This document shows positions 1-64,000 of a stretch of 64,000 bases of DNA, one piece after another. Source of the stretch: an uncultured Bacteroidales bacterium. Its GTDB lineage: Bacteria > Bacteroidota > Bacteroidia > Bacteroidales > FEN-979. Made by a program: the position numbers and the translations under genes. Positions within the stretch are counted from its first letter, which is position 1, and each line of letters starts with the position of its first letter. The notes beneath the pieces were generated by a model that was given only the letters and a program-made list of their open reading frames with translations, was not told where the DNA came from and did no database searches. Location of the stretch: positions 1 to 64,000 of the forward strand of contig CAIKNA010000285.1 in assembly GCA_903828645.1 (NCBI GenBank), in the 5' to 3' direction.

Positions 1-152
1 GAAAGCACCATCGCGTTCGGTTCCACGATTTCAGCCCCGATGGCCTCCTTCATCCAGATGTTAAACTGTGCCATGGGGCCATCTGATACATTTTTTTCAT
101 CAAGCGTCGAAAAATTGTATTCCCTGCGCAAACCGGAGAGTTCGTTTGTCAT
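1..152 (-). CDS. pdxH: Pyridoxamine 5'-phosphate oxidase, N-terminal part (runs off the window)
   Basis: Only the first 50 or so codons are present, read leftward from an ATG at 150-152. The translation begins MTNELSGLRREY and continues with a segment ending in EPNAMVLS. This matches the start of PdxH, whose family opens with an LRREY-type motif and then a WxxEA...PxAM segment that leads into the FMN-binding split barrel. PdxH oxidises pyridoxamine or pyridoxine 5'-phosphate to pyridoxal phosphate in the cytoplasm. The FMN and substrate residues lie outside the window, so the call rests on the N-terminal motif alone. It is divergent from the gene at 236. Confidence 0.82.
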   Translation of the reverse strand, partial: MTNELSGLRREYNFSTLDEKNVSDGPMAQFNIWMKEAIGAEIVEPNAMVL

Positions 153-235
153 TTTTACACCATAAAATTTATGTATACCTGATAGGTTAAACTCAATAAA
201 TATTACCTTTACAAAATAATTTTAATCCCTCGGAT

Positions 236-727
236 ATGTCAAGCAAAGTTACGAAAGCCGAACTCTCGGAGTTCAAAAAAAACAAAGATGCAGTGAAGGA
301 ATTTTCAAACGGGGAAATTACGGTGTTCTGGAAGGCTGAGTTGTGCATCCACTCTGCAAATTGCCTGATCGGGCTGCCCGAAGTATTCAATTCCAAGAAA
401 AAACCATGGGTTAATGTGCATGCCTCCAACAGCAAAGAGATCATGAAGATCGTCGACACATGCCCATCGCGTGCTCTTACATACCTGAAAAGCAATAAGT
501 TCGTTACATCAAAACCACGTGCCACCGCCAAAATGAAATCAAAGTTTGCGCGTGTTCAGATCCTGAAAAACGGCCCTGCGCTGATCACCGGCAACTTCAT
601 CGTCCGTGACGCAAAAAAGAAGAAGATCAAGATCGAAGGAGAGGTCGCAGCAATCTGCCGTTGCGGGGGCAGCAAGAAAAAACCGTTCTGCGACGGCAGT
701 CACCTGAGGATCGGGTTTACCGACTAA
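236..727 (+). CDS. Divergent 4Fe-4S (Fer4_19) plus CDGSH iron-sulfur protein
   Basis: This is a 163-residue cytoplasmic protein with two iron-sulfur modules. Residues of about 20-85 form a divergent mono-cluster ferredoxin domain (Fer4_19 type) with cysteines in CIHSANC and a later TCPSRAL. The C-terminal 60 residues carry the CDGSH zinc-finger-like motif ICRCGGSKKKPFCDGSH, which in this family ligates a 2Fe-2S cluster with three Cys and one His. The combination is a recognised bacterial architecture, but its physiological partner is unknown. A role in redox or iron handling is inferred. The start ATG follows an AT-rich leader without a clear Shine-Dalgarno sequence. Confidence 0.85.
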   Translation: MSSKVTKAELSEFKKNKDAVKEFSNGEITVFWKAELCIHSANCLIGLPEVFNSKKKPWVNVHASNSKEIMKIVDTCPSRALTYLKSNKFVTSKPRATAKMKSKFARVQILKNGPALITGNFIVRDAKKKKIKIEGEVAAICRCGGSKKKPFCDGSHLRIGFTD

Positions 728-730
728 ACA

Positions 731-753
731 ATTGACGATTGACGATTGACGAA
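731..753. repeat. Heptamer array (attgacg x3)
   Basis: Three perfect head-to-tail copies of attgacg follow the stop of the CDGSH gene and are succeeded by a partial copy. The word belongs to the cgtcaNt/cgtaaat heptamer family seen in several other gaps of this window. Confidence 0.85.
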
Positions 754-869
754 TTCAGATATAGTTTGCAGATCGTGATTATCCAAATCAAATAAAGATC
801 AGATTGCCATTGTTCCTTTAACAGGAACAGGTACCCTTCCTTTTCATTGCGTCATTAAAAATTAACATT

Positions 870-1997
870 ATGGTTATTGGAATTTTAAAAGAAGAGGGTC
901 CTGAAAAGCGGGTTGCCCTGCTTCCAGAATCCGTTGCAACCCTTGCCAAAATGATGGTTACCGTCATCGTGGAAAAAGATGCGGGCATGGCTGCCTATGC
1001 ATCCGATAAAGATTATGAAGCCGCAGGGGCGAAGATCATGTCAAAGACAGAGATTATCAGCCAGGCTGAATTGCTCATCAAGGTGAATCCTCCGACGGAG
1101 GCGGAACTTAAAGAGATGCGGGCGAATACCGTTTTGCTGGCGGTTCTGAATCCCTTTTTCAACACGGAACAGATCAGTAGGCTGGCAGCCGCGAATATCA
1201 CTGCCTTCAGCCTTGACGTCATTCCACGTACCAGCCGTGCACAGTCGATGGACATCCTTTCGTCGATGGCTACGGTTGCAGGGTATAAAGCAGTGCTTAC
1301 CGCTGCCAATTCACTGCCGAAATTCTTCCCGATGTTTATGACGGCAGCGGGCACCATCACACCTGCCAAGGTATTGATCCTGGGGGCGGGCGTTGCCGGG
1401 TTACAGGCCATCGCCACTTCGAGAAAACTAGGCGCCGTGGTCGAGGTGTTCGACGTCAGGGCGGCCGTCAAGGAGGAGGTGACCGGCCTCGGCGGGAAAT
1501 TCATCGAAGTGGAAGGTGCCATTGATGACAAGGCTGCCGGCGGGTATGCCGTTGAACAGACCGATGAATTCAAGAAGAAACAGGCCGCCATGGTTCACGA
1601 CCACGCCGTTAAATCGGATGTGGTGATCTGTACCGCACAGATCCCCGGGAAAAAGGCGCCGCTCCTGCTGAGAAAAGAGACGGTGAATGCCATGAAACCC
1701 GGAGCCGTGATCATCGACCTGGCTGCCTCGACAGGCGGCAACTGCGAAGTGACCCGCGACGGGGAGACCATTATTCTCGGAGGAGTGAAGATCATCGGGA
1801 ACTCTAATTTCCCGGTCGATATGCCTTCCGATGCAAGCAAAATGTTCGGCAAGAATGTCATCAACTTCCTGAAACTGATGATCAGCGCCAAGGGAGAATT
1901 CAACCTCAACTGGGATGATGATCTCGTCAGGGGGACCTGCGTGACCCGAAACGGGGAGATCGCAAATGAACGGGTAAAAGCAATGATAACAACATAA
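870..1997 (+). CDS. pntAA: NAD(P) transhydrogenase alpha subunit part 1 (NAD(H)-binding dI)
   Basis: The 375-residue product is the soluble NAD(H)-binding component of proton-translocating transhydrogenase, which moves hydride between NADH and NADP+ using the proton gradient. The sequence shows the N-terminal KE...KRVALLPE motif of the alanine dehydrogenase/PNT family. It also shows the RQD loop (R120, Q125 and D128 in RTSRAQSMD) and the Rossmann glycine motif GAGVAG at 172-177. The subunit stops before any membrane segment, so this is the split three-gene form. The membrane parts follow at 2009 and 2327 in the same operon. A start at ATG 870 gives the family's usual N-terminus. Confidence 0.96.
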   Translation: MVIGILKEEGPEKRVALLPESVATLAKMMVTVIVEKDAGMAAYASDKDYEAAGAKIMSKTEIISQAELLIKVNPPTEAELKEMRANTVLLAVLNPFFNTEQISRLAAANITAFSLDVIPRTSRAQSMDILSSMATVAGYKAVLTAANSLPKFFPMFMTAAGTITPAKVLILGAGVAGLQAIATSRKLGAVVEVFDVRAAVKEEVTGLGGKFIEVEGAIDDKAAGGYAVEQTDEFKKKQAAMVHDHAVKSDVVICTAQIPGKKAPLLLRKETVNAMKPGAVIIDLAASTGGNCEVTRDGETIILGGVKIIGNSNFPVDMPSDASKMFGKNVINFLKLMISAKGEFNLNWDDDLVRGTCVTRNGEIANERVKAMITT

Positions 1998-2008
1998 ACA
2001 TACTGATT

Positions 2009-2317
2009 ATGAATGAAATGTTAAAATTTTTCTTCGAATACCGGGAAGCGATCTTCATCATCATTTTATCCATTTTCCTTGGGATAGAGGTGATTTCGCA
2101 TGTTCCTTCGGTATTGCACACCCCCCTGATGTCGGGGGCAAACGCCATTCACGGTGTGGTGATCATCGGGGCGATCATCGTGATGGGACATGCAACCAAC
2201 CTGCTCTCCATGATCCTCGGATTTGTCGCGGTGGTGCTCGGAACCCTGAATGTTGTGGGCGGTTTCGTGGTCACCGACCGGATGCTGGAAATGTTCAAGA
2301 AAAAGAAAAAACAATAA
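2009..2317 (+). CDS. pntAB: NAD(P) transhydrogenase alpha subunit part 2 (small membrane subunit)
   Basis: This 102-residue protein has three hydrophobic segments (about residues 13-35, 43-62 and 65-85) and a short basic tail ending KKKKKQ. Size, hydrophobicity and position between pntAA and pntB identify it as the membrane part of the alpha subunit in split transhydrogenases. It carries the conserved TPLMSGANAIHGVV segment, typical of the second helix of this subunit. The gene starts 11 bp after pntAA and ends 9 bp before pntB, so co-translation is likely. Confidence 0.95.
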   Translation: MNEMLKFFFEYREAIFIIILSIFLGIEVISHVPSVLHTPLMSGANAIHGVVIIGAIIVMGHATNLLSMILGFVAVVLGTLNVVGGFVVTDRMLEMFKKKKKQ

Positions 2318-2326
2318 CGGGGCATT

Positions 2327-3799
2327 ATGGAAACGATACAAACTATTACAAAAACCTTCGATTTTACAGGTTATCTATCGATCCTGGAATTGTCGTACAT
2401 CCTGGCTTCGGTACTCTTCATCCTGGGACTGAAAAAACTAAGTCATCCCGACACGGCGCGCAGCGGGAATCTTTGGGCCGCCGGCGGCATGGTTCTCGCC
2501 ATCCTCTGCACCATCCTGCTCCACAAATCGAAACTGGAGGACGGCACTTACCAGGAGATTCATAATATTCCATGGATTCTCGGGGCACTTGTCATCGGCA
2601 CGGCTGTTGGCTGGGTGGCTGCCAGGAAGGTGAAAATGACGGCAATGCCGCAGATGGTCTCGTTGTTCAACGGGATGGGCGGCGCCTGCGCAGCGCTGAT
2701 CTCCATGATGGAATTTCCAAGGATGCAGACGACACTTGCCGCGCACCAGGCAACCTCGATGTTCAGCGGCGAAGCGCTCGCCATCCTGCTGGGACTCATG
2801 ATCGGGGGCGTTTCATTCGCCGGAAGCATGATCGCCTTCGCCAAACTGGATGAACGGCTGGGCGACATTAAAAGCCCGATCCTGCGTTACATCAATCTTT
2901 CGTTCCTCTTCATCCTTTTTGGTTTTGTCATTTTCGTGATGTTTAAAACCCCGGTGGCTGGCGAAAACTGGATGATATACACCCTTGCCGGGCTGGCCCT
3001 GGTCTACGGTGTTACCTTCGTGATGCCCATCGGCGGTGCCGACATGCCTGTGGTGATCTCGCTTCTCAACTCTTTTACAGGGGTTGCGGCGGCCATGGGC
3101 GGCTTCCTGTATCACAACCAGGCAATGCTGACAGGCGGCATCCTCGTCGGTTCCTCCGGCACCATCCTGACCATCCTCATGTGCAAGGCCATGAACCGGT
3201 CGTTGCTGAATGTCATCATCGGGGCCTTTGGCGGAAATGCAGCCGCAAGCGCCCAGAGCGGCGATAAAACGGTGAAGGAGATATCCCTGAGTGATGCTGC
3301 CATCCTGCTGAGTTACTCCCAGAAGGTCTTGGTTGTTCCAGGCTACGGTCTTGCCGTTGCCCAGGCCCAGCATCTCTGTCATGAACTGGAAAACCTCCTG
3401 GCTTCGAAGGGAGTCGAACTGAAATACGGCATCCACCCGGTGGCCGGCCGCATGCCCGGACACATGAACGTGCTGCTTGCCGAAGCCGATGTCGCCTATG
3501 AAAAACTCCAGGAGATGGAAGACGCGAATAACGAGATGTCAAATACCGACGTCGTAATCGTTGTAGGCGCGAACGACGTAGTAAATCCCGCCGCCGAAGA
3601 TGATCCTTCAAGCCCCATTTACGGCATGCCCGTCATCAAGGTGTGGGAGGCGAAAAACACGATCATCATGAAACGCAGCATGGCCAAAGGATATGCTGCA
3701 ATCGAAAACAACCTTTTTTTCCTGCCCAAATCCCGCATGCTCTTTGGTGATGCCAAAGCAACCCTGCAGAAACTTGTAAGCGAAATCAAAAATCTCTGA
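2327..3799 (+). CDS. pntB: NAD(P) transhydrogenase beta subunit
   Basis: The 490-residue protein has eight or nine membrane helices in its first 290 residues, forming the proton-conducting domain. The NADP(H)-binding domain dIII occupies about residues 310-490. dIII motifs include VPGYGLAVAQAQH, HPVAGRMPGHMNVLLAEA and VGANDVVNPAA, followed by the terminal NxLFxGDAK-like segment, here NNLFFLPKSRMLFGDAKAT. It completes the pntAA-pntAB-pntB operon that regenerates NADPH. A strong intrinsic terminator follows 20 bp after the stop. Confidence 0.96.
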   Translation: METIQTITKTFDFTGYLSILELSYILASVLFILGLKKLSHPDTARSGNLWAAGGMVLAILCTILLHKSKLEDGTYQEIHNIPWILGALVIGTAVGWVAARKVKMTAMPQMVSLFNGMGGACAALISMMEFPRMQTTLAAHQATSMFSGEALAILLGLMIGGVSFAGSMIAFAKLDERLGDIKSPILRYINLSFLFILFGFVIFVMFKTPVAGENWMIYTLAGLALVYGVTFVMPIGGADMPVVISLLNSFTGVAAAMGGFLYHNQAMLTGGILVGSSGTILTILMCKAMNRSLLNVIIGAFGGNAAASAQSGDKTVKEISLSDAAILLSYSQKVLVVPGYGLAVAQAQHLCHELENLLASKGVELKYGIHPVAGRMPGHMNVLLAEADVAYEKLQEMEDANNEMSNTDVVIVVGANDVVNPAAEDDPSSPIYGMPVIKVWEAKNTIIMKRSMAKGYAAIENNLFFLPKSRMLFGDAKATLQKLVSEIKNL

Positions 3800-3817
3800 T
3801 CCCGATTTGGTTGGGAC

Positions 3818-3857
3818 AAAAAAAGAGGGCACCCTTTGGGGAGGCCCTCTTTTTTTG
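3818..3857. terminator. Bidirectional intrinsic terminator
   Basis: The stem gagggc (3825-3830) pairs with gccctc (3844-3849). Seven A residues lie on the left and eight T residues on the right, so it can terminate both pntB (plus strand) and the lipoprotein gene at 3870 (minus strand). Confidence 0.9.
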
Positions 3858-3869
3858 TCTGCCTGAGAA

Positions 3870-4166
3870 TTATTTTTTACCTTTTTTGGCAGGTTTTTCA
3901 GCTTTGGCTGGTTTTGCAGGTTTGAATAATTTCGGGAATTTCTTCACGGAATCAGCATGTGCAATAGAGTCGGCAATCTGTTTTTCTTGTTGAACTTTTG
4001 CAATAGAATCGGCGATTCTCTGCTGCTCAGCCTGCACCATTGCTAATGAGTCGGCAACACGGATTGAGTCAGCAATTCTTTTGTCTTCGATTTCCTTTGC
4101 ATTCGGGCCACAGGAGTACATGAAAGCTACTACTCCGATAACTAATAATGTTGCAAGTTTTTTCAT
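3870..4166 (-). CDS. Small putative lipoprotein with ADSI repeats and a Lys/Ala/Pro tail
   Basis: The 98-residue product has an N-terminal signal (MKKLATLLVIGVVAF) ending in a lipobox-like MYSC with Cys19. Four copies of a [RQ][IV]ADS[IL] motif follow, in a strongly charged, probably helical segment. The tail is rich in Lys, Ala and Pro (KPAKPAKAEKPAKKGKK). I do not recognise the family. Such small ADS-repeat lipoproteins occur in Bacteroidota, and outer-membrane anchoring is inferred from the lipobox. A near-consensus TTTG/TATCTTTG promoter lies about 30 bp upstream, and the bidirectional terminator lies just downstream, so it is a monocistronic unit. Confidence 0.75.
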   Translation of the reverse strand: MKKLATLLVIGVVAFMYSCGPNAKEIEDKRIADSIRVADSLAMVQAEQQRIADSIAKVQQEKQIADSIAHADSVKKFPKLFKPAKPAKAEKPAKKGKK

Positions 4167-4195
4167 TGTCTATTGATTTTTTGGAATTTAATGTG

Positions 4196-4227
4196 CAAAG
4201 ATACTTCAATCGGCTGCTACCCTCCAA
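4196..4227 (-). promoter_or_regulatory. Bacteroidota promoter of the lipoprotein gene
   Basis: On the minus strand the -7 box TATCTTTG lies at 4203-4196 and a TTTG -33 box at 4227-4224, with 20 nt between. This is almost exactly the published TTTG/TAnnTTTG consensus. The predicted leader is about 25 nt. Confidence 0.75.
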
Positions 4228-4416
4228 ATATTTAGGCCACTATTTTTAACATTTTTTAACATTTGACATAATGCCCTGAATGTCAACATGAAAATAATTC
4301 ATACATTTTATAAGTTTAACACCGTGTTTCCCCATTTTCAACTTCTTTACATTCCGGCCGGCGCTGACCGCTAAAAGGAAATCTGAAGCCGCGTGACCGG
4401 CGCAGAGGGAATTGCG

Positions 4417-4424
4417 TATCTTTG
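4417..4424 (+). promoter_or_regulatory. TATCTTTG -7 box just upstream of rarA
   Basis: The box ends only 4 nt before the ATG at 4429, so transcription should begin at or next to the start codon. This predicts a leaderless mRNA. It also argues against the in-frame GTG at 4393, which would lie upstream of the promoter. Confidence 0.65.
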
Positions 4425-4428
4425 TTAC

Positions 4429-5697
4429 ATGTTAGTACCATTGGCAGAGCAACTGAGGCCCGATTCGCTGGAAAACTACCTGGGTCAGGAACACCTGATC
4501 GGTAAGGGAGCCATCCTTCAGCGCGCCATTGAATCGGGCAACGTGCCATCGATGATCCTCTGGGGTTCGCCGGGCATCGGTAAAACCACGCTGGCCTACA
4601 TCATTTCGAAACAATTAAACCGAACCTTCTACACCCTGAGCGCCGTCAGTTCGGGGGTTAAGGAGGTGCGCGAAGTGATAGCCAGGGCGCAGGAGGCGAG
4701 CGACAGCCCCTTCCTGTTCATCGACGAGATCCACCGTTTCAGCAAATCGCAGCAGGACGCGCTGCTGGGTGCGGTTGAGAAAGGTGTTGTGACCTTCATC
4801 GGCGCGACGACCGAAAATCCATCCTTCGAGGTCATCTCCCCGCTCCTGTCGCGTTGCCAGGTTTATATCCTCAAGCCCCTCGAAGAACACCACCTCCTAA
4901 AACTGCTGGAGCAGGGCCGATCGCACCTTGAAAACACTTTAAAAATCAACATTGAGGTTCCTGAGCCGGAGGCAATCCTGCGCATTTCGGGAGGAGATGC
5001 CCGGAAACTCCTCAACGCACTGGAGCTGATCGTTACGACCGAGATGAAACAGTCACTCCCTGTGCGTATCACCAATGAGAAGACCATTCAGATCATCCAG
5101 CAGAACCTGGCCATGTACGATAAAACCGGGGAGATGCATTACGACATCATTTCGGCCTTTATCAAATCGATGCGCGGGAGCGACCCGAATGCTGCCGTGT
5201 ACTGGCTGGCCAGGATGATCGAGGCCGGGGAGGATCCGAAATTCATAGCCCGGCGGATGCTGATCCTTGCTTCGGAAGACATCGGGAATGCCAACCCGAA
5301 CGCACTGCTGCTGGCAACCTCCTGTTTCCAGGCCGTGGATGTGATCGGCTATCCCGAGTGCGACCTGATCCTTTCCCAGACGGCCATCTACCTGGCATGT
5401 TCTCCAAAGAGCAATGCTTCATACCTTGCCATCAGGAATGCACAAAAGTCGTTCAGGGAGGCCGGCGACCTGCCTGTCCCACTGCATATCCGCAACGCGC
5501 CGACCAACCTGATGAAAAAGATTGGTTACGGGAAAGATTACAAGTATGCCCATGATTATGATAAAAATTTCATTGAGCAGGAGTTTCTTCCCGAGAAGAT
5601 CAAAGGCTCCAGGTTCTACGACCCCCAGGACAACCAGCGCGAGAACGAGATCAGGGCGAGGATGAAGGCGTTGTGGAAGGGGAAATACAAATATTAA
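4429..5697 (+). CDS. rarA: Replication-associated recombination protein A (AAA+ ATPase)
   Basis: The 422-residue protein is a RarA/MgsA/WRNIP1-type AAA+ ATPase acting at stalled replication forks. It begins [20 protein letters not shown], the usual RarA N-terminus, with Walker [10 protein letters not shown] (46-54) and Walker B FLFIDE (95-100). Sensor and lid segments ([21 protein letters not shown]) are followed by the tetramerisation C-terminus ([24 protein letters not shown]). I chose ATG 4429 rather than an in-frame GTG at 4393 because it matches the family N-terminus and sits just after a -7 box. It is a stand-alone gene. Confidence 0.95.
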
Positions 5698-5699
5698 AT

Positions 5700-5828
5700 G
5701 GCGAAAAGGTGAAAAGGTGAAATGGCGAAAAGGTGAAAAGGTGAACAGGTGAAAAGGTTAACAGGTGAACAGGTGAACAGGTGACAAGGTGACAAGGTGA
5801 CAAGGTGGAGAGGTAAAAAAGGTAAAAA
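5700..5828. repeat. Degenerate 8-bp tandem array (aaaaggtg / aaatggcg / acaaggtg)
   Basis: About sixteen consecutive 8-bp words fill the gap between rarA and the kdsA promoter. Variants include aaaaggtg, aaatggcg, aacaggtg and acaaggtg. No coding potential is visible. Related 8-bp words recur at 11.6 kb and 13.9 kb. Confidence 0.85.
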
Positions 5829-5868
5829 TGGTTTAAATGACGTATTGCCTATTGCCTTACTGAAGTAT

Positions 5869-5876
5869 TATCTTTG
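5869..5876 (+). promoter_or_regulatory. kdsA promoter -7 box TATCTTTG
   Basis: A perfect TAnnTTTG box lies 22 nt before the kdsA ATG, with a TTG at 5845-5847 at suitable -33 spacing. It supports the start at 5899 rather than upstream in-frame codons. Confidence 0.65.
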
Positions 5877-5898
5877 TAACAATCTAAATATCAAACAT

Positions 5899-6714
5899 AT
5901 GGATGGCATGTTTTTCAATGACCTGAGGGATCGCAGGGGTGGGAATTTTTTCCTGATCGCAGGGCCTTGTGTAGTGGAGAATGAAAAAATGCCGCTTGAG
6001 ATTGCGACCCGGATCAAACAGATCACGGACAGGCTGGACATTCCCTTTATTTTCAAGGCCTCCTACCAGAAGGCGAACCGGTCGCATCCCGATTCGTTTA
6101 CTGGGATCGGGCTTGAGAAAGCGCTGGCGCTCATCCTGGAGGTTGGCATCGAACTGGGCATCCCGGTACTCACCGACATCCACACCGAACAACAGGCAGC
6201 CATCGCGGCCGGGTTCGCGGATGTGCTGCAGATCCCTGCGTTTCTCTGCCGGCAATCGGACCTGCTGGTTGCCGCCGGGAAGACCGGAAGGGTGGTGAAC
6301 ATCAAAAAAGGGCAATTCGCTTCAGCCGAATCGATGCAGTTTGCCGTTGAAAAAATCCTGCGAACCGGCAACAACAAAATCATGCTTACCGAACGTGGCA
6401 CCACTTTTGGTTACCGCGACCTGATCGTGGATTTCAGAAACATACCCGAAATGCAGGCCATCGGCGTGCCGGTGGTGGTCGACGTGACCCATTCGCTTCA
6501 ACTTCCCAACCAGCCAAACGGTATTACGGGCGGGCGCCCGGATCTTATCGGGACCATGGCCAGCGCTGCGATTGCGGTGGGTGCCGATGGTATTTTCCTG
6601 GAAACCCATCCCGATCCGCTGAATGCAAAATCGGATGGCGCCAACATGCTGCCACTGGACCAGCTCGAAAAGCTGCTCGAAAAGCTGGTGAGGATCAGGA
6701 AAGCGGTTTATTGA
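5899..6714 (+). CDS. kdsA: 3-deoxy-D-manno-octulosonate 8-phosphate synthase
   Basis: The 271-residue cytoplasmic enzyme condenses phosphoenolpyruvate with arabinose 5-phosphate to make Kdo-8-phosphate for the LPS inner core. Family motifs are IAGPCVVEN near the N-terminus, FKASYQKANR (38-50 region), GLPVLTD-like GIPVLTDIHTE, NIKKGQF, LTERGTTFGY and the C-terminal FLETHPDP. Cys24 in AGPC occupies the position that separates metal-dependent enzymes (Cys, as in Aquifex) from the metal-independent E. coli type (Asn), so this is probably the metal-dependent class. The in-frame ORF extends upstream to 5797, but ATG 5899 gives the family length and follows a promoter. Confidence 0.95.
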   Translation: MDGMFFNDLRDRRGGNFFLIAGPCVVENEKMPLEIATRIKQITDRLDIPFIFKASYQKANRSHPDSFTGIGLEKALALILEVGIELGIPVLTDIHTEQQAAIAAGFADVLQIPAFLCRQSDLLVAAGKTGRVVNIKKGQFASAESMQFAVEKILRTGNNKIMLTERGTTFGYRDLIVDFRNIPEMQAIGVPVVVDVTHSLQLPNQPNGITGGRPDLIGTMASAAIAVGADGIFLETHPDPLNAKSDGANMLPLDQLEKLLEKLVRIRKAVY

Positions 6715-7889
6715 ATCTTCAAGCCTTTGATACCGCCTGTTTCCTTATGGAACCGGACCTGCCACTTCCCGGCGGGCAGCCAGCTGACAACGCCAAGCTG
6801 ACTGACAAGGCACTGCGTCTCTTCCTGGACATTCTCATCGAGTTTAACGGTAACACGCGCCAGTTCAGGAATCCGATAGGAGAAACCATGAATTTTGGGC
6901 TCCTTTTCCGCCTTTGAAAGATAACTGGCTACCGTATTGGTGTTGCCGACACGCTGGATCCTGATGGTAACCACTTTGCCACCCGGTTCGTCCAGGTCGA
7001 TCAGCCCCTTTGATTTGTGGAATTTAAAGACCGGGATCTCGGTGTTGATCTGGTTGGGAACAGGAATGTACTTATAACTGAACGACATGCTTTTGTGAAC
7101 ACTCACCCCCGTGAACAACTTCATGTATTCCTTTTCCATGGTCTTCAGCTGAAGGTCCATGTATTCCAGCGTCTCCTTGTTGTAGTTGACCTCCTGCTGC
7201 CCGCTGATCAGGGTGTAGCGGTTATCCTTGATCTTCGAGATGAAGTCGGCCGCCTCTTTGGCTTTCTGTTCAGGAGATTTTTCGACGATGGTCTTTTTAA
7301 GGTACTGTCTTTCCACCGTCATGGTGTCGAGGTTGATCTTGCGGATGATGGTGTCCACTTTTTCGAAAATACTCGCATCCGCCGAATACTTGAAAAGTTC
7401 GCCGAAGGCATCCCGGTCGTTTTCCTGTGCTGCTTCAACGGTCTTCCTTACGCGCATCGGGGCCGTAAGCGAATCGTCCTTCCCTTCGATGGTTCCGAGA
7501 ATCAAGCCGGCATCGCTCAGCGAGAGCAGACCATCCTTCTCCCCTTTCGATATCTTATCGCCGAGTTCAATAAAATAATATTGCTCCGGATCGGGTTCGG
7601 GATAGGTGGTGATCGATATTTCACTGATCCTGTATTCGATTGAATTGGCACTGATCACATTTTTCAAGCCCAGGAACCGGAGGGCAAAATCGGCATAGGG
7701 TCCCCTGAAGTTTTCAACGCGGTCAATCCTGACATCAACCTTTACCACGGTTCGCGGAAGAGAATAAAAAATCCCTTCCTTTGACAGAGGTGACGCGTTG
7801 TTATCAATGTGCAGTACATTGATCTGGCCGAAAACGGTGCAGATCCCGAAGATCTGTACCGTGACCAGCAATAGGAATATCTTCTTCAT
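6708..7889 (-). CDS. DUF4831 family secreted protein
   Basis: The 393-residue protein starts with a signal peptide (MKKIFLLLVTVQIFGICTVFG) and so is exported. The N-terminal SKEGIFYSLPRTVVKVDV followed by FRGPYADFA and LG is characteristic of the Bacteroidota DUF4831 family, whose function is unknown. The remainder is mixed alpha/beta with no membrane helix and no T9SS sorting tail. Its 3' end overlaps that of convergent kdsA by 7 bp. It lies 8 bp downstream of glnN on the same strand and could be co-transcribed with it. Confidence 0.75.
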   Translation of the reverse strand: MKKIFLLLVTVQIFGICTVFGQINVLHIDNNASPLSKEGIFYSLPRTVVKVDVRIDRVENFRGPYADFALRFLGLKNVISANSIEYRISEISITTYPEPDPEQYYFIELGDKISKGEKDGLLSLSDAGLILGTIEGKDDSLTAPMRVRKTVEAAQENDRDAFGELFKYSADASIFEKVDTIIRKINLDTMTVERQYLKKTIVEKSPEQKAKEAADFISKIKDNRYTLISGQQEVNYNKETLEYMDLQLKTMEKEYMKLFTGVSVHKSMSFSYKYIPVPNQINTEIPVFKFHKSKGLIDLDEPGGKVVTIRIQRVGNTNTVASYLSKAEKEPKIHGFSYRIPELARVTVKLDENVQEETQCLVSQLGVVSWLPAGKWQVRFHKETGGIKGLKIQ

Positions 7890-7897
7890 AACAGTTT

Positions 7898-10084
7898 CTA
7901 TCTTGTAAATAAAAGTTCACGGTATTTTGGCAGGGGCCACAGTTCATCATCAACGAGCAGCTCGAGCTTGTCGACATGATAGCGGATCCTGTCGAAGAAG
8001 GGAAATACCTTTTCGCAATAGGCGAAGGCCTTTTCTTCGGTTTCGCTGAGGCGGTTGGCATCTTTCCTGGCTTCGATCATCAGGTTGACATAGGTTTTGA
8101 TCTTGTCAACGTGTTCGGAAATCTCGGTGATGGTCTCCATCTGGTTCTGCGATAGTTTGCCGTAGGTCTTGAGGTCGAGCACCTGTTTGAGTCCCTTCAC
8201 ATTTTCAATCAGCGTGTTCTGGTAGCGGATGGCCACGGGGATGATATGGTTCCCGGCCAGGTCGCCCAGAACACGCGATTCGATCTGGACCTTCTTGGTA
8301 TAATTCTCCAACCTGATCTCATGACGGGCCTCAAGCTCCCGTTTTGAAAGAACATGGTTGCTTTCAAAAAGTTCCAGGGTCCTTTTGTGAACGAAGGCCT
8401 TCAGCGCCTCCGGGGTTGTCTTGAAATTTGAGAGGCCGCGCTTTGTTGCCTCCTTTACCCACTCTTCCGAGTAATTGTTACCTTCAAACCTGATCTTTTT
8501 CGACTCCTTGATGTACCGTTTGATAACCTGGAAAATGGCCTGGTCCTTTGTTTCCTTTTTCGCTATGAGGGCATCCACATCCAGTTTGAACTTCCGCAGC
8601 TGGTTGGCCACGATGAGATTCAGAACGATCATCGGCGGGGCACAGGTCTGTGCCGAACCGACCGCCCTGAATTCAAACTTGTTGCCGGTAAATGCGAAGG
8701 GCGAGGTACGGTTGCGGTCGGTATTGTCGAGCAGGATTTCCGGAATTTTCGGCAGATCCTTCAACAGTCCGTCGGTTTCGGAATTGATGAAAACATGCGA
8801 ATCGGCCTTCTCAATGGCATCCAGCATCTGGGTAAGCCTCGCGCCTATGAAGACGGAGATGATGGCAGGCGGCGCCTCGTTGGCCCCAAGGCGATGGTCG
8901 TTGCCCGGCGAAGCAATGACCGCGCGGATGAGATCGGCATGTTCATGAACTGCCTTCAGGATATTGACCAGGAAGGCCAGGAAACGAAGGTTGGATTTTG
9001 TCGTTTTCCCGGGCGATAAAAGGTTTTCGTGCGTATTGGTTGCCAGCGACCAGTTGTTGTGTTTCCCCGAGCCGTTTACGCCGCCGAAAGGTTTTTCGTG
9101 GAGGAGCACGGTAAGGTTGTGCCGTTTCGCGATTTTGTCGATGAGGTGCATCATCAGCTGGTTATGGTCAATGGAGAGGTTGACCTCTTCGAAGACCGGC
9201 GCACATTCGAACTGGTTGGGTGCAACCTCGTTGTGACGCGTTTTTACGGGGATTCCGAGCCGGTGGGCTTCGTATTCAAATTCCTGCATGAAGGCAAGCA
9301 CCCGCTGCGGGATGGTCCCGAAGTAGTGGTCCTCCAGTTGCTGATCCTTTGCCGAAGAGTGCCCGAAGAGGGTCCTGCCGGTAAGCACCAGGTCGGGACG
9401 TGCCTGGTAAAGGGCGCTGTCGACCAGGAAATACTCCTGTTCCCAGCCGAGGGTCGAAAATACCTTCGTGATATCCTTGTCAAAGTACTGGCATACATCC
9501 ACGGCCGCCTTATCGATCGTATAGATGGCTTTCAGCAAAGGCGTCTTAAAATCAAGCGCTTCGCCCGTGTAGGAAACGAACACGGTGGGAATGCACAGTG
9601 TGCGGTCGGTGATGAAAGCGGGCGAGGTGGGATCCCAGGCGGTGTAACCACGGGCTTCGAAGGTGCTTCGGATTCCCCCGCTCGGAAAACTCGAGGCATC
9701 GGGTTCCTGCTGGGTGAGTTCGCTCCCCCTGAATTTCTCGATGCCTTTGCCCCCTTCGACAGGATCGACAAATGCATCATGTTTCTCGGCAGTTGCGCCG
9801 GTAAGCGGCAGGAACCAGTGGGTGTAATGAGTGGCGCCCCTGCTGATGGCCCACGCCTTGATCCCCGCGGCAACCTGGTCGGCAATACGGCGGTCGATCT
9901 TTTCGCCCTTTTCGATTGAATTCATCACCTGCGTGTAGGCCTCTTCGGTGAGGTATTCGCGCATGGCGGCATTGTTAAAAGTTAACTCTCCAAAATATTC
10001 TGACGCTTTCTGGCCGGGATATTTCACCAGTTGCTGACTCCTGGTCATCGCCAGCTCCAGTGCCCTGAAACGCAAATTATCCAT
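7898..10084 (-). CDS. glnN: Glutamine synthetase type III
   Basis: The 728-residue cytoplasmic enzyme makes glutamine from glutamate and ammonia with ATP. The length and motifs are those of GSIII rather than GSI or GSII: the N-terminal YFGELTFN, THYTHWFLPLTG, EKHDAFVDP, the central RHNEVAPNQFE, GSGKHNNWSL and FRAVGSAQ. It is the common ammonium-assimilating form in anaerobic Bacteroidales. The DUF4831 gene follows on the same strand. No obvious nitrogen-control operator is visible in the 64-bp upstream gap. Confidence 0.96.
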   Translation of the reverse strand: MDNLRFRALELAMTRSQQLVKYPGQKASEYFGELTFNNAAMREYLTEEAYTQVMNSIEKGEKIDRRIADQVAAGIKAWAISRGATHYTHWFLPLTGATAEKHDAFVDPVEGGKGIEKFRGSELTQQEPDASSFPSGGIRSTFEARGYTAWDPTSPAFITDRTLCIPTVFVSYTGEALDFKTPLLKAIYTIDKAAVDVCQYFDKDITKVFSTLGWEQEYFLVDSALYQARPDLVLTGRTLFGHSSAKDQQLEDHYFGTIPQRVLAFMQEFEYEAHRLGIPVKTRHNEVAPNQFECAPVFEEVNLSIDHNQLMMHLIDKIAKRHNLTVLLHEKPFGGVNGSGKHNNWSLATNTHENLLSPGKTTKSNLRFLAFLVNILKAVHEHADLIRAVIASPGNDHRLGANEAPPAIISVFIGARLTQMLDAIEKADSHVFINSETDGLLKDLPKIPEILLDNTDRNRTSPFAFTGNKFEFRAVGSAQTCAPPMIVLNLIVANQLRKFKLDVDALIAKKETKDQAIFQVIKRYIKESKKIRFEGNNYSEEWVKEATKRGLSNFKTTPEALKAFVHKRTLELFESNHVLSKRELEARHEIRLENYTKKVQIESRVLGDLAGNHIIPVAIRYQNTLIENVKGLKQVLDLKTYGKLSQNQMETITEISEHVDKIKTYVNLMIEARKDANRLSETEEKAFAYCEKVFPFFDRIRYHVDKLELLVDDELWPLPKYRELLFTR

Positions 10085-10148
10085 GATTGCTATGATTAAG
10101 TTAAGTAGACAATAAAAACGAACATTCCGGTTGATTGTTGCTCAAAAA

Positions 10149-11603
10149 TCAACGGACCGGCCGCTTCCGAAAAAGCAGCAACCCGGCAAATGTAAGAAAT
10201 CCATTTAAAATCAGCAGTTCAAACCCGAAGTGATAGCCATGGAAGATATTAACAGAGTACTCGCTGAGAAACCAGCAGATTGCCGGGGATGCCAGTGCAA
10301 TCAGCGGAACCCGGCGGTCGATGACTTCAAATTTTGTGAATAACCCGAAGGCATAGAGTCCGAGGAGCGGGCCGTAGGTATACCCGGCGACCGTGAATAA
10401 CTTGTCGATCACCGCCCGGTCGTTGATGGCCCGGAAAAGGACGATCACCACCAGCAGGATCATCGCAAAGGCAATATGAACCATCTGCCGCGTCCGTTTT
10501 TTCGCCTTCTCGGGAAGGTCGTCGCGCTTGCCCAGTCCAAGGAAATCGATGCTAAAAGAGGTGGTCAGCGACGTAAGGGCCCCGTCGGCACTGGGGTAGG
10601 CAGCGGAGATCAGTCCGATCAGGAAAACAAGTCCCGCCACAGGTCCGAGATGGGTGATGGCGATTACAGGGAAAAGATCGTCACTCCTTGCCGGGACCCT
10701 GATCCCTTTCGCGGTGCAAAACAGGAACAGGCTTGCCCCGAGGAACAGGATCACAAAATTGACCACCACCATGATCCCGGTGAAGGTAAACATGTTTTTC
10801 CGGGCATCCGCCAGGGAGCGGCAGCTGAGGTTCTTCTGCATCATCTCCTGGTCGAGCCCGGTCATGACGATGGCGATAAAAGCTCCGCTAAGCAGTTGCT
10901 TCACGAAAAAACGCCGGTCGCTCCAGTTGGTGAATATCATGTCGGAATAGGAGCTGCGGTAAATCTGGCTGATCATCCCGCCCAGGCTCAGTCCCATGCT
11001 GCTGATGATCAGCCAAACCGAAAGCACCAGCGAAAGAAGCATGAAGGTGGTCTGGATGGTATCGGTCCAGATGATGGTCTTTATGCCACCCTTGAAAGTA
11101 TACATCAGGATGAGCAGGATAAAAATCAGCACCGTTACAAAGAACGGGATGTGCCAGGCGTCGAAAATGAATACTTGCAGCACGTTGACGACCAAAAACA
11201 TGCGGAAGGAGGCGCCGATCACCCGCGACAGGATGAAATAAAAGGCACCGGTCCGGTACGACCAGAAACCAAACCTGGTCTCCAGGTATGAATAGATTGA
11301 GGTGAGGTTGAGCCGGTAATATAGCGGGAGGAGCACATTGGCAATGGTGATGTAACCGAAAATATACCCTACCACCACCATCATGTATGAAAAGCCCGAT
11401 GTTCCCACCCATCCGGGCACCGACATGAAGGTCACCCCCGACATCGACGCCCCGATCATGCCATAGGCCACCACGAACCAGGGAGATGCCTTGTTGCCCA
11501 GGAAAAAACTCCGGTTGGTCGATTTCCGTGCGGTAAGCCATGTGATGACAAACAGGATGGCGGTGTAGGCCAGGAAACAAAGGAGGATGATGGTGGGGCT
11601 CAA
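10149..11603 (-). CDS. Sodium:solute symporter family transporter
   Basis: This 484-residue polytopic membrane protein has about 13 helices and the SSS-family layout. Motifs include RSFFLGNKASPWFV near residue 35, GASMSGVTFMSVPG (51-64), TFKGGIKTIIWTD and LISAAYPSADGALTSL, the last covering sodium-site residues. The substrate cannot be read from sequence. The start is a TTG at 11601-11603, because the upstream frame closes within a few codons and the resulting N-terminus MSPTIILLCFLAY is typical. An 8-bp tandem array separates it from the heptose genes upstream. Confidence 0.88.
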   Translation of the reverse strand: MSPTIILLCFLAYTAILFVITWLTARKSTNRSFFLGNKASPWFVVAYGMIGASMSGVTFMSVPGWVGTSGFSYMMVVVGYIFGYITIANVLLPLYYRLNLTSIYSYLETRFGFWSYRTGAFYFILSRVIGASFRMFLVVNVLQVFIFDAWHIPFFVTVLIFILLILMYTFKGGIKTIIWTDTIQTTFMLLSLVLSVWLIISSMGLSLGGMISQIYRSSYSDMIFTNWSDRRFFVKQLLSGAFIAIVMTGLDQEMMQKNLSCRSLADARKNMFTFTGIMVVVNFVILFLGASLFLFCTAKGIRVPARSDDLFPVIAITHLGPVAGLVFLIGLISAAYPSADGALTSLTTSFSIDFLGLGKRDDLPEKAKKRTRQMVHIAFAMILLVVIVLFRAINDRAVIDKLFTVAGYTYGPLLGLYAFGLFTKFEVIDRRVPLIALASPAICWFLSEYSVNIFHGYHFGFELLILNGFLTFAGLLLFRKRPVR

Positions 11604-11630
11604 CGTCAGGAAGGGTTAGAGGGTTAATTA

Positions 11631-11702
11631 GCGAAATAGCGAGGTAGCGAGGTAGCGAGGTAGCGAGGTAGCGAAATGGCGAAATGGCGAAATGGCGAAA
11701 AT
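11631..11702. repeat. 8-bp tandem array (gcgaggta x4, gcgaaatg x3 and variants)
   Basis: Nine consecutive 8-bp words lie between the symporter and gmhB: gcgaaata, four gcgaggta, three gcgaaatg and gcgaaaat. The gcgaaatg word also occurs in the 5.7-kb array. Confidence 0.9.
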
Positions 11703-11714
11703 GAGACACGAAAG

Positions 11715-12269
11715 TCAGAGCGCATTGGCAAGGGATATCAGGTCAGGAAAAAGAAAGTCGATTTGCCTGGGATGTTTTTGTGCCACGGATGGATCGCCAG
11801 CGATGAAGACCGTTGTCATGCCGGCACGTTTGCCGAAAATCATGTCCGACAGCGAGTCCCCGGCCATGACGGAGCGGTTGAAGAGGATGCCCGGAAATTG
11901 TTTGCGGGCCTTCAGGGCCATGCCGACATTCGGTTTGCGCATGACCGACCGTTCTGCATGCAGGTGGGGTGAAACCAGCACGCCGTCAATTTTTCCCCCG
12001 CAGCGGGCGATTTCTTCGGTCATCCGGCGGTGAATCGACTGCACTTCCGCATCGGTCATAAGTCCCTTTCCGATCCCCTGCTGGTTGCTCACCACGACGA
12101 TCCTTCCGAAGACGGAGGAAAATTTCCTGATTGCATCCGTCACTCCCGGCAGGAACTCAAACTGTTCCCAGGTTTTGACATAATCACCCACGATGCGCCG
12201 GTTGATCACACCGTCGCGGTCGAGAAAGAGGGTCCAGGCCGGATCAATCGTTAAATTCCGCAAACTCAT
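11715..12269 (-). CDS. gmhB: Heptose 1,7-bisphosphate phosphatase-like HAD enzyme, lacking the zinc cysteines
   Basis: This 184-residue HAD-IIIA phosphatase has the catalytic FLDRDGVINR motif near residue 15, VSNQQGIGKG as motif II, RKPNVGM, and MAGDSLSDM as the acidic motif III. It should remove the C7 or C1 phosphate during ADP- or GDP-heptose synthesis. Unlike E. coli GmhB, the loop before RKP lacks the zinc-ligand cysteines: SPHLHAERSVMRKP in place of the Cys-rich loop. ATG 12269 was chosen over 12380 because it places the motif at the usual distance. The gene then overlaps hddC by 26 bp. Confidence 0.85.
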   Translation of the reverse strand: MSLRNLTIDPAWTLFLDRDGVINRRIVGDYVKTWEQFEFLPGVTDAIRKFSSVFGRIVVVSNQQGIGKGLMTDAEVQSIHRRMTEEIARCGGKIDGVLVSPHLHAERSVMRKPNVGMALKARKQFPGILFNRSVMAGDSLSDMIFGKRAGMTTVFIAGDPSVAQKHPRQIDFLFPDLISLANAL

Positions 12270-12945
12270 GCTGTGCTTTTTGATAATCCCCGGGGATGCC
12301 GATATCGAGAAAGTAACCTTCACATGGAAATCCGAACATGGCCGCTTCCGTGTATAACATTTCAAAACAATGCTTTTCAATGGAAAAACGACCCCTGAAT
12401 TCGGGTTCCATCAGGAAGCGTTTCTCTATAATGTAAACGCCGCCATTGATAAACCCCGGGCCGGCGTTTTCCTCTTTTTCGGCAAATCCCGTGATGCGCC
12501 GTGCCCGGTTCATCGAAACCCGCCCGTAACGGCCGGTCTCCTTCAGCTTGCGCAAAGCCAGGGTGGCATCGGCCTTTTTTTTAAGGTGAAATTCCATCAT
12601 GGCATTGTAATCAACCCTGAAGAGGCTGTCGCCATTGAGCACCAGTGCCCTGGGTTCCTTGATTTTCCAGAAGGCAAGCCTGATCCCTCCCCCGGTTCCC
12701 AGGGGTTCGGTTTCAATGGCGTAATCGATCTCCATTTCTTTATAGCGGTTGCCGAAGTGCCCGGTAATGATCTCATGTTTGTACCCGACGGAAAGTACGG
12801 CCCTGCCGACTCCCCGGGCAGAAAGGTAATCGAGCAGGTATTCGAGGAAGGGCCGGCCGCTGACAATTGCCATCGATTTGGGGACGTCGCTGACAAGTTC
12901 CTTCAGACGTGTTCCGAATCCCCCGGCCAGGATGATTGCCTCCAA
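12244..12945 (-). CDS. hddC: Nucleotidyltransferase, probable D-glycero-alpha-D-manno-heptose 1-phosphate guanylyltransferase
   Basis: The 233-residue enzyme has the sugar nucleotidyltransferase signature LAGGFGTRLKELVSDVPKSM at its N-terminus, then NGDSLF as the metal-binding DxD-like site, and EPLGTGGGIR. Its place between gmhA and gmhB and close to a GHMP heptose kinase makes GDP-heptose formation the best inference. A mannose- or glucose-1-phosphate specificity cannot be excluded from sequence alone. It starts 2 bp after gmhA and overlaps gmhB, so the three genes are translationally coupled. Confidence 0.82.
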   Translation of the reverse strand: MEAIILAGGFGTRLKELVSDVPKSMAIVSGRPFLEYLLDYLSARGVGRAVLSVGYKHEIITGHFGNRYKEMEIDYAIETEPLGTGGGIRLAFWKIKEPRALVLNGDSLFRVDYNAMMEFHLKKKADATLALRKLKETGRYGRVSMNRARRITGFAEKEENAGPGFINGGVYIIEKRFLMEPEFRGRFSIEKHCFEMLYTEAAMFGFPCEGYFLDIGIPGDYQKAQHEFAEFND

Positions 12946-12947
12946 CG

Positions 12948-13526
12948 TCAGCCCTCCTTGGGAAACAGGGTGGATTCTACCAGCTCGCAGATGATGTGCC
13001 CGACCATGATGTGCGATTCCTGGATCCGGGGCGTGTCCTGCGAAGGTACATTGATCAGAAAATCGGCCAGTTCGCCCAGCTTCCCGCCCGATTCGCCCGT
13101 CAGGGCAACCGTAACGATATCGAGCTCCTGCGCCACCTCAAATGCCCTGATGATGTTTTTTGAATTGCCGGATGTGGATATCCCGATCAGTACATCACCC
13201 TTTTTGCCGATCCCTTTCAGCAACCGCGCATATACCTCGTCGTAGGCGTAGTCGTTTGCAACTGCCGTAAGATAGGAGGTATTTACATGCAGCGCTTCGG
13301 ATGGCAGCGGGGGCCGGTCGTAATAGAACCTTCCTGAAAATTCGGCCGCGAGGTGCTGGGCATCCGCCGCACTGCCCCCGTTTCCGCAGAAAAGCACTTT
13401 GTTCCCGTGTGAAAAGGCATTGGTGCATACCACCGAGACCTTCCTGATCTCGCTGATAAGGTAGGAGTTTGTCATCAGCTTCTGCTTGACCTCTATCGAC
13501 TCCCTGATGGATTCTATGATTCGCAT
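12948..13526 (-). CDS. gmhA: Sedoheptulose 7-phosphate isomerase
   Basis: The 192-residue SIS-domain enzyme converts sedoheptulose 7-phosphate to D-glycero-D-manno-heptose 7-phosphate, the first committed step of heptose synthesis. The motifs CGNGGSAADAQHLAAEF, VANDYAYDEVY, GISTSGNSKNII and the catalytic-site segment RIQESHIMVGH match the GmhA family. ATG 13526 (MRIIESIRES) gives the family length. The longer in-frame ORF to 13598 would add an unrelated N-terminus. It is the first gene of the gmhA-hddC-gmhB cluster. Confidence 0.93.
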   Translation of the reverse strand: MRIIESIRESIEVKQKLMTNSYLISEIRKVSVVCTNAFSHGNKVLFCGNGGSAADAQHLAAEFSGRFYYDRPPLPSEALHVNTSYLTAVANDYAYDEVYARLLKGIGKKGDVLIGISTSGNSKNIIRAFEVAQELDIVTVALTGESGGKLGELADFLINVPSQDTPRIQESHIMVGHIICELVESTLFPKEG

Positions 13527-13599
13527 TGTATATGGTCTATTTGATAATTGTTTAAATAAAAAACACGCTATTTCCCTTTTCCAAAACGCTACCCCCACG

Positions 13600-13634
13600 C
13601 GTCATTCGTCACTCGTCATTCGTCACTCGTCACT
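13600..13634. repeat. Heptamer array (cgtcatt / cgtcact)
   Basis: Alternating 7-bp words cgtcatt and cgtcact repeat about five times between gmhA and the nitroreductase remnant. They are reverse-strand relatives of the attgacg word seen near 740 and 46,750. Confidence 0.85.
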
Positions 13635-13801
13635 TAAAACTTCCCCAAATGTACCACCTCCCCCATCCCCTTCCTGACCAAATGATGGTTGCGGTCGTCG
13701 GGTTCCTTGCCCGGGTGGCCCAGTGTGAGGCAAACGATCGGCCGGTCCAGGTAATTCCGCACCGAATAACGCTCTTTAGCCAGGTCAAGAAAGGTTTTCA
13801 T
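13634..13801 (-). pseudogene. Internally deleted nitroreductase-family remnant (55 codons, open)
   Basis: Read leftward from ATG 13801 to TAA 13634, the translation has two parts. The first 22 residues, MKTFLDLAKERYSVRNYLDR and two more, match the N-terminus of NfsA/NfsB-like nitroreductases, where the RYSVR motif binds FMN. The remaining 33 (VCLTLGHPGKEPDDRNHH, then LVRKGMGEVVHLGKF) match the family's extreme C-terminus. The central 120-150 residues, with most of the FMN and dimer contacts, are absent, and the reading frame is preserved across the join. A functional enzyme is not possible. It is either an in-frame deletion remnant or an assembly join. Confidence 0.75.
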
Positions 13802-13825
13802 AAATTTAGGTATTTATCTATTTAT

Positions 13826-13953
13826 GGCAATAGGCAACAGGCAATAGGGAGCAGGCAATAAAAACCTTATACCGAACCATCAACTTTTTTTACCATTTTA
13901 CCATTTTGCCCTTTTACCCATTTCACCTTTTTACTATTTTACCATTTTACTAT
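13826..13953. repeat. Word-repeat gap: ggcaata heptamers, then accatttt octamers
   Basis: The gap upstream of the remnant first carries five 7-bp words related to ggcaata. It then holds a run of 8-bp words such as ttaccatt and ttttacca, which on the minus strand read gtaaaatg/gtaaaaag and resemble the 5.7-kb array. No gene is visible. Confidence 0.75.
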
Positions 13954-13954
13954 C

Positions 13955-14977
13955 TTATATCGTCCACGTTGCCAGTCCCCGGGAGGTAAATTCATACCGT
14001 TTAGTCTGGCCGCCGAATTTCTGCAAAGCTTCGATCACCCTGGAGCGGTTGTTCCCCGGGCAATAGAAGAACATAAAGCCGCCACCGCCCGCCCCGGATA
14101 TTTTCCCGCCGGTTGCGCCGTGTTTCATAGCAGTTTCGTAGATCTCGTCGATGTAATTGTTGCTGACCCCCTGCGCCAGGTTCTTTTTGAACTGCCAGCC
14201 AAAATCGAGGATCTCCCCTATCTTGTCCAGTTCCCCCTTCAGGATGGCCTCTTTCATCATGACCGCCTGCTCCTTCAGTTTGTGCATCGCCTCCAGCGAT
14301 TTTTCATTTTTCGCGATCACATTCCTGGTCTGCTGTTCAATGATCTTCGAAGAGAGCCGGCTGGTTTCCGTGTGGTACAATACCAGGTTGTGGGCAAGTT
14401 CATCAAGGTATTTCTCCCTGATCCTCAATGGATTTACAATAACCTTATCCTCTTTTGAAAATTCCATGAAGTTCACACCGCCGAAGGTTGCCGCGTACTG
14501 GTCCTGTTTGCCGCCGGCCATGGCCAGGTCGGACCGTTCGATCTCATAGGCCAGGTGGGCCAGGTCGTAATCGCCCATGGGAATGTTGAGCCATTCGGCG
14601 AAGGCGCCAACGATGGCGACGACCAGGGTGGATGAGGTGCCGAGTCCCGATCCCGGGGGGGCGTCCACATAGGTTGTCAGTTCGAAGGAGAGCGGCTTGC
14701 GGGCGAAATCACGGACAATCCTGTTGTAAATTCCCTTATGCAGATCGAGGCTACCGTCGATGTCGAGGTGACCGGCCGATTCGAAGGTGTAATACTCCTT
14801 TTTGTCCATGGAATTGAAAACGATCTTCCCGTCGGAGGTCGGCCTGATGCTCGCATAGGCATACATGCTGATGGTGGCGTTGAGGATCGCCCCGCCATAG
14901 AGTTCTGAAAAGGGGGCCACATCGGTGCCGCCTCCTGCGAGTCCGAGACGTAAGGGTGCTTTGCTGCGGATGATCAT
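13955..14977 (-). CDS. hddA: D-glycero-D-manno-heptose 7-phosphate kinase (GHMP family)
   Basis: The 340-residue GHMP kinase begins IIRSKAPLRLGLAGGGTDV, has the phosphate-binding PPGSGLGTSSTLVVAI at about 110-125, and ends with GKISGAGGGGFMFFY, motif 3 of the fold. HddA phosphorylates heptose 7-phosphate at C1 in the GDP-heptose pathway, and close homologues include mannose- and fucose-type kinases. The nearby gmhA, hddC and gmhB make the heptose reading strongest. The gene is separated from gmhA by the nitroreductase remnant and repeat DNA, and probably once formed one operon with it. Confidence 0.88.
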   Translation of the reverse strand: MIIRSKAPLRLGLAGGGTDVAPFSELYGGAILNATISMYAYASIRPTSDGKIVFNSMDKKEYYTFESAGHLDIDGSLDLHKGIYNRIVRDFARKPLSFELTTYVDAPPGSGLGTSSTLVVAIVGAFAEWLNIPMGDYDLAHLAYEIERSDLAMAGGKQDQYAATFGGVNFMEFSKEDKVIVNPLRIREKYLDELAHNLVLYHTETSRLSSKIIEQQTRNVIAKNEKSLEAMHKLKEQAVMMKEAILKGELDKIGEILDFGWQFKKNLAQGVSNNYIDEIYETAMKHGATGGKISGAGGGGFMFFYCPGNNRSRVIEALQKFGGQTKRYEFTSRGLATWTI

Positions 14978-15034
14978 AACTTAAAATTCAAAGTTCAAAA
15001 ATCAAAACGGGAAAAAAGACAACCATTGGTACCC

Positions 15035-16180
15035 CTATGATTTGCCGGTGACCAGCACCGAAATGGCATCAATCATATTTCCCCAGGAATACTTCTGTTT
15101 TTCAAGGAGGGCATTTGCGGCATACTCCTCCTCTTTTCCCTCCCTGTAAAAACGTAAAATCGCTTCGGAAATTTCACCGGGATCGGGTGCAACCACGAAT
15201 CCCACCTTTTCATGCGGCACGAATTCGGCCAGTCCGCCGACATTGGTGATGATCATGGGTTTGTTGAAATGGTAGGCGATCTGTGTGACACCGCTTTGGG
15301 TGGCGCTTTTATACGGTTGCACCACCACATCGGCAGCGCAGAAATAGTCCAGGACGCGGCTGTCGGGGATAAAATCGTTGCTCATGACCACCCGGTCTTC
15401 AAGATGCAGCCGTTCTATGATCTCCATGTAGGGCTTCGGATCGCCGTAAAATTCGCCGGCGACCAAAAGTTTAACTTTCATCTCCCGCAGCCGTTCATCG
15501 CCGAAGGCCTCCAGCAGCAGGTCAAGTCCCTTGTAATCACGGATGAATCCGAAGAAAAGGACATACCTGGAAGCGGGGTCAAGCCCGAGCCGGTTAAGCG
15601 CTTCCTGCTTCAGAACAGGGAGGCCGAAGTTGTCGTATAGCGGGTGCGGACAGTAGACTTTGGGTTTGCGGGGATCAAAGGTCACCAGGTCCTCCAGAAC
15701 CGAACGCGACATAGCAACGCAGCCATCCACCGACCTGATCCAGTAACCCGACAGCAACCGGTCGCCGGGCCTCTTTTCGTGCGGGATGAGGTTGTCGATG
15801 ATGGTTATGATCTTTGTATGACGGTTCCCGCGGATGATCCGGCAGATGGTTCCCAGGCAGGGCGCCATGAAGGGCATCCAGTACTTTACGATCACCAGGT
15901 CGGGCTTCATCTTCCGCAGTTCAAGACCAACCTTTATCCAGTTGAACGGGTTGATGCTGTTCACCCTGGCACGGATCGGGATGCCGGCTGGGGCCGGTTC
16001 GGTAGAGTATTGCGTTTTGCCGGGGAACAACACCGAAGGGTACTGCAGGCTGAAGGTATAAATCATCGCATTCTCGCCCCTGTCAAGGTATTCGCGTATC
16101 AGTCGTTCGTTGAATGTGGCCAGTCCGCCGCGAAGCGGGTGGGCCGAACCGATCAGTACGATTTTTTGCGGTTTTGTCAT
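15035..16180 (-). CDS. Glycosyltransferase (GT4-like, GT-B fold)
   Basis: The 381-residue enzyme has a GT-B layout. The N-terminal half begins KIVLIGSAHPLRGGLATFNERL, the acceptor-side loop of GT4 enzymes. The C-terminal half carries VLFFGFIRDYKGLDLLLEAF, DSRVLDYFCAADVVVQPY and SGVTQIAYHFNKPMIITNVG, typical of nucleotide-sugar binding. No membrane helix is present. The open frame extends upstream to 16573 but only as an antisense shadow of the neighbouring gene. ATG 16180 overlaps the stop of the GT2 gene by 4 bp (ATGA), indicating coupling. Confidence 0.9.
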   Translation of the reverse strand: MTKPQKIVLIGSAHPLRGGLATFNERLIREYLDRGENAMIYTFSLQYPSVLFPGKTQYSTEPAPAGIPIRARVNSINPFNWIKVGLELRKMKPDLVIVKYWMPFMAPCLGTICRIIRGNRHTKIITIIDNLIPHEKRPGDRLLSGYWIRSVDGCVAMSRSVLEDLVTFDPRKPKVYCPHPLYDNFGLPVLKQEALNRLGLDPASRYVLFFGFIRDYKGLDLLLEAFGDERLREMKVKLLVAGEFYGDPKPYMEIIERLHLEDRVVMSNDFIPDSRVLDYFCAADVVVQPYKSATQSGVTQIAYHFNKPMIITNVGGLAEFVPHEKVGFVVAPDPGEISEAILRFYREGKEEEYAANALLEKQKYSWGNMIDAISVLVTGKS

Positions 16181-17118
16181 TCCATGCCAAGTTTCTCTTC
16201 GATCAGGTAACTGTTCCGGTCGGCAGAGCTTCTTGAGATCAGTTCGCCAAGGAACCCGGCGACAAACAGTTGTGTTCCGATGACCATCGCCAGCAGACCG
16301 AAGAAAAACAGCGGCCGCTCCGTCATCTTGAAGGCAAGGTTGAAATATTTTTCGTAGGCGAGATACCCGGCGATGATGAAACCACCCAGGAAGATCAGGC
16401 TTCCCCACAGGCCGAAAAAATGCATGGGCCTTTTCCCGAACCTGGAGGTAAAGGTGATGGTGAGCAGGTCGAGATATCCCTTGTAAAACCGGTCGAGCCC
16501 GTACTTTGTCCTGCCGAACTTTCGCTTCTGGTGGTGCACCACCTTCTCCCCGATCGCCGTAAAGCCGGCCCATTTAGCCAGGAAGGGGATATAGCGGTGC
16601 ATGTCGCCATACACTTCGATGCTCTTAACGACCGCGTTCCTGTAAGCCTTGAGGCCACAGTTGAAATCATGAAGCATGATCCCCGACATCCGCCGGGCCG
16701 ACCAGTTGTAGAATTTTGTCGGGATTGTTTTGGAGAGCGGGTCGTGGCGTTTTTTCTTCCAGCCCGAAACGATGTCGTATCCCTGGTCCATGACCATGTG
16801 GTACATTTCGGGAAGTTCGTCGGGACTGTCCTGGAGGTCGGCATCCATGGTGAATACCACATCGCCTGCCGCTGCGAGGAACCCCACGTTGAGGGCCGCA
16901 GCTTTGCCGTAATTGCGTCGGAATTTGATTCCCCTTACCGGGGGGTAGGCGGCTTTGAGTTCCCGTATTATATTCCAGGAATGGTCCCTGCTGCCATCGT
17001 CGACAAAGATGATCTCGTATGAAAAATTGTTTGCCGCCATGACCCGGTCGATCCAGGATGTCAGCTCAGGCAGGGATTCCTCCTCGTTAAGGAGTGGGAT
17101 TACAATGGAAACATTCAT
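16177..17118 (-). CDS. Family 2 glycosyltransferase with C-terminal membrane helices
   Basis: The 313-residue protein has the DPM1/GtrB-like arrangement. A cytoplasmic GT-A domain starts MNVSIVIPLLNEEESLPEL, with FVDDGSRD and the metal-binding TMDADLQD. Two C-terminal membrane segments follow (about 232-255 and 268-290). Such enzymes transfer sugars to polyprenyl phosphate or lipid-linked glycans at the inner membrane. It starts 10 bp after the DUF4199 gene and couples to the GT4 gene downstream. DUF4199 next to this kind of GT2 is a common Bacteroidota arrangement. Confidence 0.92.
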   Translation of the reverse strand: MNVSIVIPLLNEEESLPELTSWIDRVMAANNFSYEIIFVDDGSRDHSWNIIRELKAAYPPVRGIKFRRNYGKAAALNVGFLAAAGDVVFTMDADLQDSPDELPEMYHMVMDQGYDIVSGWKKKRHDPLSKTIPTKFYNWSARRMSGIMLHDFNCGLKAYRNAVVKSIEVYGDMHRYIPFLAKWAGFTAIGEKVVHHQKRKFGRTKYGLDRFYKGYLDLLTITFTSRFGKRPMHFFGLWGSLIFLGGFIIAGYLAYEKYFNLAFKMTERPLFFFGLLAMVIGTQLFVAGFLGELISRSSADRNSYLIEEKLGME

Positions 17119-17128
17119 CCGAAGCGGA

Positions 17129-17665
17129 TTACATGGTTGTTTTTAGAGTCGGGTCTTCCTTTTTCAGGAAAAACGCAAGAATTAACGAGATGATGGCAGA
17201 AGAAATTGCATAGACGACAAGTCCCCACAGGGTCATCATGACGGGTGACATGAATTTTGCGGTCATGTTCATGGCCTGTTCTACCTGCTCATCGCTCATG
17301 CCGGGCCTCGAAGTAACCATGTTTGTCCTGATCTGATCCATCAGTTCCTGGATAAACCCCGGGTGGATAAACTTGATGAATACGAACATGTATATCGTTG
17401 CAAGTATACCTGCAAACAGCCCGATCCAGAAGCAGGAGGTGAAGGCCTTTCCATAAGAGATATAACCATTGGGAAATTTTTTACGGAACTCAAGCGTCCC
17501 ATAGAGCATCCCCGCTGCGAGCAGCAGGTAGCTGATCCAGCTGAGCGTTTTATTCAGGTATAGGTCGAGGAGAAACATGATCAGTGAAAATACGATCAAG
17601 GCTCCACCTGTGATAAAACCATAAAATATTCCATTCGAAATGGCCGAATTTTCTTTTTCTTCCAT
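17129..17665 (-). CDS. DUF4199 family membrane protein
   Basis: The 178-residue protein has four predicted helices: about 13-35, 40-55, 75-97 and 140-165. Motifs typical of DUF4199 are the N-terminal NGIFYGFITGGALIV and SYGKAFTSCFWIGLFAG. Function is unknown. It is the first gene of the minus-strand glycan operon and has a TAAGTTTG -7 box about 30 bp upstream. Confidence 0.82.
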   Translation of the reverse strand: MEEKENSAISNGIFYGFITGGALIVFSLIMFLLDLYLNKTLSWISYLLLAAGMLYGTLEFRKKFPNGYISYGKAFTSCFWIGLFAGILATIYMFVFIKFIHPGFIQELMDQIRTNMVTSRPGMSDEQVEQAMNMTAKFMSPVMMTLWGLVVYAISSAIISLILAFFLKKEDPTLKTTM

Positions 17666-17693
17666 GGTGAGGATTTTTAATGATGTTACTTGG

Positions 17694-17701
17694 CAAACTT
17701 A
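17694..17701 (-). promoter_or_regulatory. -7 box TAAGTTTG for the DUF4199-glycosyltransferase operon
   Basis: CAAACTTA on the plus strand reads TAAGTTTG toward the DUF4199 start at 17665, about 30 nt away. No clear -33 match is visible. Confidence 0.5.
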
Positions 17702-17742
17702 CAAAAAAATAGACAGTCATGCAGATTGTGCCCGAATATTTG

Positions 17743-17750
17743 TATTTTTG
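17743..17750 (+). promoter_or_regulatory. ffs: SRP RNA promoter -7 box TATTTTTG
   Basis: The box ends 4 nt before the first paired base of the SRP RNA at 17755, the spacing expected between a -7 element and a stable-RNA 5' end. Confidence 0.75.
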
Positions 17751-17754
17751 CAGT

Positions 17755-17851
17755 GGGTAAGTCTTATACGACCAGCTCCCAACTAACCCCCCCAGGTTCG
17801 GAAGAAAGCAAGGGTACGATGGTTGAGCGGTGCGATATAAGGGGCTTACCC
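17755..17851 (+). ncRNA. ffs: Signal recognition particle RNA (small bacterial 4.5S type)
   Basis: The 97-nt segment has the conserved SRP hairpin core: ccaggttcggaagaaagcaa compares with the E. coli core around ccggaaggaagca, including the GGAA tetraloop that binds Ffh. The termini pair as gggtaag/cttaccc and then ttata/tataa, closing the usual long rod. A TATTTTTG box precedes it and a run of six T follows, so both ends are well defined. It guides membrane-protein ribosomes to FtsY together with Ffh. Confidence 0.92.
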
Positions 17852-17858
17852 ATTTTTT

Positions 17859-18023
17859 ATTTACGATTTACGAATTACGATTTACGATTTGGTAAATCGT
17901 AAACGTGTCGGGAAATCCGGGTTGTTTCTTTTCCAGGTTTGATGAAAGTCCTATCTTTGAACCAAATAATCCGACAACGCGTCAATTTTATAAATCGTAA
18001 ATCGTAATTCGTAAATCGTAAAT
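17859..18023. repeat. Perfect 32-bp inverted repeat bracketing a promoter
   Basis: The arm at 17859-17890 is built of 7-bp words (atttacg, aattacg). The arm at 17992-18023 is its exact reverse complement over all 32 positions. The 101-bp interior holds a smaller palindrome (arms about 17881-17889 and 17895-17903, sharing the left arm's end) and the TATCTTTG box at 17952-17959. The right arm includes the first two bases of the yciO-type start codon. No ORF lies inside. Confidence 0.9.
17952..17959 (+). promoter_or_regulatory. Promoter -7 box TATCTTTG inside the inverted-repeat bracket
   Basis: A perfect TAnnTTTG match lies about 62 nt before the ATG at 18022. Transcripts from it would contain only the right arm of the inverted repeat. 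Confidence 0.65.
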
Positions 18024-18639
18024 GTTACTAAAGATCCATCCCGACAACCCCAGCGAACGCCAGCTGAAGATCGTGGTCGATTGTCTCCGGCGCGGAGGGG
18101 TTATAATCTATCCTTCCGATACGGTATATGGTTTGGGGTGCGATATTACGCAGATCAAAGCGGTGGAGCGGGTGGCGCAGATCAAGGGGATCCGACGCGA
18201 AAAGGCCAATTTTTCATTCGTGTGCAGCGACCTCAGCCAGCTTTCGGGCTACTCCAAACCCATTCCTAACCACACGTACAAAGTTATGCGTCATGCGCTT
18301 CCGGGCCCATTCACCTTCATCCTGAACGCCACGAGCGAAGTTCCCCATTTTTTCCAGAGCAAAAAGAAGACGGTCGGCATCCGTATTCCCGATCATAAGG
18401 TCCCGATCCAGATCGTGGAATTGCTCGGCAACCCCATCATGACCACTTCCATCCATTCGGAGGATGAGATCATGGATTACCTGACCGACCCGGAGCTGAT
18501 CCACGAAAAGTTCCTCAAGCTGGTCGATATCGTCATTGATTCAGGCCATTGCGGGAACATCCCCTCCACGGTTGTTGACTGTACGGGTGATGAAATGATC
18601 GTGACCAGGCCGGGAAAAGGCGACATAATGCAATATTAG
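18022..18639 (+). CDS. yciO: YciO/Sua5/YrdC-family protein (threonylcarbamoyl-AMP synthase-like)
   Basis: The 205-residue single-domain protein has the YrdC fold motifs GGVIIYPSDTVYGLGCD (26-42), PGPFTFIL, KKTVGIRIPDH and STVVDCTGDE near the C-terminus. The segment ANFSFVCSDLSQLSGYS fits the YciO subgroup (NFTLMCRDLSELS in E. coli) better than classical TsaC. The family binds ATP, threonine and bicarbonate or RNA in t6A synthesis, and YciO's own role is less certain. The start codon overlaps the right arm of a perfect inverted repeat. tsaE, another t6A-pathway gene, lies at 43.3 kb. Confidence 0.88.
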   Translation: MLLKIHPDNPSERQLKIVVDCLRRGGVIIYPSDTVYGLGCDITQIKAVERVAQIKGIRREKANFSFVCSDLSQLSGYSKPIPNHTYKVMRHALPGPFTFILNATSEVPHFFQSKKKTVGIRIPDHKVPIQIVELLGNPIMTTSIHSEDEIMDYLTDPELIHEKFLKLVDIVIDSGHCGNIPSTVVDCTGDEMIVTRPGKGDIMQY

Positions 18640-18702
18640 CACCTGGTTAACAGCCATTTATAAAATTTTTAATTTTTAATTTTTAATTTTTAATTATTGT
18701 CG

Positions 18703-18710
18703 TAATTTTG
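18703..18710 (+). promoter_or_regulatory. tRNA-Lys promoter -7 box TAATTTTG
   Basis: A perfect TAnnTTTG box lies 20 nt before the tRNA 5' end, preceded by five 7-bp words of the type aattttt. Confidence 0.65.
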
Positions 18711-18730
18711 CACCCTCAAATTCAGAGGCT

Positions 18731-18806
18731 GATTAGCTAGCTCAGCCGGTAGAGCATCGCCCTTTTAAGGCGGGGGTCCTGGGTTCGAATCCCAGGCTGA
18801 TCACCA
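18731..18806 (+). tRNA. tRNA-Lys (anticodon TTT)
   Basis: The acceptor arm gattagc pairs with gctgatc (one G-T pair), followed by discriminator A and an encoded CCA. The D arm is gctc...gagc. The anticodon stem encloses cttttaa with anticodon TTT, and the T arm is ctggg-ttcgaat-cccag. All four arms are complete, so the tRNA is intact despite serving as the apparent left boundary of the adjoining islet. Confidence 0.95.
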
Positions 18807-18807
18807 A
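18791..18807. repeat. Left 17-bp att-like repeat (3' end of tRNA-Lys)
   Basis: The sequence cccaggctgatcaccaa, covering the T-arm 3' strand, acceptor strand and CCA of the tRNA, recurs exactly at 22515-22531. Confidence 0.85.
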
Positions 18808-18832
18808 GGAGGCTTAACGGCCTCCTTTTTTT
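18807..18832 (+). terminator. Intrinsic terminator after tRNA-Lys
   Basis: The stem aggaggc (18807-18813) pairs with gcctcct (18820-18826) and is followed by a T-run. It abuts the CCA end of the tRNA directly. Confidence 0.88.
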
Positions 18833-18856
18833 ATGCCTCTTATACAATAATAGTGA

Positions 18857-20650
18857 TTATACATTCGTGTTATCCTCTTGCGTTTGAGTAGGTTTTTTTT
18901 CCAACTTCTCAATTGTTTTCTTTGCATTTGCCAATCGTACTGCTTTATTTTTCTCTACCAACTTTTCTTTAGACCATTTTTCTAACCTGTGATGTAATGG
19001 TATAAGCAATGCTGCAATACACACCAAAGCCAATAACATCATCAACGGAGCATGATTTGTTATTCTTTCCAAATACGGATGCAATAGCAGGTTCAGGAAC
19101 TCAAACACAATCAGCAAAGCCATCACACTCAAAAACGCTATCAGTTTTGTGTTGGTGATAAAACTGCGGCTGAGTAATAAAAAGAGAATGATAAAAGAAA
19201 TAATGCCAAGGGCAATTAAAGCGTATTGAATATTTTGTTTTCGTTCTTTTTCGTCCTGCTTTTGTTTGACAGCAATGGATTTTTGTCTTTCCTGCTCATT
19301 TAAAGTCAGGTTTTTAATGTCTCTTTTATTAGCGGCGTTATTCAAACTGTCTGATAATTTTACCTCCATCATTAAATAATTGAAAGCAGTATCTTTATTG
19401 CTGTTTTTATAAAGCTCGGCAAGGTTCCTGTAAATAACAGGCATAAGTATTTCCTCAGGCATTGTTTTCAGTGCCTCTTTGTAATAAACAATTGCTGAAT
19501 CTGTATGCCCGTTTGATTTAAATGCTTCACCAAGCCCCATGCAGATTAGTCCGTGAATCCAATTGTCATAAGATGTTTCGGCCTTATTCATCATCAGCGC
19601 CAGGCTTTCTTTATAATAGGACATTGCTATCGACAAATTGCCCAACTGATAATTAACCTTGCCAAGACCATATAAGGTAAATGCATAAGTTGCCGGATTG
19701 GAAATTTTTATTTCATTGTTTGCTAAAGCATTTGATTCCTGAAAATAAGGCAAAGCAGAATCTGGGATATTAAGAACTATATATTTATATCCAATGTTAT
19801 TCGCACTGTTTATCACCCTTAATATATTTTCTCTGTGCTTTTTGTATATTGCGTACGCTTTTTTATTATACAAAATCGAACTCTCTTCGTCACCTAAATT
19901 ATCATACACGCCACCTAATTCAAGCCATGTACCGGCAATGCCGGATGTATCGCTCATCTTTTCATAAAGTTTCAGTAAATCAAAATTAAGTTCCAGTGCT
20001 TTCCTGAAATTTCTATTCCTTGTATAAACCTGTTCGATCTGAGCCAGGCTGCTTGCCCGGTATTTGTCATTTTTTAATTTCCCAGCTAATTCATAAGCAC
20101 GGCTAAGATACAGCAAGGCGGTGTCATTTTTAGAATAATAAAAACGTGCGTATTCAGTAAGGCTGATAATTGTGTTGGTGTCTTGTTTGAATTCCTTTAT
20201 AACACGTTGCAAACTGTCCAGGTACTTTTTTTGTGATGAGGCAATGATGGCAAGGAGGTATTTAAATTCTTTTTCATTCTGAATGTTGTTTAAGTCGCTG
20301 TCAGCTTGAATGTGATCATAATCAAAGTAGCCCGCGTCAATTGATTTTTTCAGGGACCGTAACGCCTGCGCTTTATTACCCGTCAACGAATAGACGCAAC
20401 ACAGACTATAATAAATATTCGGTAAATAATAGCTATATTTTTTCCTGACTTCAGCAGAGAGTTTACCGTATTGCAATCCAGATTCCTCAGCTAATTTTTT
20501 GTAGATAGCCGTATCTTTTTGGTTGTAGGCGTGGAGGAGCAAACTTTCCCTGTGCCGTGCGGATTTTAAAAAGTCGCCTTCAGTAATTTGTGCTTGGGTA
20601 ACAGTTAAGATGAAAGAAAAAAGGAAGAGTAGTGTTTGTTTAATTTTCAT
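18857..20650 (-). CDS. TPR-repeat membrane protein with three C-terminal helices
   Basis: The 597-residue protein has a signal peptide (MKIKQTLLFLFSFILTVTQA) and a long alpha-helical TPR region. Recognisable units include AGTWLELGGVYDNLGDEESS, ALYGLGKVNYQLGNLSIAM (here FTLYGLG...) and LGEAFKSNGHTDSAIVYYKE. Three hydrophobic helices lie at about 475-495, 500-525 and 533-553, followed by a charged coiled-coil tail. The layout resembles Bacteroidota sensor kinases with TPR input, but no kinase or DNA-binding domain follows. Its DNA is visibly AT-richer than the neighbours, and it sits inside the tRNA-Lys islet. Function is unknown. Confidence 0.82.
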   Translation of the reverse strand: MKIKQTLLFLFSFILTVTQAQITEGDFLKSARHRESLLLHAYNQKDTAIYKKLAEESGLQYGKLSAEVRKKYSYYLPNIYYSLCCVYSLTGNKAQALRSLKKSIDAGYFDYDHIQADSDLNNIQNEKEFKYLLAIIASSQKKYLDSLQRVIKEFKQDTNTIISLTEYARFYYSKNDTALLYLSRAYELAGKLKNDKYRASSLAQIEQVYTRNRNFRKALELNFDLLKLYEKMSDTSGIAGTWLELGGVYDNLGDEESSILYNKKAYAIYKKHRENILRVINSANNIGYKYIVLNIPDSALPYFQESNALANNEIKISNPATYAFTLYGLGKVNYQLGNLSIAMSYYKESLALMMNKAETSYDNWIHGLICMGLGEAFKSNGHTDSAIVYYKEALKTMPEEILMPVIYRNLAELYKNSNKDTAFNYLMMEVKLSDSLNNAANKRDIKNLTLNEQERQKSIAVKQKQDEKERKQNIQYALIALGIISFIILFLLLSRSFITNTKLIAFLSVMALLIVFEFLNLLLHPYLERITNHAPLMMLLALVCIAALLIPLHHRLEKWSKEKLVEKNKAVRLANAKKTIEKLEKKPTQTQEDNTNV

Positions 20651-20679
20651 ATGTCAAAGTTGATTTCTCGCAGTCAGTT

Positions 20680-20687
20680 CAAAGTTA
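20680..20687 (-). promoter_or_regulatory. -7 box TAACTTTG for the TPR gene
   Basis: CAAAGTTA on the plus strand reads TAACTTTG toward the TPR gene start at 20650, 30 nt away. Confidence 0.6.
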
Positions 20688-20795
20688 GCAGGTCGCCCAG
20701 GCATGACGCATAACGATTGCATAAACTGAACAGACTGTGGTATTTTTGTAATAGGTAAAATTACAATAATATCCATACTTAAATCGGGCAACAGT

Positions 20796-20825
20796 AAAAA
20801 GCCTGCCAGATCACCCCGACAGGCT
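20796..20825 (-). terminator. Intrinsic terminator for the truncated minus-strand gene
   Basis: On the minus strand agcctg and caggct pair around a 14-nt loop and run into five T. It lies 45 bp beyond the stop codon at 20870. Confidence 0.75.
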
Positions 20826-20869
20826 CTTCAACTAACCTGCTTATGAAAACAGCTACAACGCTTCTTGAA

Positions 20870-21150
20870 TTAAATTATTGGCGGGTTGGGATCCATCAAT
20901 AGAACTCCTTCATAAAAGGCCATTGGCGAACCCTGTTTGCACAGGAAGCCGAACTTGTGGCCTTTATCCTTGTCGGTCTCCTCACCGCAGGTTGTTTCGA
21001 TGGTTTCGATGTGGGCAAGGTTGCAAGACTCCCCTATCAGGTACCGCTTATTTGAGGCGACGTTCTGAATGATGACAATCCCTTTGAATCCGATCCAGAA
21101 GTTCCGGATCTGTTTCTGTAGTGCTTTATCGATGCCCGGGTAAAATAATT
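20870..21150 (-). pseudogene. 5'-truncated gene of unknown family
   Basis: From about 21150 leftward to the TAA at 20870, some 90 codons read as well-behaved coding DNA. Their third positions are G/C-rich and unlike the AT-rich flanks, and they contain IGFKGIVIIQN, GESCNLAHIETIE and AFYEGVLLMDPNPP. Upstream the open frame continues only into the AT-rich leader and promoter of the divergent ATPase gene. No plausible start codon lies at the transition. I do not recognise the family. The intact terminator downstream supports a once-expressed gene whose 5' part was lost. Confidence 0.5.
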
Positions 21151-21182
21151 CTCTTTTCAGAAAAATGTTTAATCGTTTTATG

Positions 21183-21190
21183 TATTTTTG
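21183..21190 (+). promoter_or_regulatory. -7 box TATTTTTG for the ATPase gene
   Basis: A perfect TAnnTTTG box lies 26 nt before ATG 21217. It supports that start over the longer in-frame ORF beginning at 21121. Confidence 0.65.
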
Positions 21191-21216
21191 TAATTGAAAT
21201 TCATAATTACATAAAA

Positions 21217-22380
21217 ATGATACCAAGAAAATTATCCGGTGCCATCCTGAAATTTGCAAAGAAATATCCGGTAGTTTCTGTTACCGGCCCGCGACAATCG
21301 GGTAAAACAACGCTTGTCAGGTCACTTTTCCCGAACCATAAATACCTGTCCCTTGAAAATCCGGAAACAAGGCACCGTGCGCTTAATGATCCCAAAGGTA
21401 TTTTTGACCAGGTGGACCAATTGCTGATCCTGGATGAAATTCAGCATGTTCCTGAATTATTATCCTATATACAGGTAATCTCAGATGAACAAAAGATCCC
21501 TGGACAATTTATACTTACCGGTTCCCAAAGCTTGTTACTTAGTGAAAAGATATCCCAGACGTTGGCCGGAAGAACGGCTATCTTGAAACTCCTCCCCTTC
21601 AGTCTGACTGAAATTGAAAATTTGAAACAAGTCAAGGATTTTTCTTACGAGGACTTCATCTTTAAAGGGTTCTTTCCGAGAACATATGACCAGAATATCT
21701 CCCCGGAAGAATTTTATCCATTTTACCTGGAGACTTATGTTCAAAGAGATGTGAGGGAAATTCAAAATGTCAGGGACCTTAACACCTTTACCAATTTTGT
21801 GAGGTTATGTGCAGGACGCACGGGCCAATTGATTGATTATTCTTCCCTGGCTAAAGATACCGGCGTCAGCGTCAGCACAATTAAAGGCTGGATTTCAATC
21901 CTGGAAGCAGGTTACATCATTTTCCAATTGTATCCCTACTACAGGAATTATGGAAAAAGAGTTATCAAATCGCCTAAAATCTATTTCACCGATCCGGGGT
22001 TGGTTTCATATCTTCTGGGAATAAAAAGCGCTGAGCAATTGAAAACGCATTACCTGAAAGGCGCTTTGTTCGAAAACCTGGTCATTCTGGAGTTGCTGAA
22101 ACAGCGATATAACAATGGAGTCCCGCAGGATATCTGGTTCTTTCGCGACAGCAATCACAATGAAGTGGATGTTGTCGCAGAAAATGAGTTGCTGCAATGG
22201 ATGGAAATTAAATCCGCAAGAACTTTTTCACCAGATTTTATCACCACATTCCGGTTTCTTGATAAAAACGAGGAGGCAGGGAAGGATAATAAGTCGATCA
22301 TATATGGCGGTGATGACACTTTCACATATAAAGGATATAAAATAGTATCATGGAGAGATCTAAGGAAGTTTGAAACGTAG
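21217..22380 (+). CDS. AAA_14/DUF4143 ATPase
   Basis: The 387-residue protein has Walker A GPRQSGKTT (24-32), Walker B LLILDEIQHV, and the sensor-like ILTGSQSLLL of the AAA_14 domain. The C-terminal DUF4143 half resembles a PD-(D/E)XK nuclease fold, with FRDSNHNEVDVV and LQWMEIKSAR fitting the D...ExK pattern. These ATPases are abundant, multi-copy and horizontally mobile in Bacteroidota and anaerobes, and their biological role is unsettled. It is the last gene before the right 17-bp repeat of the islet. Confidence 0.9.
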   Translation: MIPRKLSGAILKFAKKYPVVSVTGPRQSGKTTLVRSLFPNHKYLSLENPETRHRALNDPKGIFDQVDQLLILDEIQHVPELLSYIQVISDEQKIPGQFILTGSQSLLLSEKISQTLAGRTAILKLLPFSLTEIENLKQVKDFSYEDFIFKGFFPRTYDQNISPEEFYPFYLETYVQRDVREIQNVRDLNTFTNFVRLCAGRTGQLIDYSSLAKDTGVSVSTIKGWISILEAGYIIFQLYPYYRNYGKRVIKSPKIYFTDPGLVSYLLGIKSAEQLKTHYLKGALFENLVILELLKQRYNNGVPQDIWFFRDSNHNEVDVVAENELLQWMEIKSARTFSPDFITTFRFLDKNEEAGKDNKSIIYGGDDTFTYKGYKIVSWRDLRKFET

Positions 22381-22514
22381 ACTGTATCAGTGTTTTAAGG
22401 GGTATGGTCACTCTACCGGATCTTCATCCTCAAAAAAACACAAATCTGATACAGCGACAATATAAATATTCGGAATCCTTAGATAAATGGTCATTACAGC
22501 AAAAGTGTCCAAGC

Positions 22515-22531
22515 CCCAGGCTGATCACCAA
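22515..22531. repeat. Right 17-bp att-like repeat (copy of tRNA-Lys 3' end)
   Basis: An exact copy of 18791-18807, in direct orientation, 3,724 bp away. It is followed 33 bp later by a strong intrinsic terminator, which could be the original terminator of the tRNA before insertion. Confidence 0.85.
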
Positions 22532-22563
22532 AGGCCACTTGATTACCATGCCAAAACAACGAA

Positions 22564-22591
22564 AACCAGCGGAAACGCTGGTTTTTTTTTA
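22564..22591 (+). terminator. Intrinsic terminator (ccagcg-gaaa-cgctgg, T9)
   Basis: A six-pair GC-rich stem with a GAAA loop is followed by nine T. It lies downstream of the right att-like repeat and could have ended the pre-insertion tRNA-Lys transcript. Confidence 0.88.
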
Positions 22592-22758
22592 CTCCCTTTT
22601 ACGGCAGTTTCATACATAATTATGGATCAAGAGGAATTACCGGATACGACGCACTTTCCCTATAGCCGCTGTATCCATTGCATATGAATCCTGTATCAAT
22701 CCTATATCGTTTCTATATCTGGTCACCCTCGATCGACCCTGCTGCCAACCATGTAGCT

Positions 22759-22802
22759 CCCTGTTAAAGCCCTGATAAAACCCTGATAAAACCCTGATAA
22801 AG
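22759..22802. repeat. Four 11-bp direct repeats (ccctgataaaa)
   Basis: Units ccctgttaaag, ccctgataaaa (twice) and ccctgataaag run head to tail without spacers. The period equals one helical turn, and the array overlaps the expected -33 region of the TATATTTG box at 22813. Confidence 0.88.
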
Positions 22803-22812
22803 CCCTTGGTCG

Positions 22813-22820
22813 TATATTTG
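22813..22820 (+). promoter_or_regulatory. -7 box TATATTTG after the phased repeats
   Basis: A perfect TAnnTTTG box begins 10 bp after the last 11-bp repeat. It points toward the AraC-type gene at 23037 and could be its distal promoter. Confidence 0.5.
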
Positions 22821-23006
22821 TCACTCCCGCCATACACAGCAGGGCATCACGCTCCATGACAATGTCAGCTATGGCATCACAACCTTGGATATACCAGGTA
22901 TCAATTCAAAATTTCCTATGGTTGTCCTGTCATTGGAATTTATCCGGTTTATACGTGAATAAGGATGACAAATTACCATGTTGACCTGTTGTGCATAAAC
23001 AGGTTG

Positions 23007-23014
23007 TATCTTTG
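23007..23014 (+). promoter_or_regulatory. AraC-type gene promoter -7 box TATCTTTG
   Basis: The box lies 22 nt before ATG 23037, with TTG elements 15-25 nt upstream. It lies downstream of the alternative in-frame start at 22965, which it therefore disfavours. Confidence 0.65.
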
Positions 23015-23036
23015 TACCGGACAACCCGCTTTTATC

Positions 23037-23984
23037 ATGCATCAACCTCCTGAAAATCAAAAAGAAAAAGAATATCATTCCAGGATCAGGAAAGTATTGT
23101 CATACATCCAGGAAAATCTTTCAGAAGAACTGCCACTGACAACACTCTCTGAACTAGCCTGTTTCTCGCCATTTCATTTTCAAAAAATATTTTCCCGGTA
23201 TGTTGGTGAATCCCCGAAACAATACATGATGCGGCTGCGTATGGAAAGAATTGCCCACTACCTGGTGCTCTACCCGGCATTGAGCATCGGGGATGCAGCT
23301 TTTCAAAGTGGTTTTTCTTCTTCATCCACCTTTATCCGGGCATTTAAAAAATATTATGGGACGACTCCGGAAGGCTTCAGAAATCTTTCATTGGATGAAA
23401 TCAGCAAGATTGGCACATCGAAACCTCGTAAAGGTCAATCCTATGAACTCCAATCATCCGAATTTTGGAGTCTGAACCTGATGAATGAAGACGTTACAGA
23501 TTTGACTCCTGAAATGAGAATCGGCGTTAAGATGATTCGTTCTTTGAATGTTGCTTTTATCGACTCCCACCTGGGTGATGAAGATGCCATCCCCAATACT
23601 TTCAAAGCGCTGACCCGTTGGGCTGCACCGAGGGACCTGATTACCCCTGACACACAGTTTATCGGTATTTTCCTTGACATGCCCTTTTTCACTGAATACG
23701 ATAAATGCAGGTACAGGTCATGCATCAGTTTACCCGAAGGTTTTATTGCACCAAAAGATATTGGTTCCGCTATAATCCCAGGTGGTAAATATGCCTGTTA
23801 CCCGATGAAAGGATCAATCCGGAGCGTTTTTAAAAGCCTGATAGCCTTCGGTCATGGATGGCTGGAACAATCAGGCTACCAGATTGCTGAGATTACCGGG
23901 TTTGAATTGTACCCGGAGAATCCGGCATCAAGACCCTATGAAAGCATTCAACGACAGATATTCATCCCTGTCAAACCTGCATGA
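23037..23984 (+). CDS. AraC-family regulator with GyrI-like effector domain
   Basis: The 315-residue protein begins with two AraC helix-turn-helix motifs (about residues 20-115), including LSELACFSPFHFQKIFSRYV and GDAAFQSGFSSSSTFIRAF followed by KKYYGTTPEGFR. The C-terminal half (from about 160) is a GyrI-like/SOUL-type small-molecule domain: GGKYACYPMKGS and the terminal YESIQRQIFIPVKP. The order is that of MarA/Rob-type multidrug regulators of the Rob subgroup. Targets are unknown, and the adjacent methyltransferase and membrane-protein genes are possible ones. Confidence 0.9.
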   Translation: MHQPPENQKEKEYHSRIRKVLSYIQENLSEELPLTTLSELACFSPFHFQKIFSRYVGESPKQYMMRLRMERIAHYLVLYPALSIGDAAFQSGFSSSSTFIRAFKKYYGTTPEGFRNLSLDEISKIGTSKPRKGQSYELQSSEFWSLNLMNEDVTDLTPEMRIGVKMIRSLNVAFIDSHLGDEDAIPNTFKALTRWAAPRDLITPDTQFIGIFLDMPFFTEYDKCRYRSCISLPEGFIAPKDIGSAIIPGGKYACYPMKGSIRSVFKSLIAFGHGWLEQSGYQIAEITGFELYPENPASRPYESIQRQIFIPVKPA

Positions 23985-23985
23985 T

Positions 23986-24014
23986 GATTTACGATTTTCG
24001 ATTTTCGATTTTTG
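23986..24014. repeat. Heptamer-type array (gatttac / gattttc)
   Basis: Four degenerate 7-bp words follow the AraC-type stop. They belong to the same atttacg family as the arrays at 17.9 and 46.7 kb. Confidence 0.65.
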
Positions 24015-24119
24015 TGTAATTCAGGATCCGGTCACGGATTGTGCATTGTCAATCATCAAGGCTGACTACATTCGCAACTCGGCATTCGCAAATCTTAAAT
24101 AAACATGGAGGAAAATAAA

Positions 24120-25085
24120 ATGAAAAATGGGCATTGGTTATCAATAATCGGGCACACGAAAATTATTGCAGCAGCCGGAGTCATTGGATCAATTCTGATG
24201 CTGATCCTGATGCCGCAAATGAAATGGTTGGCTGGCCTGACACTGGGCGTTGTACTCATCCACATAGCACTGCTGCTCGTGTTATCCTTGTCGGTGGTGG
24301 TTGTAATGCCAGGGAGTTTAAAACAACGGCTGATGATGTTCGTGCACAGGAAGAGGAATAATAAAAATTTTGACGCGGGCTGGAGTGCCGGCTGGTTAAA
24401 TGGATTCTGGGTGACTTCTGTGGTTTTCCTTGCACTGGCTGTTCACATTTACTTTACATTTCCCGATTTTCAATTACTTGCTTATTTGTTGTTTCTGTTG
24501 TCAGTAAATTTTTTCATCGGGAATCTTATTATCCGCTCCCCTAAGCATACCCGGTACCTGACATTGCCCTGGGTAAAGCTCTATAAGGAAGGGAGTACAC
24601 AAATCCTTGATGCAGGATGCGGGGCCGGAAGGACAACGATTGCCCTGGGTAAAATTTATCCAGGGACCATCACAGCAATCGATCTTTTTAACTCCGACTA
24701 TATTGCCGGTGGCGGAAATACGCTGCTGGAGCGAAACCTGGAGATTGCAGGAATGTCGAACCGGGTGAAGATCGTTAAGGGAGATATTACCAAAACCGCG
24801 TTTCAGGAGGAAACTTTTGATGCCGTGGTCAGCTCATTCATGATTGACCACCTGGGGGATCAAAAATTCAGCGCTTTGCAGGAGATTAACCGGATACTCA
24901 AACCCGGAGGCCGTATGCTGATGATCGTATTTACGCCAAACCTGACATCATTCGCAATCATGAATATCCTCTCCTTGTTCCTGACTTCCGGGAAACAATG
25001 GAAAAAACTTTTTGAGAGGACCACTTTTAAACTGATTGAAGAAGGGGAAGTGAACGGGGGATCCTGGTTTTTAATTGAAAAATGA
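24120..25085 (+). CDS. Membrane-anchored class I SAM-dependent methyltransferase
   Basis: About 321 residues. The N-terminal 140 contain four hydrophobic helices (from ATG 24120: about 13-30, 35-58, 93-113 and 118-135). A cytoplasmic methyltransferase domain follows, with motif I ILDAGCGAGRTT, the acidic AIDLFN, and GDITKTAF and VVSSFMIDHLG as motifs II-IV. An ATG 15 nt upstream (24105) is also in frame, but a Shine-Dalgarno-like ggagg at 24107-24111 sits 8 nt before 24120, making the latter the better start. The substrate is unknown. The stop overlaps the next gene by 4 bp. Confidence 0.82.
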   Translation: MKNGHWLSIIGHTKIIAAAGVIGSILMLILMPQMKWLAGLTLGVVLIHIALLLVLSLSVVVVMPGSLKQRLMMFVHRKRNNKNFDAGWSAGWLNGFWVTSVVFLALAVHIYFTFPDFQLLAYLLFLLSVNFFIGNLIIRSPKHTRYLTLPWVKLYKEGSTQILDAGCGAGRTTIALGKIYPGTITAIDLFNSDYIAGGGNTLLERNLEIAGMSNRVKIVKGDITKTAFQEETFDAVVSSFMIDHLGDQKFSALQEINRILKPGGRMLMIVFTPNLTSFAIMNILSLFLTSGKQWKKLFERTTFKLIEEGEVNGGSWFLIEK

Positions 25086-25732
25086 TCACCATGTACCAGA
25101 TATTCATCGGGAGCCTTATTTTGAGTATTATTCATGCCTTAATCCCTAACCATTGGCTCCCCTTGATTGCCGTCGGAAAAACGGAGAAATGGACGCAAAG
25201 CCAGACCTTATGGGCTACCGTTATCACCGGCACGGCACATACCCTGAGTACCATTATTTTCGGCATTGCAGCAGGTTTTATCGGCTACAGAATGTCAGCA
25301 AAATATTCTATAATTTCTGAAACAATTGCCCCGGGAATCCTTATCGGGTTAGGGCTGATTTATATTTGTCTTGGTTTCCTCCGCCACAGCCACCATCATT
25401 CGTTTGATTTGAAACCGGTGACATCAAAACCCGGACACCAGAAATCCAGGTGGATTGCCGTTCTCACTTCCCTCAGTATCGCTATGTTTCTGACACCTTG
25501 CATCGAAATTGAAGCCTATTACTTCCAGGCAGGTACCATTGGCTGGATCGGAATTTTCATTGTATCGGTGGTTTACCTTGTTACCACTGTTGGGGTCATG
25601 CTCCTTCTTGTTTACCTTGGTATAAGCGGTGTGAAAACTTTCAACGCCCATTTTCTTGAACATCATGAGAAAGGAATAACGGGTGTCGTACTGATTGGCC
25701 TGGGAATCCTGGCTTTGATCATAAAATTTTGA
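25082..25732 (+). CDS. NicO/UreH-like polytopic membrane protein
   Basis: The 216-residue protein has six predicted helices. The first carries IHALIPNHWLPL, which resembles the H-A-x-x-P-D/N-H metal-binding motif of nickel/cobalt and UreH/HupE-type permeases. A His-rich loop, HSHHHSF, lies between helices 3 and 4, and a conserved LTPCIEIEAYYF lies in helix 4. Metal transport or export is inferred but not proven. It is translationally coupled (ATGA) to the upstream methyltransferase gene. Confidence 0.72.
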   Translation: MITMYQIFIGSLILSIIHALIPNHWLPLIAVGKTEKWTQSQTLWATVITGTAHTLSTIIFGIAAGFIGYRMSAKYSIISETIAPGILIGLGLIYICLGFLRHSHHHSFDLKPVTSKPGHQKSRWIAVLTSLSIAMFLTPCIEIEAYYFQAGTIGWIGIFIVSVVYLVTTVGVMLLLVYLGISGVKTFNAHFLEHHEKGITGVVLIGLGILALIIKF

Positions 25733-25827
25733 CGGGGTCCTTTTTGGACAAGCCTATGGTCGTGCGATCGCGCTGTTACTGATTGTTAATGACTTGTTAA
25801 CGCGGTTGATATGCCCCGCAAAAAGAC

Positions 25828-25835
25828 TAATTTTG
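25828..25835 (+). promoter_or_regulatory. Histidine-kinase promoter -7 box TAATTTTG
   Basis: The box ends only 9 nt before ATG 25845, so the mRNA leader should be nearly absent. It supports that start over an in-frame codon at 25794. Confidence 0.6.
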
Positions 25836-25844
25836 CGGTCTTCT

Positions 25845-27098
25845 ATGAAACTGAACCGAACCTGGCTTTTTGTCACAATATCTTCCATCGCACTGTTAAC
25901 TGTGCTGGTAATCCAGGTGAATTGGATATTCCAAACAGCAAAAATAAAGGAAGAACTGTTCAATGAAAAGGCGAACATGGTTCTTTCAAAAACAACCGAT
26001 GCACTGCGTTCTGACAAAGAGACCTGTATGAAAATCGGAGCATGTGCTGAAAGGGATGGCACCTCTGAATCGGCAATAAAATTGGGGAAAAATGAAGTTC
26101 ATAAAATAGATTCGTTACTGACCCATTTTATGAGATTTTACAACTTCCATATCGATTACACTTTTGCGGTGGCCAAACCGGGATGCCTGACCACTTTAAA
26201 TGAAAGCGGGTCTGCCAATTACGTTTATTATAAACCTTTGGAAGGTGAGGCCGGCAAAAATGATTTTGAACTGAAGCTCATCTTTCCTGAGAAAAAGCAT
26301 TACATATTAGCGGAGATGGGGTCTTTGTTTATCACCTCTGTCATCCTGATCCTTGTTGTAATTATCATGTTCTGGCAAACCATCCTGTCGCTCATGAAAG
26401 AGAAAAAAATATCGGAGCACACCGCCGACTTTTTAAATAATATGACCCATGAATTTAAAACTCCATTAACAAACATTGCGCTGGCCGGGAAGATGATCCT
26501 GAAGTATTCCGGTACAAAGGATGGAGATAAAATAAAACATTACTCGGGAATAATTCTTGAAGAGAATGAGAAACTGAGACTTCAGGTCGAGCAGGTACTG
26601 AGTATGACCGCACTTGAGCGGGGTGAAATTCCATTTCGGATAACGGAATTGGATTTCCATGGGCTGATTTATGATGCGCTAAAATGTATCGGCATACAGA
26701 TCGAAAACAAACAGGGGAATTTAAGATTAAACCTGGAAGCCGGAAGGTTTGTGGTAATGGGCGACAGGACACATCTTACCAGTGCGATGTGCAATCTGAT
26801 CGACAACGCTGTCAAATATTCGGGTGACAAACCTGAATTATCCATTCAAACATCCAATATTGGTCAAAATTTAGTTGTTGTTGTTTCCGATCAAGGCATC
26901 GGTATTGAAAGGGAATATCAAAAGAAGGTTTTCGATAAATATTTCAGGGTCCCTACCGGGGATGTGCATGATGTAAAGGGATTTGGACTCGGTTTAGCTT
27001 ATGTAAAAAAGATTTTCGAAATGGTTGGAGGAACCATTGAACTTTATAGCGACAAAGGAAAGGGAACAACATTTACAATTACAATCCCCTATGTCTGA
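25845..27098 (+). CDS. Sensor histidine kinase
   Basis: The 417-residue inner-membrane sensor has helix 1 at about 7-27, a periplasmic domain of about 130 residues with several Cys, and helix 2 at about 160-180. The HisKA H-box FLNNMTHEFKTPLTN has phospho-acceptor His202. The ATPase domain follows, with NLIDNAVKYS (N box), VVSDQGIGI (G1) and GFGLGLAYVK (G2). The signal it senses is unknown. The downstream response regulator starts 8 bp before its stop, so the two form a coupled pair. Confidence 0.93.
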   Translation: MKLNRTWLFVTISSIALLTVLVIQVNWIFQTAKIKEELFNEKANMVLSKTTDALRSDKETCMKIGACAERDGTSESAIKLGKNEVHKIDSLLTHFMRFYNFHIDYTFAVAKPGCLTTLNESGSANYVYYKPLEGEAGKNDFELKLIFPEKKHYILAEMGSLFITSVILILVVIIMFWQTILSLMKEKKISEHTADFLNNMTHEFKTPLTNIALAGKMILKYSGTKDGDKIKHYSGIILEENEKLRLQVEQVLSMTALERGEIPFRITELDFHGLIYDALKCIGIQIENKQGNLRLNLEAGRFVVMGDRTHLTSAMCNLIDNAVKYSGDKPELSIQTSNIGQNLVVVVSDQGIGIEREYQKKVFDKYFRVPTGDVHDVKGFGLGLAYVKKIFEMVGGTIELYSDKGKGTTFTITIPYV

Positions 27099-27792
27099 AG
27101 AAAGGTTTAAAATTCTGCTTGCGGAGGATGACCTTAATTTGGGCATCCTTTTAGTCGATTACCTGGAGACTGTGGGTTTTGACGTGAAACTTTGCAAAGA
27201 CGGCGAACTGGCCTTAAAAGCATTCCAGGGCAATCAATTTGATCTGTGCCTGCTGGACGTCATGATGCCGAAAATGGATGGTTTCACTCTTGCTAAAGAG
27301 ATCAGGTTAAAGGACGAAAAGGTACCAGTTATTTTTATCACTGCAAAGTCATTGAGGGAGGATAAATTAAAGGGATACAGCCTGGGCGCTGACGATTATA
27401 TTACCAAACCATTTGATGAAGAGGAATTGCTTTGGAAGATCAGGGCAGTTATTCGCAGGGTTCATGAAAACAAAGGTGAACGCAGGCCTGAAATTACTTC
27501 ATTGGGAAAATACACCTTTGATAGGAGCAATCAATCCTTAACCATAGGCGGTAAGGTAAAACGAATAACAGAAAAGGAATGTGACATTCTTGGCTATTTA
27601 TCTGCCCATCGGAACAATGTTTTAAAACGGGAAGAGCTTTTAACAGAACTCTGGGGGGAGAACGATTATTTTTTCGGCAGGAGTCTCGATGTCTTCATCA
27701 CCAAAATACGTAAATACCTGAAGGAAGATCCGGAATTAAGCATCGAGAATGTTTTTGGAGTCGGGTTCATATTTAATGTTCCTGCAAAATAG
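27091..27792 (+). CDS. OmpR/PhoB-family response regulator
   Basis: The 233-residue protein has a receiver domain with acidic pair ED at 12-13, phospho-acceptor Asp56 in CLLDVMMP, and Lys in YITKPF. The C-terminal winged-helix DNA-binding domain (about 135-233) includes LTEKECDILGYL-like RITEKECDILGYL and RSLDVFITKIRKYL. ATG 27091 gives a normal receiver N-terminus; the longer in-frame reading begins inside the kinase gene. It is the partner of the kinase immediately upstream. Confidence 0.94.
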   Translation: MSEERFKILLAEDDLNLGILLVDYLETVGFDVKLCKDGELALKAFQGNQFDLCLLDVMMPKMDGFTLAKEIRLKDEKVPVIFITAKSLREDKLKGYSLGADDYITKPFDEEELLWKIRAVIRRVHENKGERRPEITSLGKYTFDRSNQSLTIGGKVKRITEKECDILGYLSAHRNNVLKREELLTELWGENDYFFGRSLDVFITKIRKYLKEDPELSIENVFGVGFIFNVPAK

Positions 27793-28103
27793 CAGTGACC
27801 CTGTTTTTAGATTGTTTTGTACATCAATCTGAAAAGTCTCAAAGCTACGCTTCTGCTCCGGTCATCTTTGATTCGGTTGATCCTTAACCGCATTTCTAAA
27901 TGAATTTTAAACAATCTCTTATGGGGAATAAAAATATTTATCCGTAAAAGAAATCAGCTTGTCGGGTAATCGTCCTTTTATACAAGCTTTAAGCTGGCGA
28001 AAACTATACTGGCGCATATCCTGTTTTCGCAGGCAATTGGTTTCGGGATATCTTAAAGAACCCTTATCTTTGCGCACAAACTCATTAAACCTGCAACTCT
28101 GGC
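27793..28103. other. Gap before cysC; weak hairpin and promoter only
   Basis: A hairpin agattg/caatct lies at about 27818-27840 without a T-run. The only other recognisable element is the cysC promoter at 28065. No gene or RNA is supported. Confidence 0.5.
28065..28072 (+). promoter_or_regulatory. cysC promoter -7 box TATCTTTG
   Basis: A perfect TAnnTTTG box lies 31 nt before the cysC ATG, with a TTG at 28037-28039 in the -33 region. Confidence 0.65.
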
Positions 28104-28712
28104 ATGACACCCATCAACGAAAATATATTCCCTGTATTTCATGAGATACTGGGCAGGGCCGAAAAAGAAACATTATTACACCAGCGGTCAAAAGTGATAT
28201 GGCTTACGGGATTATCAGGGGCTGGAAAAACGACGCTGGCGAAGTATCTCGAAGAGGCGCTCCATAATAAAGGGTTTCTTACCCAGGTCCTTGACGGGGA
28301 CAACATCCGGTCGGGAATCAACAACAACCTTGGTTTTAGCGACAGCGACCGCTACGAAAACATTCGCAGGATCGCCGAGATTTCAAAGTTGTTCATGGAT
28401 TGCGGTGTAATAACCATCAATTGTTTCATCAGCCCTACCGAAGACATCCGCGACCTTGCGCGCCGGATCATTGGACAGGATGATTTCATTGAAGTTTATG
28501 TAAATGCTCCCCTGAACGTTTGTGAAGCACGAGATGTAAAAGGTTTATACACCCGTGCCCGGAGAGGGGAGATCAAGGAGTTTACGGGCATCACCTCGCC
28601 GTTTGAGACACCCGAAAATATTGACCTTGAAATCCGCACCGATCTGCTTTCCATCGAAGAATCGGTTGAACAGATCCTGGAGGTGATCCTGCCTAGGATT
28701 GATTATCATTGA
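28104..28712 (+). CDS. cysC: Adenylylsulfate kinase
   Basis: The 202-residue enzyme phosphorylates APS to PAPS. It carries Walker A GLSGAGKTT (36-44), LDGDNIRSGINNNLGFSDSD as the APS-binding segment, and the CysC-typical NAPLNVCEARDVKGLYTRAR. No ATP sulfurylase (cysDN) or PAPS reductase lies in the window. PAPS might therefore serve sulfation or assimilation using genes located elsewhere. Its 3' end overlaps the convergent repeat-protein gene by 7 bp. Confidence 0.95.
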   Translation: MTPINENIFPVFHEILGRAEKETLLHQRSKVIWLTGLSGAGKTTLAKYLEEALHNKGFLTQVLDGDNIRSGINNNLGFSDSDRYENIRRIAEISKLFMDCGVITINCFISPTEDIRDLARRIIGQDDFIEVYVNAPLNVCEARDVKGLYTRARRGEIKEFTGITSPFETPENIDLEIRTDLLSIEESVEQILEVILPRIDYH

Positions 28713-31700
28713 TCCTGTAAACACCGCACGGAAAAACCATTTCTCCTTCCCGAAGAATAATCAGAAACCGACACAACCGCATTGTTCAATCCATGTGCTT
28801 TGGCCTGCCATAAACCTGTTGGTTCTGAGGACCAGAAAAACGTTGCGGCGAAATCAGGCGGATTGAACGACCAGTTCGTTTGATTCTGGTAAAGAACTCC
28901 TCCCATCAAGGCTTTAAAACTGCCTGCTCCCTTATCTCTGAGTAACTCGCCCGCTGCAGCTTGACCACCATAAAAACCGAACAGTTCAGCCCATTCTGCT
29001 TCTGCCGGAACATGCCATCCCGGAGGGCACAACCCCTGGTGTCCTTCAACGGCCTGATCATATCGCATAAGCTCATCCCATTGATAAATGCCGCCGAAGA
29101 TGTTGCAATTTGCTTCATTGTTGTTGAGGCAATATTTATCATTTACACAATTATCCGTTTGGGGATCAGTCGCGATTTTGAGTGTGCCATAGTTTAAGTT
29201 CCCTGCAAACCAGCATTGGGTTCCTATCCGCACAATCGGGTAAACCCTGAGATCACGCAGGTCGGTTAGAGCCGGATCCACCAGGCAATTTGCAGGAGGC
29301 TCGCCATGGTTGTTTATCACCTGCAACTTGCTTACCGCACACATGCCTGAGGGAGGATATGTATAGGTTACGGTGTGGGCACCCTGGCCGGCAACGGAAG
29401 GATCGAAAAAACCAGTTAATGAATTTACCCCGTCCCCTGAATAAACACCTCCGCTTGGAAGGCCTCCCCTCAGCCTGAAAGGTTTGGCATAGACAGCTGT
29501 TACTATATCATGGCAGGCTGCATAGGTAACCACGGGGACTGTGACCACTGCTATGGTCAGGGATGCACTTATGGCAGGGTTGACCGTCGGACATAAAACA
29601 TCGGCTGTCAATTCGCAGGTGATCTCATCATTGGCGACCGGGATGAAAGAGTAGATGGCATTGGTGGCACCGGGTACAGGCTGACTATTTACTTTCCATT
29701 GATACAAAGGAACAGCCCCGCCATTCACTGGGATGGCTGTGCAGGTTACAGGGGTTCCACCACAAACCAAAGTGGCGGAGACCGAAACCGAAACACTCAC
29801 GTTTACAAGGGGATTCACCGTCATCGTCACCGGGGTGGAAATGGCCGGATTACCTGTCGGACAGGCCGCACTGGAAGCCAGTTTACAGGTAATAACATCA
29901 TTGCTTACGGGGATAATTGAATAGGTGATACCGGTTGCTCCGGAAATTTCGACACCATTTACCTGCCATTGATAGGCAGGTGTCATCCCTTCATTCACGG
30001 GCACTGCCGTGAAGGTTACCGTTGTACCCGAACAAACCTCATCGGTTACGGGTGCAATTGAAATGCTGACCGGAAGGTACGGGTTCACTGTCATGATCAC
30101 GGAACCCGATGCAGAGGGATTAACAAAGGCACAGGTAGCATTTGAAGTCAGTACACAACTGACAAGGTCATTGTTTACCGGCACATAGGTAAAAACAGTG
30201 TTACCCGTTCCTGCATCGGCACCGTTGACCTTCCACTGGTAAGATGGCGCATTGCCGCCGTTGACGGATGTTGCTGTAAAGGTAACGGGCGTCCCGGCGC
30301 AAACCGGGTTTGAAGAGGGTGCAATCGTTATGCTAACGGTAAGAACCGGGTTCACGGTCATGGTCACAGAACCTGAATTAGCCGGGTTGCCTGTTGCACA
30401 CACTGCATTGGAAGTAAGTTCGCAGGTGAGTACATCATCGTTTACCGGGACATAAGTATAACCGGAACCGCCCGTTCCTGCATTCGTTCCATTGACTTTC
30501 CACTGATAGGCTGGCAAAGTTCCCCCGTTGGTGGCAATCGCAGTGAAGAGCACCGGCGTCCCGCCACAAACCGGGTTGGCTGAGGATGAAATCGAAACAC
30601 TTACCGGCAGAATTGGATTCACAAACATGGTCACTGCACCGGATGTAGCCGGGTTCCCCGAAGCACACATTGCATTGGAAGTGAGCTGGCAAGTGATTGC
30701 ATCATTGTTTGCAGGAACATAATTATAAACTGAACCTGCTGTTCCGGCATCGATTCCGTTGACCTTCCACTGATAGGATGGAGCAGTGCCTCCATTGATA
30801 ATGGTGGAAGTAAAAGTGACAGATGTGCCGGCGCATAAGGGGTTGGAAGATGATGCAATCGAAATGGCGACCGGAAGAACCGGGTTAACGGTCATGGTCA
30901 CGGGGGCGGAAGTTGCCGGGCTGCCGGTTGAACAGATCGCATCGGAGGTGAGTTCACATGTGATCACATCATTGTTTGCCGGCAGATATATATACACGGG
31001 ATTACCTGTTCCGGCATTGGTACCGTTGACTTTCCACTGGTAAACCGGTGCAGCGCCGCCATTGGCCACTGTGGCTGTAAAGGAAACGGAGTTGCCCGCA
31101 CATACCGGGTTGGAGGATGGTGCGACCGAAATGGCAGCCGGAAGGACAGGGTTCACAGTCATGGTTAAAATACCGGAGGTTGAGGGATTGCCTGTCGCGC
31201 AGGTTGCATTTGAGGTGAGTTCACAGGTTATCAGGTCATTGTCGGCGGGCAAACAGGTGAAAATTGAAGTGCCTGTTCCAGCATTGGTTCCGTTGACTTT
31301 CCACTGGTACAATGGCACCGTGCCACCATTGATGGTCGTTGCAGTGATGGATATTGGTATTCCGGTACAAACCGGATTGACAGAAGGAGCAATCGAAACA
31401 CTGACCGGCAGGTTTGGGTTAACGGTCATGGTAATGGGTGCCGAAGTATATGGACTTCCTGCGGCACAGACAACATCTGAGGTCAGAGTGCAGGTGACAA
31501 TGTCACCATTTACCGGTGTACAGGTGAATACCGGCCCATTTAAACCGACTGCTCCTCCGTTGACCTTCCATTGAAACAGGGGGGCTGAACCCCCGTTTAT
31601 TGTTGTTGCCGTGTAAGTCACCGCTGTTCCATAGCAGACCGTGCTTCCCGGGCTGGAAGTCACCGAAACGGAAACAGGCAGATTAGGGTTGACTTCGGCA

Positions 31701-32653
31701 AAGATGGGCAGCGATGTAACAGTGTTGGCGGATGAACATGTTGCATTCGACATCAAGGTACAGGTTACAACATCGCCATCTGCCGGGGGATACGAAAATG
31801 TAATGGAATTCGTCCCTGCAGGAAGTCCGTTGACTTTCCATTGAAAGGTAGGATTTGAACCACCATTGGAAGGCCAGCTTGTAAAGGTAACAAAGGTGCC
31901 AGCACACACTGGGCCGGTCGGAGATTCAGTTATAGTGACATTCACGGGTATTGCCAGAACGGTCATGGTAATGACGTTTGAAGGCGAAGGATTCACCGTT
32001 GCACAAGATAACTGGGAGTTCATAAGGCATTGAACAGCATCTCCATCAAGCGGGAAGTACGAATAGGTTGTGCTGCTGGTGCCCACATGGTTACCATTAA
32101 CGTACCACTGGTATGAAGGGGAAGGGCCTCCAAATGTTGAAGTTACGGTAAAAGTCACCGGGGTCAGCGCGCAAATCGGGTTTCCGGATGCAACAATAGT
32201 GACGATCGGGGCAAACGATGAACCGATTATCATGTTGATCCCGTTAGAGTATGCCGGGTTGCCGCTCACGCAAAGTTCACCGGAAGTCATTTTACAGGCG
32301 ATAACATCCCCATCTGCGGGGGCATATTCAAAAACAGGAAGATTTGGTCCGGTATTCGCCCCATTCAGCAGCCACTGGTAAGCCGGGGATACACCTCCGT
32401 TGACCGCATCGGCCGTGTAGGTCACAGGAATTCCGACACAAGCCGGATTTGAAGAACATACAACAGAGACACTTGCCGGTAAAATCGGGTTTACCGACAT
32501 TAAAATCGGGTTTGATGTTGCCGGATTGCCAGTGGCACAGGAAAAGCTTGATGAAAGTTGAAAACAAGCGTTGCGCCACTTTTTAAAACGCTCCAGGTAG
32601 AGGAGGTCAGGGTGGAGGAACCGGTCGTTTTGATATAAATTTTTACCGGACAA
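28706..32653 (-). CDS. Surface repeat protein: 11 Ig-like repeats plus C-terminal FISUMP domain (main frame)
   Basis: The open frame encodes 1,315 residues. From about residue 58 it contains eleven tandem units of about 89 residues, each with a C-x-G-x-P-V-x-F-T-A start, a YQWKVNG core and a C-x-L-T-S-x-x-x-C end. They are probably disulfide-bonded Ig/PKD-like domains. The last 200 residues form a FISUMP domain (VRIGTQCWFAGNLNYG, YQWDELMRY, CPPGWHVPAEAEW, GFSVRCL). The first 30 residues, from ATG 32653, are an out-of-frame reading of the upstream secretion-signal ORF, so this is not the true N-terminus. No T9SS sorting tail is visible. Adhesin or polysaccharide binding is inferred. Confidence 0.8.
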   Translation of the reverse strand: MSGKNLYQNDRFLHPDLLYLERFKKWRNACFQLSSSFSCATGNPATSNPILMSVNPILPASVSVVCSSNPACVGIPVTYTADAVNGGVSPAYQWLLNGANTGPNLPVFEYAPADGDVIACKMTSGELCVSGNPAYSNGINMIIGSSFAPIVTIVASGNPICALTPVTFTVTSTFGGPSPSYQWYVNGNHVGTSSTTYSYFPLDGDAVQCLMNSQLSCATVNPSPSNVITMTVLAIPVNVTITESPTGPVCAGTFVTFTSWPSNGGSNPTFQWKVNGLPAGTNSITFSYPPADGDVVTCTLMSNATCSSANTVTSLPIFAEVNPNLPVSVSVTSSPGSTVCYGTAVTYTATTINGGSAPLFQWKVNGGAVGLNGPVFTCTPVNGDIVTCTLTSDVVCAAGSPYTSAPITMTVNPNLPVSVSIAPSVNPVCTGIPISITATTINGGTVPLYQWKVNGTNAGTGTSIFTCLPADNDLITCELTSNATCATGNPSTSGILTMTVNPVLPAAISVAPSSNPVCAGNSVSFTATVANGGAAPVYQWKVNGTNAGTGNPVYIYLPANNDVITCELTSDAICSTGSPATSAPVTMTVNPVLPVAISIASSSNPLCAGTSVTFTSTIINGGTAPSYQWKVNGIDAGTAGSVYNYVPANNDAITCQLTSNAMCASGNPATSGAVTMFVNPILPVSVSISSSANPVCGGTPVLFTAIATNGGTLPAYQWKVNGTNAGTGGSGYTYVPVNDDVLTCELTSNAVCATGNPANSGSVTMTVNPVLTVSITIAPSSNPVCAGTPVTFTATSVNGGNAPSYQWKVNGADAGTGNTVFTYVPVNNDLVSCVLTSNATCAFVNPSASGSVIMTVNPYLPVSISIAPVTDEVCSGTTVTFTAVPVNEGMTPAYQWQVNGVEISGATGITYSIIPVSNDVITCKLASSAACPTGNPAISTPVTMTVNPLVNVSVSVSVSATLVCGGTPVTCTAIPVNGGAVPLYQWKVNSQPVPGATNAIYSFIPVANDEITCELTADVLCPTVNPAISASLTIAVVTVPVVTYAACHDIVTAVYAKPFRLRGGLPSGGVYSGDGVNSLTGFFDPSVAGQGAHTVTYTYPPSGMCAVSKLQVINNHGEPPANCLVDPALTDLRDLRVYPIVRIGTQCWFAGNLNYGTLKIATDPQTDNCVNDKYCLNNNEANCNIFGGIYQWDELMRYDQAVEGHQGLCPPGWHVPAEAEWAELFGFYGGQAAAGELLRDKGAGSFKALMGGVLYQNQTNWSFNPPDFAATFFWSSEPTGLWQAKAHGLNNAVVSVSDYSSGRRNGFSVRCLQDQ
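29540..32482. repeat. Eleven tandem 267-bp coding repeats
   Basis: The units encode the 89-residue Ig-like domains of the surface protein. Central units (fifth to ninth in protein order) are most alike, sharing the YQWKVNGTNAGTG core. The terminal ones are diverged, the pattern expected from expansion by unequal exchange. Such DNA is prone to copy-number change and assembly collapse. Confidence 0.88.
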
Positions 32654-32868
32654 CCAACCGGGTTACCCGTGTTCACGTACCATCCGATAGATGTAATCAG
32701 GGTTGATGTAGTCAAACCTGTATAAAGGGTTGCTGAGCGTTCATACCCGTAATACATCCCAAAAGGCTGCTTCTGCGTTGCAGTTCCAGTTCCTATAGTA
32801 AGGACAGTTTGTGCTGACACCAATTGGCAAAATGCGAAAAACGCCAGGATTAGTAATGTTTTCTTCAT
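32500..32868 (-). CDS. N-terminal fragment of the surface repeat protein, frame-shifted from the main frame
   Basis: This 122-codon frame has a clear signal peptide (MKKTLLILAFFAFCQLVSA, then Q) followed by a beta-rich domain (GTATQKQPFGMYYGYERSA, TSIGWYVNTGNPVGCPVKIY). It then runs out after STWSVLKSGATLVF. At about 32545-32575 the sensible reading moves to the other frame, where CFQLSSSFSCATGNPATS matches the end of a repeat unit. The start of that unit (about 60 residues) is missing, so the join looks like an out-of-frame deletion rather than a single-base error. The two frames were probably one gene. Confidence 0.7.
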   Translation of the reverse strand: MKKTLLILAFFAFCQLVSAQTVLTIGTGTATQKQPFGMYYGYERSATLYTGLTTSTLITSIGWYVNTGNPVGCPVKIYIKTTGSSTLTSSTWSVLKSGATLVFNFHQAFPVPLAIRQHQTRF

Positions 32869-33124
32869 CAGGAAAGGCTCTTATAAAAACAAAATTGATC
32901 TCCTTATTAATGAATTGTGAATTTCGCAAACAACGAAAACTTTCACAGATCAAATTTTTATAAAGGTAGGCATGACCCTGATAGAAGTCAATTGTTGGAA
33001 TCCCCATGAGGGACTTACTTAAAACCGGAACAAGGAAGGATCGAATATTTCTTATCATCCTATGATCCAGAATGAAATCAATTCCGAATGACAAGTGGCT
33101 GTTACGCCAAAGAATCTGATAAAA

Positions 33125-34384
33125 TCAGTGAATTTCAAACCCAACCATCGATAGATGGTCCCAGAAACGGGGATAGGATTTCACAACTACATCCGGGTTG
33201 AGAATATTAAGGGATAATGCTTTCATGGCAAGTGGAGCCAGGGTCATTGCAGTCCGATGATCGCCATAGGTTTCGAAAGTAAGTCTGCCCGAAAAAGTAG
33301 TTTTTGAGGGGTTGATCTCCAGTGCCGTAATTAAATCGCCCTCCCTGGAAAATGTTACGACGATCCCCAGCTTTTCGATTTCGTTCTTCATTGCCCGTAA
33401 CCGGTCGGTCTCCTTGATCTGCAGACTGTGCACCCCTTCAAATCGTCCCCGGATCCCAATTCCGGCACAGGTTGCAATTACAGCCTGGGCAATATCGGGA
33501 AAATCGGTAAAGTCAAAATAAAAGCCATCTATTTTTTTATGAAACTTCGTTAACCGAATGCCACGATCCGTATATTCGGTTTTGATTCCGAAATTTTTGT
33601 AAATCACAGGTAAAATTGCATCCCCCTGAAGACTTTCAAAACGCAAGCCCAGCAGTTCAAGGTCCACTTCTTCAGCAAAAACCGCCGCCTCATACCAGAA
33701 TGCAGCCGCCGACCAATCCGATTCTACTGTAATTTCCTGCGGTTCATACCCCCCCGGCTTGACATGTATCCGGGTTTTTCCCTGTTTTACCTTTGCACCA
33801 AATAATTGCATCAGCCTTGTGGTCATTTCAGCGTAAGGGGTCGATACGGGTCGCCCTTTCAAATGCAGGATCAGTCCTTCAGGCAGAATCGGGGCGACAA
33901 GCAGCAATGCTGTTGTAAACTGGCTGCTTACTCCTGCGTCAATGGTCAGTTCCCTGCCGTGCAACTCTCTGCCGCTGATGAGTAAAGGCGGGTAACCCGG
34001 CTTTGCAAGAAAATCAATGGATGCCCCCAGGTGCTTCATTGCATCAGCCAATACCCCTATGGGTCGTTGTTTCATTCGCTCCGAACCGGTCAACACCCAT
34101 TTGCCGGGAATCATGGATAAAAATGAGGTGAGAAAACGCATGACCGTTCCTGCATTGGCTGTATCGAGTTCCACAACTTTTTTCCTGCCCGGTCCCTGAA
34201 GGACAATCTCCAGGAGATGTTGCAACAACAAAGTATCTTCCGCCTTCGATAAATTATTGATTGTAAAATCCTTACCACATAATGCACGAATCATGAGCAA
34301 CCTGTTGCTGATGCTTTTTGAGGCAGGAAGAGGGATGCTACCTTTTAAAATTTTATCAGGTTTGCTGAGGAGTATCGATTTCAT
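33125..34384 (-). CDS. aroA: 3-phosphoshikimate 1-carboxyvinyltransferase (EPSP synthase)
   Basis: The 419-residue enzyme of the shikimate pathway joins shikimate 3-phosphate and phosphoenolpyruvate. It has PASKSISNR near the N-terminus, NAGTVMRFL (about 76-84), LTGSERMKQRPI, DAGVSSQFTTALL, and the C-terminal IKETDRLRAMKNEIEKLG and TYGDHRTAMTLAPLA. It overlaps aroB by 4 bp (ATGA), so the two enzymes are co-translated. Confidence 0.95.
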   Translation of the reverse strand: MKSILLSKPDKILKGSIPLPASKSISNRLLMIRALCGKDFTINNLSKAEDTLLLQHLLEIVLQGPGRKKVVELDTANAGTVMRFLTSFLSMIPGKWVLTGSERMKQRPIGVLADAMKHLGASIDFLAKPGYPPLLISGRELHGRELTIDAGVSSQFTTALLLVAPILPEGLILHLKGRPVSTPYAEMTTRLMQLFGAKVKQGKTRIHVKPGGYEPQEITVESDWSAAAFWYEAAVFAEEVDLELLGLRFESLQGDAILPVIYKNFGIKTEYTDRGIRLTKFHKKIDGFYFDFTDFPDIAQAVIATCAGIGIRGRFEGVHSLQIKETDRLRAMKNEIEKLGIVVTFSREGDLITALEINPSKTTFSGRLTFETYGDHRTAMTLAPLAMKALSLNILNPDVVVKSYPRFWDHLSMVGFEIH

Positions 34385-35508
34385 TGGTTTGCAGGATAAT
34401 TATTGCCTGAGAGGGAATTGTAAAACTCAATGGCTTCCAGAATTTCCCTATTTTCACACGAAACGTTCATCAACGGATGGCCGGGCTTTGAAATAAGGGT
34501 AAACTGCAATTCTCCTTTGTGTTCTTTTTTATCATGCATCATCAGCTGCATAACTGCAGGTATGGATGAAATTTCAACCGGAATAACAGGAAACCCTTTG
34601 GCCAGGTAGGTTTTAATCGCATCCAGTTCTTCAACTGCAAGACCGGCTTTGAGATGCGAGAGATAGGATGCACAGATCATCCCGGCTGCGACCGCCTCTC
34701 CATGCAGCAGGAGATTGCCAGGCCGGATGTGTGAAAATGCCTCCAGTGCATGGCCGACCGTATGACCAAAATTCAGTACTTTCCGGAGTTTGCACTCCCG
34801 GTAATCCTGAACCACCACCTTGTTTTTATATTTCACCGTGCCGGCAATCAGGTCAAACCAGAACCTGCTTTCGACCGGCTTCTGAAGTAGTCTCCTTACC
34901 GGGTTTCTGAGGATTTTACGCCATAAATTTGCATCGCTGATCAGGGCAGTCTTGATAATTTCAGCCAGGCCCGAGCGAAGATGCTTCTCCGGCAAGGTCT
35001 TAAGAAATAGTGGCATGATAAAGACAGCCCTGGCCGGATAAAAAAATCCTACCTGGTTTTTTATATTTCCGAGGTTAACTGCCGTCTTTCCACCGATCGA
35101 GGCATCTGCCTGTCCAACGAGAGAAGTCGGAATATTGATATAGCTGATTCCTCGCTGGTAACCTGCAGCTACAAAACCACCAAGGTCACTCACTACGCCG
35201 CCACCAAGGTTTATCATTAAACTGGAACGGTTTGCTCCTGAGGCTATGAGTTCGTTCCACAGTTTTTCAGCATTTGCGAGTGTTTTAGATGACTCCCCTT
35301 CACCCGTTTCAATAACACGGGCATTTTCCAGGCAACGGGTTTTCTCAATGAGGTGAGGAAGACAATGTTCCCTGGTGTTTGGATCAACAAGGATGAATAT
35401 ATCAGAGGGACGCATGTTGTATACCAAACGGTCAATCGATGAAAAGGTATCATTTCCGAAGAAAATTGGCGTTCGGTCGGTGGTGGTGATCCTGCTGAAA
35501 AGTTTCAT
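34381..35508 (-). CDS. aroB: 3-dehydroquinate synthase
   Basis: The 375-residue enzyme converts DAHP to 3-dehydroquinate with NAD+ and a divalent metal. Motifs are GEGESSKTL, NLGGGVVSDLGGFVAAGYQR, NIPTSLVGQADASIGGKTAV, the SGLAEIIKTALI helix and LNFGHTVGHALEAF with metal-binding His. It lies 20 bp after alanine dehydrogenase on the same strand and directly before aroA. This suggests an ald-aroB-aroA transcript. Confidence 0.95.
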   Translation of the reverse strand: MKLFSRITTTDRTPIFFGNDTFSSIDRLVYNMRPSDIFILVDPNTREHCLPHLIEKTRCLENARVIETGEGESSKTLANAEKLWNELIASGANRSSLMINLGGGVVSDLGGFVAAGYQRGISYINIPTSLVGQADASIGGKTAVNLGNIKNQVGFFYPARAVFIMPLFLKTLPEKHLRSGLAEIIKTALISDANLWRKILRNPVRRLLQKPVESRFWFDLIAGTVKYKNKVVVQDYRECKLRKVLNFGHTVGHALEAFSHIRPGNLLLHGEAVAAGMICASYLSHLKAGLAVEELDAIKTYLAKGFPVIPVEISSIPAVMQLMMHDKKEHKGELQFTLISKPGHPLMNVSCENREILEAIEFYNSLSGNNYPANQ

Positions 35509-35528
35509 TGCCTGAAAAGTCGGGAAAG

Positions 35529-36758
35529 TTAATGAAAAGCAGCCATTAAAAGGCTTATATCCTGAAATGGAATATTATACGATTTGCTGATAAATTGATT
35601 GGTGAGGATTCCGTTGTAAATATAGACCCCCTGCCGCACACCATGATCCCGTTTAAGCATGTTTTCGATGCCACCTTCGGAACCGATATCAAGAATGATG
35701 GGAACAATGATGTTGTTCAATGCCTGCGATGCCGTATGGGGCACTTTTGACGGGATATTTGGCACGGCATAGTGGGTAACGCCATGAACCTTATACACAG
35801 GGGATTTATGGGTAGTAGGTTTTGATGTCTCAAAACACCCCCCCTGGTCGATGCTCACATCGATGGCAACGGCACCATCTTTCATCTGCATGATCATCCC
35901 TTCGCTGATGATGCATGGCGTCTTGCCTTCGCGGGCGTGAATGGCCCCGATCAGGACATCGGCGGTCCGGAGCGATTCAACCAGCGCTTTGGGGTGTAAA
36001 ATCGAGGTAAATACCCGCATTCCAAGGTTGCTTTGAAGCCTGCGCAGGCGATATACGGAATTATCGAATACTTTGACCAGTGCCCCCAGGCCGATAGCTG
36101 AACGGGCGGCAAATTCCCCGACGGTACCCGCACCGATAATCACCACCTCTGAAGGAGTAATCCCGGTAAAGCCTCCAAACATCTCTCCTCTGCCAAATTC
36201 CGAACTCGCCAGATAGTCTGCTGCGATAAAGATTGAGGTACTGCCGGCGATTTCACTCATTGCCCGGATGATGGCAAGCTGGTTTGTCTTATCGCGGATT
36301 GTTTCAAAAGCAAGGGCAGTCACTTTTTTCGAAAGCACAGCCCTGAAATACTCTTCGCATTGCATGGCAATCTGGATGGCCGAAATGACCGTCTGTTTTG
36401 GCCGGAACATCTCAATTTCTGCCCGGTTTGCCGGCCCCACCTTGAGGATGATATCCGCTTTATAGACATCCCTGGGGGAATAAACAACCTGCGCTCCCGC
36501 CTCACTGTAAGCGTGATCGGTAAAATGGGCGGTAACTCCTGCACCGGCCTCTACCATCACCTGGTGCCCGTTGCGGCATAATAAAGCCACACCATCGGGC
36601 ACAAGCGACACCCTGTTCTCCTGCAGCGATACTTCCTTTGGAACACCGATGAGCAGGCTGCTGGGCTGGCGAGCCATCTCAAGCATCTCCTCCTGAGGCA
36701 TCAGGCGCTCAACCGGCGACATACGTATATAATCCGGGCGGGGATCTTCCATGGTCAT
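35529..36758 (-). CDS. ald: Alanine dehydrogenase
   Basis: The 409-residue NAD-dependent enzyme interconverts alanine and pyruvate plus ammonia. It has the family's IGVPKEVSLQENRVSLVP, VEAGAGVTAHFTDHAY, the glycine-rich VVIIGAGTVGEFAARSAI Rossmann motif and HYAVPNIPSKVPHTASQAL. An extra 35-residue N-terminus ahead of the catalytic core is longer than in Bacillus Ald but usual in Bacteroidota. It lies 60 bp downstream of the FNR-like regulator on the same strand, so redox-linked expression is possible. Confidence 0.92.
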   Translation of the reverse strand: MTMEDPRPDYIRMSPVERLMPQEEMLEMARQPSSLLIGVPKEVSLQENRVSLVPDGVALLCRNGHQVMVEAGAGVTAHFTDHAYSEAGAQVVYSPRDVYKADIILKVGPANRAEIEMFRPKQTVISAIQIAMQCEEYFRAVLSKKVTALAFETIRDKTNQLAIIRAMSEIAGSTSIFIAADYLASSEFGRGEMFGGFTGITPSEVVIIGAGTVGEFAARSAIGLGALVKVFDNSVYRLRRLQSNLGMRVFTSILHPKALVESLRTADVLIGAIHAREGKTPCIISEGMIMQMKDGAVAIDVSIDQGGCFETSKPTTHKSPVYKVHGVTHYAVPNIPSKVPHTASQALNNIIVPIILDIGSEGGIENMLKRDHGVRQGVYIYNGILTNQFISKSYNIPFQDISLLMAAFH

Positions 36759-36818
36759 GAAAATTTACACGAAGATACAAAAAAGGTAGAGTTACAGCAA
36801 CAGCAGGCAGGAGAAAAG

Positions 36819-37523
36819 TTATCCGACACGGCTTATTTTACGCAAAGCATCCACATCAAGGATCACTATTTCATGATCTGATATTTTCACAAGCCCTTCC
36901 CGATGAAAATCCCGCAAAATCTTCACAGCGCTCTCCCTCGACATGGCTGACAGCTCAGCCAGTTCAAATCGCGAAAGGATCATCGGAAATTTCACCTGTT
37001 TAAAAATCTCATCATACAGGTAAAGCAGGGCATCGGCCATGCGCCCTGGCATTTGTTTCTGGGTAAGGTAGATCAAACGGTTGTAAACAGCAAGAACATC
37101 ACGACTGAAATCCTTAAGGAACTCCTCGGCAAATGTATGGTTCCCCTTGAGTACATCTTTAAACACCTGGAGATTGATGAAACACACCGAAGCATCGGTC
37201 AGCGCGGTTATTGAATAATGATGACGCTGATCAAAATAAATACCAGGACCACCGATGAAACTGGTAGCTTTGACAATCCTCAATATGGCCAGCCGTCCAT
37301 CGAGCCCTTCGATGTATACTTTAGCAAGCCCGTTGTTCACTGAAAGAACATGCGACATAAATGTTCCCTGTTTCTTGATGGTTTCGCCTGCTTTGAACTC
37401 AACATGAATCTTATTGGCATCCACATAGTTCAATTCTTCAGGGTTCAACAGACAAAACAAGGGCGACATGCACTGGCATTCCTGGCAACTTCGGGGTGAT
37501 TTATCAAAATACTCTGACATCAA
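36819..37523 (-). CDS. FNR-like Crp-family regulator with a candidate 4Fe-4S sensor
   Basis: The 234-residue protein has a cyclic-nucleotide-type effector domain (about 35-130), a dimerisation helix and a C-terminal winged helix (LSRFELAELSAMSRESAV, then KILRDFHREG). N-terminal cysteines C13, C16, C18 and C24 and an internal C114, in the segment ASVCFINLQVF, match the positions of E. coli FNR's cluster ligands, including Cys122 in MVCEIPFETL. This suggests oxygen or nitrosative sensing. The recognition helix keeps the FNR Glu but has Val-Lys where FNR has Ser-Arg. A 14-bp FNR-like palindrome lies 42 bp upstream. Confidence 0.88.
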   Translation of the reverse strand: MMSEYFDKSPRSCQECQCMSPLFCLLNPEELNYVDANKIHVEFKAGETIKKQGTFMSHVLSVNNGLAKVYIEGLDGRLAILRIVKATSFIGGPGIYFDQRHHYSITALTDASVCFINLQVFKDVLKGNHTFAEEFLKDFSRDVLAVYNRLIYLTQKQMPGRMADALLYLYDEIFKQVKFPMILSRFELAELSAMSRESAVKILRDFHREGLVKISDHEIVILDVDALRKISRVG

Positions 37524-37564
37524 AATACTGATTTTACATTTGAGTGCATAAAATTAACGCAAAA

Positions 37565-37578
37565 TTGACATATATCAA
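37565..37578. promoter_or_regulatory. FNR-type palindrome ttgacatatatcaa
   Basis: This is one mismatch from the FNR consensus TTGAT-N4-ATCAA. It sits between the divergent regulator (start 37523) and the electron-transfer operon (start 37715), where it could control both. Confidence 0.65.
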
Positions 37579-37714
37579 TGTTTGACAGGGAATATTTCCG
37601 GTTTTTTCAAATAAAATGTTCACTATAAAACGTCAAAATTGCCGGCATTATTGGAAGGTACCGAATGTATATCCAAGTAGATTTGATATCTGAAAACTAC
37701 GAACCTCAGGTTAT

Positions 37715-38662
37715 ATGAAACAAAAATCCTCAAACCGAAGAAATTTCCTGAAACTCGGCTTCGCCGCCGGAGCTACCGCCCTGATTGCCAGTGGAGGTAG
37801 TGTTTTATCTGCCTTCAGTGACCCGGAAGACAAAGAGACTGGTGAAAAAATGAAACTGCTTACCCCTGAAGGCAAACTGGTGGAGGTGGACAAAGGCCAT
37901 ATATGCTGCCAACCTGCAGGGAACCTTGAAGCCAGGCAGGGATTGCCAAATAAAAAGATGGTGATGGTCATCGATCTTGCTAAATGCCGGAATGCAAGAA
38001 AATGTCTCGAAGGATGCCAGAGCATGCACAACCTGCCTCCTCACATGGAATGGATCAAATTCTACCTTTTACGCGATTCGCCCGATTTATCTCCCTATTG
38101 GTTCCCGAAACCCTGCCTGCACTGCAATAACCCGCCCTGTGTCAAAGTTTGCCCCGTAGGAGCGACTTTTAAACGTACCGACGGAATCGTCCTGATTGAC
38201 AATGACCGTTGCATCGGGTGCAAATTCTGCATGGCTGCCTGCCCCTATTCTTCTAGGGTTTTTAATTGGGAAGAACCAAAAATAGCAAAAAGCAATCACC
38301 AGGCCCCCTATTCGCCTGAAACCAGTTCGCCGCCAAAAGTGGGAACGGTGAGCAAATGCGATTTCTGCCCCGACATGGTCAGAAAAGGGGAATTACCAAC
38401 CTGTGTCACCTCCTGCCCAAACGGGGTTTACTATTATGGAGATAAAAATGAAGATGCGGTGACAAATGGAACTGACACTGTACGATTCAGCGAGTTGATC
38501 GAATCAAGAGCAGCTTACCGCTTCATGGAGGAGCTCGGGACCGAACCAAGTGTCTATTATTTGCCTGCCGTTGACCGTGCATTTGATTACAAGGTAGGAT
38601 TTGAAGGACTAAGCGAAGAGGAAATTAGCTTGTATAAAACTGAAGCCAAAATAACTGAATAA
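37715..38662 (+). CDS. Tat-exported ferredoxin-like iron-sulfur subunit (DmsB/PsrB/DsrO type)
   Basis: The 315-residue protein begins with a twin-arginine signal (SNRRNFLKLGFAAGATALIA), so it is folded in the cytoplasm and acts outside the inner membrane. Four iron-sulfur motifs follow: C91-A94-C97-C101, C134/C137/C142/C146, C166/C169/C172/C176 and C215/C218/C230/C234. The first has Ala where a Cys ligand is expected, so that cluster may be 3Fe-4S or absent. In this family such subunits carry electrons between an NrfD-type membrane partner and a catalytic subunit. The NrfD partner starts 8 bp downstream. Confidence 0.9.
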   Translation: MKQKSSNRRNFLKLGFAAGATALIASGGSVLSAFSDPEDKETGEKMKLLTPEGKLVEVDKGHICCQPAGNLEARQGLPNKKMVMVIDLAKCRNARKCLEGCQSMHNLPPHMEWIKFYLLRDSPDLSPYWFPKPCLHCNNPPCVKVCPVGATFKRTDGIVLIDNDRCIGCKFCMAACPYSSRVFNWEEPKIAKSNHQAPYSPETSSPPKVGTVSKCDFCPDMVRKGELPTCVTSCPNGVYYYGDKNEDAVTNGTDTVRFSELIESRAAYRFMEELGTEPSVYYLPAVDRAFDYKVGFEGLSEEEISLYKTEAKITE

Positions 38663-38670
38663 ATAGAACT

Positions 38671-40890
38671 ATGTACGAGGACGAAAAAACACAGCAGAAT
38701 CTTTATGCCTTCAAGCCCCAACTGGAAAAAATGGACAAAAAGGGAATTGCCCTGATTGTGTTTCTTCTGATGGTGATCGGGTTTGGCATGTTTGCCCTGT
38801 ATACCCAGATTGTAGAAGGTCATATTGTTACAGGCATGCGCGACAATGTGGTATGGGGATTGTACATTGTCAACTTCATCTTTTTCATCGGTATCAGTTA
38901 TGCCGGGGCACTCATTTCCGGGATACTGCACCTGTTAAGGGTTCCCTGGCGCACACCCATCATCCGCATGGCCGAAATGATCACAGTGATATCCACCATG
39001 ATCGGGCCGACCTATATCCTGTTATGCATCGGGCGCCTCGACCGTTTGCCGAATTTATTGCTTTTCGGCAGAATCCAGTCGCCGATCATCTGGGATGTGA
39101 TTGCCATCACGACATATTTGTCTGGCAGCATCATCTTTCTCTACCTGGCCATGATCAGGGATCTGGCCATCCTCAGGGATAACCCGGTAAAAAATGCCAG
39201 GTGGCGGAATCCTATCTACAGGTTTCTGTCGGTTCGCTACAAGGATACTACAAAACAAAAAGAGTTGCTGAATGTTTCAACGGATTTGCTGTCGATCGTC
39301 ATCATTCCCCTGGCCATCCTGGTTCACTCCGTGCTTGCGTGGATTTTCGGAATGACACTGCGGCCGGGTTGGCACAGCACTATTTTTGCACCCTATTTCG
39401 TCATCGCTGCCGTTTATTCCGGAACCGGTGTGCTGATCGTGGTGATGTGGGTATTCAGGAAGATTTACCACCTGGAATCACAAATCACAAAGATCCATTT
39501 CAATTATCTTGGCATCATCATGATCATCCTGGGTGCCATGTATGGTTATTTCACCTTCAGCGAATACCTTACAAGCTGGTATGGTTCAATCAAATGGGAC
39601 ATGGAGGTTCTTTACAGGCTCTTTAACCCGAGCCAGTACTGGCACCTGTTCGTCTTTGCCGTTTTCATAGGAGTTTTATTGCCAATCATCATCGTCACCG
39701 TCCCGAAATTCCGAAACATCAACTCCATTGCATTTGCAGCCAGTATTGCAGTGCTCGCCCTCTGGGTTAAACGATACCTGATCATCATCCCCACCCTCGA
39801 ATCTCCTCTGCTTCCTCTCCACGATCTCCGTCCGGAATATGTTCATTATTCGCCAACCTGGGTGGAATGGGCCCTCACCTTCGCCGGCATCGCCCTGTTC
39901 ATCCTGCTCTTCTACCTGTTTTCAAAATTCATTCCCATCATCCCGGTTGTGAGAAGCGGTGAAGAAAAGGACTATTCGAGGCTGAGGAAGATCGTTTTTG
40001 AAAAACAGATGAAAAAAGTGATCAAACAGAATAAAAAAAACGCTATAGCTTCAACCGGGGTTATTATCCTGTTCCTCCTTATGTCGTCATCGGTTGCCAT
40101 GGCACAGGACGAAAACAAAATTCAACCTGTTTTAAAACTGGAATATTTTAATGTTGACTCCGTGACCAAACTTAATGCTACCTTGCGGACGAAAAAGGAT
40201 GGACGGTTTTCACCCATGCCTGGAATGGAAATTGATTTCACTCTTCTCCACGGAAATAGCCCAAAGTCAATCGGCAAGGCCATTACAAATGCAAAAGGCA
40301 TTGTATCCCTGCCCGTTCCTGCAGATGTGCTCTCCGGCGGTGGCGAAAAAGGTGTTTTTACTTTTGGAGCATCGTTTGCCGGGAAAGACAACTTCGAAAA
40401 GGCTTCTGCAGGAACCAGCATGAAACCGTTGCACCTGGAGATGTCATTTTTCCAGAAGGAAGGAGAAAAAATGGTCAGTCTGAAAGCGCTTGAAGCAGGA
40501 ATTAACAACCAGTGGACACCAGTGGATAATCTCGATGTCATGCTGTATGTTCCCCGGACCTTCAGCCTGCTGAAAGTCGGAAAGGTTACCATTGCAAATG
40601 GTTCGGCTACCCTGGAGTTTCCGACTACTGTCCCCGGAAATCAACTGGGCTATCTCACCCTGTTGGCAAAAGTTGAAGACAACGAGGTCTATGGCAATGT
40701 TGAAGCAAGCGGAACCATTAACTGGGGAAAACCTTTGCCCCCGGAAAAGATCATCATCCGGGGCCTTGGTGATACGAACGCCCCGCTGTGGATGGTATAC
40801 ACGCTCATCGTATTGCTCTCCCTCGTGTGGTTTCATTACATGTATGTGATCTTTACAGTATTCAGAATAAGGCATTTAGGTAAATCATAA
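38671..40890 (+). CDS. NrfD/PsrC-type membrane subunit fused to a signal-peptide-led extracytoplasmic domain
   Basis: The 739-residue protein has two halves. Residues 1-430 form ten predicted helices of the NrfD/ActC/DsrP superfamily, the quinol-interacting membrane subunits of respiratory complexes. From residue 447 (ATG 40009) the sequence reads like an independent secreted protein: MKKVIKQNKKNAIAS, a hydrophobic core and VAMAQDE, a classical signal-peptidase site. A beta-rich domain of about 230 residues and a C-terminal helix (LWMVYTLIVLLSLVWFHYMY) follow. The frame is continuous, so two ancestral genes appear fused. Known NrfD proteins lack such a tail. The operon continues with a cytochrome c. 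Confidence 0.88.
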   Translation: MYEDEKTQQNLYAFKPQLEKMDKKGIALIVFLLMVIGFGMFALYTQIVEGHIVTGMRDNVVWGLYIVNFIFFIGISYAGALISGILHLLRVPWRTPIIRMAEMITVISTMIGPTYILLCIGRLDRLPNLLLFGRIQSPIIWDVIAITTYLSGSIIFLYLAMIRDLAILRDNPVKNARWRNPIYRFLSVRYKDTTKQKELLNVSTDLLSIVIIPLAILVHSVLAWIFGMTLRPGWHSTIFAPYFVIAAVYSGTGVLIVVMWVFRKIYHLESQITKIHFNYLGIIMIILGAMYGYFTFSEYLTSWYGSIKWDMEVLYRLFNPSQYWHLFVFAVFIGVLLPIIIVTVPKFRNINSIAFAASIAVLALWVKRYLIIIPTLESPLLPLHDLRPEYVHYSPTWVEWALTFAGIALFILLFYLFSKFIPIIPVVRSGEEKDYSRLRKIVFEKQMKKVIKQNKKNAIASTGVIILFLLMSSSVAMAQDENKIQPVLKLEYFNVDSVTKLNATLRTKKDGRFSPMPGMEIDFTLLHGNSPKSIGKAITNAKGIVSLPVPADVLSGGGEKGVFTFGASFAGKDNFEKASAGTSMKPLHLEMSFFQKEGEKMVSLKALEAGINNQWTPVDNLDVMLYVPRTFSLLKVGKVTIANGSATLEFPTTVPGNQLGYLTLLAKVEDNEVYGNVEASGTINWGKPLPPEKIIIRGLGDTNAPLWMVYTLIVLLSLVWFHYMYVIFTVFRIRHLGKS

Positions 40891-40920
40891 TAATTAATAT
40901 CAACTAAAAATGGAGGTTTT

Positions 40921-41340
40921 ATGAAATCAAATCAAGTCAGATTAATCGTAATTTCAGCAGGGATGCTGGTAGCTTTGTCATTTGCAACAGCCCTGCATGC
41001 TCAAACGGCCGGCGGCTGGAATATCCCGGCGAAGGCCAAAACAACGAAAAATCCCGTTGCCTCGAGCAAGGAAAGTATCGCAGAAGGGAAAGACCTTTTC
41101 GGTAAACACTGCAAATCGTGCCATGGCGCCAAAGGATTGGGCGATGGTCCAAAAGCTGCAACGCTGGATGTTTCCTGCAGCGACTTTTCCACCAAAAAAT
41201 TCCAGGCACAGGCTGATGGTGAAATTTTCTTCCAGGTATCAGAAGGAAAAGGGAAAATGCCATCCTTCAAGAAAAACATTCCTGAAGATAACGGCCGTTG
41301 GGCAATTGTGAATTATCTCAGGACCCTGGCAGCAAAATAA
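40921..41340 (+). CDS. Monoheme cytochrome c
   Basis: The 139-residue periplasmic protein has a Sec signal peptide (cleavage near ALHAQ), one CKSCH heme site (C64, C67, H68) and a probable axial Met113 in GKMPSF. It is a small class I c-type cytochrome of the cytochrome_CBB3/c555 sort. Lying 30 bp after the NrfD fusion, it is the likely electron acceptor or donor of that complex. A ggagg sequence lies just upstream of the start, unusual in a window where most genes lack one. Confidence 0.92.
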   Translation: MKSNQVRLIVISAGMLVALSFATALHAQTAGGWNIPAKAKTTKNPVASSKESIAEGKDLFGKHCKSCHGAKGLGDGPKAATLDVSCSDFSTKKFQAQADGEIFFQVSEGKGKMPSFKKNIPEDNGRWAIVNYLRTLAAK

Positions 41341-41350
41341 GGAGGGACCA

Positions 41351-43027
41351 ATGATACAGGAAAATCAGGATCAATCGACCGGCATCGGGGAGTTGCTTGC
41401 GAAAGTAAGATTCCTTGAAGAGAGGATTGAGAAGATTGAAGGTCAGTTGGAAGTTGCAGTTCACGGAATGGCACCGGCTCAGCCGGCCCGGTACCAGCCT
41501 GAACATTCGGAGAACCCTGCAGAGGAAGAGGTGTTCGTCGACAAGGGATTGATCGAATCGAACATCTTTGAATTTGGTCTGGCATGGTTTGGAAGCCTGG
41601 TATTGCTTTTCGGCATCGCATTCCTGTCGAACTTCGCCATGAAATACCTGAATGGCCCACTCGCCAGCTTCGTCGGTTACGGAGCTGTTACCGGCGTATT
41701 CTTCCTGGGCTGGTATCTCAGGAACTCATTCACCCACCTTTCTTTCATGCTGAACTTAAGTGCCCATCTGCTGGTATATTACATTACCCTTCGTTTGTTT
41801 TTCTTCACCGACCATCAGGTAATTCCCGTAAAAGGCATTGTTTTGTTCATGCTTTTCGGAGTAATCTGTGTCCAAAGTTACTTCGCCGTTCGCAGGAATT
41901 CTGAGTTACAGGCTGCAATTGCCCTGATGCTGTCGCTTGCAACCGCATTGTTCGCTGATTCCACTTTTTTCAGCCTGCCCCTGATCATCCTCACCGCCGT
42001 CTATTCCATGTTCCTGTTTATACGGTTCGGATGGTGGAAACTGATGCTGACAACGCTGATCTTTGTCTATATCGCTCAATGTATCTGGCTGCTTAACAAC
42101 CCGGTTATGGGAAATCCAATCGGGGCATTTGCAACCCATCCTTTTAATTTAATCTCGCTATTTGCCTATGGGGCCGTCTTCTCAGTGGTACCAGTAATCA
42201 GGCAGGAAGGTAAATTCCCTGACGGCATATACCCGGCCACCATCCTGCTCAACGGCATGAGTTTTTCGGCCGTGCTTTTGCTTGTGATTGCCTCTTACTA
42301 TTCGGGGAGCTATATCTGGATCTTCGCTATGATCTCGGCTTTGTGCCTTTTCTATTCAATATTCCTCAAATACAGAACAGCACGTATTTTCGATCCTGCA
42401 TTTTATGCCATTTACAGTTTCATGGCCCTGAGCGTGGCCGTGTATGGCTATTCAAAACTCCCCGATGCCATCTGGCTGCTTTCACTGCAAAGCCTGTTGG
42501 TGGTTTCCTGGGCACTTTGGTTCCGCTCAAAAATCATCGTGGTTATGAATACCCTTTTATTCATTGGAATCCTGGTAATTTATACGGCATTTTATCCCTC
42601 TGTGGATAAAGTCAATTTTGCCCTGGTCATCACCGCTTTTGTCAGCGCACGCGTGATCAACTGGAAAAAGGAACGGCTGACGCTCAAGACGGAAATGATC
42701 AGGAACATCTACCTGATCTCATTGTTCTTTACCATGTTATTTGCTTTGTACCACCTTGTACCAGAACAATACGTCACCCTCTCGTGGACGGGTGCGGCAG
42801 TGTTCTATTTCATCATGAGCCTGATCCTGAAAAACATAAAATACCGGTGGATGGCAATCGCCACTGTTCTCTCAACCGGCATATACCTCTTTTTCGTTGA
42901 TTTTTCACATCTCCAGACCGGATACAGGGTTCTTGCATTTCTTTTCCTCGCAGTCATTTCCCTGGGGGCATCCCTTTATTTTACAAAAAAAGTCAGAAAA
43001 AAAACGCAATCAGGTTCACTTTCCTGA
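41351..43027 (+). CDS. DUF2339-like polytopic membrane protein
   Basis: The 558-residue protein begins with a coiled coil (LLAKVRFLEERIEKIEGQLE) and an acidic linker, then has about 15 hydrophobic helices. The first begins near FEFGLAWFGSLVLLFGIAFL. The C-terminus DFSHLQTGYRVLAFLFLAV resembles the end of DUF2339 proteins, whose function is unknown. It follows the cytochrome gene by 10 bp with a strong ggaggg ribosome-binding site, placing it in the same operon. It is shorter than typical DUF2339 proteins (700 residues or more). Confidence 0.72.
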   Translation: MIQENQDQSTGIGELLAKVRFLEERIEKIEGQLEVAVHGMAPAQPARYQPEHSENPAEEEVFVDKGLIESNIFEFGLAWFGSLVLLFGIAFLSNFAMKYLNGPLASFVGYGAVTGVFFLGWYLRNSFTHLSFMLNLSAHLLVYYITLRLFFFTDHQVIPVKGIVLFMLFGVICVQSYFAVRRNSELQAAIALMLSLATALFADSTFFSLPLIILTAVYSMFLFIRFGWWKLMLTTLIFVYIAQCIWLLNNPVMGNPIGAFATHPFNLISLFAYGAVFSVVPVIRQEGKFPDGIYPATILLNGMSFSAVLLLVIASYYSGSYIWIFAMISALCLFYSIFLKYRTARIFDPAFYAIYSFMALSVAVYGYSKLPDAIWLLSLQSLLVVSWALWFRSKIIVVMNTLLFIGILVIYTAFYPSVDKVNFALVITAFVSARVINWKKERLTLKTEMIRNIYLISLFFTMLFALYHLVPEQYVTLSWTGAAVFYFIMSLILKNIKYRWMAIATVLSTGIYLFFVDFSHLQTGYRVLAFLFLAVISLGASLYFTKKVRKKTQSGSLS

Positions 43028-43052
43028 AATCGGGTAGGCTTTCCTGAAATGA

Positions 43053-43334
43053 TCTGCTTCCCTTATTCATCCAGCGATTGTAAACCTCAATGATACGGGA
43101 AACGTGGTCATCCTCATTTGCTTCATGGCATTGATCAACTTCGGCATCTGGAAAAAGAAAGAACATCTGCGCATAGGGGCAATCGCACTTTTTGCCATAG
43201 TTCTGGCAAAGCTCTTCCTGTAGGATATCGCCTACCTCGACACAATATCAAAAACAATTGTATTTGTAGCACTTGGAGTCCTGCTGCTGATCATTTCATA
43301 TCTCAACAACAAGTATAGGAAACTGATATTTTAA
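43053..43334 (+). pseudogene. DUF2339 C-terminal remnant with an in-frame TAG
   Basis: The plus strand reads through WKKKEHLRIGAIALFAIVLA and KLFL to a TAG at 43221-43223. It then continues DIAYLDTISKTIVFVALGVL to TAA 43334. DUF2339 proteins end with a K-x-F-L-Y-D-L sequence here, so the stop has replaced the Tyr codon, a single-base change. There is no full N-terminal part. It appears to be a decayed second copy of the gene just upstream. Confidence 0.65.
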
Positions 43335-43741
43335 GAATCCGATTCAATGACTCTCCCCGGCTCACCGGTGATGCGAATACGGATCGTCTCTTCCGGGAGC
43401 AGGGATTCAATCAGTTCCGGCCATTCAAGAAAACAATAACTGCCGGAATAGAGATAATCTTCATACCCTATGTCAAACACCTCCCCTACATCCCTGATCC
43501 GGTAAAAATCAAAGTGAAAGATTGATTCCCCTGCGCCGGTTTTATATTCATTTATGATTGAAAATGAAGGGCTCTGAACAATGTCGGTCACGCCAAGTTC
43601 ATGGCACAATGCCTTGATGAAGGTTGTTTTACCTGCTCCCATGCTGCCATAAAAGGCAAAGACCCGGGCAGCGGGGAAAGTTTGGAGTAACTTCCCCGCT
43701 GCCGGTACCAGTTCGGATTCGGATTTACAGATTAATTTCAA
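43331..43741 (-). CDS. tsaE: tRNA threonylcarbamoyladenosine biosynthesis ATPase TsaE
   Basis: The 136-residue P-loop protein has Walker A GSMGAGKTT (33-41), the TsaE-specific SPSFSIINEY and the acidic HFDFYRI motif. FLEWPELI lies near the C-terminus. TsaE works with TsaB, TsaD and TsaC to add t6A to ANN-decoding tRNAs. It is convergent with the DUF2339 remnant, overlapping it by 4 bp. The YciO-type protein at 18 kb belongs to the TsaC superfamily but is not adjacent. Confidence 0.94.
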   Translation of the reverse strand: MKLICKSESELVPAAGKLLQTFPAARVFAFYGSMGAGKTTFIKALCHELGVTDIVQSPSFSIINEYKTGAGESIFHFDFYRIRDVGEVFDIGYEDYLYSGSYCFLEWPELIESLLPEETIRIRITGEPGRVIESDS

Positions 43742-43845
43742 GATGCTGAAAAAGAATTATTTGTCAACAAAAAAATCGGCAATACCGGAAAACGCCTGCC
43801 TTCCCTCCTGCATTCCTGCATTTTTGCATTTTTGACATCCTGCAT

Positions 43846-45399
43846 TTATTTAGGCTTGAGCGTCACAAAGGGAATCATGATCTCTTCCATCGAAATGCCT
43901 CCGTGCTGAAAGGTATTCTTGTAGTAATTCACATAATAGTTAAAGTTGTTGGGGTAAGCAAAGAAATCGTTGCTGCGGCAGAAAACATAGGAAGAGTTGA
44001 CAGATGTTTTGGGAAGAAAAACATCGGCCGGGTTGCGGACCTCGAACACTTCGTTGTTTTCGTATTTCAAGGCCCTACCGGTTTTATAGCGAAGGTTGGT
44101 GTTGGTGTTCCTGTCGCCCAGAATTTTCACGGGGTTGTCAACACGAATAGAGCCATGATCGGTGGTAATCGCCACGTTGACATCCTTTTCAGCAAGGTAT
44201 TTCAGAATTTCGATAAGCGGTGAATGTTGGAACCAACTCACAGTGAGCGACCGGTAGGCCTTCTCGTCATCGGCAAGTTCGCGGATTATTTCCATCTCGG
44301 TACGGGCATGCGAAAGCATGTCGACAAAATTGTAAACGATAAAATTGAGTTTATTGACCATCAGGTTGGGCATCAATTCCACCAGCTTTTTCCCGTAGGT
44401 TTGATTCAATACCTTGTAATATGAGTACTTGACATCCCTCCCATAGCGTTTGAGCAATTCGCCAAGCAATTCACTTTCAAAATTATTTTTTGGTCCTTCC
44501 TCATCTTCATTGATCCATAATTTCGGATACTTTTTTTCAATCTCTGTAGGAAGAAGGCCTGCAAACAGTCCATTTCTCGCATACTGGGTCACTGATGGCA
44601 GGATGCTGTAATAAATTTCCTCCTTTTCGATGCGGAAGTAATCTTCAAGTATTGGCTGAAGGACCTTCCACTGGTCAAAACGAAGGTTATCGATGAGGAT
44701 GACAAATAAAGGTTTGTTGTCGTTCATCAGGGGGAATACTTTTTCCTTGATGAGGGTATGCGATAGTACAGGTTTGTCCTGGCCCTTGCCGCTGATCCAT
44801 TCAACGTAATTCCGTTCAACGAATTTGCAAAAGACCTGGTTTGCCTCGTCCTTCTGCATTTTGAGTACCTGGTTCATGCCGTCGTCCATCAACTGGCCCA
44901 GTTTCAATTCCCAGTAGGTAAGCTTTTTATATACTTCCGTCCATTCCTCAAAGTTCAGCCTGTTGCTGATCTCCATCCCGATGCTGCGGAACTCCTGCTG
45001 GTACTGATGGGTGGTTTTTTCACTCACCAGTTTCCTGTTCTCCAGGTTTTTTTTCAGACATAACAGTATCTGGTTGGGCTTCACCGGTTTGATCAGGTAG
45101 TCGGCTATGCTTGATCCGATGGCATCTTCCATGATGCTTTCTTCCTCGCTTTTGGTAATCATCACGACAGGCAGCGAAGGATAAATTGCCTTGACGCGCG
45201 TCAGTGTTTCAATTCCCGACAATCCGGGCATCTGTTCATCGAGGAAAACAATGTCAAAAGGTTTATTCTTAATTATTTCAATTGCATCGTGTCCATTGTT
45301 GACCGTTGAAACATCGTATCCCTTTTCTTTCAAAAAAATGATATGCGGCTTCAGGAGGTCAATCTCGTCATCAACCCACAAAATTGTGATCTTATCCAT
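43846..45399 (-). CDS. porX: PorX, response regulator with PglZ (alkaline phosphatase-like) domain
   Basis: The 517-residue protein has an N-terminal receiver (ILWVDDEIDLL, phospho-acceptor Asp54 in VFLDEQMPG, Lys in YLIKPVKP). A helical linker follows, then a C-terminal PglZ domain of the alkaline phosphatase superfamily with LIDNLRFDQW and TTDHGSI, whose Asp and His fit metal binding. This architecture is PorX of Porphyromonas and Flavobacterium, which controls type IX secretion genes. No porY kinase or por structural gene lies in the window. It is divergent from the HD-domain gene. Confidence 0.95.
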   Translation of the reverse strand: MDKITILWVDDEIDLLKPHIIFLKEKGYDVSTVNNGHDAIEIIKNKPFDIVFLDEQMPGLSGIETLTRVKAIYPSLPVVMITKSEEESIMEDAIGSSIADYLIKPVKPNQILLCLKKNLENRKLVSEKTTHQYQQEFRSIGMEISNRLNFEEWTEVYKKLTYWELKLGQLMDDGMNQVLKMQKDEANQVFCKFVERNYVEWISGKGQDKPVLSHTLIKEKVFPLMNDNKPLFVILIDNLRFDQWKVLQPILEDYFRIEKEEIYYSILPSVTQYARNGLFAGLLPTEIEKKYPKLWINEDEEGPKNNFESELLGELLKRYGRDVKYSYYKVLNQTYGKKLVELMPNLMVNKLNFIVYNFVDMLSHARTEMEIIRELADDEKAYRSLTVSWFQHSPLIEILKYLAEKDVNVAITTDHGSIRVDNPVKILGDRNTNTNLRYKTGRALKYENNEVFEVRNPADVFLPKTSVNSSYVFCRSNDFFAYPNNFNYYVNYYKNTFQHGGISMEEIMIPFVTLKPK

Positions 45400-45488
45400 A
45401 GTTTTTGTTTGCTTAGATAAATGTCGTAAGTTTGTTTTTATTGTGCCGGCAGGGCTGTTTTATATTTCTTTAACAAATTTAGTCGATT

Positions 45489-46724
45489 TTGTACACAACC
45501 AATAAGCAAAAGATCATCAATGACCCGGTTTATGGTTTCATTACCATTCCTGATGCACTTATCTTCGATGTAATAGAGCATCCCTACTTTCAACGGTTGC
45601 GGAGGATACTCCAGCTTGGCCTCACACACTATACCTACCCTTCTGCCCAGCATACCCGGTTTCAGCATGCACTTGGCGCCATGCATCTCATGGGGCTTGC
45701 CATCGGGGTATTGCGTTCCAAGGGGATCGAAATCAGCAATTTAGAGGCCAGGGGACTGAATCTTGCCATCCTGCTGCACGACATCGGGCATGGGCCATTT
45801 TCGCATACGCTTGAACTGGCAATTGTCCGCGACCTGAGTCATGAAGATCTCTCAAAACTTTTCCTCGCCGAACTGAACCGGCAGTTCAGCGGTGAACTTG
45901 ACCTTGCCTGTGCAATTTTCAACGATACCTACCCAAAGAAATTCATGCACCAGCTGGTGTCAAGCCAGCTTGACATGGACCGGCTCGATTACCTTGCGCG
46001 TGACAGTTTTTTTACCGGTGTGGCCGAGGGAGTGATAAGCTATGACCGCATTATTAAAATGCTCACGGTTTGCAACGATGAACTGGTTGTTGAAGGAAAG
46101 GGCATCTATTCGATTGAAAAGTTCCTGATTTCACGGCGGCTGATGTACTGGCAGGTATACCTGCATAAAACCGTGATCGCTGCAGACCAGTTGCTGGTGA
46201 ACCTGTTGAAACGCGCAAAATTCCTTGAAGAGAATGGTGCCTCACTCTTTGCCACTCCGGCATTTGAGACCTTTCTCCGATACAATCCAACCAGGCATGA
46301 TTTTGAGACAAACCTCCAGTGGCTCGACCTCTTTTCACAACTCGATGATTTTGATGTATTCGCTTCGGTCAAAGTGTGGGTCAGCCATCCGGATCCGATC
46401 TTATCGGACCTTTGTGAAAGACTGGTGAACCGCCGGCTTTTCCGGGTTGAAATGCAAACCACGCCATTCGATCCCGTTTACATAGCCATGGTAAAAGCGA
46501 AAACCGCTGAAAAATACAACCTTGCTGCGAAGGAGACCGGTTATTATTTCACCTGCGACAAGGTGGAGAACAAAGCATACAACCCCCGTCACGAGCGCAT
46601 CATGATCAAGGGGAAATTCAACGAACTTATTGACATTTCTGAAGCCTCGGAGCAACTCAACAACGCCGTGATGCCAACCACCGTGAGCAAGTACGTGCTT
46701 TGTTATCCGAAGGAGATAGGGTGA
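45489..46724 (+). CDS. HD-domain phosphohydrolase (dGTPase-like, COG1078)
   Basis: The 411-residue protein has the HD motif of metal phosphohydrolases, with HTRFQHALGAMHL, LLHDIGHGPFSHTLE and QLDMDRLDYLARDSFF. Nucleotide triphosphohydrolase activity is inferred from the family. The initiation codon is TTG 45489 (MYTTNKQKIINDPVYG), since no upstream ATG or GTG is in frame and the NDPVYG motif marks the normal N-terminus. It lies 90 bp from porX and upstream of the lipid A cluster. Confidence 0.9.
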   Translation: MYTTNKQKIINDPVYGFITIPDALIFDVIEHPYFQRLRRILQLGLTHYTYPSAQHTRFQHALGAMHLMGLAIGVLRSKGIEISNLEARGLNLAILLHDIGHGPFSHTLELAIVRDLSHEDLSKLFLAELNRQFSGELDLACAIFNDTYPKKFMHQLVSSQLDMDRLDYLARDSFFTGVAEGVISYDRIIKMLTVCNDELVVEGKGIYSIEKFLISRRLMYWQVYLHKTVIAADQLLVNLLKRAKFLEENGASLFATPAFETFLRYNPTRHDFETNLQWLDLFSQLDDFDVFASVKVWVSHPDPILSDLCERLVNRRLFRVEMQTTPFDPVYIAMVKAKTAEKYNLAAKETGYYFTCDKVENKAYNPRHERIMIKGKFNELIDISEASEQLNNAVMPTTVSKYVLCYPKEIG

Positions 46725-46726
46725 TA

Positions 46727-46797
46727 GATTTACGATTGACGATTGACGATTTACGATTGACGATTTACGATTGACGATTGACGATTGACGATTTTTA
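46727..46797. repeat. Heptamer array (gattgac / gatttac, about 10 copies)
   Basis: Words gatttac and gattgac alternate without spacers between the HD gene and lpxD. It is the longest array of the attgacg/atttacg family in this window. Confidence 0.9.
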
Positions 46798-46902
46798 ACA
46801 TATTGATTATCTGAATGTTTATAAATTTTTTCTTCGGGATAACGAAATATTTGGTAAATTGCGGCACTTTTTGATCCACAAAAAAATCACCAAGTTCAAT
46901 TG

Positions 46903-47937
46903 ATGGAATTCACTGCCGCCCAGATTGCCGGATTTCTTAATGGAACCGTTGAAGGAAACCCGGAAACAAAGGTTTTCAACCTCTCAAAAATTGATGAAGG
47001 TAGGCCCGGAACTTTAACGTTTCTGGCAAATCCAAAATACACCCCTTTTATTTATAAAACGGAGGCATCCGTCATCGTTGTCAATGCCGATTTTATTGCT
47101 GCACAACCAGTGGCCGCTACCATGATCAGGGTAGCCGATGCCTACTCATCTTTTGCAACCCTGCTGGAAATGTTCGACCAGTCGAAACTTTCAAACACGG
47201 GTATTTCGACGCATGCCACCATAGACCCATCCTCCTCCCTGGGTGAAAATGCATTTGTAGGCGACTTTACCGTTATCGGAAAAAATGCAGTGATCGGGAA
47301 AAATGTAGTGATTCATCCCCAGGTATTCATTGGGAACAATGTAACCATCGGTGATTATTCCCTTTTATACCCCGGAGTAAAGGTTTATCACGACTGTGTG
47401 ATAGGCACTCATTGCACCCTGCACTCCGGAGTGGTAATCGGTTCCGATGGGTTCGGTTTCGCGCCTGTTGCCGGAAGCAATTATCAGAAAATCCCTCAAT
47501 TGGGGAATGTAATACTCGAGAACCAGGTGGAGATTGGATCAAACAGCACCATCGACCGGGCTACCCTGGGTTCAACAATTATCCGGCAAGGGGTGAAACT
47601 CGATAATCTCATCCAGGTAGGACACAATGCGGAGATCGGAGAAAATACAGTCATTGCTGCGCAATCAGGGATCAGCGGGTCGACGAAAATCGGTAAAAAC
47701 TGTATGATTGGAGGACAGGTGGGTATCATCGGGCATATTACCATCGCCGACAATGTGAAAATCGGGGCCGGGTCGGGAATTGAAGCCAGTATCACGAAGG
47801 AAGGAGCCATAATGCTTGGCGCTCCGGCCATCGAAATCAGCAAAGCCAGGCGCAATTTTATCCATTGGCGCAACCTCGATGAAATTGTCAGAAAGGTTTA
47901 CGCCATTGAAAAACAACTGAACAAGTCACATGAGTGA
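46903..47937 (+). CDS. lpxD: UDP-3-O-acylglucosamine N-acyltransferase
   Basis: The 344-residue enzyme adds the second acyl chain in lipid A synthesis. An N-terminal uridine-binding domain (about 1-95) leads into a left-handed beta helix built from hexapeptide repeats ([27 protein letters not shown]). [16 protein letters not shown] carries the catalytic His. ATG 46903 is preferred over the adjacent TTG. It overlaps lpxC/fabZ by 8 bp. Confidence 0.95.
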
Positions 47938-49321
47938 AAAACAAAGAACCATCAAGGCTCCGGTAAGTATCACCGGAGTCGGATTACATACCGGCAACGA
48001 AGTTATTATTACTTTCAAGCCCGCCCCTGAAAATTACGGGTATAAATTTCGCCGGGTCGACCTTACTACCGGAACGCTGGTGGACGCGGATGTGGATCAT
48101 GTGGTGGATACATCACGCGGGACAAGCATCGAACAGGACGGGGTTCGCATAGACACCATTGAACATGTGCTTGCTGCACTTGCAGGGCTGGAGATCGACA
48201 ATGCAATCATTGAACTCAACCAGTCTGAAACACCAATCCTCGACGGCAGCTCTAAGGTTTATGTGGAAGCGCTGAAAACGGTTGGAATCGTTGAACAAAA
48301 AGCGCTCCGTCAATATTTTGAGGTCACTTCAAACATCACTTACCTGAACCCTGAAAAAAAGGTGGAGATGATTGCCATCCCATCTGCTGAATTCAAAGTT
48401 TCGGTGATGATCGACTATGAATCAAAAGTATTGCAATCGCAAAATGCCACCCTGAACAACCTCCGCCAGTTTGAACATGATTTTGCTTCATGCCGCACTT
48501 TTGTCTTCATGCATGAGCTTGAATATCTGCTGAACAACAACCTGATCAAAGGCGGCGACCTGAGCAATGCCATCGTATTTGTTGACCGTGAAATGTCAGG
48601 CGTCGAACTTGACCACCTGGCTCACCTCTTCAATAAACCCAAAGTCAAGGTGTTGAAAGAAGGAATTCTGAACAACCTTGAACTTCAATATCCAAATGAA
48701 CCGGCACGGCACAAGTTACTCGACATCATCGGCGACCTCGCACTGGTGGGAATGCCTATCAAGGGACATATCATTGCCACACGGCCGGGGCACCACTCCA
48801 ATGTGCAGTTCGCCAAGCTGATCAAAAAGCAGCTCAAGAAGGAACGGCATACCGAAAATGTGCATACATTCGACCCCAATAAACCACCATTATACAATAT
48901 CAACCAGATTAAGAACCTTCTTCCGCACCGTCCGCCATTCCTTTTCATCGATAAAATCATCGAAATGGGAACAGACTATGTGGTGGGCGTGAAAAATGTC
49001 ACCATTAACGAAGCGTTTTTCGTGGGCCATTTCCCTGAAGAACCCGTCATGCCTGGCGTCCTCATGATTGAAGCCCTTGCACAAAATGGAGGAATTCTGG
49101 CCCTGAGCACCCTGGAAGATCCTCAGAATTATCTTACCCTGTTTGTTAAGATCGACAATGTAAAATTCCGGCACAAGGTAGTTCCGGGAGATACTCTTGT
49201 ATTCTTCTGCCAGTTTAATGGCCCAATGAGACGTGGTTTGATATCCATGAAAGGAGTAGCCTATGTTGGCAGCAAGATCGTTATGGAGGCCGAAATGATG
49301 GCGCAACTTCAACGTAAATAA
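47930..49321 (+). CDS. lpxC/fabZ: Bifunctional UDP-3-O-acyl-GlcNAc deacetylase / 3-hydroxyacyl-ACP dehydratase
   Basis: The 463-residue fusion begins with LpxC (about 1-300): [34 protein letters not shown] with a zinc His, and [19 protein letters not shown] with further ligands. The FabZ half (about 315-463) has [14 protein letters not shown] and [20 protein letters not shown], the hot-dog active site. The fusion is standard in Bacteroidota and links lipid A deacetylation to unsaturated fatty acid supply. Confidence 0.97.
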
Positions 49322-49330
49322 TATTTTGTC

Positions 49331-50122
49331 ATGAACCAACCCTTAGCATATGTAAACCCACAGGCTAAAGTCGCAGCCAATGTGGTTATTGAACCATTTG
49401 TTTCGATCGATAAAAACGTGATCATCGAGGAAGGCACCTGGATCGGCTCCAACGTAACCATCATGGAGGGTGCACGCATCGGAAAGAATTGCAAAATATT
49501 TCCTGGAGCGGTCATCTCTGCAATTCCGCAGGATCTGAAATTTGCCGGCGAAGATACCATTGTAAAGATCGGGAACAATGTCACAATCCGTGAATTCGCA
49601 ACGATCAACCGCGGCACGAAAGCCAGTTATGAAACTGTTGTAGGCGACAACACCCTGTTGATGGCCTACGTTCATGTGGCCCATGACTGTGTCGTCGGCA
49701 ACAATGTAGTGATGGCGAACGGTGCAATGCTTGCCGGCCATGTAACTGTTGATGACTGGGCCATCGTAGGCGGTGGGGTGCTGGTCCTCCAGTTCTGCCA
49801 TATCGGATCTCACACCATTATCGCCGGTGGGTCGGGTGTTGGGAAAGACGTCCCTCCCTATACAAAAGCCGCCCGCGACCCCCTTTCGTATGTCGGGGTA
49901 AATTCGATCGGGCTTCGCAGAAGAGGTTTCAGTCCGGAGGTGATCAATAAAATCCAGGAAATTTACAGGATAATTTTCATCAAGGGGTATAATGTCTCCC
50001 AGGCAGTTGAGATCATAGAAGCCAAAGTGGAAGCCACACCCGAACGGGATGAAATCCTTTCATTCATTGCCAACTCAAGTCGTGGAATTATGAAAGGCTA
50101 TTCCAAAATGAGGGAAAAATAG
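49331..50122 (+). CDS. lpxA: Acyl-ACP:UDP-N-acetylglucosamine O-acyltransferase
   Basis: The 263-residue left-handed beta-helix enzyme performs the first lipid A step. Hexapeptide repeats (VIEPFVSIDKNVIIEEG), ISAIPQDLKFAGED and HVAHDCVVGNNVVMANGAM with the catalytic His match LpxA. The helical C-terminus begins GLRRRGFSPEVINKI. It lies 9 bp after lpxC/fabZ in the usual order. Confidence 0.96.
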   Translation: MNQPLAYVNPQAKVAANVVIEPFVSIDKNVIIEEGTWIGSNVTIMEGARIGKNCKIFPGAVISAIPQDLKFAGEDTIVKIGNNVTIREFATINRGTKASYETVVGDNTLLMAYVHVAHDCVVGNNVVMANGAMLAGHVTVDDWAIVGGGVLVLQFCHIGSHTIIAGGSGVGKDVPPYTKAARDPLSYVGVNSIGLRRRGFSPEVINKIQEIYRIIFIKGYNVSQAVEIIEAKVEATPERDEILSFIANSSRGIMKGYSKMREK

Positions 50123-50169
50123 CATCTGAACCGAAACCGCCTGCCCCTGGTGCCGGTCAAACAACCACG

Positions 50170-50790
50170 ATGAAAATCCAGCTTGCACAAATCGGGAAGA
50201 AATTCAATACGGAGTGGATCTTCCGGGATGTTTCATTTGAATTTGAGGAAAAATCAATATCAGCCATCCTTGGCCGGAATGGTTCAGGAAAGTCGACACT
50301 GCTGCAGGTGATGGCAGGCAACCTTCACCCTACTTCAGGAAAAGTTATTTATACGCATGGCGGGCTGAACATCGGCGGGGAGGAAATTTTCCGCCACCTC
50401 GCAATGGTGGCTCCTTATCTTGAATTAATTGAAGATTTCACCCTGCACGAAATGGTTAAATTCCATTTTTCGTTTAAGAGGTATCTGCCGGGGTACAATA
50501 ATTCATTGGTCACCGACCTCCTTGGGTTCCCTGCCATGAAGAACAAACAGATCCGCCAGTTTTCTTCGGGAATGAAACAACGGGTGAAACTGGTACTGGC
50601 CTTCCTTAGCGATGTTCCTTTGCTACTGCTAGATGAACCCACCATGAACCTCGACAAAACCGGCATTGACTGGTATCTTGAACTCATCGGAAAATTTGCA
50701 GGAAACCGCACAGTCATCATCTGCTCAAACCTTCATCAAACAGAATCGGCTTTTGCAAGTAAAGCCTTACAGATCGAAGATTTTAAATAA
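50170..50790 (+). CDS. ABC transporter ATP-binding protein
   Basis: The 206-residue ATPase has Walker A LGRNGSGKSTLL, the signature QFSSGMKQRVKLVLAFL and Walker B LLLLDEPTMNLD. It ends with a shortened D-loop and H-loop region (VIICSNLHQTES). No permease lies nearby. The subtype resembles CcmA/heme-exporter and ABC-2 drug-type ATPases. Its position after lpxA is common in Bacteroidota, but no specific substrate can be read. Confidence 0.88.
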   Translation: MKIQLAQIGKKFNTEWIFRDVSFEFEEKSISAILGRNGSGKSTLLQVMAGNLHPTSGKVIYTHGGLNIGGEEIFRHLAMVAPYLELIEDFTLHEMVKFHFSFKRYLPGYNNSLVTDLLGFPAMKNKQIRQFSSGMKQRVKLVLAFLSDVPLLLLDEPTMNLDKTGIDWYLELIGKFAGNRTVIICSNLHQTESAFASKALQIEDFK

Positions 50791-50869
50791 AAGGGAGGAA
50801 CTCTGACAAACAGGCAACCGGGACAAACCAGGAATCCCGCCCTTTGTCAATTGTCATTTGTCATTTTCT

Positions 50870-51595
50870 TTATGGGTGCCCCACGAAATAGTACTCACTC
50901 CCCTTTTCAAACATCCCGCAGAACTGAATTTCAGTAAGGGAAGGAGCATGATCGAGATAGCCCCTGAGGGTAGATATTCTCATTCCGCACTCCCGGGTCA
51001 GAAATGCATGCAACACATCCGGTTTAGAATTATAAAAGTCGGCGGCACCAAGGCCAAATTCAAAAATAATGACCGGTTTGCAGCGGCGGAGAGTGGCTAC
51101 GCCTCCTTTCAACACCCTGAATTCGGCTCCCTCCACATCAATTTTCATGAAGTCAACATGAAGATCGCCCGGAATGATGTGGTCCAGCAGTCCGGTTTCA
51201 ACCGTAATCTGATCGATATCGACATGCTTTCCGTCGTACTTTCGTTTTTTGATACCACTGTAAGCAGGGGCATTCAGGACATGCTGGAAAGTGGTGGTTC
51301 CTGCCTGATCATAGAGCGCTATCTGATGAATGAGCACATTTGAATCTCCGGAATACTTTTCGATGAGGAATTGATACAGCTCGGGGATTGGCTCAAAGCC
51401 TATTTTTTTTCCAAGCGGCGCCCCTTTGATCATCAGGTCAAGAATTTCTCCTTTATGGCATCCGATATCAATGCAATTCGAACCAGGTTTCAGACTGCGT
51501 TGAATAATTTTTTGGGTATAGGCGTCGTATTTTTGATTACGGGTCACCGCAATATGCAGCAGGGTAAGAAGTCGTTTCAGGAGTTGTTTCATCAT
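50870..51595 (-). CDS. FkbM-family methyltransferase
   Basis: The 241-residue enzyme has SAM motif I CIDIGCHKGEILDLM, the FkbM-typical FEPIPELYQFL, and FMKIDVEGAEFRVLKGG. The family O-methylates sugars or other small substrates, and the surrounding surface-glycan genes make a glycan substrate plausible. ATG 51595 is used because upstream codons in the open frame fall in the promoter region. It is divergent from efp. Confidence 0.87.
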   Translation of the reverse strand: MMKQLLKRLLTLLHIAVTRNQKYDAYTQKIIQRSLKPGSNCIDIGCHKGEILDLMIKGAPLGKKIGFEPIPELYQFLIEKYSGDSNVLIHQIALYDQAGTTTFQHVLNAPAYSGIKKRKYDGKHVDIDQITVETGLLDHIIPGDLHVDFMKIDVEGAEFRVLKGGVATLRRCKPVIIFEFGLGAADFYNSKPDVLHAFLTRECGMRISTLRGYLDHAPSLTEIQFCGMFEKGSEYYFVGHP

Positions 51596-51626
51596 CCGGG
51601 GTGAACCATATATTTCAATACAGGCG

Positions 51627-51634
51627 CAAAAATA
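51627..51634 (-). promoter_or_regulatory. -7 box TATTTTTG for the FkbM methyltransferase
   Basis: CAAAAATA on the plus strand reads TATTTTTG toward the start at 51595, 32 nt away. Confidence 0.55.
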
Positions 51635-51659
51635 ACACATTTAATCCAAGATTTTTCAC

Positions 51660-51667
51660 TAATTTTG
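51660..51667 (+). promoter_or_regulatory. efp promoter -7 box TAATTTTG
   Basis: The box is followed by GC and lies 35 nt before the efp ATG. Confidence 0.65.
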
Positions 51668-51701
51668 CAACCCTTTTTAAATCAATCGTCAAAATATTTT
51701 T

Positions 51702-52268
51702 ATGGCTACAACAGCAGATATCAGGAATGGTCTGGTCATTGAATTCAACAACGACTTGTACAGCATCGTGGAATTTCAACATGTAAAACCCGGAAAAGGC
51801 CCGGCATTTATCCGCACCAAATTAAAAAGCCTGAAACATGGCCGCGTAATTGCAAACACCTTTGATTCAGGTGCGAAACTTGAAATTGCCAGGGTTGAAC
51901 GCAGAAAGTACCAATATCTCTTCAAAGAGAACTCTGACTACCATTTCATGCATACCGAGACTTTTGAGCAAATCTATGTTCCTGAATCACTCATCAATGC
52001 ATCACAGTTTCTGAAAGAGGGCCAGGAGGTTGAAATCCTCTTTCACGCTGATACTGAAACTGCGCTAACCTGCGAGCTCCCTCCCTTTGTAACCCTGAAG
52101 ATAACCTACACCGAGCCGGGGATGCGTGGCAATACTGCCACCAATACCCTGAAGGACTGCACCGTTGAAACCGGGGCAATCGTCAAAGTGCCTCTGTTCA
52201 TCAACGAAGGTGAAACAATCAAAGTGGATACCCGGACGGGTGACTACTCGGAGCGGGTGAAAGTTTAA
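51702..52268 (+). CDS. efp: Elongation factor P
   Basis: The 188-residue factor relieves ribosome stalling at proline runs. It has the KOW-like N-terminal domain with the tip segment [10 protein letters not shown] containing a Lys at the modified position, then two OB domains ([44 protein letters not shown]). The Lys34-equivalent is present. No EpmA/EpmB-type modification gene lies here. It precedes the second lpxD by 4 bp. Confidence 0.97.
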
Positions 52269-52272
52269 GGTT

Positions 52273-53202
52273 ATGAAGTTTGTACTCCCGTTAAAACTCA
52301 GTGAACTGGCGGTCATGCTTGGTGCCCGGCCAGTTGGTGATCCTGACTTTCTGGTGACCGGGATGAACGAGATCCACATGGTCGAAGCGGGAGACCTGAC
52401 ATTTGTGGATCATCCCAAATATTATTCCAAGGCGTTGAATTCGAATGCCACCACCATCATCATAAACAAGGAGGTGGATTGTCCCCCGGGAAAAGCCCTG
52501 CTGATCAGCGAAAAACCTTTCGATGACTATGTTTCCCTTGTTATGCGTTTCCGCCCGTTTGAAAGAGCCCTTTCATCTGTGAGCGCCAGTGCCAGGATCG
52601 GCGAAGGAACGGTGATACAGCCGGGTGCATTTATCGGGAACCATGTTACGATCGGCAAAGATTGCATTATCCATGCAAATGCCAGCATTTACGACCATAC
52701 TGTAATCGGTGATCATGTGATCATCCATTCCGGTGCGGTGATCGGGGCAGATGCCTATTATTTCCAGCGGCGTCCGGAAGGCTATAAAAAACTTGAGTCG
52801 TGTGGCCGGGTAGTTATTGAAGACCATGTGGAAATCGGGGCTCTCTCAAGCATCGACAAAGGGGTTTCAGGTGATACCTTCATTTCGCGGGGGACAAAGT
52901 TTGACAACCACGTACAGGTAGGCCATGATACCTTTATCGGCAGGAACTGCCTGATTGGTGCATTCTGCGCAATTGCAGGGGTCACCAGGATCGAGGATGA
53001 TGTCATTTTATGGGCCAGCGTGCTGGTTAACAAAGACCTGGTGATCGGGAAAGGGGCCATTGTCCTTGCAGGATCGGGAACCGAAAAATCTCTTGAAGGT
53101 GGTAAAACCTATTGGGGCGCCCCTGCTATAGAAGCCCGCAAAAAATGGCGTGAAGTAGCAGCCCTGAAGATGCTGCCCGATATCCTGAGCAAACTGAAAT
53201 AA
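52273..53202 (+). CDS. lpxD: Second LpxD-like N-acyltransferase
   Basis: The 309-residue protein is a paralogue of the lpxD product at 46.9 kb. It has a uridine-binding N-terminus with NEIHMVEAGDLTFVDHPKYY, then hexapeptide repeats and VQVGHDTFIGRNCLIGAF with the catalytic His retained. It could act with a different acyl donor or on another nucleotide sugar; the sequence does not decide. Its place after efp is common in Bacteroidota. Confidence 0.87.
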   Translation: MKFVLPLKLSELAVMLGARPVGDPDFLVTGMNEIHMVEAGDLTFVDHPKYYSKALNSNATTIIINKEVDCPPGKALLISEKPFDDYVSLVMRFRPFERALSSVSASARIGEGTVIQPGAFIGNHVTIGKDCIIHANASIYDHTVIGDHVIIHSGAVIGADAYYFQRRPEGYKKLESCGRVVIEDHVEIGALSSIDKGVSGDTFISRGTKFDNHVQVGHDTFIGRNCLIGAFCAIAGVTRIEDDVILWASVLVNKDLVIGKGAIVLAGSGTEKSLEGGKTYWGAPAIEARKKWREVAALKMLPDILSKLK

Positions 53203-53220
53203 CAAGTCACCCGTCACGCG

Positions 53221-54705
53221 TCACCTGTCATCTAACACACTCCCCTTGCTTTCCTTTCCCGAATAGATATCCAGCGCCACGATAGCTGCCATGAATCCCC
53301 AAACGGGAACAGAAGCCTTGTCGGTATCTAGGAAATTGTTCATTGTTCCGTGCAGGAAATAGGTCAGGAGTGCAAGCATCAGCGACAGGCTCAGCATTCT
53401 CACTTCACGATCGGCCGAACGCCGGTAAACACGCATGGCTACAACAATAAAAGATCCTACCAGTACAAATACGATCAACATGCCAGGCAATCCCTGTTCA
53501 GCCAGTGGGCCGATATATTCGCTGTGGGCATTCCCCTTGTCGCCTGCATTGGTGCTGATCAGTGTTTTCTCTCTCGCCCGCTGAAAAGGGGCATACTCGA
53601 ATTGATATGTTCCTGGTCCATAACCGAATACCGGCCTGTCTTCAAACATCCTTAGTGCCGACTGCCACCTGTTGATTCGCTCAAGATTGGAATTATCTGT
53701 TGAAATGTTGGAGATCGAGCGCAGATGCTCCACAAAATTGGCAGAGGGCCCCTGCCGGTTTTTCTCAAGACGGTCGAGTATCTGGAAAGAAAAAAGGTAA
53801 AAAAGGATACCTAAGATGACAGAGACAAAAAAGATCCATTTGAATTTGATCCTGAAAAGGACAATAAACAGCACCCCGAGAGCAAAAGCAAGACTCAGCC
53901 AGGCTGCGCGGCAATATGAAAGAACAAGCGCCGTGAGGAGGATCAAAAGGACGACTCCGGCAAAAAAACGGGTTGTCCCAGAGTAACATTTACTGAATGT
54001 GAATCCGCAAAAAAGTGGTATATACAACGACAGGATTGCCCCATAAGCAGTATGATCGTTGTAAAATGGTTCCATGACCCAATGCCCGGCCTGTTCATCA
54101 AATCCCCAGAGTGAGTGATTGTAAGTTGTATAGGCAATGACCCCGATGAGGGGTACGGTATAAAACCAAATGAAAAGATTGATGTTTGAACGTTTTTTAA
54201 ACAGCTGAATTCCAAGAATATAAAATGGGATTACAAACCAGAGGCGTGCAAGCAGGTGTTTGAATGAGACGAGTGGCATGTCACTCGTAATGCTGGTAAG
54301 CAACATCCAGACCAATTGCAACCCAATGACGATGGTAACCGGATGACTCCATATCTTTTGATCAACCTGGTTGTTGTAAAACAATTTAACGACAAACAGC
54401 AACAAAACCCCCAGCATCATTGGTTCTACCGGAAGTGAAACACCCACATTCAGGTCAAACTGGGTGATGTTGATGGCAACAGGGGTCAATGCAGTGATCA
54501 GCAGAAGAATTTTATCAAGGGAATAAAAATAGAGGTAAAGGATCACAAGGAAGAGCGGAAAGAAAAGAAGCCAATAGAAATCCCGGTAAATCAGATAGCA
54601 ATTCAATCCGATGAAAATGGCACTCAGCACATAAAGGATGGTAATCCTCTGGTTGCTGCCGGTAAGGTAACTTCGTATTTCGGCAACTTTATCCTTCATT
54701 GACAT
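53221..54705 (-). CDS. O-antigen ligase/polymerase family membrane protein (Wzy/WaaL type)
   Basis: The 494-residue protein has about 12 helices and a large periplasmic loop at about 330-400, with the family motif FGYGPGTYQFEYAPF and HSEYIGPLAEQGLPGMLI. Such proteins polymerise or ligate lipid-linked glycans on the periplasmic face of the inner membrane. It is preceded by two Wzz-type genes, overlapping the nearer one by 17 bp, which favours the Wzy (polymerase) role. Confidence 0.87.
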   Translation of the reverse strand: MSMKDKVAEIRSYLTGSNQRITILYVLSAIFIGLNCYLIYRDFYWLLFFPLFLVILYLYFYSLDKILLLITALTPVAINITQFDLNVGVSLPVEPMMLGVLLLFVVKLFYNNQVDQKIWSHPVTIVIGLQLVWMLLTSITSDMPLVSFKHLLARLWFVIPFYILGIQLFKKRSNINLFIWFYTVPLIGVIAYTTYNHSLWGFDEQAGHWVMEPFYNDHTAYGAILSLYIPLFCGFTFSKCYSGTTRFFAGVVLLILLTALVLSYCRAAWLSLAFALGVLFIVLFRIKFKWIFFVSVILGILFYLFSFQILDRLEKNRQGPSANFVEHLRSISNISTDNSNLERINRWQSALRMFEDRPVFGYGPGTYQFEYAPFQRAREKTLISTNAGDKGNAHSEYIGPLAEQGLPGMLIVFVLVGSFIVVAMRVYRRSADREVRMLSLSLMLALLTYFLHGTMNNFLDTDKASVPVWGFMAAIVALDIYSGKESKGSVLDDR

Positions 54706-55654
54706 CTGTTTCCAGGTCCTGGAATTTGTTGCGTTCTATCAAACCAATAATCAGGATGGCCAGGAAGAAAGCAGCCAGGGTGCTGAATACCACAATTAGC
54801 CAGCGTATCGGATATGCCTTTTTATCTGACACAAAAGGCTTGCTGAGAACATTCACGTAAGTATACTCCCTGTTGTAATCAAGCAGGGCGCGGTCGGCAT
54901 CCATTTTCATGGCACTGTAGGTACCCGATTCTGACCGGATCATTTCGGCAAGAACCAGCATTTCACCGCCTTTTTCCTCGAGGTTCTTCTTCATTGCTTT
55001 TGCCTCTGCCGAGCGCACAGAGCCTCCCCCGGTACTAAGATAAGCCCGCATCACCTCGCGGGTTTGGGCCTGGTATTCGAGGATTCCAAACTTGGTTCCC
55101 AACTCCTGTGCCGCGGTTTTCAGTGAATCCATGTAAACTTTTTTCACACCCATGATGAAATTATAGTTCTGGACAACCTCCCCAAATTTCGCTTTGTGCA
55201 TGGCCCTGATCTTCTTGTTGTAAACATCGAGCATTGAATTGATCATGTCGCGGGCCATTATTGGGTCCTTGTCCGATATTTCAATCTCAACAGCTTCAAA
55301 AGGGGTTTTGTTGACGCGAACCCGCTGGCTGTATATCCAGTTTAGGGTGCTCTCAAAATGCTTGTAGCTTGAATCAACTTCCCAGTGTTTAGCCAGGTTG
55401 AATCTTTTTACCAGTGAATCACGAATATCCCTCGACTGGAAAATCTCAATGCTCTGTTCCGTTTCACTTTCATCTGAATAGGGTGAAATGTTGGACGGGT
55501 ACAACAAACAACTTGATTTATAAAGGGGGGTGATAAATATCGGACTCGAAAAGAGAATAGAAAGCAGAATGGCTGCCACGATGACCACTACAAGCTGTAC
55601 CTTCCATTTAAGCACAATATCAATAATATTTTTACTTTTGAAAAAACTGTCCAT
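54689..55654 (-). CDS. Wzz-type chain-length determinant protein (1)
   Basis: The 321-residue protein has two membrane helices (about 15-35 and 283-305) flanking a long periplasmic coiled-coil region, as in Wzz/GumC-family regulators of polysaccharide chain length. The sequence ITPLYKSSCLLYP after helix 1 and PIRWLIVVFSTLAAFF before the end are typical. It has no C-terminal kinase domain. It overlaps the Wzy-like gene by 17 bp. Confidence 0.85.
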   Translation of the reverse strand: MDSFFKSKNIIDIVLKWKVQLVVVIVAAILLSILFSSPIFITPLYKSSCLLYPSNISPYSDESETEQSIEIFQSRDIRDSLVKRFNLAKHWEVDSSYKHFESTLNWIYSQRVRVNKTPFEAVEIEISDKDPIMARDMINSMLDVYNKKIRAMHKAKFGEVVQNYNFIMGVKKVYMDSLKTAAQELGTKFGILEYQAQTREVMRAYLSTGGGSVRSAEAKAMKKNLEEKGGEMLVLAEMIRSESGTYSAMKMDADRALLDYNREYTYVNVLSKPFVSDKKAYPIRWLIVVFSTLAAFFLAILIIGLIERNKFQDLETDVNEG

Positions 55655-55669
55655 ATTTCGGATTTTATA

Positions 55670-56716
55670 TTATGATTGTCCTATCTGAAATTTCTTGTGC
55701 GAATTGTAGTCTGATATTTTTTCCATGATCATGATCACGATAATCGACATGAAAAGTGCTGCAATCGTTGATACCATGATGATCAGCCAGCGAACGGGAT
55801 AGGTTTTGCGTTCTGCCTTATAGGCATCGCTCACAATGAACTTCTGGGGCAGGTTTTCCTCTGCATCGACTTTTGCATGTTTATACTTGGTTTCAAGCAA
55901 GCTGAGCTGTTCTGTTTTATACTCCAGGGAATTTTTCAGAGCCATGTAGATTCCTCCATATTTCCCCAGGATATCGAGTTTCTTCTGCAGGGCTGCCTGG
56001 GCGGTTTTGTTCCCGTTCATGAGTGCAATGGCAAATTGCTGGTTGAGCACCTGTGACTGGTATTCCACGTCATTCACACCCAGGCTGCCAAGTGCAATCA
56101 ACGAATCCACAATCTGGTTCTTTTCGGCTTTCATGGCTTTGTATTCAGCTTCGACAACCTTGAACCCCTTGACCGAACGCTGGCGCATCATGTCGTTTTT
56201 AGCCGAATCAAGTAATGAGGCAATGGTATTGGCAATATCCGCGGCCACCTGGGGATCCTTGTCATTCACCGAAATCTGCACAGCCATGAACTCGGTTCGC
56301 CTGAACGTGATGTTGTTGTCATACTCTTTAAAGAGATTCGAATATTTAATTTCTGATGTACTGTCGATGTCGTAGTGGCGCATGAGGTCAAACTTGCGCA
56401 TTACCCTGTCGCGGATTTTATTGGAATTCAATATCTGAAGCAACTGCTCGGCCTGATCATCCTCCCCGAACGCCGTAATATCCTGTCCTTTAACCGATTG
56501 CTCGTTTAGCAATGATTTAGAGATTGAACTGCTGCTTGCAGGGAACATGATGACAGTCGATTTGAATTTGGGCGTTATAAACCAAGGTGAGGAAAAAAAC
56601 CATGAAACCACCACCGCAACTACCATTATAATGAACAAGGGTTTTCGCCATTTGTAGAGAAAGATCACGAGGTTTGAGGAATCGAAATCTTCTCCTTTTT
56701 TCATTTCATTGGCCAT
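55670..56716 (-). CDS. Wzz-type chain-length determinant protein (2)
   Basis: The 348-residue protein has the same layout as its neighbour at 54689: cytoplasmic start, helix at about 25-45, ITPKFKSTVIMFPASSS, a periplasmic coiled coil and a second helix with PVRWLIIMVSTIAALFM near residue 315. Tandem Wzz genes probably arose by duplication. They may regulate chain length as a mixed oligomer. It is the first gene of this transcription unit. Confidence 0.85.
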   Translation of the reverse strand: MANEMKKGEDFDSSNLVIFLYKWRKPLFIIMVVAVVVSWFFSSPWFITPKFKSTVIMFPASSSSISKSLLNEQSVKGQDITAFGEDDQAEQLLQILNSNKIRDRVMRKFDLMRHYDIDSTSEIKYSNLFKEYDNNITFRRTEFMAVQISVNDKDPQVAADIANTIASLLDSAKNDMMRQRSVKGFKVVEAEYKAMKAEKNQIVDSLIALGSLGVNDVEYQSQVLNQQFAIALMNGNKTAQAALQKKLDILGKYGGIYMALKNSLEYKTEQLSLLETKYKHAKVDAEENLPQKFIVSDAYKAERKTYPVRWLIIMVSTIAALFMSIIVIMIMEKISDYNSHKKFQIGQS

Positions 56717-56739
56717 AGAAGACTTTTCAAAATTGATGC

Positions 56740-56747
56740 CAAAGGTA
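56740..56747 (-). promoter_or_regulatory. -7 box TACCTTTG for the wzz-wzz-wzy unit
   Basis: CAAAGGTA on the plus strand reads TACCTTTG toward the start at 56716, 24 nt away. Confidence 0.6.
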
Positions 56748-56797
56748 GGGAAATAAACGGAATGTACAACAGGAGGTTCCTTGGAAAGGCTAAATAA

Positions 56798-58354
56798 TCA
56801 GCGGTCTTCGCGCAATATTTTGATCATGGATTTTAAATTCCAGAGTCGCAGAAATGCAGCAAGGAAAACAGAGGCAACCAGCATCAGTGCGAAATTGCCA
56901 AGCCAGGCTTTCTGTGCCGGCAGGAAAGACCAGTGTATAATCCAGAACCGGGAAATGACATTTATCATAACCACACCAAATAAAAACAGAAAGAGGGTAA
57001 ACAGGTAACGATAGTTTACTTTGAATTTAAAAACACGTTGTACCATCAGCACCTGGAGAATTGCCATGGTAAATTGTGTGACCAGGCTTGAAATGGCGGA
57101 GCCTGCAGCCAGCATATGCGGGATAAGGAGATAATTCAGGACCAGGTTGATGATTAAACCCATCAGTGCTATTAAGTTAAGTTGCCTCAGATTTCCGTTC
57201 GCAGTGAGCAGGGTGCCGAAAATGTAAGTAGTGGAAACCGCTATGAAACCCGGGATTAAAAGCCGGAAGACCTTGGTAGAAGCTGCGATATGGGTGTTAT
57301 ACAATAAATCCATCAATTCGTAACTGTAAAAAAATGAGCCGAACCCGATAATAATAGCCAGAGTAATGATGAGGGTAAAAGAAAGCTTGAGCATATGCTC
57401 GATGGGCTGCTTTTTTTTGAGCATCTTGGAAAAAATGGGGACCAGAAGGACGCCAAAAAGGTAGGCGATCATGTTGGCGGCATCGAGGAGCCGGAAACCG
57501 GATGCATAAATACCTGCCTGGAAATTGCCGGTCTTTTCTGCAAGCATATTTTCCAGTATCAATGGGTTCAGATGGTTGACAGAGGCCAAAATCCCGACCT
57601 GGACATTTGAAATTTTTGCCGGAAGCAGCCCCTCCAGCATCACGGGGTCAAGCCGATTGTACAATGTCATCAACAAAACCAGCAAGGCAAAAGGCATGCT
57701 TTGTTTCATGATCATCAGGAAAAACGGCCAGTTCCAGTTGAGTTTGCGAAAATGGGCTTTCTTGACGACAATAAAAAAAGCAAGTGCGGCAGTTATTGAA
57801 TACGCTGCGGTCTGGGAGTAGACAAACCACTCGATGCGGAACACCGATGAGGTTATGTGCCCCCAAAGCAACATCCCGCAAAAAAGGATCATCAGCAAAC
57901 GATCCAGCACGGAAAGCAGACTATCCGTTTTAAACATCATGAACCCTGAAATATTTGACCGCAGATAGAGGATGAATGAGAGAAGGAACTGGTTCAGTGC
58001 GAGCCAGCCCAGAAGCCTGAATTGATCTGCATTGTAACGCAGGATGAAAGCGACAACAAAAGCAATAACAACATACGTCAATCCAAGCAGCAGTTTTAGA
58101 ACAAGAATCCCAGAAAAATGTTTGTTAAGCAGGTGATTGTGCTGGGCAATATTCCTGTTGTTGAAGTTGGTAATCCCCAGGTCGAGGATGATGTTGAAAA
58201 GAAATGAAAAATTCAGGATCACAAAATAGAAGCCGTAATTTCCTACCCCAACACTTCGCTGTACGGTTAGGTCAATCCCAAAAATCCAAATGGGTTTTAT
58301 GAGGAGATTTAAAAAAAGGAGTAACCCCAGGTTTGTCAGGAACTTCCGCTGCAT
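56798..58354 (-). CDS. Wzx-type oligosaccharide flippase (MOP superfamily)
   Basis: The 518-residue membrane protein has about 14 helices without a large soluble domain, the arrangement of Wzx flippases that move lipid-linked repeat units across the inner membrane. Features include the N-terminal FLTNLGLLLFLNLLIKPIWI, FRLLDAANMIAYLFGVLLVP and a long internal charged loop. It lies upstream of the wzz pair, with its own minus-strand promoter, and faces a divergent glycosyltransferase gene. Confidence 0.87.
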   Translation of the reverse strand: MQRKFLTNLGLLLFLNLLIKPIWIFGIDLTVQRSVGVGNYGFYFVILNFSFLFNIILDLGITNFNNRNIAQHNHLLNKHFSGILVLKLLLGLTYVVIAFVVAFILRYNADQFRLLGWLALNQFLLSFILYLRSNISGFMMFKTDSLLSVLDRLLMILFCGMLLWGHITSSVFRIEWFVYSQTAAYSITAALAFFIVVKKAHFRKLNWNWPFFLMIMKQSMPFALLVLLMTLYNRLDPVMLEGLLPAKISNVQVGILASVNHLNPLILENMLAEKTGNFQAGIYASGFRLLDAANMIAYLFGVLLVPIFSKMLKKKQPIEHMLKLSFTLIITLAIIIGFGSFFYSYELMDLLYNTHIAASTKVFRLLIPGFIAVSTTYIFGTLLTANGNLRQLNLIALMGLIINLVLNYLLIPHMLAAGSAISSLVTQFTMAILQVLMVQRVFKFKVNYRYLFTLFLFLFGVVMINVISRFWIIHWSFLPAQKAWLGNFALMLVASVFLAAFLRLWNLKSMIKILREDR

Positions 58355-58425
58355 GAACCAAGAATAAAAGTTGCCGGGAACGGTAACTTTTTATTATAAC
58401 TCAAAAAAAATTCAGATATTTGCTA

Positions 58426-58433
58426 CAAAGTTA
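58426..58433 (-). promoter_or_regulatory. -7 box TAACTTTG for the flippase gene
   Basis: CAAAGTTA on the plus strand reads TAACTTTG toward the start at 58354, with a leader of about 65 nt. Confidence 0.5.
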
Positions 58434-58442
58434 ATAAAATTA

Positions 58443-59570
58443 ATGAACATAGCTGTTAATACCCGGCTGCTGATCCAGAACAGGCTCGAAGGAATCGGTT
58501 GGTTTACATACGAATCGCTGAAACGTATAACAACGCAACACCCTGAGCATCAATTCTTTTTTATTTTTGACCGTGAATACGATCCGGAATTTATCTTTGC
58601 AGATAACATCACACCCATTATCCAGTACCCGCATGCCCGGCATCCGGTGCTTTATTGGGCCTGGTTTGAAGTTGCCATCCCCAGGTTGCTCGAGCGGATC
58701 AAACCAGACCTCTTTTTGTCTCCCGACGGATTTCTCTCTTTAAAGACTCCGGTGAAATCCATGGCTGTTTTCCATGATCTCAACTTTGAACATTATCCAC
58801 AGGATATCCCCTACTGGACACGCCGTTATTACCGCCAGCATTTCCCAAAGTATGCTGCCAAAGCGATACGGATAGCAACGGTATCTGAATTTTCGAAAAC
58901 GGATATCGTGAAGCAGTACAAAGTGTCGCCGGATAAAATTGATGTCGTTTTCGACGGGGCAAATGATGAATATCTTCCCCTTACAAGGGATGAAAAGAAA
59001 AAGGTCAGGGAAAAATACAGCGAAGGTCGCCCCTATTTCATTTTCATCGGTTCGCTGCATCCGAGGAAAAATCTGGTTAACCTTTTCCGCGCCTTCGACC
59101 TGTTTAAAAAATCCAATCCTTCAGATGTAAAACTGCTTATTGTTGGCGCAAAAAAATGGTGGACCCGCGACATCGACCTTGCGTTTAACCGGATGGTTTT
59201 TTCAGACGATGTGATTTTTACCGGGCGCCTCAATGTTGATCTCCTTGCCAGGGTACTGGGGTCTGCCATTGCCCTCACCTATGTATCCTATTTCGAAGGA
59301 TTTGGAATTCCCATCGTGGAAGCTTTCCGCTGCGAAGTGCCTGTAATCACCTCAAATGTCACCTCCATGCCTGAAGTGGCAGGAGATGCAGCCCTGCTGG
59401 TGGATCCTTTTAACCCCGAGTCAATTGCAGAAGCGCTTTACAAAGCATACCAGTACGAAAGCATCCGTGAGGAACTCATTTTCCGTGGCCGCCGTCGTAA
59501 AAACATGTTCTCCTGGCAGCAAACTGCCGACCGGTTGTGGGAATCCATTGAAAAAGCTGCTAAATCCTGA
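58443..59570 (+). CDS. Glycosyltransferase (GT4-like)
   Basis: The 375-residue GT-B enzyme begins NIAVNTRLLIQNRLEGIG and has FFIGSLHPRKN-like FIFIGSLHPRKNLVNLF plus the C-terminal EGFGIPIVEAFRCEVPVI, where the Glu pair binds the nucleotide sugar. ATG 58443 gives this N-terminus; the longer frame from 58371 adds unsupported residues. It is probably part of the polysaccharide locus on its left, although it is divergent from the flippase. It ends 6 bp before purD. Confidence 0.91.
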   Translation: MNIAVNTRLLIQNRLEGIGWFTYESLKRITTQHPEHQFFFIFDREYDPEFIFADNITPIIQYPHARHPVLYWAWFEVAIPRLLERIKPDLFLSPDGFLSLKTPVKSMAVFHDLNFEHYPQDIPYWTRRYYRQHFPKYAAKAIRIATVSEFSKTDIVKQYKVSPDKIDVVFDGANDEYLPLTRDEKKKVREKYSEGRPYFIFIGSLHPRKNLVNLFRAFDLFKKSNPSDVKLLIVGAKKWWTRDIDLAFNRMVFSDDVIFTGRLNVDLLARVLGSAIALTYVSYFEGFGIPIVEAFRCEVPVITSNVTSMPEVAGDAALLVDPFNPESIAEALYKAYQYESIREELIFRGRRRKNMFSWQQTADRLWESIEKAAKS

Positions 59571-59576
59571 TCTGCG

Positions 59577-60857
59577 ATGAACATTCTTCTGCTTGGCTCG
59601 GGAGGCCGCGAGCATGCGCTGGCATGGAAACTTTCCCAAAGCCCCCTGCTGTCCAACCTGTTTATTGCACCCGGCAATGCCGGAACATTACAATTTGGAA
59701 CCAACCTTGCCTTGTCCCTGAACGATTTCGATGAGATAAAAATAGCCGTCCTTAAACACCAGGTCAACATGGTGGTAGTTGGCCCTGAAGATCCCCTGGT
59801 GAACGGCATTCACGATTTCTTCCTGTCCGACCCCGACATCCGGCAGGTTCCGGTAATCGGCCCGGTAAAAAAAGCTGCCATGCTCGAAGGCAGTAAGGAT
59901 TTTGCAAAACAGTTCATGAACAGGCATGGAATACCCACTGCCAGGCATCAGACTTTCAGCAAACCGACCATTTCCGATGGGATCGATTTCCTTCACACAC
60001 TAAGGCCGCCATATGTATTAAAAGCCGATGGTTTGGCCGCCGGCAAAGGAGTGATCATATGTAAAACGCTGGAGGAAGCCGAGAGCGAATTCACCAGGAT
60101 GCTGTTGGATTCAACATTTGGCGCTGCATCCGACAAAGTGGTAATTGAAGAATTCCTTCCCGGAATTGAACTTTCGGTTTTCATTCTTACTGATGGCAAA
60201 AACTATAAAATCCTACCCGAAGCCAAGGATTATAAAAAAATCGGTGAGGGAGATACCGGCCCCAATACAGGTGGGATGGGTTCCATATCCCCGGTAGTAT
60301 TTGCAGATGCACTCTTCATGCAGAAAGTTGAAGAACGGATCATCCGGCCGACCATGAATGGGCTTCTGTCCGAAAAAATTGATTACAAGGGATTTATCTT
60401 TTTCGGGTTGATCAAAGTTAAGGAAGATCCTTATGTAATTGAATACAACTGTCGTTTGGGCGATCCCGAAACAGAATCGGTGATACCGCGGGTCACCAGC
60501 GACCTGGTTCAATTGTTTAAGGCAGTTGCCACCCAGGCACTGGATGCCGAGACTATTTTCACCGACCCCCGTTTCACAGCTACTGTTATGCTCGTATCCG
60601 GGGGCTATCCCGGTCATTATGAAAAGGGGAACATCATTTTGGGGGAGGAGCAGGTCACAGGAAGCATGGTTTTTCATGCCGGCACTGTGCTGAACTCAGA
60701 AAATGGCGACATCACTTCCAACGGAGGACGTGTGATGGCAATCACCTCATTTGGTGAAACCATGGAGGATGCCCTTTTAAAATCCTATGAAAACGTAAAA
60801 AAAATCAATTTCAAGGGAAAATATTACCGACCCGATATCGGCTTCGACCTAACCTAA
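59577..60857 (+). CDS. purD: Phosphoribosylamine-glycine ligase
   Basis: The 426-residue ATP-grasp enzyme performs the second step of purine synthesis. It begins MNILLLGSGGREHALAWKL, with PEDPLVNGI, VLKADGLAAGKGV and the ATP-grasp GDTGPNTGGMGSISP. EYNCRLGDPETE supplies metal ligands. It directly follows the glycosyltransferase (6 bp), so both may share a transcript without sharing a pathway. Confidence 0.97.
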   Translation: MNILLLGSGGREHALAWKLSQSPLLSNLFIAPGNAGTLQFGTNLALSLNDFDEIKIAVLKHQVNMVVVGPEDPLVNGIHDFFLSDPDIRQVPVIGPVKKAAMLEGSKDFAKQFMNRHGIPTARHQTFSKPTISDGIDFLHTLRPPYVLKADGLAAGKGVIICKTLEEAESEFTRMLLDSTFGAASDKVVIEEFLPGIELSVFILTDGKNYKILPEAKDYKKIGEGDTGPNTGGMGSISPVVFADALFMQKVEERIIRPTMNGLLSEKIDYKGFIFFGLIKVKEDPYVIEYNCRLGDPETESVIPRVTSDLVQLFKAVATQALDAETIFTDPRFTATVMLVSGGYPGHYEKGNIILGEEQVTGSMVFHAGTVLNSENGDITSNGGRVMAITSFGETMEDALLKSYENVKKINFKGKYYRPDIGFDLT

Positions 60858-60878
60858 CACTTAAAACTTAACTTTAAA

Positions 60879-61874
60879 GTGTTTATCAAATTTTTCAAAT
60901 CCAGCTTTTTTATCCAGTATCTCGTTATCGGGATTACAGGGTTATGCCTTTGGATCAGCGCGTTCATTACCCCGCCGGGAATGCCTGCACCGGAGGGTCC
61001 TGTTCCGCTCTATTCCCTTTGCTATCAAATGTTTCACGGCATGCCGCTTCTGGCAACCGTAATTGGTTTTTGCCTGCTGCTGGCAGAAACGTACTGGCTG
61101 ACCCGGATTCTCAGTCACCACGAGCTTGTTCTGAAAAACTCCTCCCTTTCAGCGCTTGTTTTCCTGGTGATGATGAGTTTCCTGCCCGACCAGCTTACCC
61201 TCAACCCTATCAACATTGCCCTGGGATTTATGATCCTCATTCTTCATCATCTTTTAATCTCCTACAACAAGCCCGAACACCTCGACAGGATTTTCGCCGC
61301 AGGATTTTTTACTGCCATTGCCAGCATGTTTTATCTACCTTTCATCCTGTGGTTTGTATTCGTAATTGTGAGTTTCCTGGTTTTCCGTGCAGGCAACTGG
61401 CGCGCCTGGATGGCCGCTTTTATCGGGCTCATCACGCCATTCCTATACCTGGCTGTCTGGCATTTCTGGCACAATGAACTGGTCGTCAAAGCGCTGGAAT
61501 TCCCAATTTTTTTTGGTCATTTCCTTGTTTTCCCAAATCCGTTTCACGCCGACTTCTGGATGTTGTCGGGCTTTACACTGCTTCTGGCCCTGTGGGGTAT
61601 TTTCCTTTTCCAGGGAGGGCCTCAAAAAACGGTCGAGATCAGGGTTAAAACAAACATTCTGCTCTGGACCCTTGTTTTCACCCTGCTCTCTTTTGTCTTT
61701 TCCAGGTCGATGGCCATTTTTCACCCTGCACTGGCCATGCCGGCTCTGGCCATGGTCATAACAGGTACCCTGATAGGGTTAAAAAAGACCCGTGTCGCCG
61801 AGACGATCCTGCTGGTGTACTTCTTCAGTGTTTTGCTCAACAACCTGTTTATTCATAATTATATTTACCATTGA
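60879..61874 (+). CDS. DUF6427-type polytopic membrane protein
   Basis: The 331-residue protein has about nine hydrophobic helices and the N-terminus FIKFFKSSFFIQYLVIGITG. It resembles the DUF6427 family found in Bacteroidota, and its function is unknown. The apparent initiation codon is GTG 60879. It lies between purD and rnhB in a compact plus-strand series. Confidence 0.7.
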   Translation: MFIKFFKSSFFIQYLVIGITGLCLWISAFITPPGMPAPEGPVPLYSLCYQMFHGMPLLATVIGFCLLLAETYWLTRILSHHELVLKNSSLSALVFLVMMSFLPDQLTLNPINIALGFMILILHHLLISYNKPEHLDRIFAAGFFTAIASMFYLPFILWFVFVIVSFLVFRAGNWRAWMAAFIGLITPFLYLAVWHFWHNELVVKALEFPIFFGHFLVFPNPFHADFWMLSGFTLLLALWGIFLFQGGPQKTVEIRVKTNILLWTLVFTLLSFVFSRSMAIFHPALAMPALAMVITGTLIGLKKTRVAETILLVYFFSVLLNNLFIHNYIYH

Positions 61875-61886
61875 TGAACGTTAAAA

Positions 61887-62468
61887 ATGCTTCTCAGCCA
61901 CTTTTCTCAAAACCTTTCAGAGGCAGGATGTGACGAAGCGGGGCGGGGATGCCTTGCAGGACCTGTATTTGCAGCCGCGGTGATCCTTCCCCACGATTTC
62001 AGGGATGAACTTCTGACCGATTCAAAACAGCTGTCCGAAAAGCAACGCGACAGACTGCGTCCTGTCATTGAAGCCAATGCCATCGCCTGGGCCGTTGCCA
62101 GTGTGGAAGCCGGGACCATCGACGAGATCAACATCCTCCGGGCATCCCTCCTTGCAATGCATCTTGCCATTGGTCATCTTAACATACAACCTCAGTTGCT
62201 GCTGATAGATGGCAACCGCTTTAATCCCTACCCCGGTATTCCACACCAATGTATCGTGAAGGGAGATGAAAAATTTTTGTCCATTGCGGCTGCATCGGTT
62301 CTGGCCAAAACCTACCGTGATTCCTTCATGAAGCAGATCCACGAAGAATACCCGGTTTACGGCTGGAGCAACAACAAGGGCTATCCTTCGAAAAAGCACC
62401 GGGAAATCATCGCCCTCTATGGAATTACACCATATCACCGCAAAACCTTCAGGATGATCGGGAAGTGA
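61887..62468 (+). CDS. rnhB: Ribonuclease HII
   Basis: The 193-residue enzyme cleaves RNA in RNA-DNA hybrids and single ribonucleotides in DNA. Motifs are [20 protein letters not shown] with the first catalytic Asp-Glu, [19 protein letters not shown], and the C-terminal [39 protein letters not shown] is the usual end. All catalytic acidic residues are present. Confidence 0.96.
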
Positions 62469-62533
62469 CGGGTTGATTACCGGTAATGGAATAAGTATTG
62501 ATAATTTTTTCGCCATAACTTATTTCTTCACCC

Positions 62534-62541
62534 TACCTTTG
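62534..62541 (+). promoter_or_regulatory. -7 box TACCTTTG for the DUF3352-like gene
   Basis: A perfect TAnnTTTG box lies 28 nt before the ATG at 62570. Confidence 0.6.
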
Positions 62542-62569
62542 TCACGGTTTTTTCCAAAAAAAACCAACC

Positions 62570-64000
62570 ATGAGAAATTTCAGAACCATTCTGATCGTGT
62601 TGGCAGTAGTTGTTGCCGTGGCAGGTTTTTCCTGGCTTGGCTACGCGCTGTACAACAAGTTCCAGCGCCCCTCTGAATCTCCCTTTAATGCGATCCCAGG
62701 CAACACAGCCCTGATCATACAATTGAACAAAGCTGGCAACCTGCTCGAAGAACTCAACCGGTCAAACCTTTTGTGGAGGGCTCTGTCACGCTTTCCCGGA
62801 ATCAGTACCGTAAAAAATGAGCTTCATTATGTCGATTCGGCAAGCCGTAAAAATGAGAAAATCAATAAAATATTCCAACAATATAACATACTGGTTTCCA
62901 TCACCCTGAGTGGCCGCAACAATTTTGGGGCACTCTATCTCGCTTCCGTCTCAGGGAGAGATCCCGAATCATACATTCTTGAATTCATAAATGAAATAAA
63001 CTCCCGGAAAGCAATCCTTTCAGAAACGCCCTATTCTACAACCCGGCTGCACCGGATCCAATCAGGTGGCAGCCGTGAAGCATTTTATTTTGCCGTGCTG
63101 AAAGGGGTTTTCATGGGAAGCTTCCATGCCGACCTGGTCAAACGGGCCATCGACCGCCTCTCTCTCAACACCCCGATGGCCGCTTCCTCGGGCTTTCGAA
63201 AGGTGCAGGCTTCCTCAGGGAAAAAGGCAGATGCCAACATCTACATCAATTACCGTTTTTTCTCCCTGGTCCTTTCGAAAATAACCCGGGAGGAAAATCT
63301 CCCTGACTTGTTGAAATTTTCAAATTTCGCAGACTGGAGCGGACTCGACCTGATCATAAAAAAAGACGAACTGCTATTCAACGGAATTACAGTGGCTTCA
63401 GACAGCAACCAGCAATTCCTGTCGCTTTTCACCGATCAGAAGCCCCAGAAAAAAGAGATTGCTGCCATTATTCCCGAAAAAGCACTCTATTTTACCGCTT
63501 ACGGATGGAGTGATCCTTCGCGCTTCTGTCAAAGATTTCAAAACAGGATGCAGCATGAAGAAAATTTTACCGGCGAACAAAACGATGTCATTTCCATGAT
63601 CGACCGCTACCAGCTGAATGTCAGCGAATATTTTCTTCCATGGATCGGAAATGAAGGCTGCCTGTTTGTGATGGAGGATCCTAAATCAAATGTGGAAATC
63701 GGGTTCACTGCGTTCAGTTCACGGGATACAATGCTTACGGCCACTTCCCTTTTCGCCCTGGCGGATACGCTCGGCATCCGCTACGATTCAATTCAATTCA
63801 AAGGACATAAAATTTACAGGCTGGCATTGCCTGCTTTTATTCCATCCCTCTTCGGCGAATTATTCGGCAAATTCGATGTCAATTGCTTTACATTTTTAAA
63901 GGATTATGTGGTTTTTGCCTCTCAACCCAAATACCTTGAACCGGTAATAGAGGCAGTTTCCGAACGAGCTACCCTTGCAAAGGACCGGGTTTTTAACGAC
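62570..64000 (+). CDS. DUF3352-like secreted/membrane-anchored protein, partial
   Basis: At least 477 codons run off the right edge. The N-terminus (MRNFRTILIVLAVVVAVAGF) is a single membrane anchor or signal, followed by a large extracytoplasmic domain with no cysteine pattern or catalytic motif I can name. Conserved-looking stretches include IPGNTALIIQLNKAGNLLEE and VSEYFLPWIGNEGCLFVME, similar to DUF3352 family proteins. Function is unknown. Confidence 0.65.
   Translation, partial: MRNFRTILIVLAVVVAVAGFSWLGYALYNKFQRPSESPFNAIPGNTALIIQLNKAGNLLEELNRSNLLWRALSRFPGISTVKNELHYVDSASRKNEKINKIFQQYNILVSITLSGRNNFGALYLASVSGRDPESYILEFINEINSRKAILSETPYSTTRLHRIQSGGSREAFYFAVLKGVFMGSFHADLVKRAIDRLSLNTPMAASSGFRKVQASSGKKADANIYINYRFFSLVLSKITREENLPDLLKFSNFADWSGLDLIIKKDELLFNGITVASDSNQQFLSLFTDQKPQKKEIAAIIPEKALYFTAYGWSDPSRFCQRFQNRMQHEENFTGEQNDVISMIDRYQLNVSEYFLPWIGNEGCLFVMEDPKSNVEIGFTAFSSRDTMLTATSLFALADTLGIRYDSIQFKGHKIYRLALPAFIPSLFGELFGKFDVNCFTFLKDYVVFASQPKYLEPVIEAVSERATLAKDRVFND

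Follow-up and report, generated by a model that had tools for sequence, protein, structure and literature searches.

The intervening sequence (IVS) of the Coxiella burnetii 23S rRNA gene carries terminal inverted repeats, an S23p open reading frame (ORF), and heptameric repeats before the ATG of this ORF, and it is excised by RNase III; what S23p does and how IVSs arose have been open questions for more than 25 years (PMC4990558). A different heptamer, TAACTGA, is repeated in Beggiatoaceae, Cyanobacteria, and some Bacteroidetes, in most cases in a single orientation and directly ahead of start codons (MacGregor 2015, PMC4679880).

Here we describe an inverted repeat between a small SRP RNA gene and a yciO-type gene in an uncultured Bacteroidales bacterium (source genome G000, 5.1 Mb in 409 contigs). 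It lies in the window, which is the whole 64,000-nucleotide stretch of DNA analyzed (G000:C285:1-64000). This element and those compared with it resemble the Coxiella IVS in their terminal inverted repeats, a stem of about 28 to 32 bp, the presence of S23p in full-length members, the heptameric repeats next to the start of S23p, and their sporadic presence at fixed sites. Unlike IVSs, which are inserted in a 23S rRNA helix (9, 25, or 45), they are found between genes (SRP-yciO for the window element, and sdhA-sdhB), and their arms are species-specific heptamer arrays. The window element has the complementary ends of an IVS, its 32-bp perfect arms folding into a long RNA stem; the S23p ORF carried by many, but not all, IVSs is absent from it and present in a sister element of G000. 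TAACTGA repeats are likewise intergenic 7-base tandem repeats; in contrast, the unit here is CGTAAAT, and the arrays also face stop codons and form matched outward pairs around S23p genes. Repeats of the REP/BIME and MITE type (GTAG/CGTC families, PMC3733652) share with these elements an intergenic, palindromic, dispersed, and RNA stem-forming character, but they differ from them in that the arms here are 7-base tandem arrays and the window interior is unique in its genome.

Results

Architecture of the inverted repeat

The preliminary description of this DNA had reported a 32-bp perfect inverted repeat reaching the yciO start codon, and sequence comparison together with a repeat search bore this out. 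The two arms (Table 1) are exact reverse complements around a 101-bp interior, the left arm reading ATTTACGATTTACGAATTACGATTTACGATTT, and the right arm overlaps yciO by two bases, the A and T of the ATG start codon. Imperfect pairing extends the arms to 39 nt (17859-17897 with 17985-18023, 92%). Since the SRP RNA ends at 17855 and its T-run at 17858, the inverted repeat exactly fills the gap between the SRP RNA and yciO. Each arm is a (CGTAAAT)n run with one variant unit, CGTAATT, at a mirrored position, as found by TRF and by inspection of the sequence; a two-unit heptamer pattern matched six times in the 64-kb window, against 0.01 matches expected from shuffles. The ORF list contained no ORF in the interior, and a search of the source genome returned no other match of note to it. 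A multicopy MITE was rejected as an identity for the interior, the 101-bp sequence having no second copy in the genome. An internal promoter had also been proposed: its -7-like box is present, but a well-spaced -33 element is not, which leaves the promoter reading weak.

Table 1 Features of the SRP RNA-yciO region (window coordinates)
Feature	Position	Strand	Evidence
Bacteroidales small SRP RNA gene, immediately upstream	17748..17855	+	Rfam RF04183, 85.8 bits (gathering 55.2)
T6 run at SRP RNA 3' end	17853..17858	+	Sequence; abuts yciO ATG in G007, G016, G009 (empty site)
Left heptamer array = left arm; CGTAAAT reads leftward to SRP gene end	17859..17890	-	Sequence, repeats, TRF
Partial inverted copy GGTAAATCGTAAACG, folds back on left array	17889..17905	+	Repeat search
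Interior, 101 bp, unique in genome, no ORF	17891..17991		Genome search, ORF list
TATCTTTG, matches the TAnnTTTG -7 box of Bacteroidetes; -33 element at suitable spacing absent	17952..17959	+	Sequence
Right heptamer array = right arm; CGTAAAT reads into yciO start codon	17992..18023	+	Sequence, repeats, TRF
yciO-type gene (Sua5/YciO/YrdC family)	18022..18639	+	PF01300, E 9e-48; ORF

A polar heptamer family in the source genome

Searching the 5.1 Mb of G000 with the 32-mer arm gave 335 overlapping matches at up to three mismatches, against none for a reversed control; as an exact 32-mer, the arm occurs only in the two window copies. Array statistics were based on gene calls from a simple in-house hexamer method and cover 1.36 Mb of the 5.1 Mb. 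These stretches were picked for contigs holding arrays, some of them for an array near an ATG, a sampling that may overstate the number of arrays at starts but leaves the 3' versus 5' polarity at stops unaffected. Intergenic tandem arrays of period 7 numbered 121 in the 1.36 Mb (period 8, n = 3; period 6, n = 0), and 81 of the 121 belonged to the CGTAAAT heptamer.

Informative arrays were those with one gene boundary no more than 20 nt away and the other at a distance of 60 nt or more. Of the 27 such arrays in G000, 26 had the 3' end of CGTAAAT toward the near gene (p = 4e-7), 13 of them at starts and 13 at stops, and 10 of 11 informative CGTCATT arrays in G003 and G007, where this heptamer is common, showed the same polarity. 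When arrays of this outward polarity stand at both edges of a gap, an inverted repeat is therefore formed, and all four same-gap pairs in G000 pointed outward. These pairs were found among 84 arrays; most arrays are single, so that elements may not be the only source of arrays. Across all G000 intergenic gaps, left/right matching was only modestly above that of permuted pairs, and a strong general matching of the two sides was rejected on this ground. In each genome, the arrays follow the prevailing heptamer of that genome.

Other arrays of period 7 or 8 lie in the window at 46727-46793, 23986-24012, 18664-18695, 13596-13634, 5703-5828, and 11629-11700, with the units GATTGAC, GATTTTC, AATTTTT, CACTCGT, GAAAAGGT, and TAGCGAAA. 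At L033 (5194-5691), an rbfA-like gene is placed between two inward-pointing CGTAAAT arrays (inverted-flank score 60.5).

S23p genes between heptamer arrays

Genes of the S23p family (PF05635), the four-helix-bundle proteins of 23S rRNA intervening sequences, were scored as bracketed when inverted arms within 160 nt on each side reached a score of at least 17. Taking the best-scoring PF05635 gene of each genome in the bacterial family of the source genome (n = 30), it was observed that 26 of the 30 were bracketed, compared with 5 of 400 random genes, all from G000 (Fisher p = 1e-32). The arms had a period of 7 or 8 in most cases and a wide variety of units, and the inward-reading strand of the left arm was G-rich in all 26 bracketed genes. 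Phylum-wide, 7 of 30 PF05635 genes passed the same cut-off, with more decayed arms; a phylum scan revealed outward matched pairs elsewhere as well.

G000 itself contains an S23p gene (C80:22735-23028) between outward arrays at C80:22645-22691 and 23112-23157, and the heptamer of these arrays is that of the window, CGTAAAT. The encoded protein matches PF05635 with 62.6 bits and also matches the solved 2rld chain. In G165, outward ATTTACG-type arrays 420 bp apart abut both neighboring genes and enclose a frame that is presumably S23p-like and has a TAA in frame close to its start. A search of the accessible literature found no paper linking S23p genes to heptamer brackets, except for the Coxiella IVS. 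Three heptamer-bracketed gaps of G437 (L233 2853-2985, L234 2834-2951, and L238 2231-2343) share a palindromic core resembling GCTGACGC...GCGTCAGC, the third copy being diverged; they apparently represent a multicopy ORF-less element whose ends are of this type.

The SRP-yciO gap in relatives

The relatives named here are mostly metagenome-assembled genomes (MAGs) from lakes, groundwater, and other environments. Their SRP-yciO gaps hold ATTTACG arms in G012, G013, G018, G005, and G010, GAATATC-type arms in G014, G017, G001, G008, and G015 as well as at a second locus inside G000, AATGACG arms in G003, and ATTTACC arms in G019. The gap is 17 nt in G002 and empty in G016, G007, and G009 (L068, L071, and L074), where the SRP T-run directly abuts the yciO ATG and yciO may thus be expressed by read-through from the SRP gene. 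Filled and empty states of the site both occur among relatives, and the empty ones could be deletions. In other Bacteroidales outside the family, most gaps after a recognized SRP RNA are short and array-free.

The two arms of an SRP-yciO gap matched better within than across species (17.2 vs 10.2; 0 of 20,000 permutations). Within heptamer classes the effect was smaller (combined p = 0.02), weak for ATTTACG (144/720 permutations) and stronger for GAATATC (5/720). Uniform phylogenetic inheritance of the arms was rejected, since the yciO tree, which has few well-supported branches, shows a scattered distribution of heptamer classes and empty gaps (9 changes against a shuffled mean of 8.8).

The second SRP-yciO locus of G000 (L089, C364:53490-54104) encodes a protein 86% identical, and the bin for this genome is probably a mixture of two related organisms. 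A record titled as an Alphaproteobacteria MAG (L098, SACF01000058.1) contains a locus of the source Bacteroidales genus and is probably mislabeled. CCGAAAT-type heptamers just 5' of the yciO start were seen in Mucilaginibacter and other Bacteroidetes (L148, L152, L155, L169, and L171).

Three states of the sdhA-sdhB gap

Between sdhA and sdhB, a full S23p element was found in G005, G010, and G036, in G007 and G025 as judged from their gap ends, and in further cases. The same gap holds ORF-less arrays of ATTTACG in G003, G011, and G012 and of the GAATATC type in G000, G001, G008, and G018, and it is short and array-free in G023. Of all the data, those on this gap argue most strongly that ORF-less arrays and S23p elements share one type of location; they show co-location and not interconversion. 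In G015 (L290), the sdhA-sdhB gap contains a run of more than 15 GAATAAA heptamers.

Discussion

We propose, with a probability of roughly 0.6, that the segment 17859-18021 belongs, as a short copy without an ORF, to a class of intergenic elements that have matched outward heptamer ends and, in full-length members, an S23p gene. Its matched outward arrays abut both neighboring genes, as in the class; since an S23p ORF is missing from it and nothing recognizably related to its interior occurs elsewhere in the genome, its membership rests on ends, polarity, and setting. When transcription reads past the SRP terminator, the arms would pair into a stem of more than 30 bp, which RNase III would cut; handling of the transcript stem as in rRNA intervening sequences is the most likely course by analogy. 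The insert would then be tolerated between genes, uncoupling the SRP RNA end from yciO, whose transcription may be supplied in part by the internal promoter-like box. Identity of the arms may be kept by 7-nt slippage and by copying between arms through the hairpin. We infer that such elements are mobile and that S23p has a role in them.

Bacteroides invertible promoters have inverted repeats around a promoter. The window locus shares this geometry around its promoter-like box, and phase variation as at Bacteroides surface loci had been suggested for it, a suggestion that comparison with relatives does not support and that we consider very improbable. All interior pairs with recognizable homology had the same orientation, forward scores exceeding reverse scores in G010/G005 (25 vs 6), G012/G013 (19 vs 6), G012/G018 (16 vs 7.5), and G017/G001 (16.5 vs 9.5), and no inverted interior was found in this comparison, which was made between species and not from reads. 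Several relatives have no insert, the arms belong to a repeat family common to many gene boundaries rather than being a dedicated target of site-specific recombination, and yciO is a housekeeping-type gene (PF01300). The preliminary description had alternatively proposed a read-through block, the folding part of which held up: the SRP-to-yciO transcript is predicted to form a stem of more than 30 bp over the start codon (-104.7 kcal/mol, z = -5.1), whereas the transcript from the internal box is predicted to be unstructured. An insulator under selection, in which the read-through stem hides the yciO start and the internal promoter gives an open leader, would also agree with the within-species matching of arms and with TAnnTTTG boxes on the plus strand in 6 of 19 gaps (2.1 expected). 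However, covering of the ATG is not conserved: the right arm of GAATATC-type relatives ends about 20 to 45 nt before it and leaves the start codon uncovered, the three empty sites have no gap whatever, and similar arrays stand in the sdhA-sdhB gap and at many other gene edges. Selection for insulation is accordingly improbable, and hiding of the start codon may be a side effect at the window locus.

An unlikely explanation is that the heptamer arrays are a slippage-prone microsatellite of the lineage at gene edges, unrelated to S23p, and that both edges of this gap gained an array of the usual polarity. This would fit the predominance of single arrays, their adherence to the prevailing heptamer of each genome, the modest left/right matching in G000, and the existence of TAACTGA heptamers beside start codons without elements (MacGregor 2015, PMC4679880). 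It sits poorly with the variant unit that the window arms share at mirrored positions, in the only exact copies within 5.1 Mb, and with the bracketing of PF05635 genes at 26/30 against 5/400, and it leaves the outward polarity at stop codons unexplained.

Membership of the window locus in an S23p-associated element class, as preferred here, could be part of a wider picture, which we offer tentatively and hold to be somewhat doubtful: S23p genes with heptamer ends may be widespread small mobile elements in the gene gaps of Bacteroidota, spawning ORF-less copies and rewriting their arms jointly, perhaps by S23p-assisted copying from arm to arm, with the rRNA IVS as a special case. The many intergenic heptamer-bracketed S23p loci, in filled, ORF-less, and empty states among close relatives, make mobility, arm maintenance, and RNA processing directly testable outside rRNA. 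They would also help to explain why 7-base repeats are so common at the edges of genes in these genomes.
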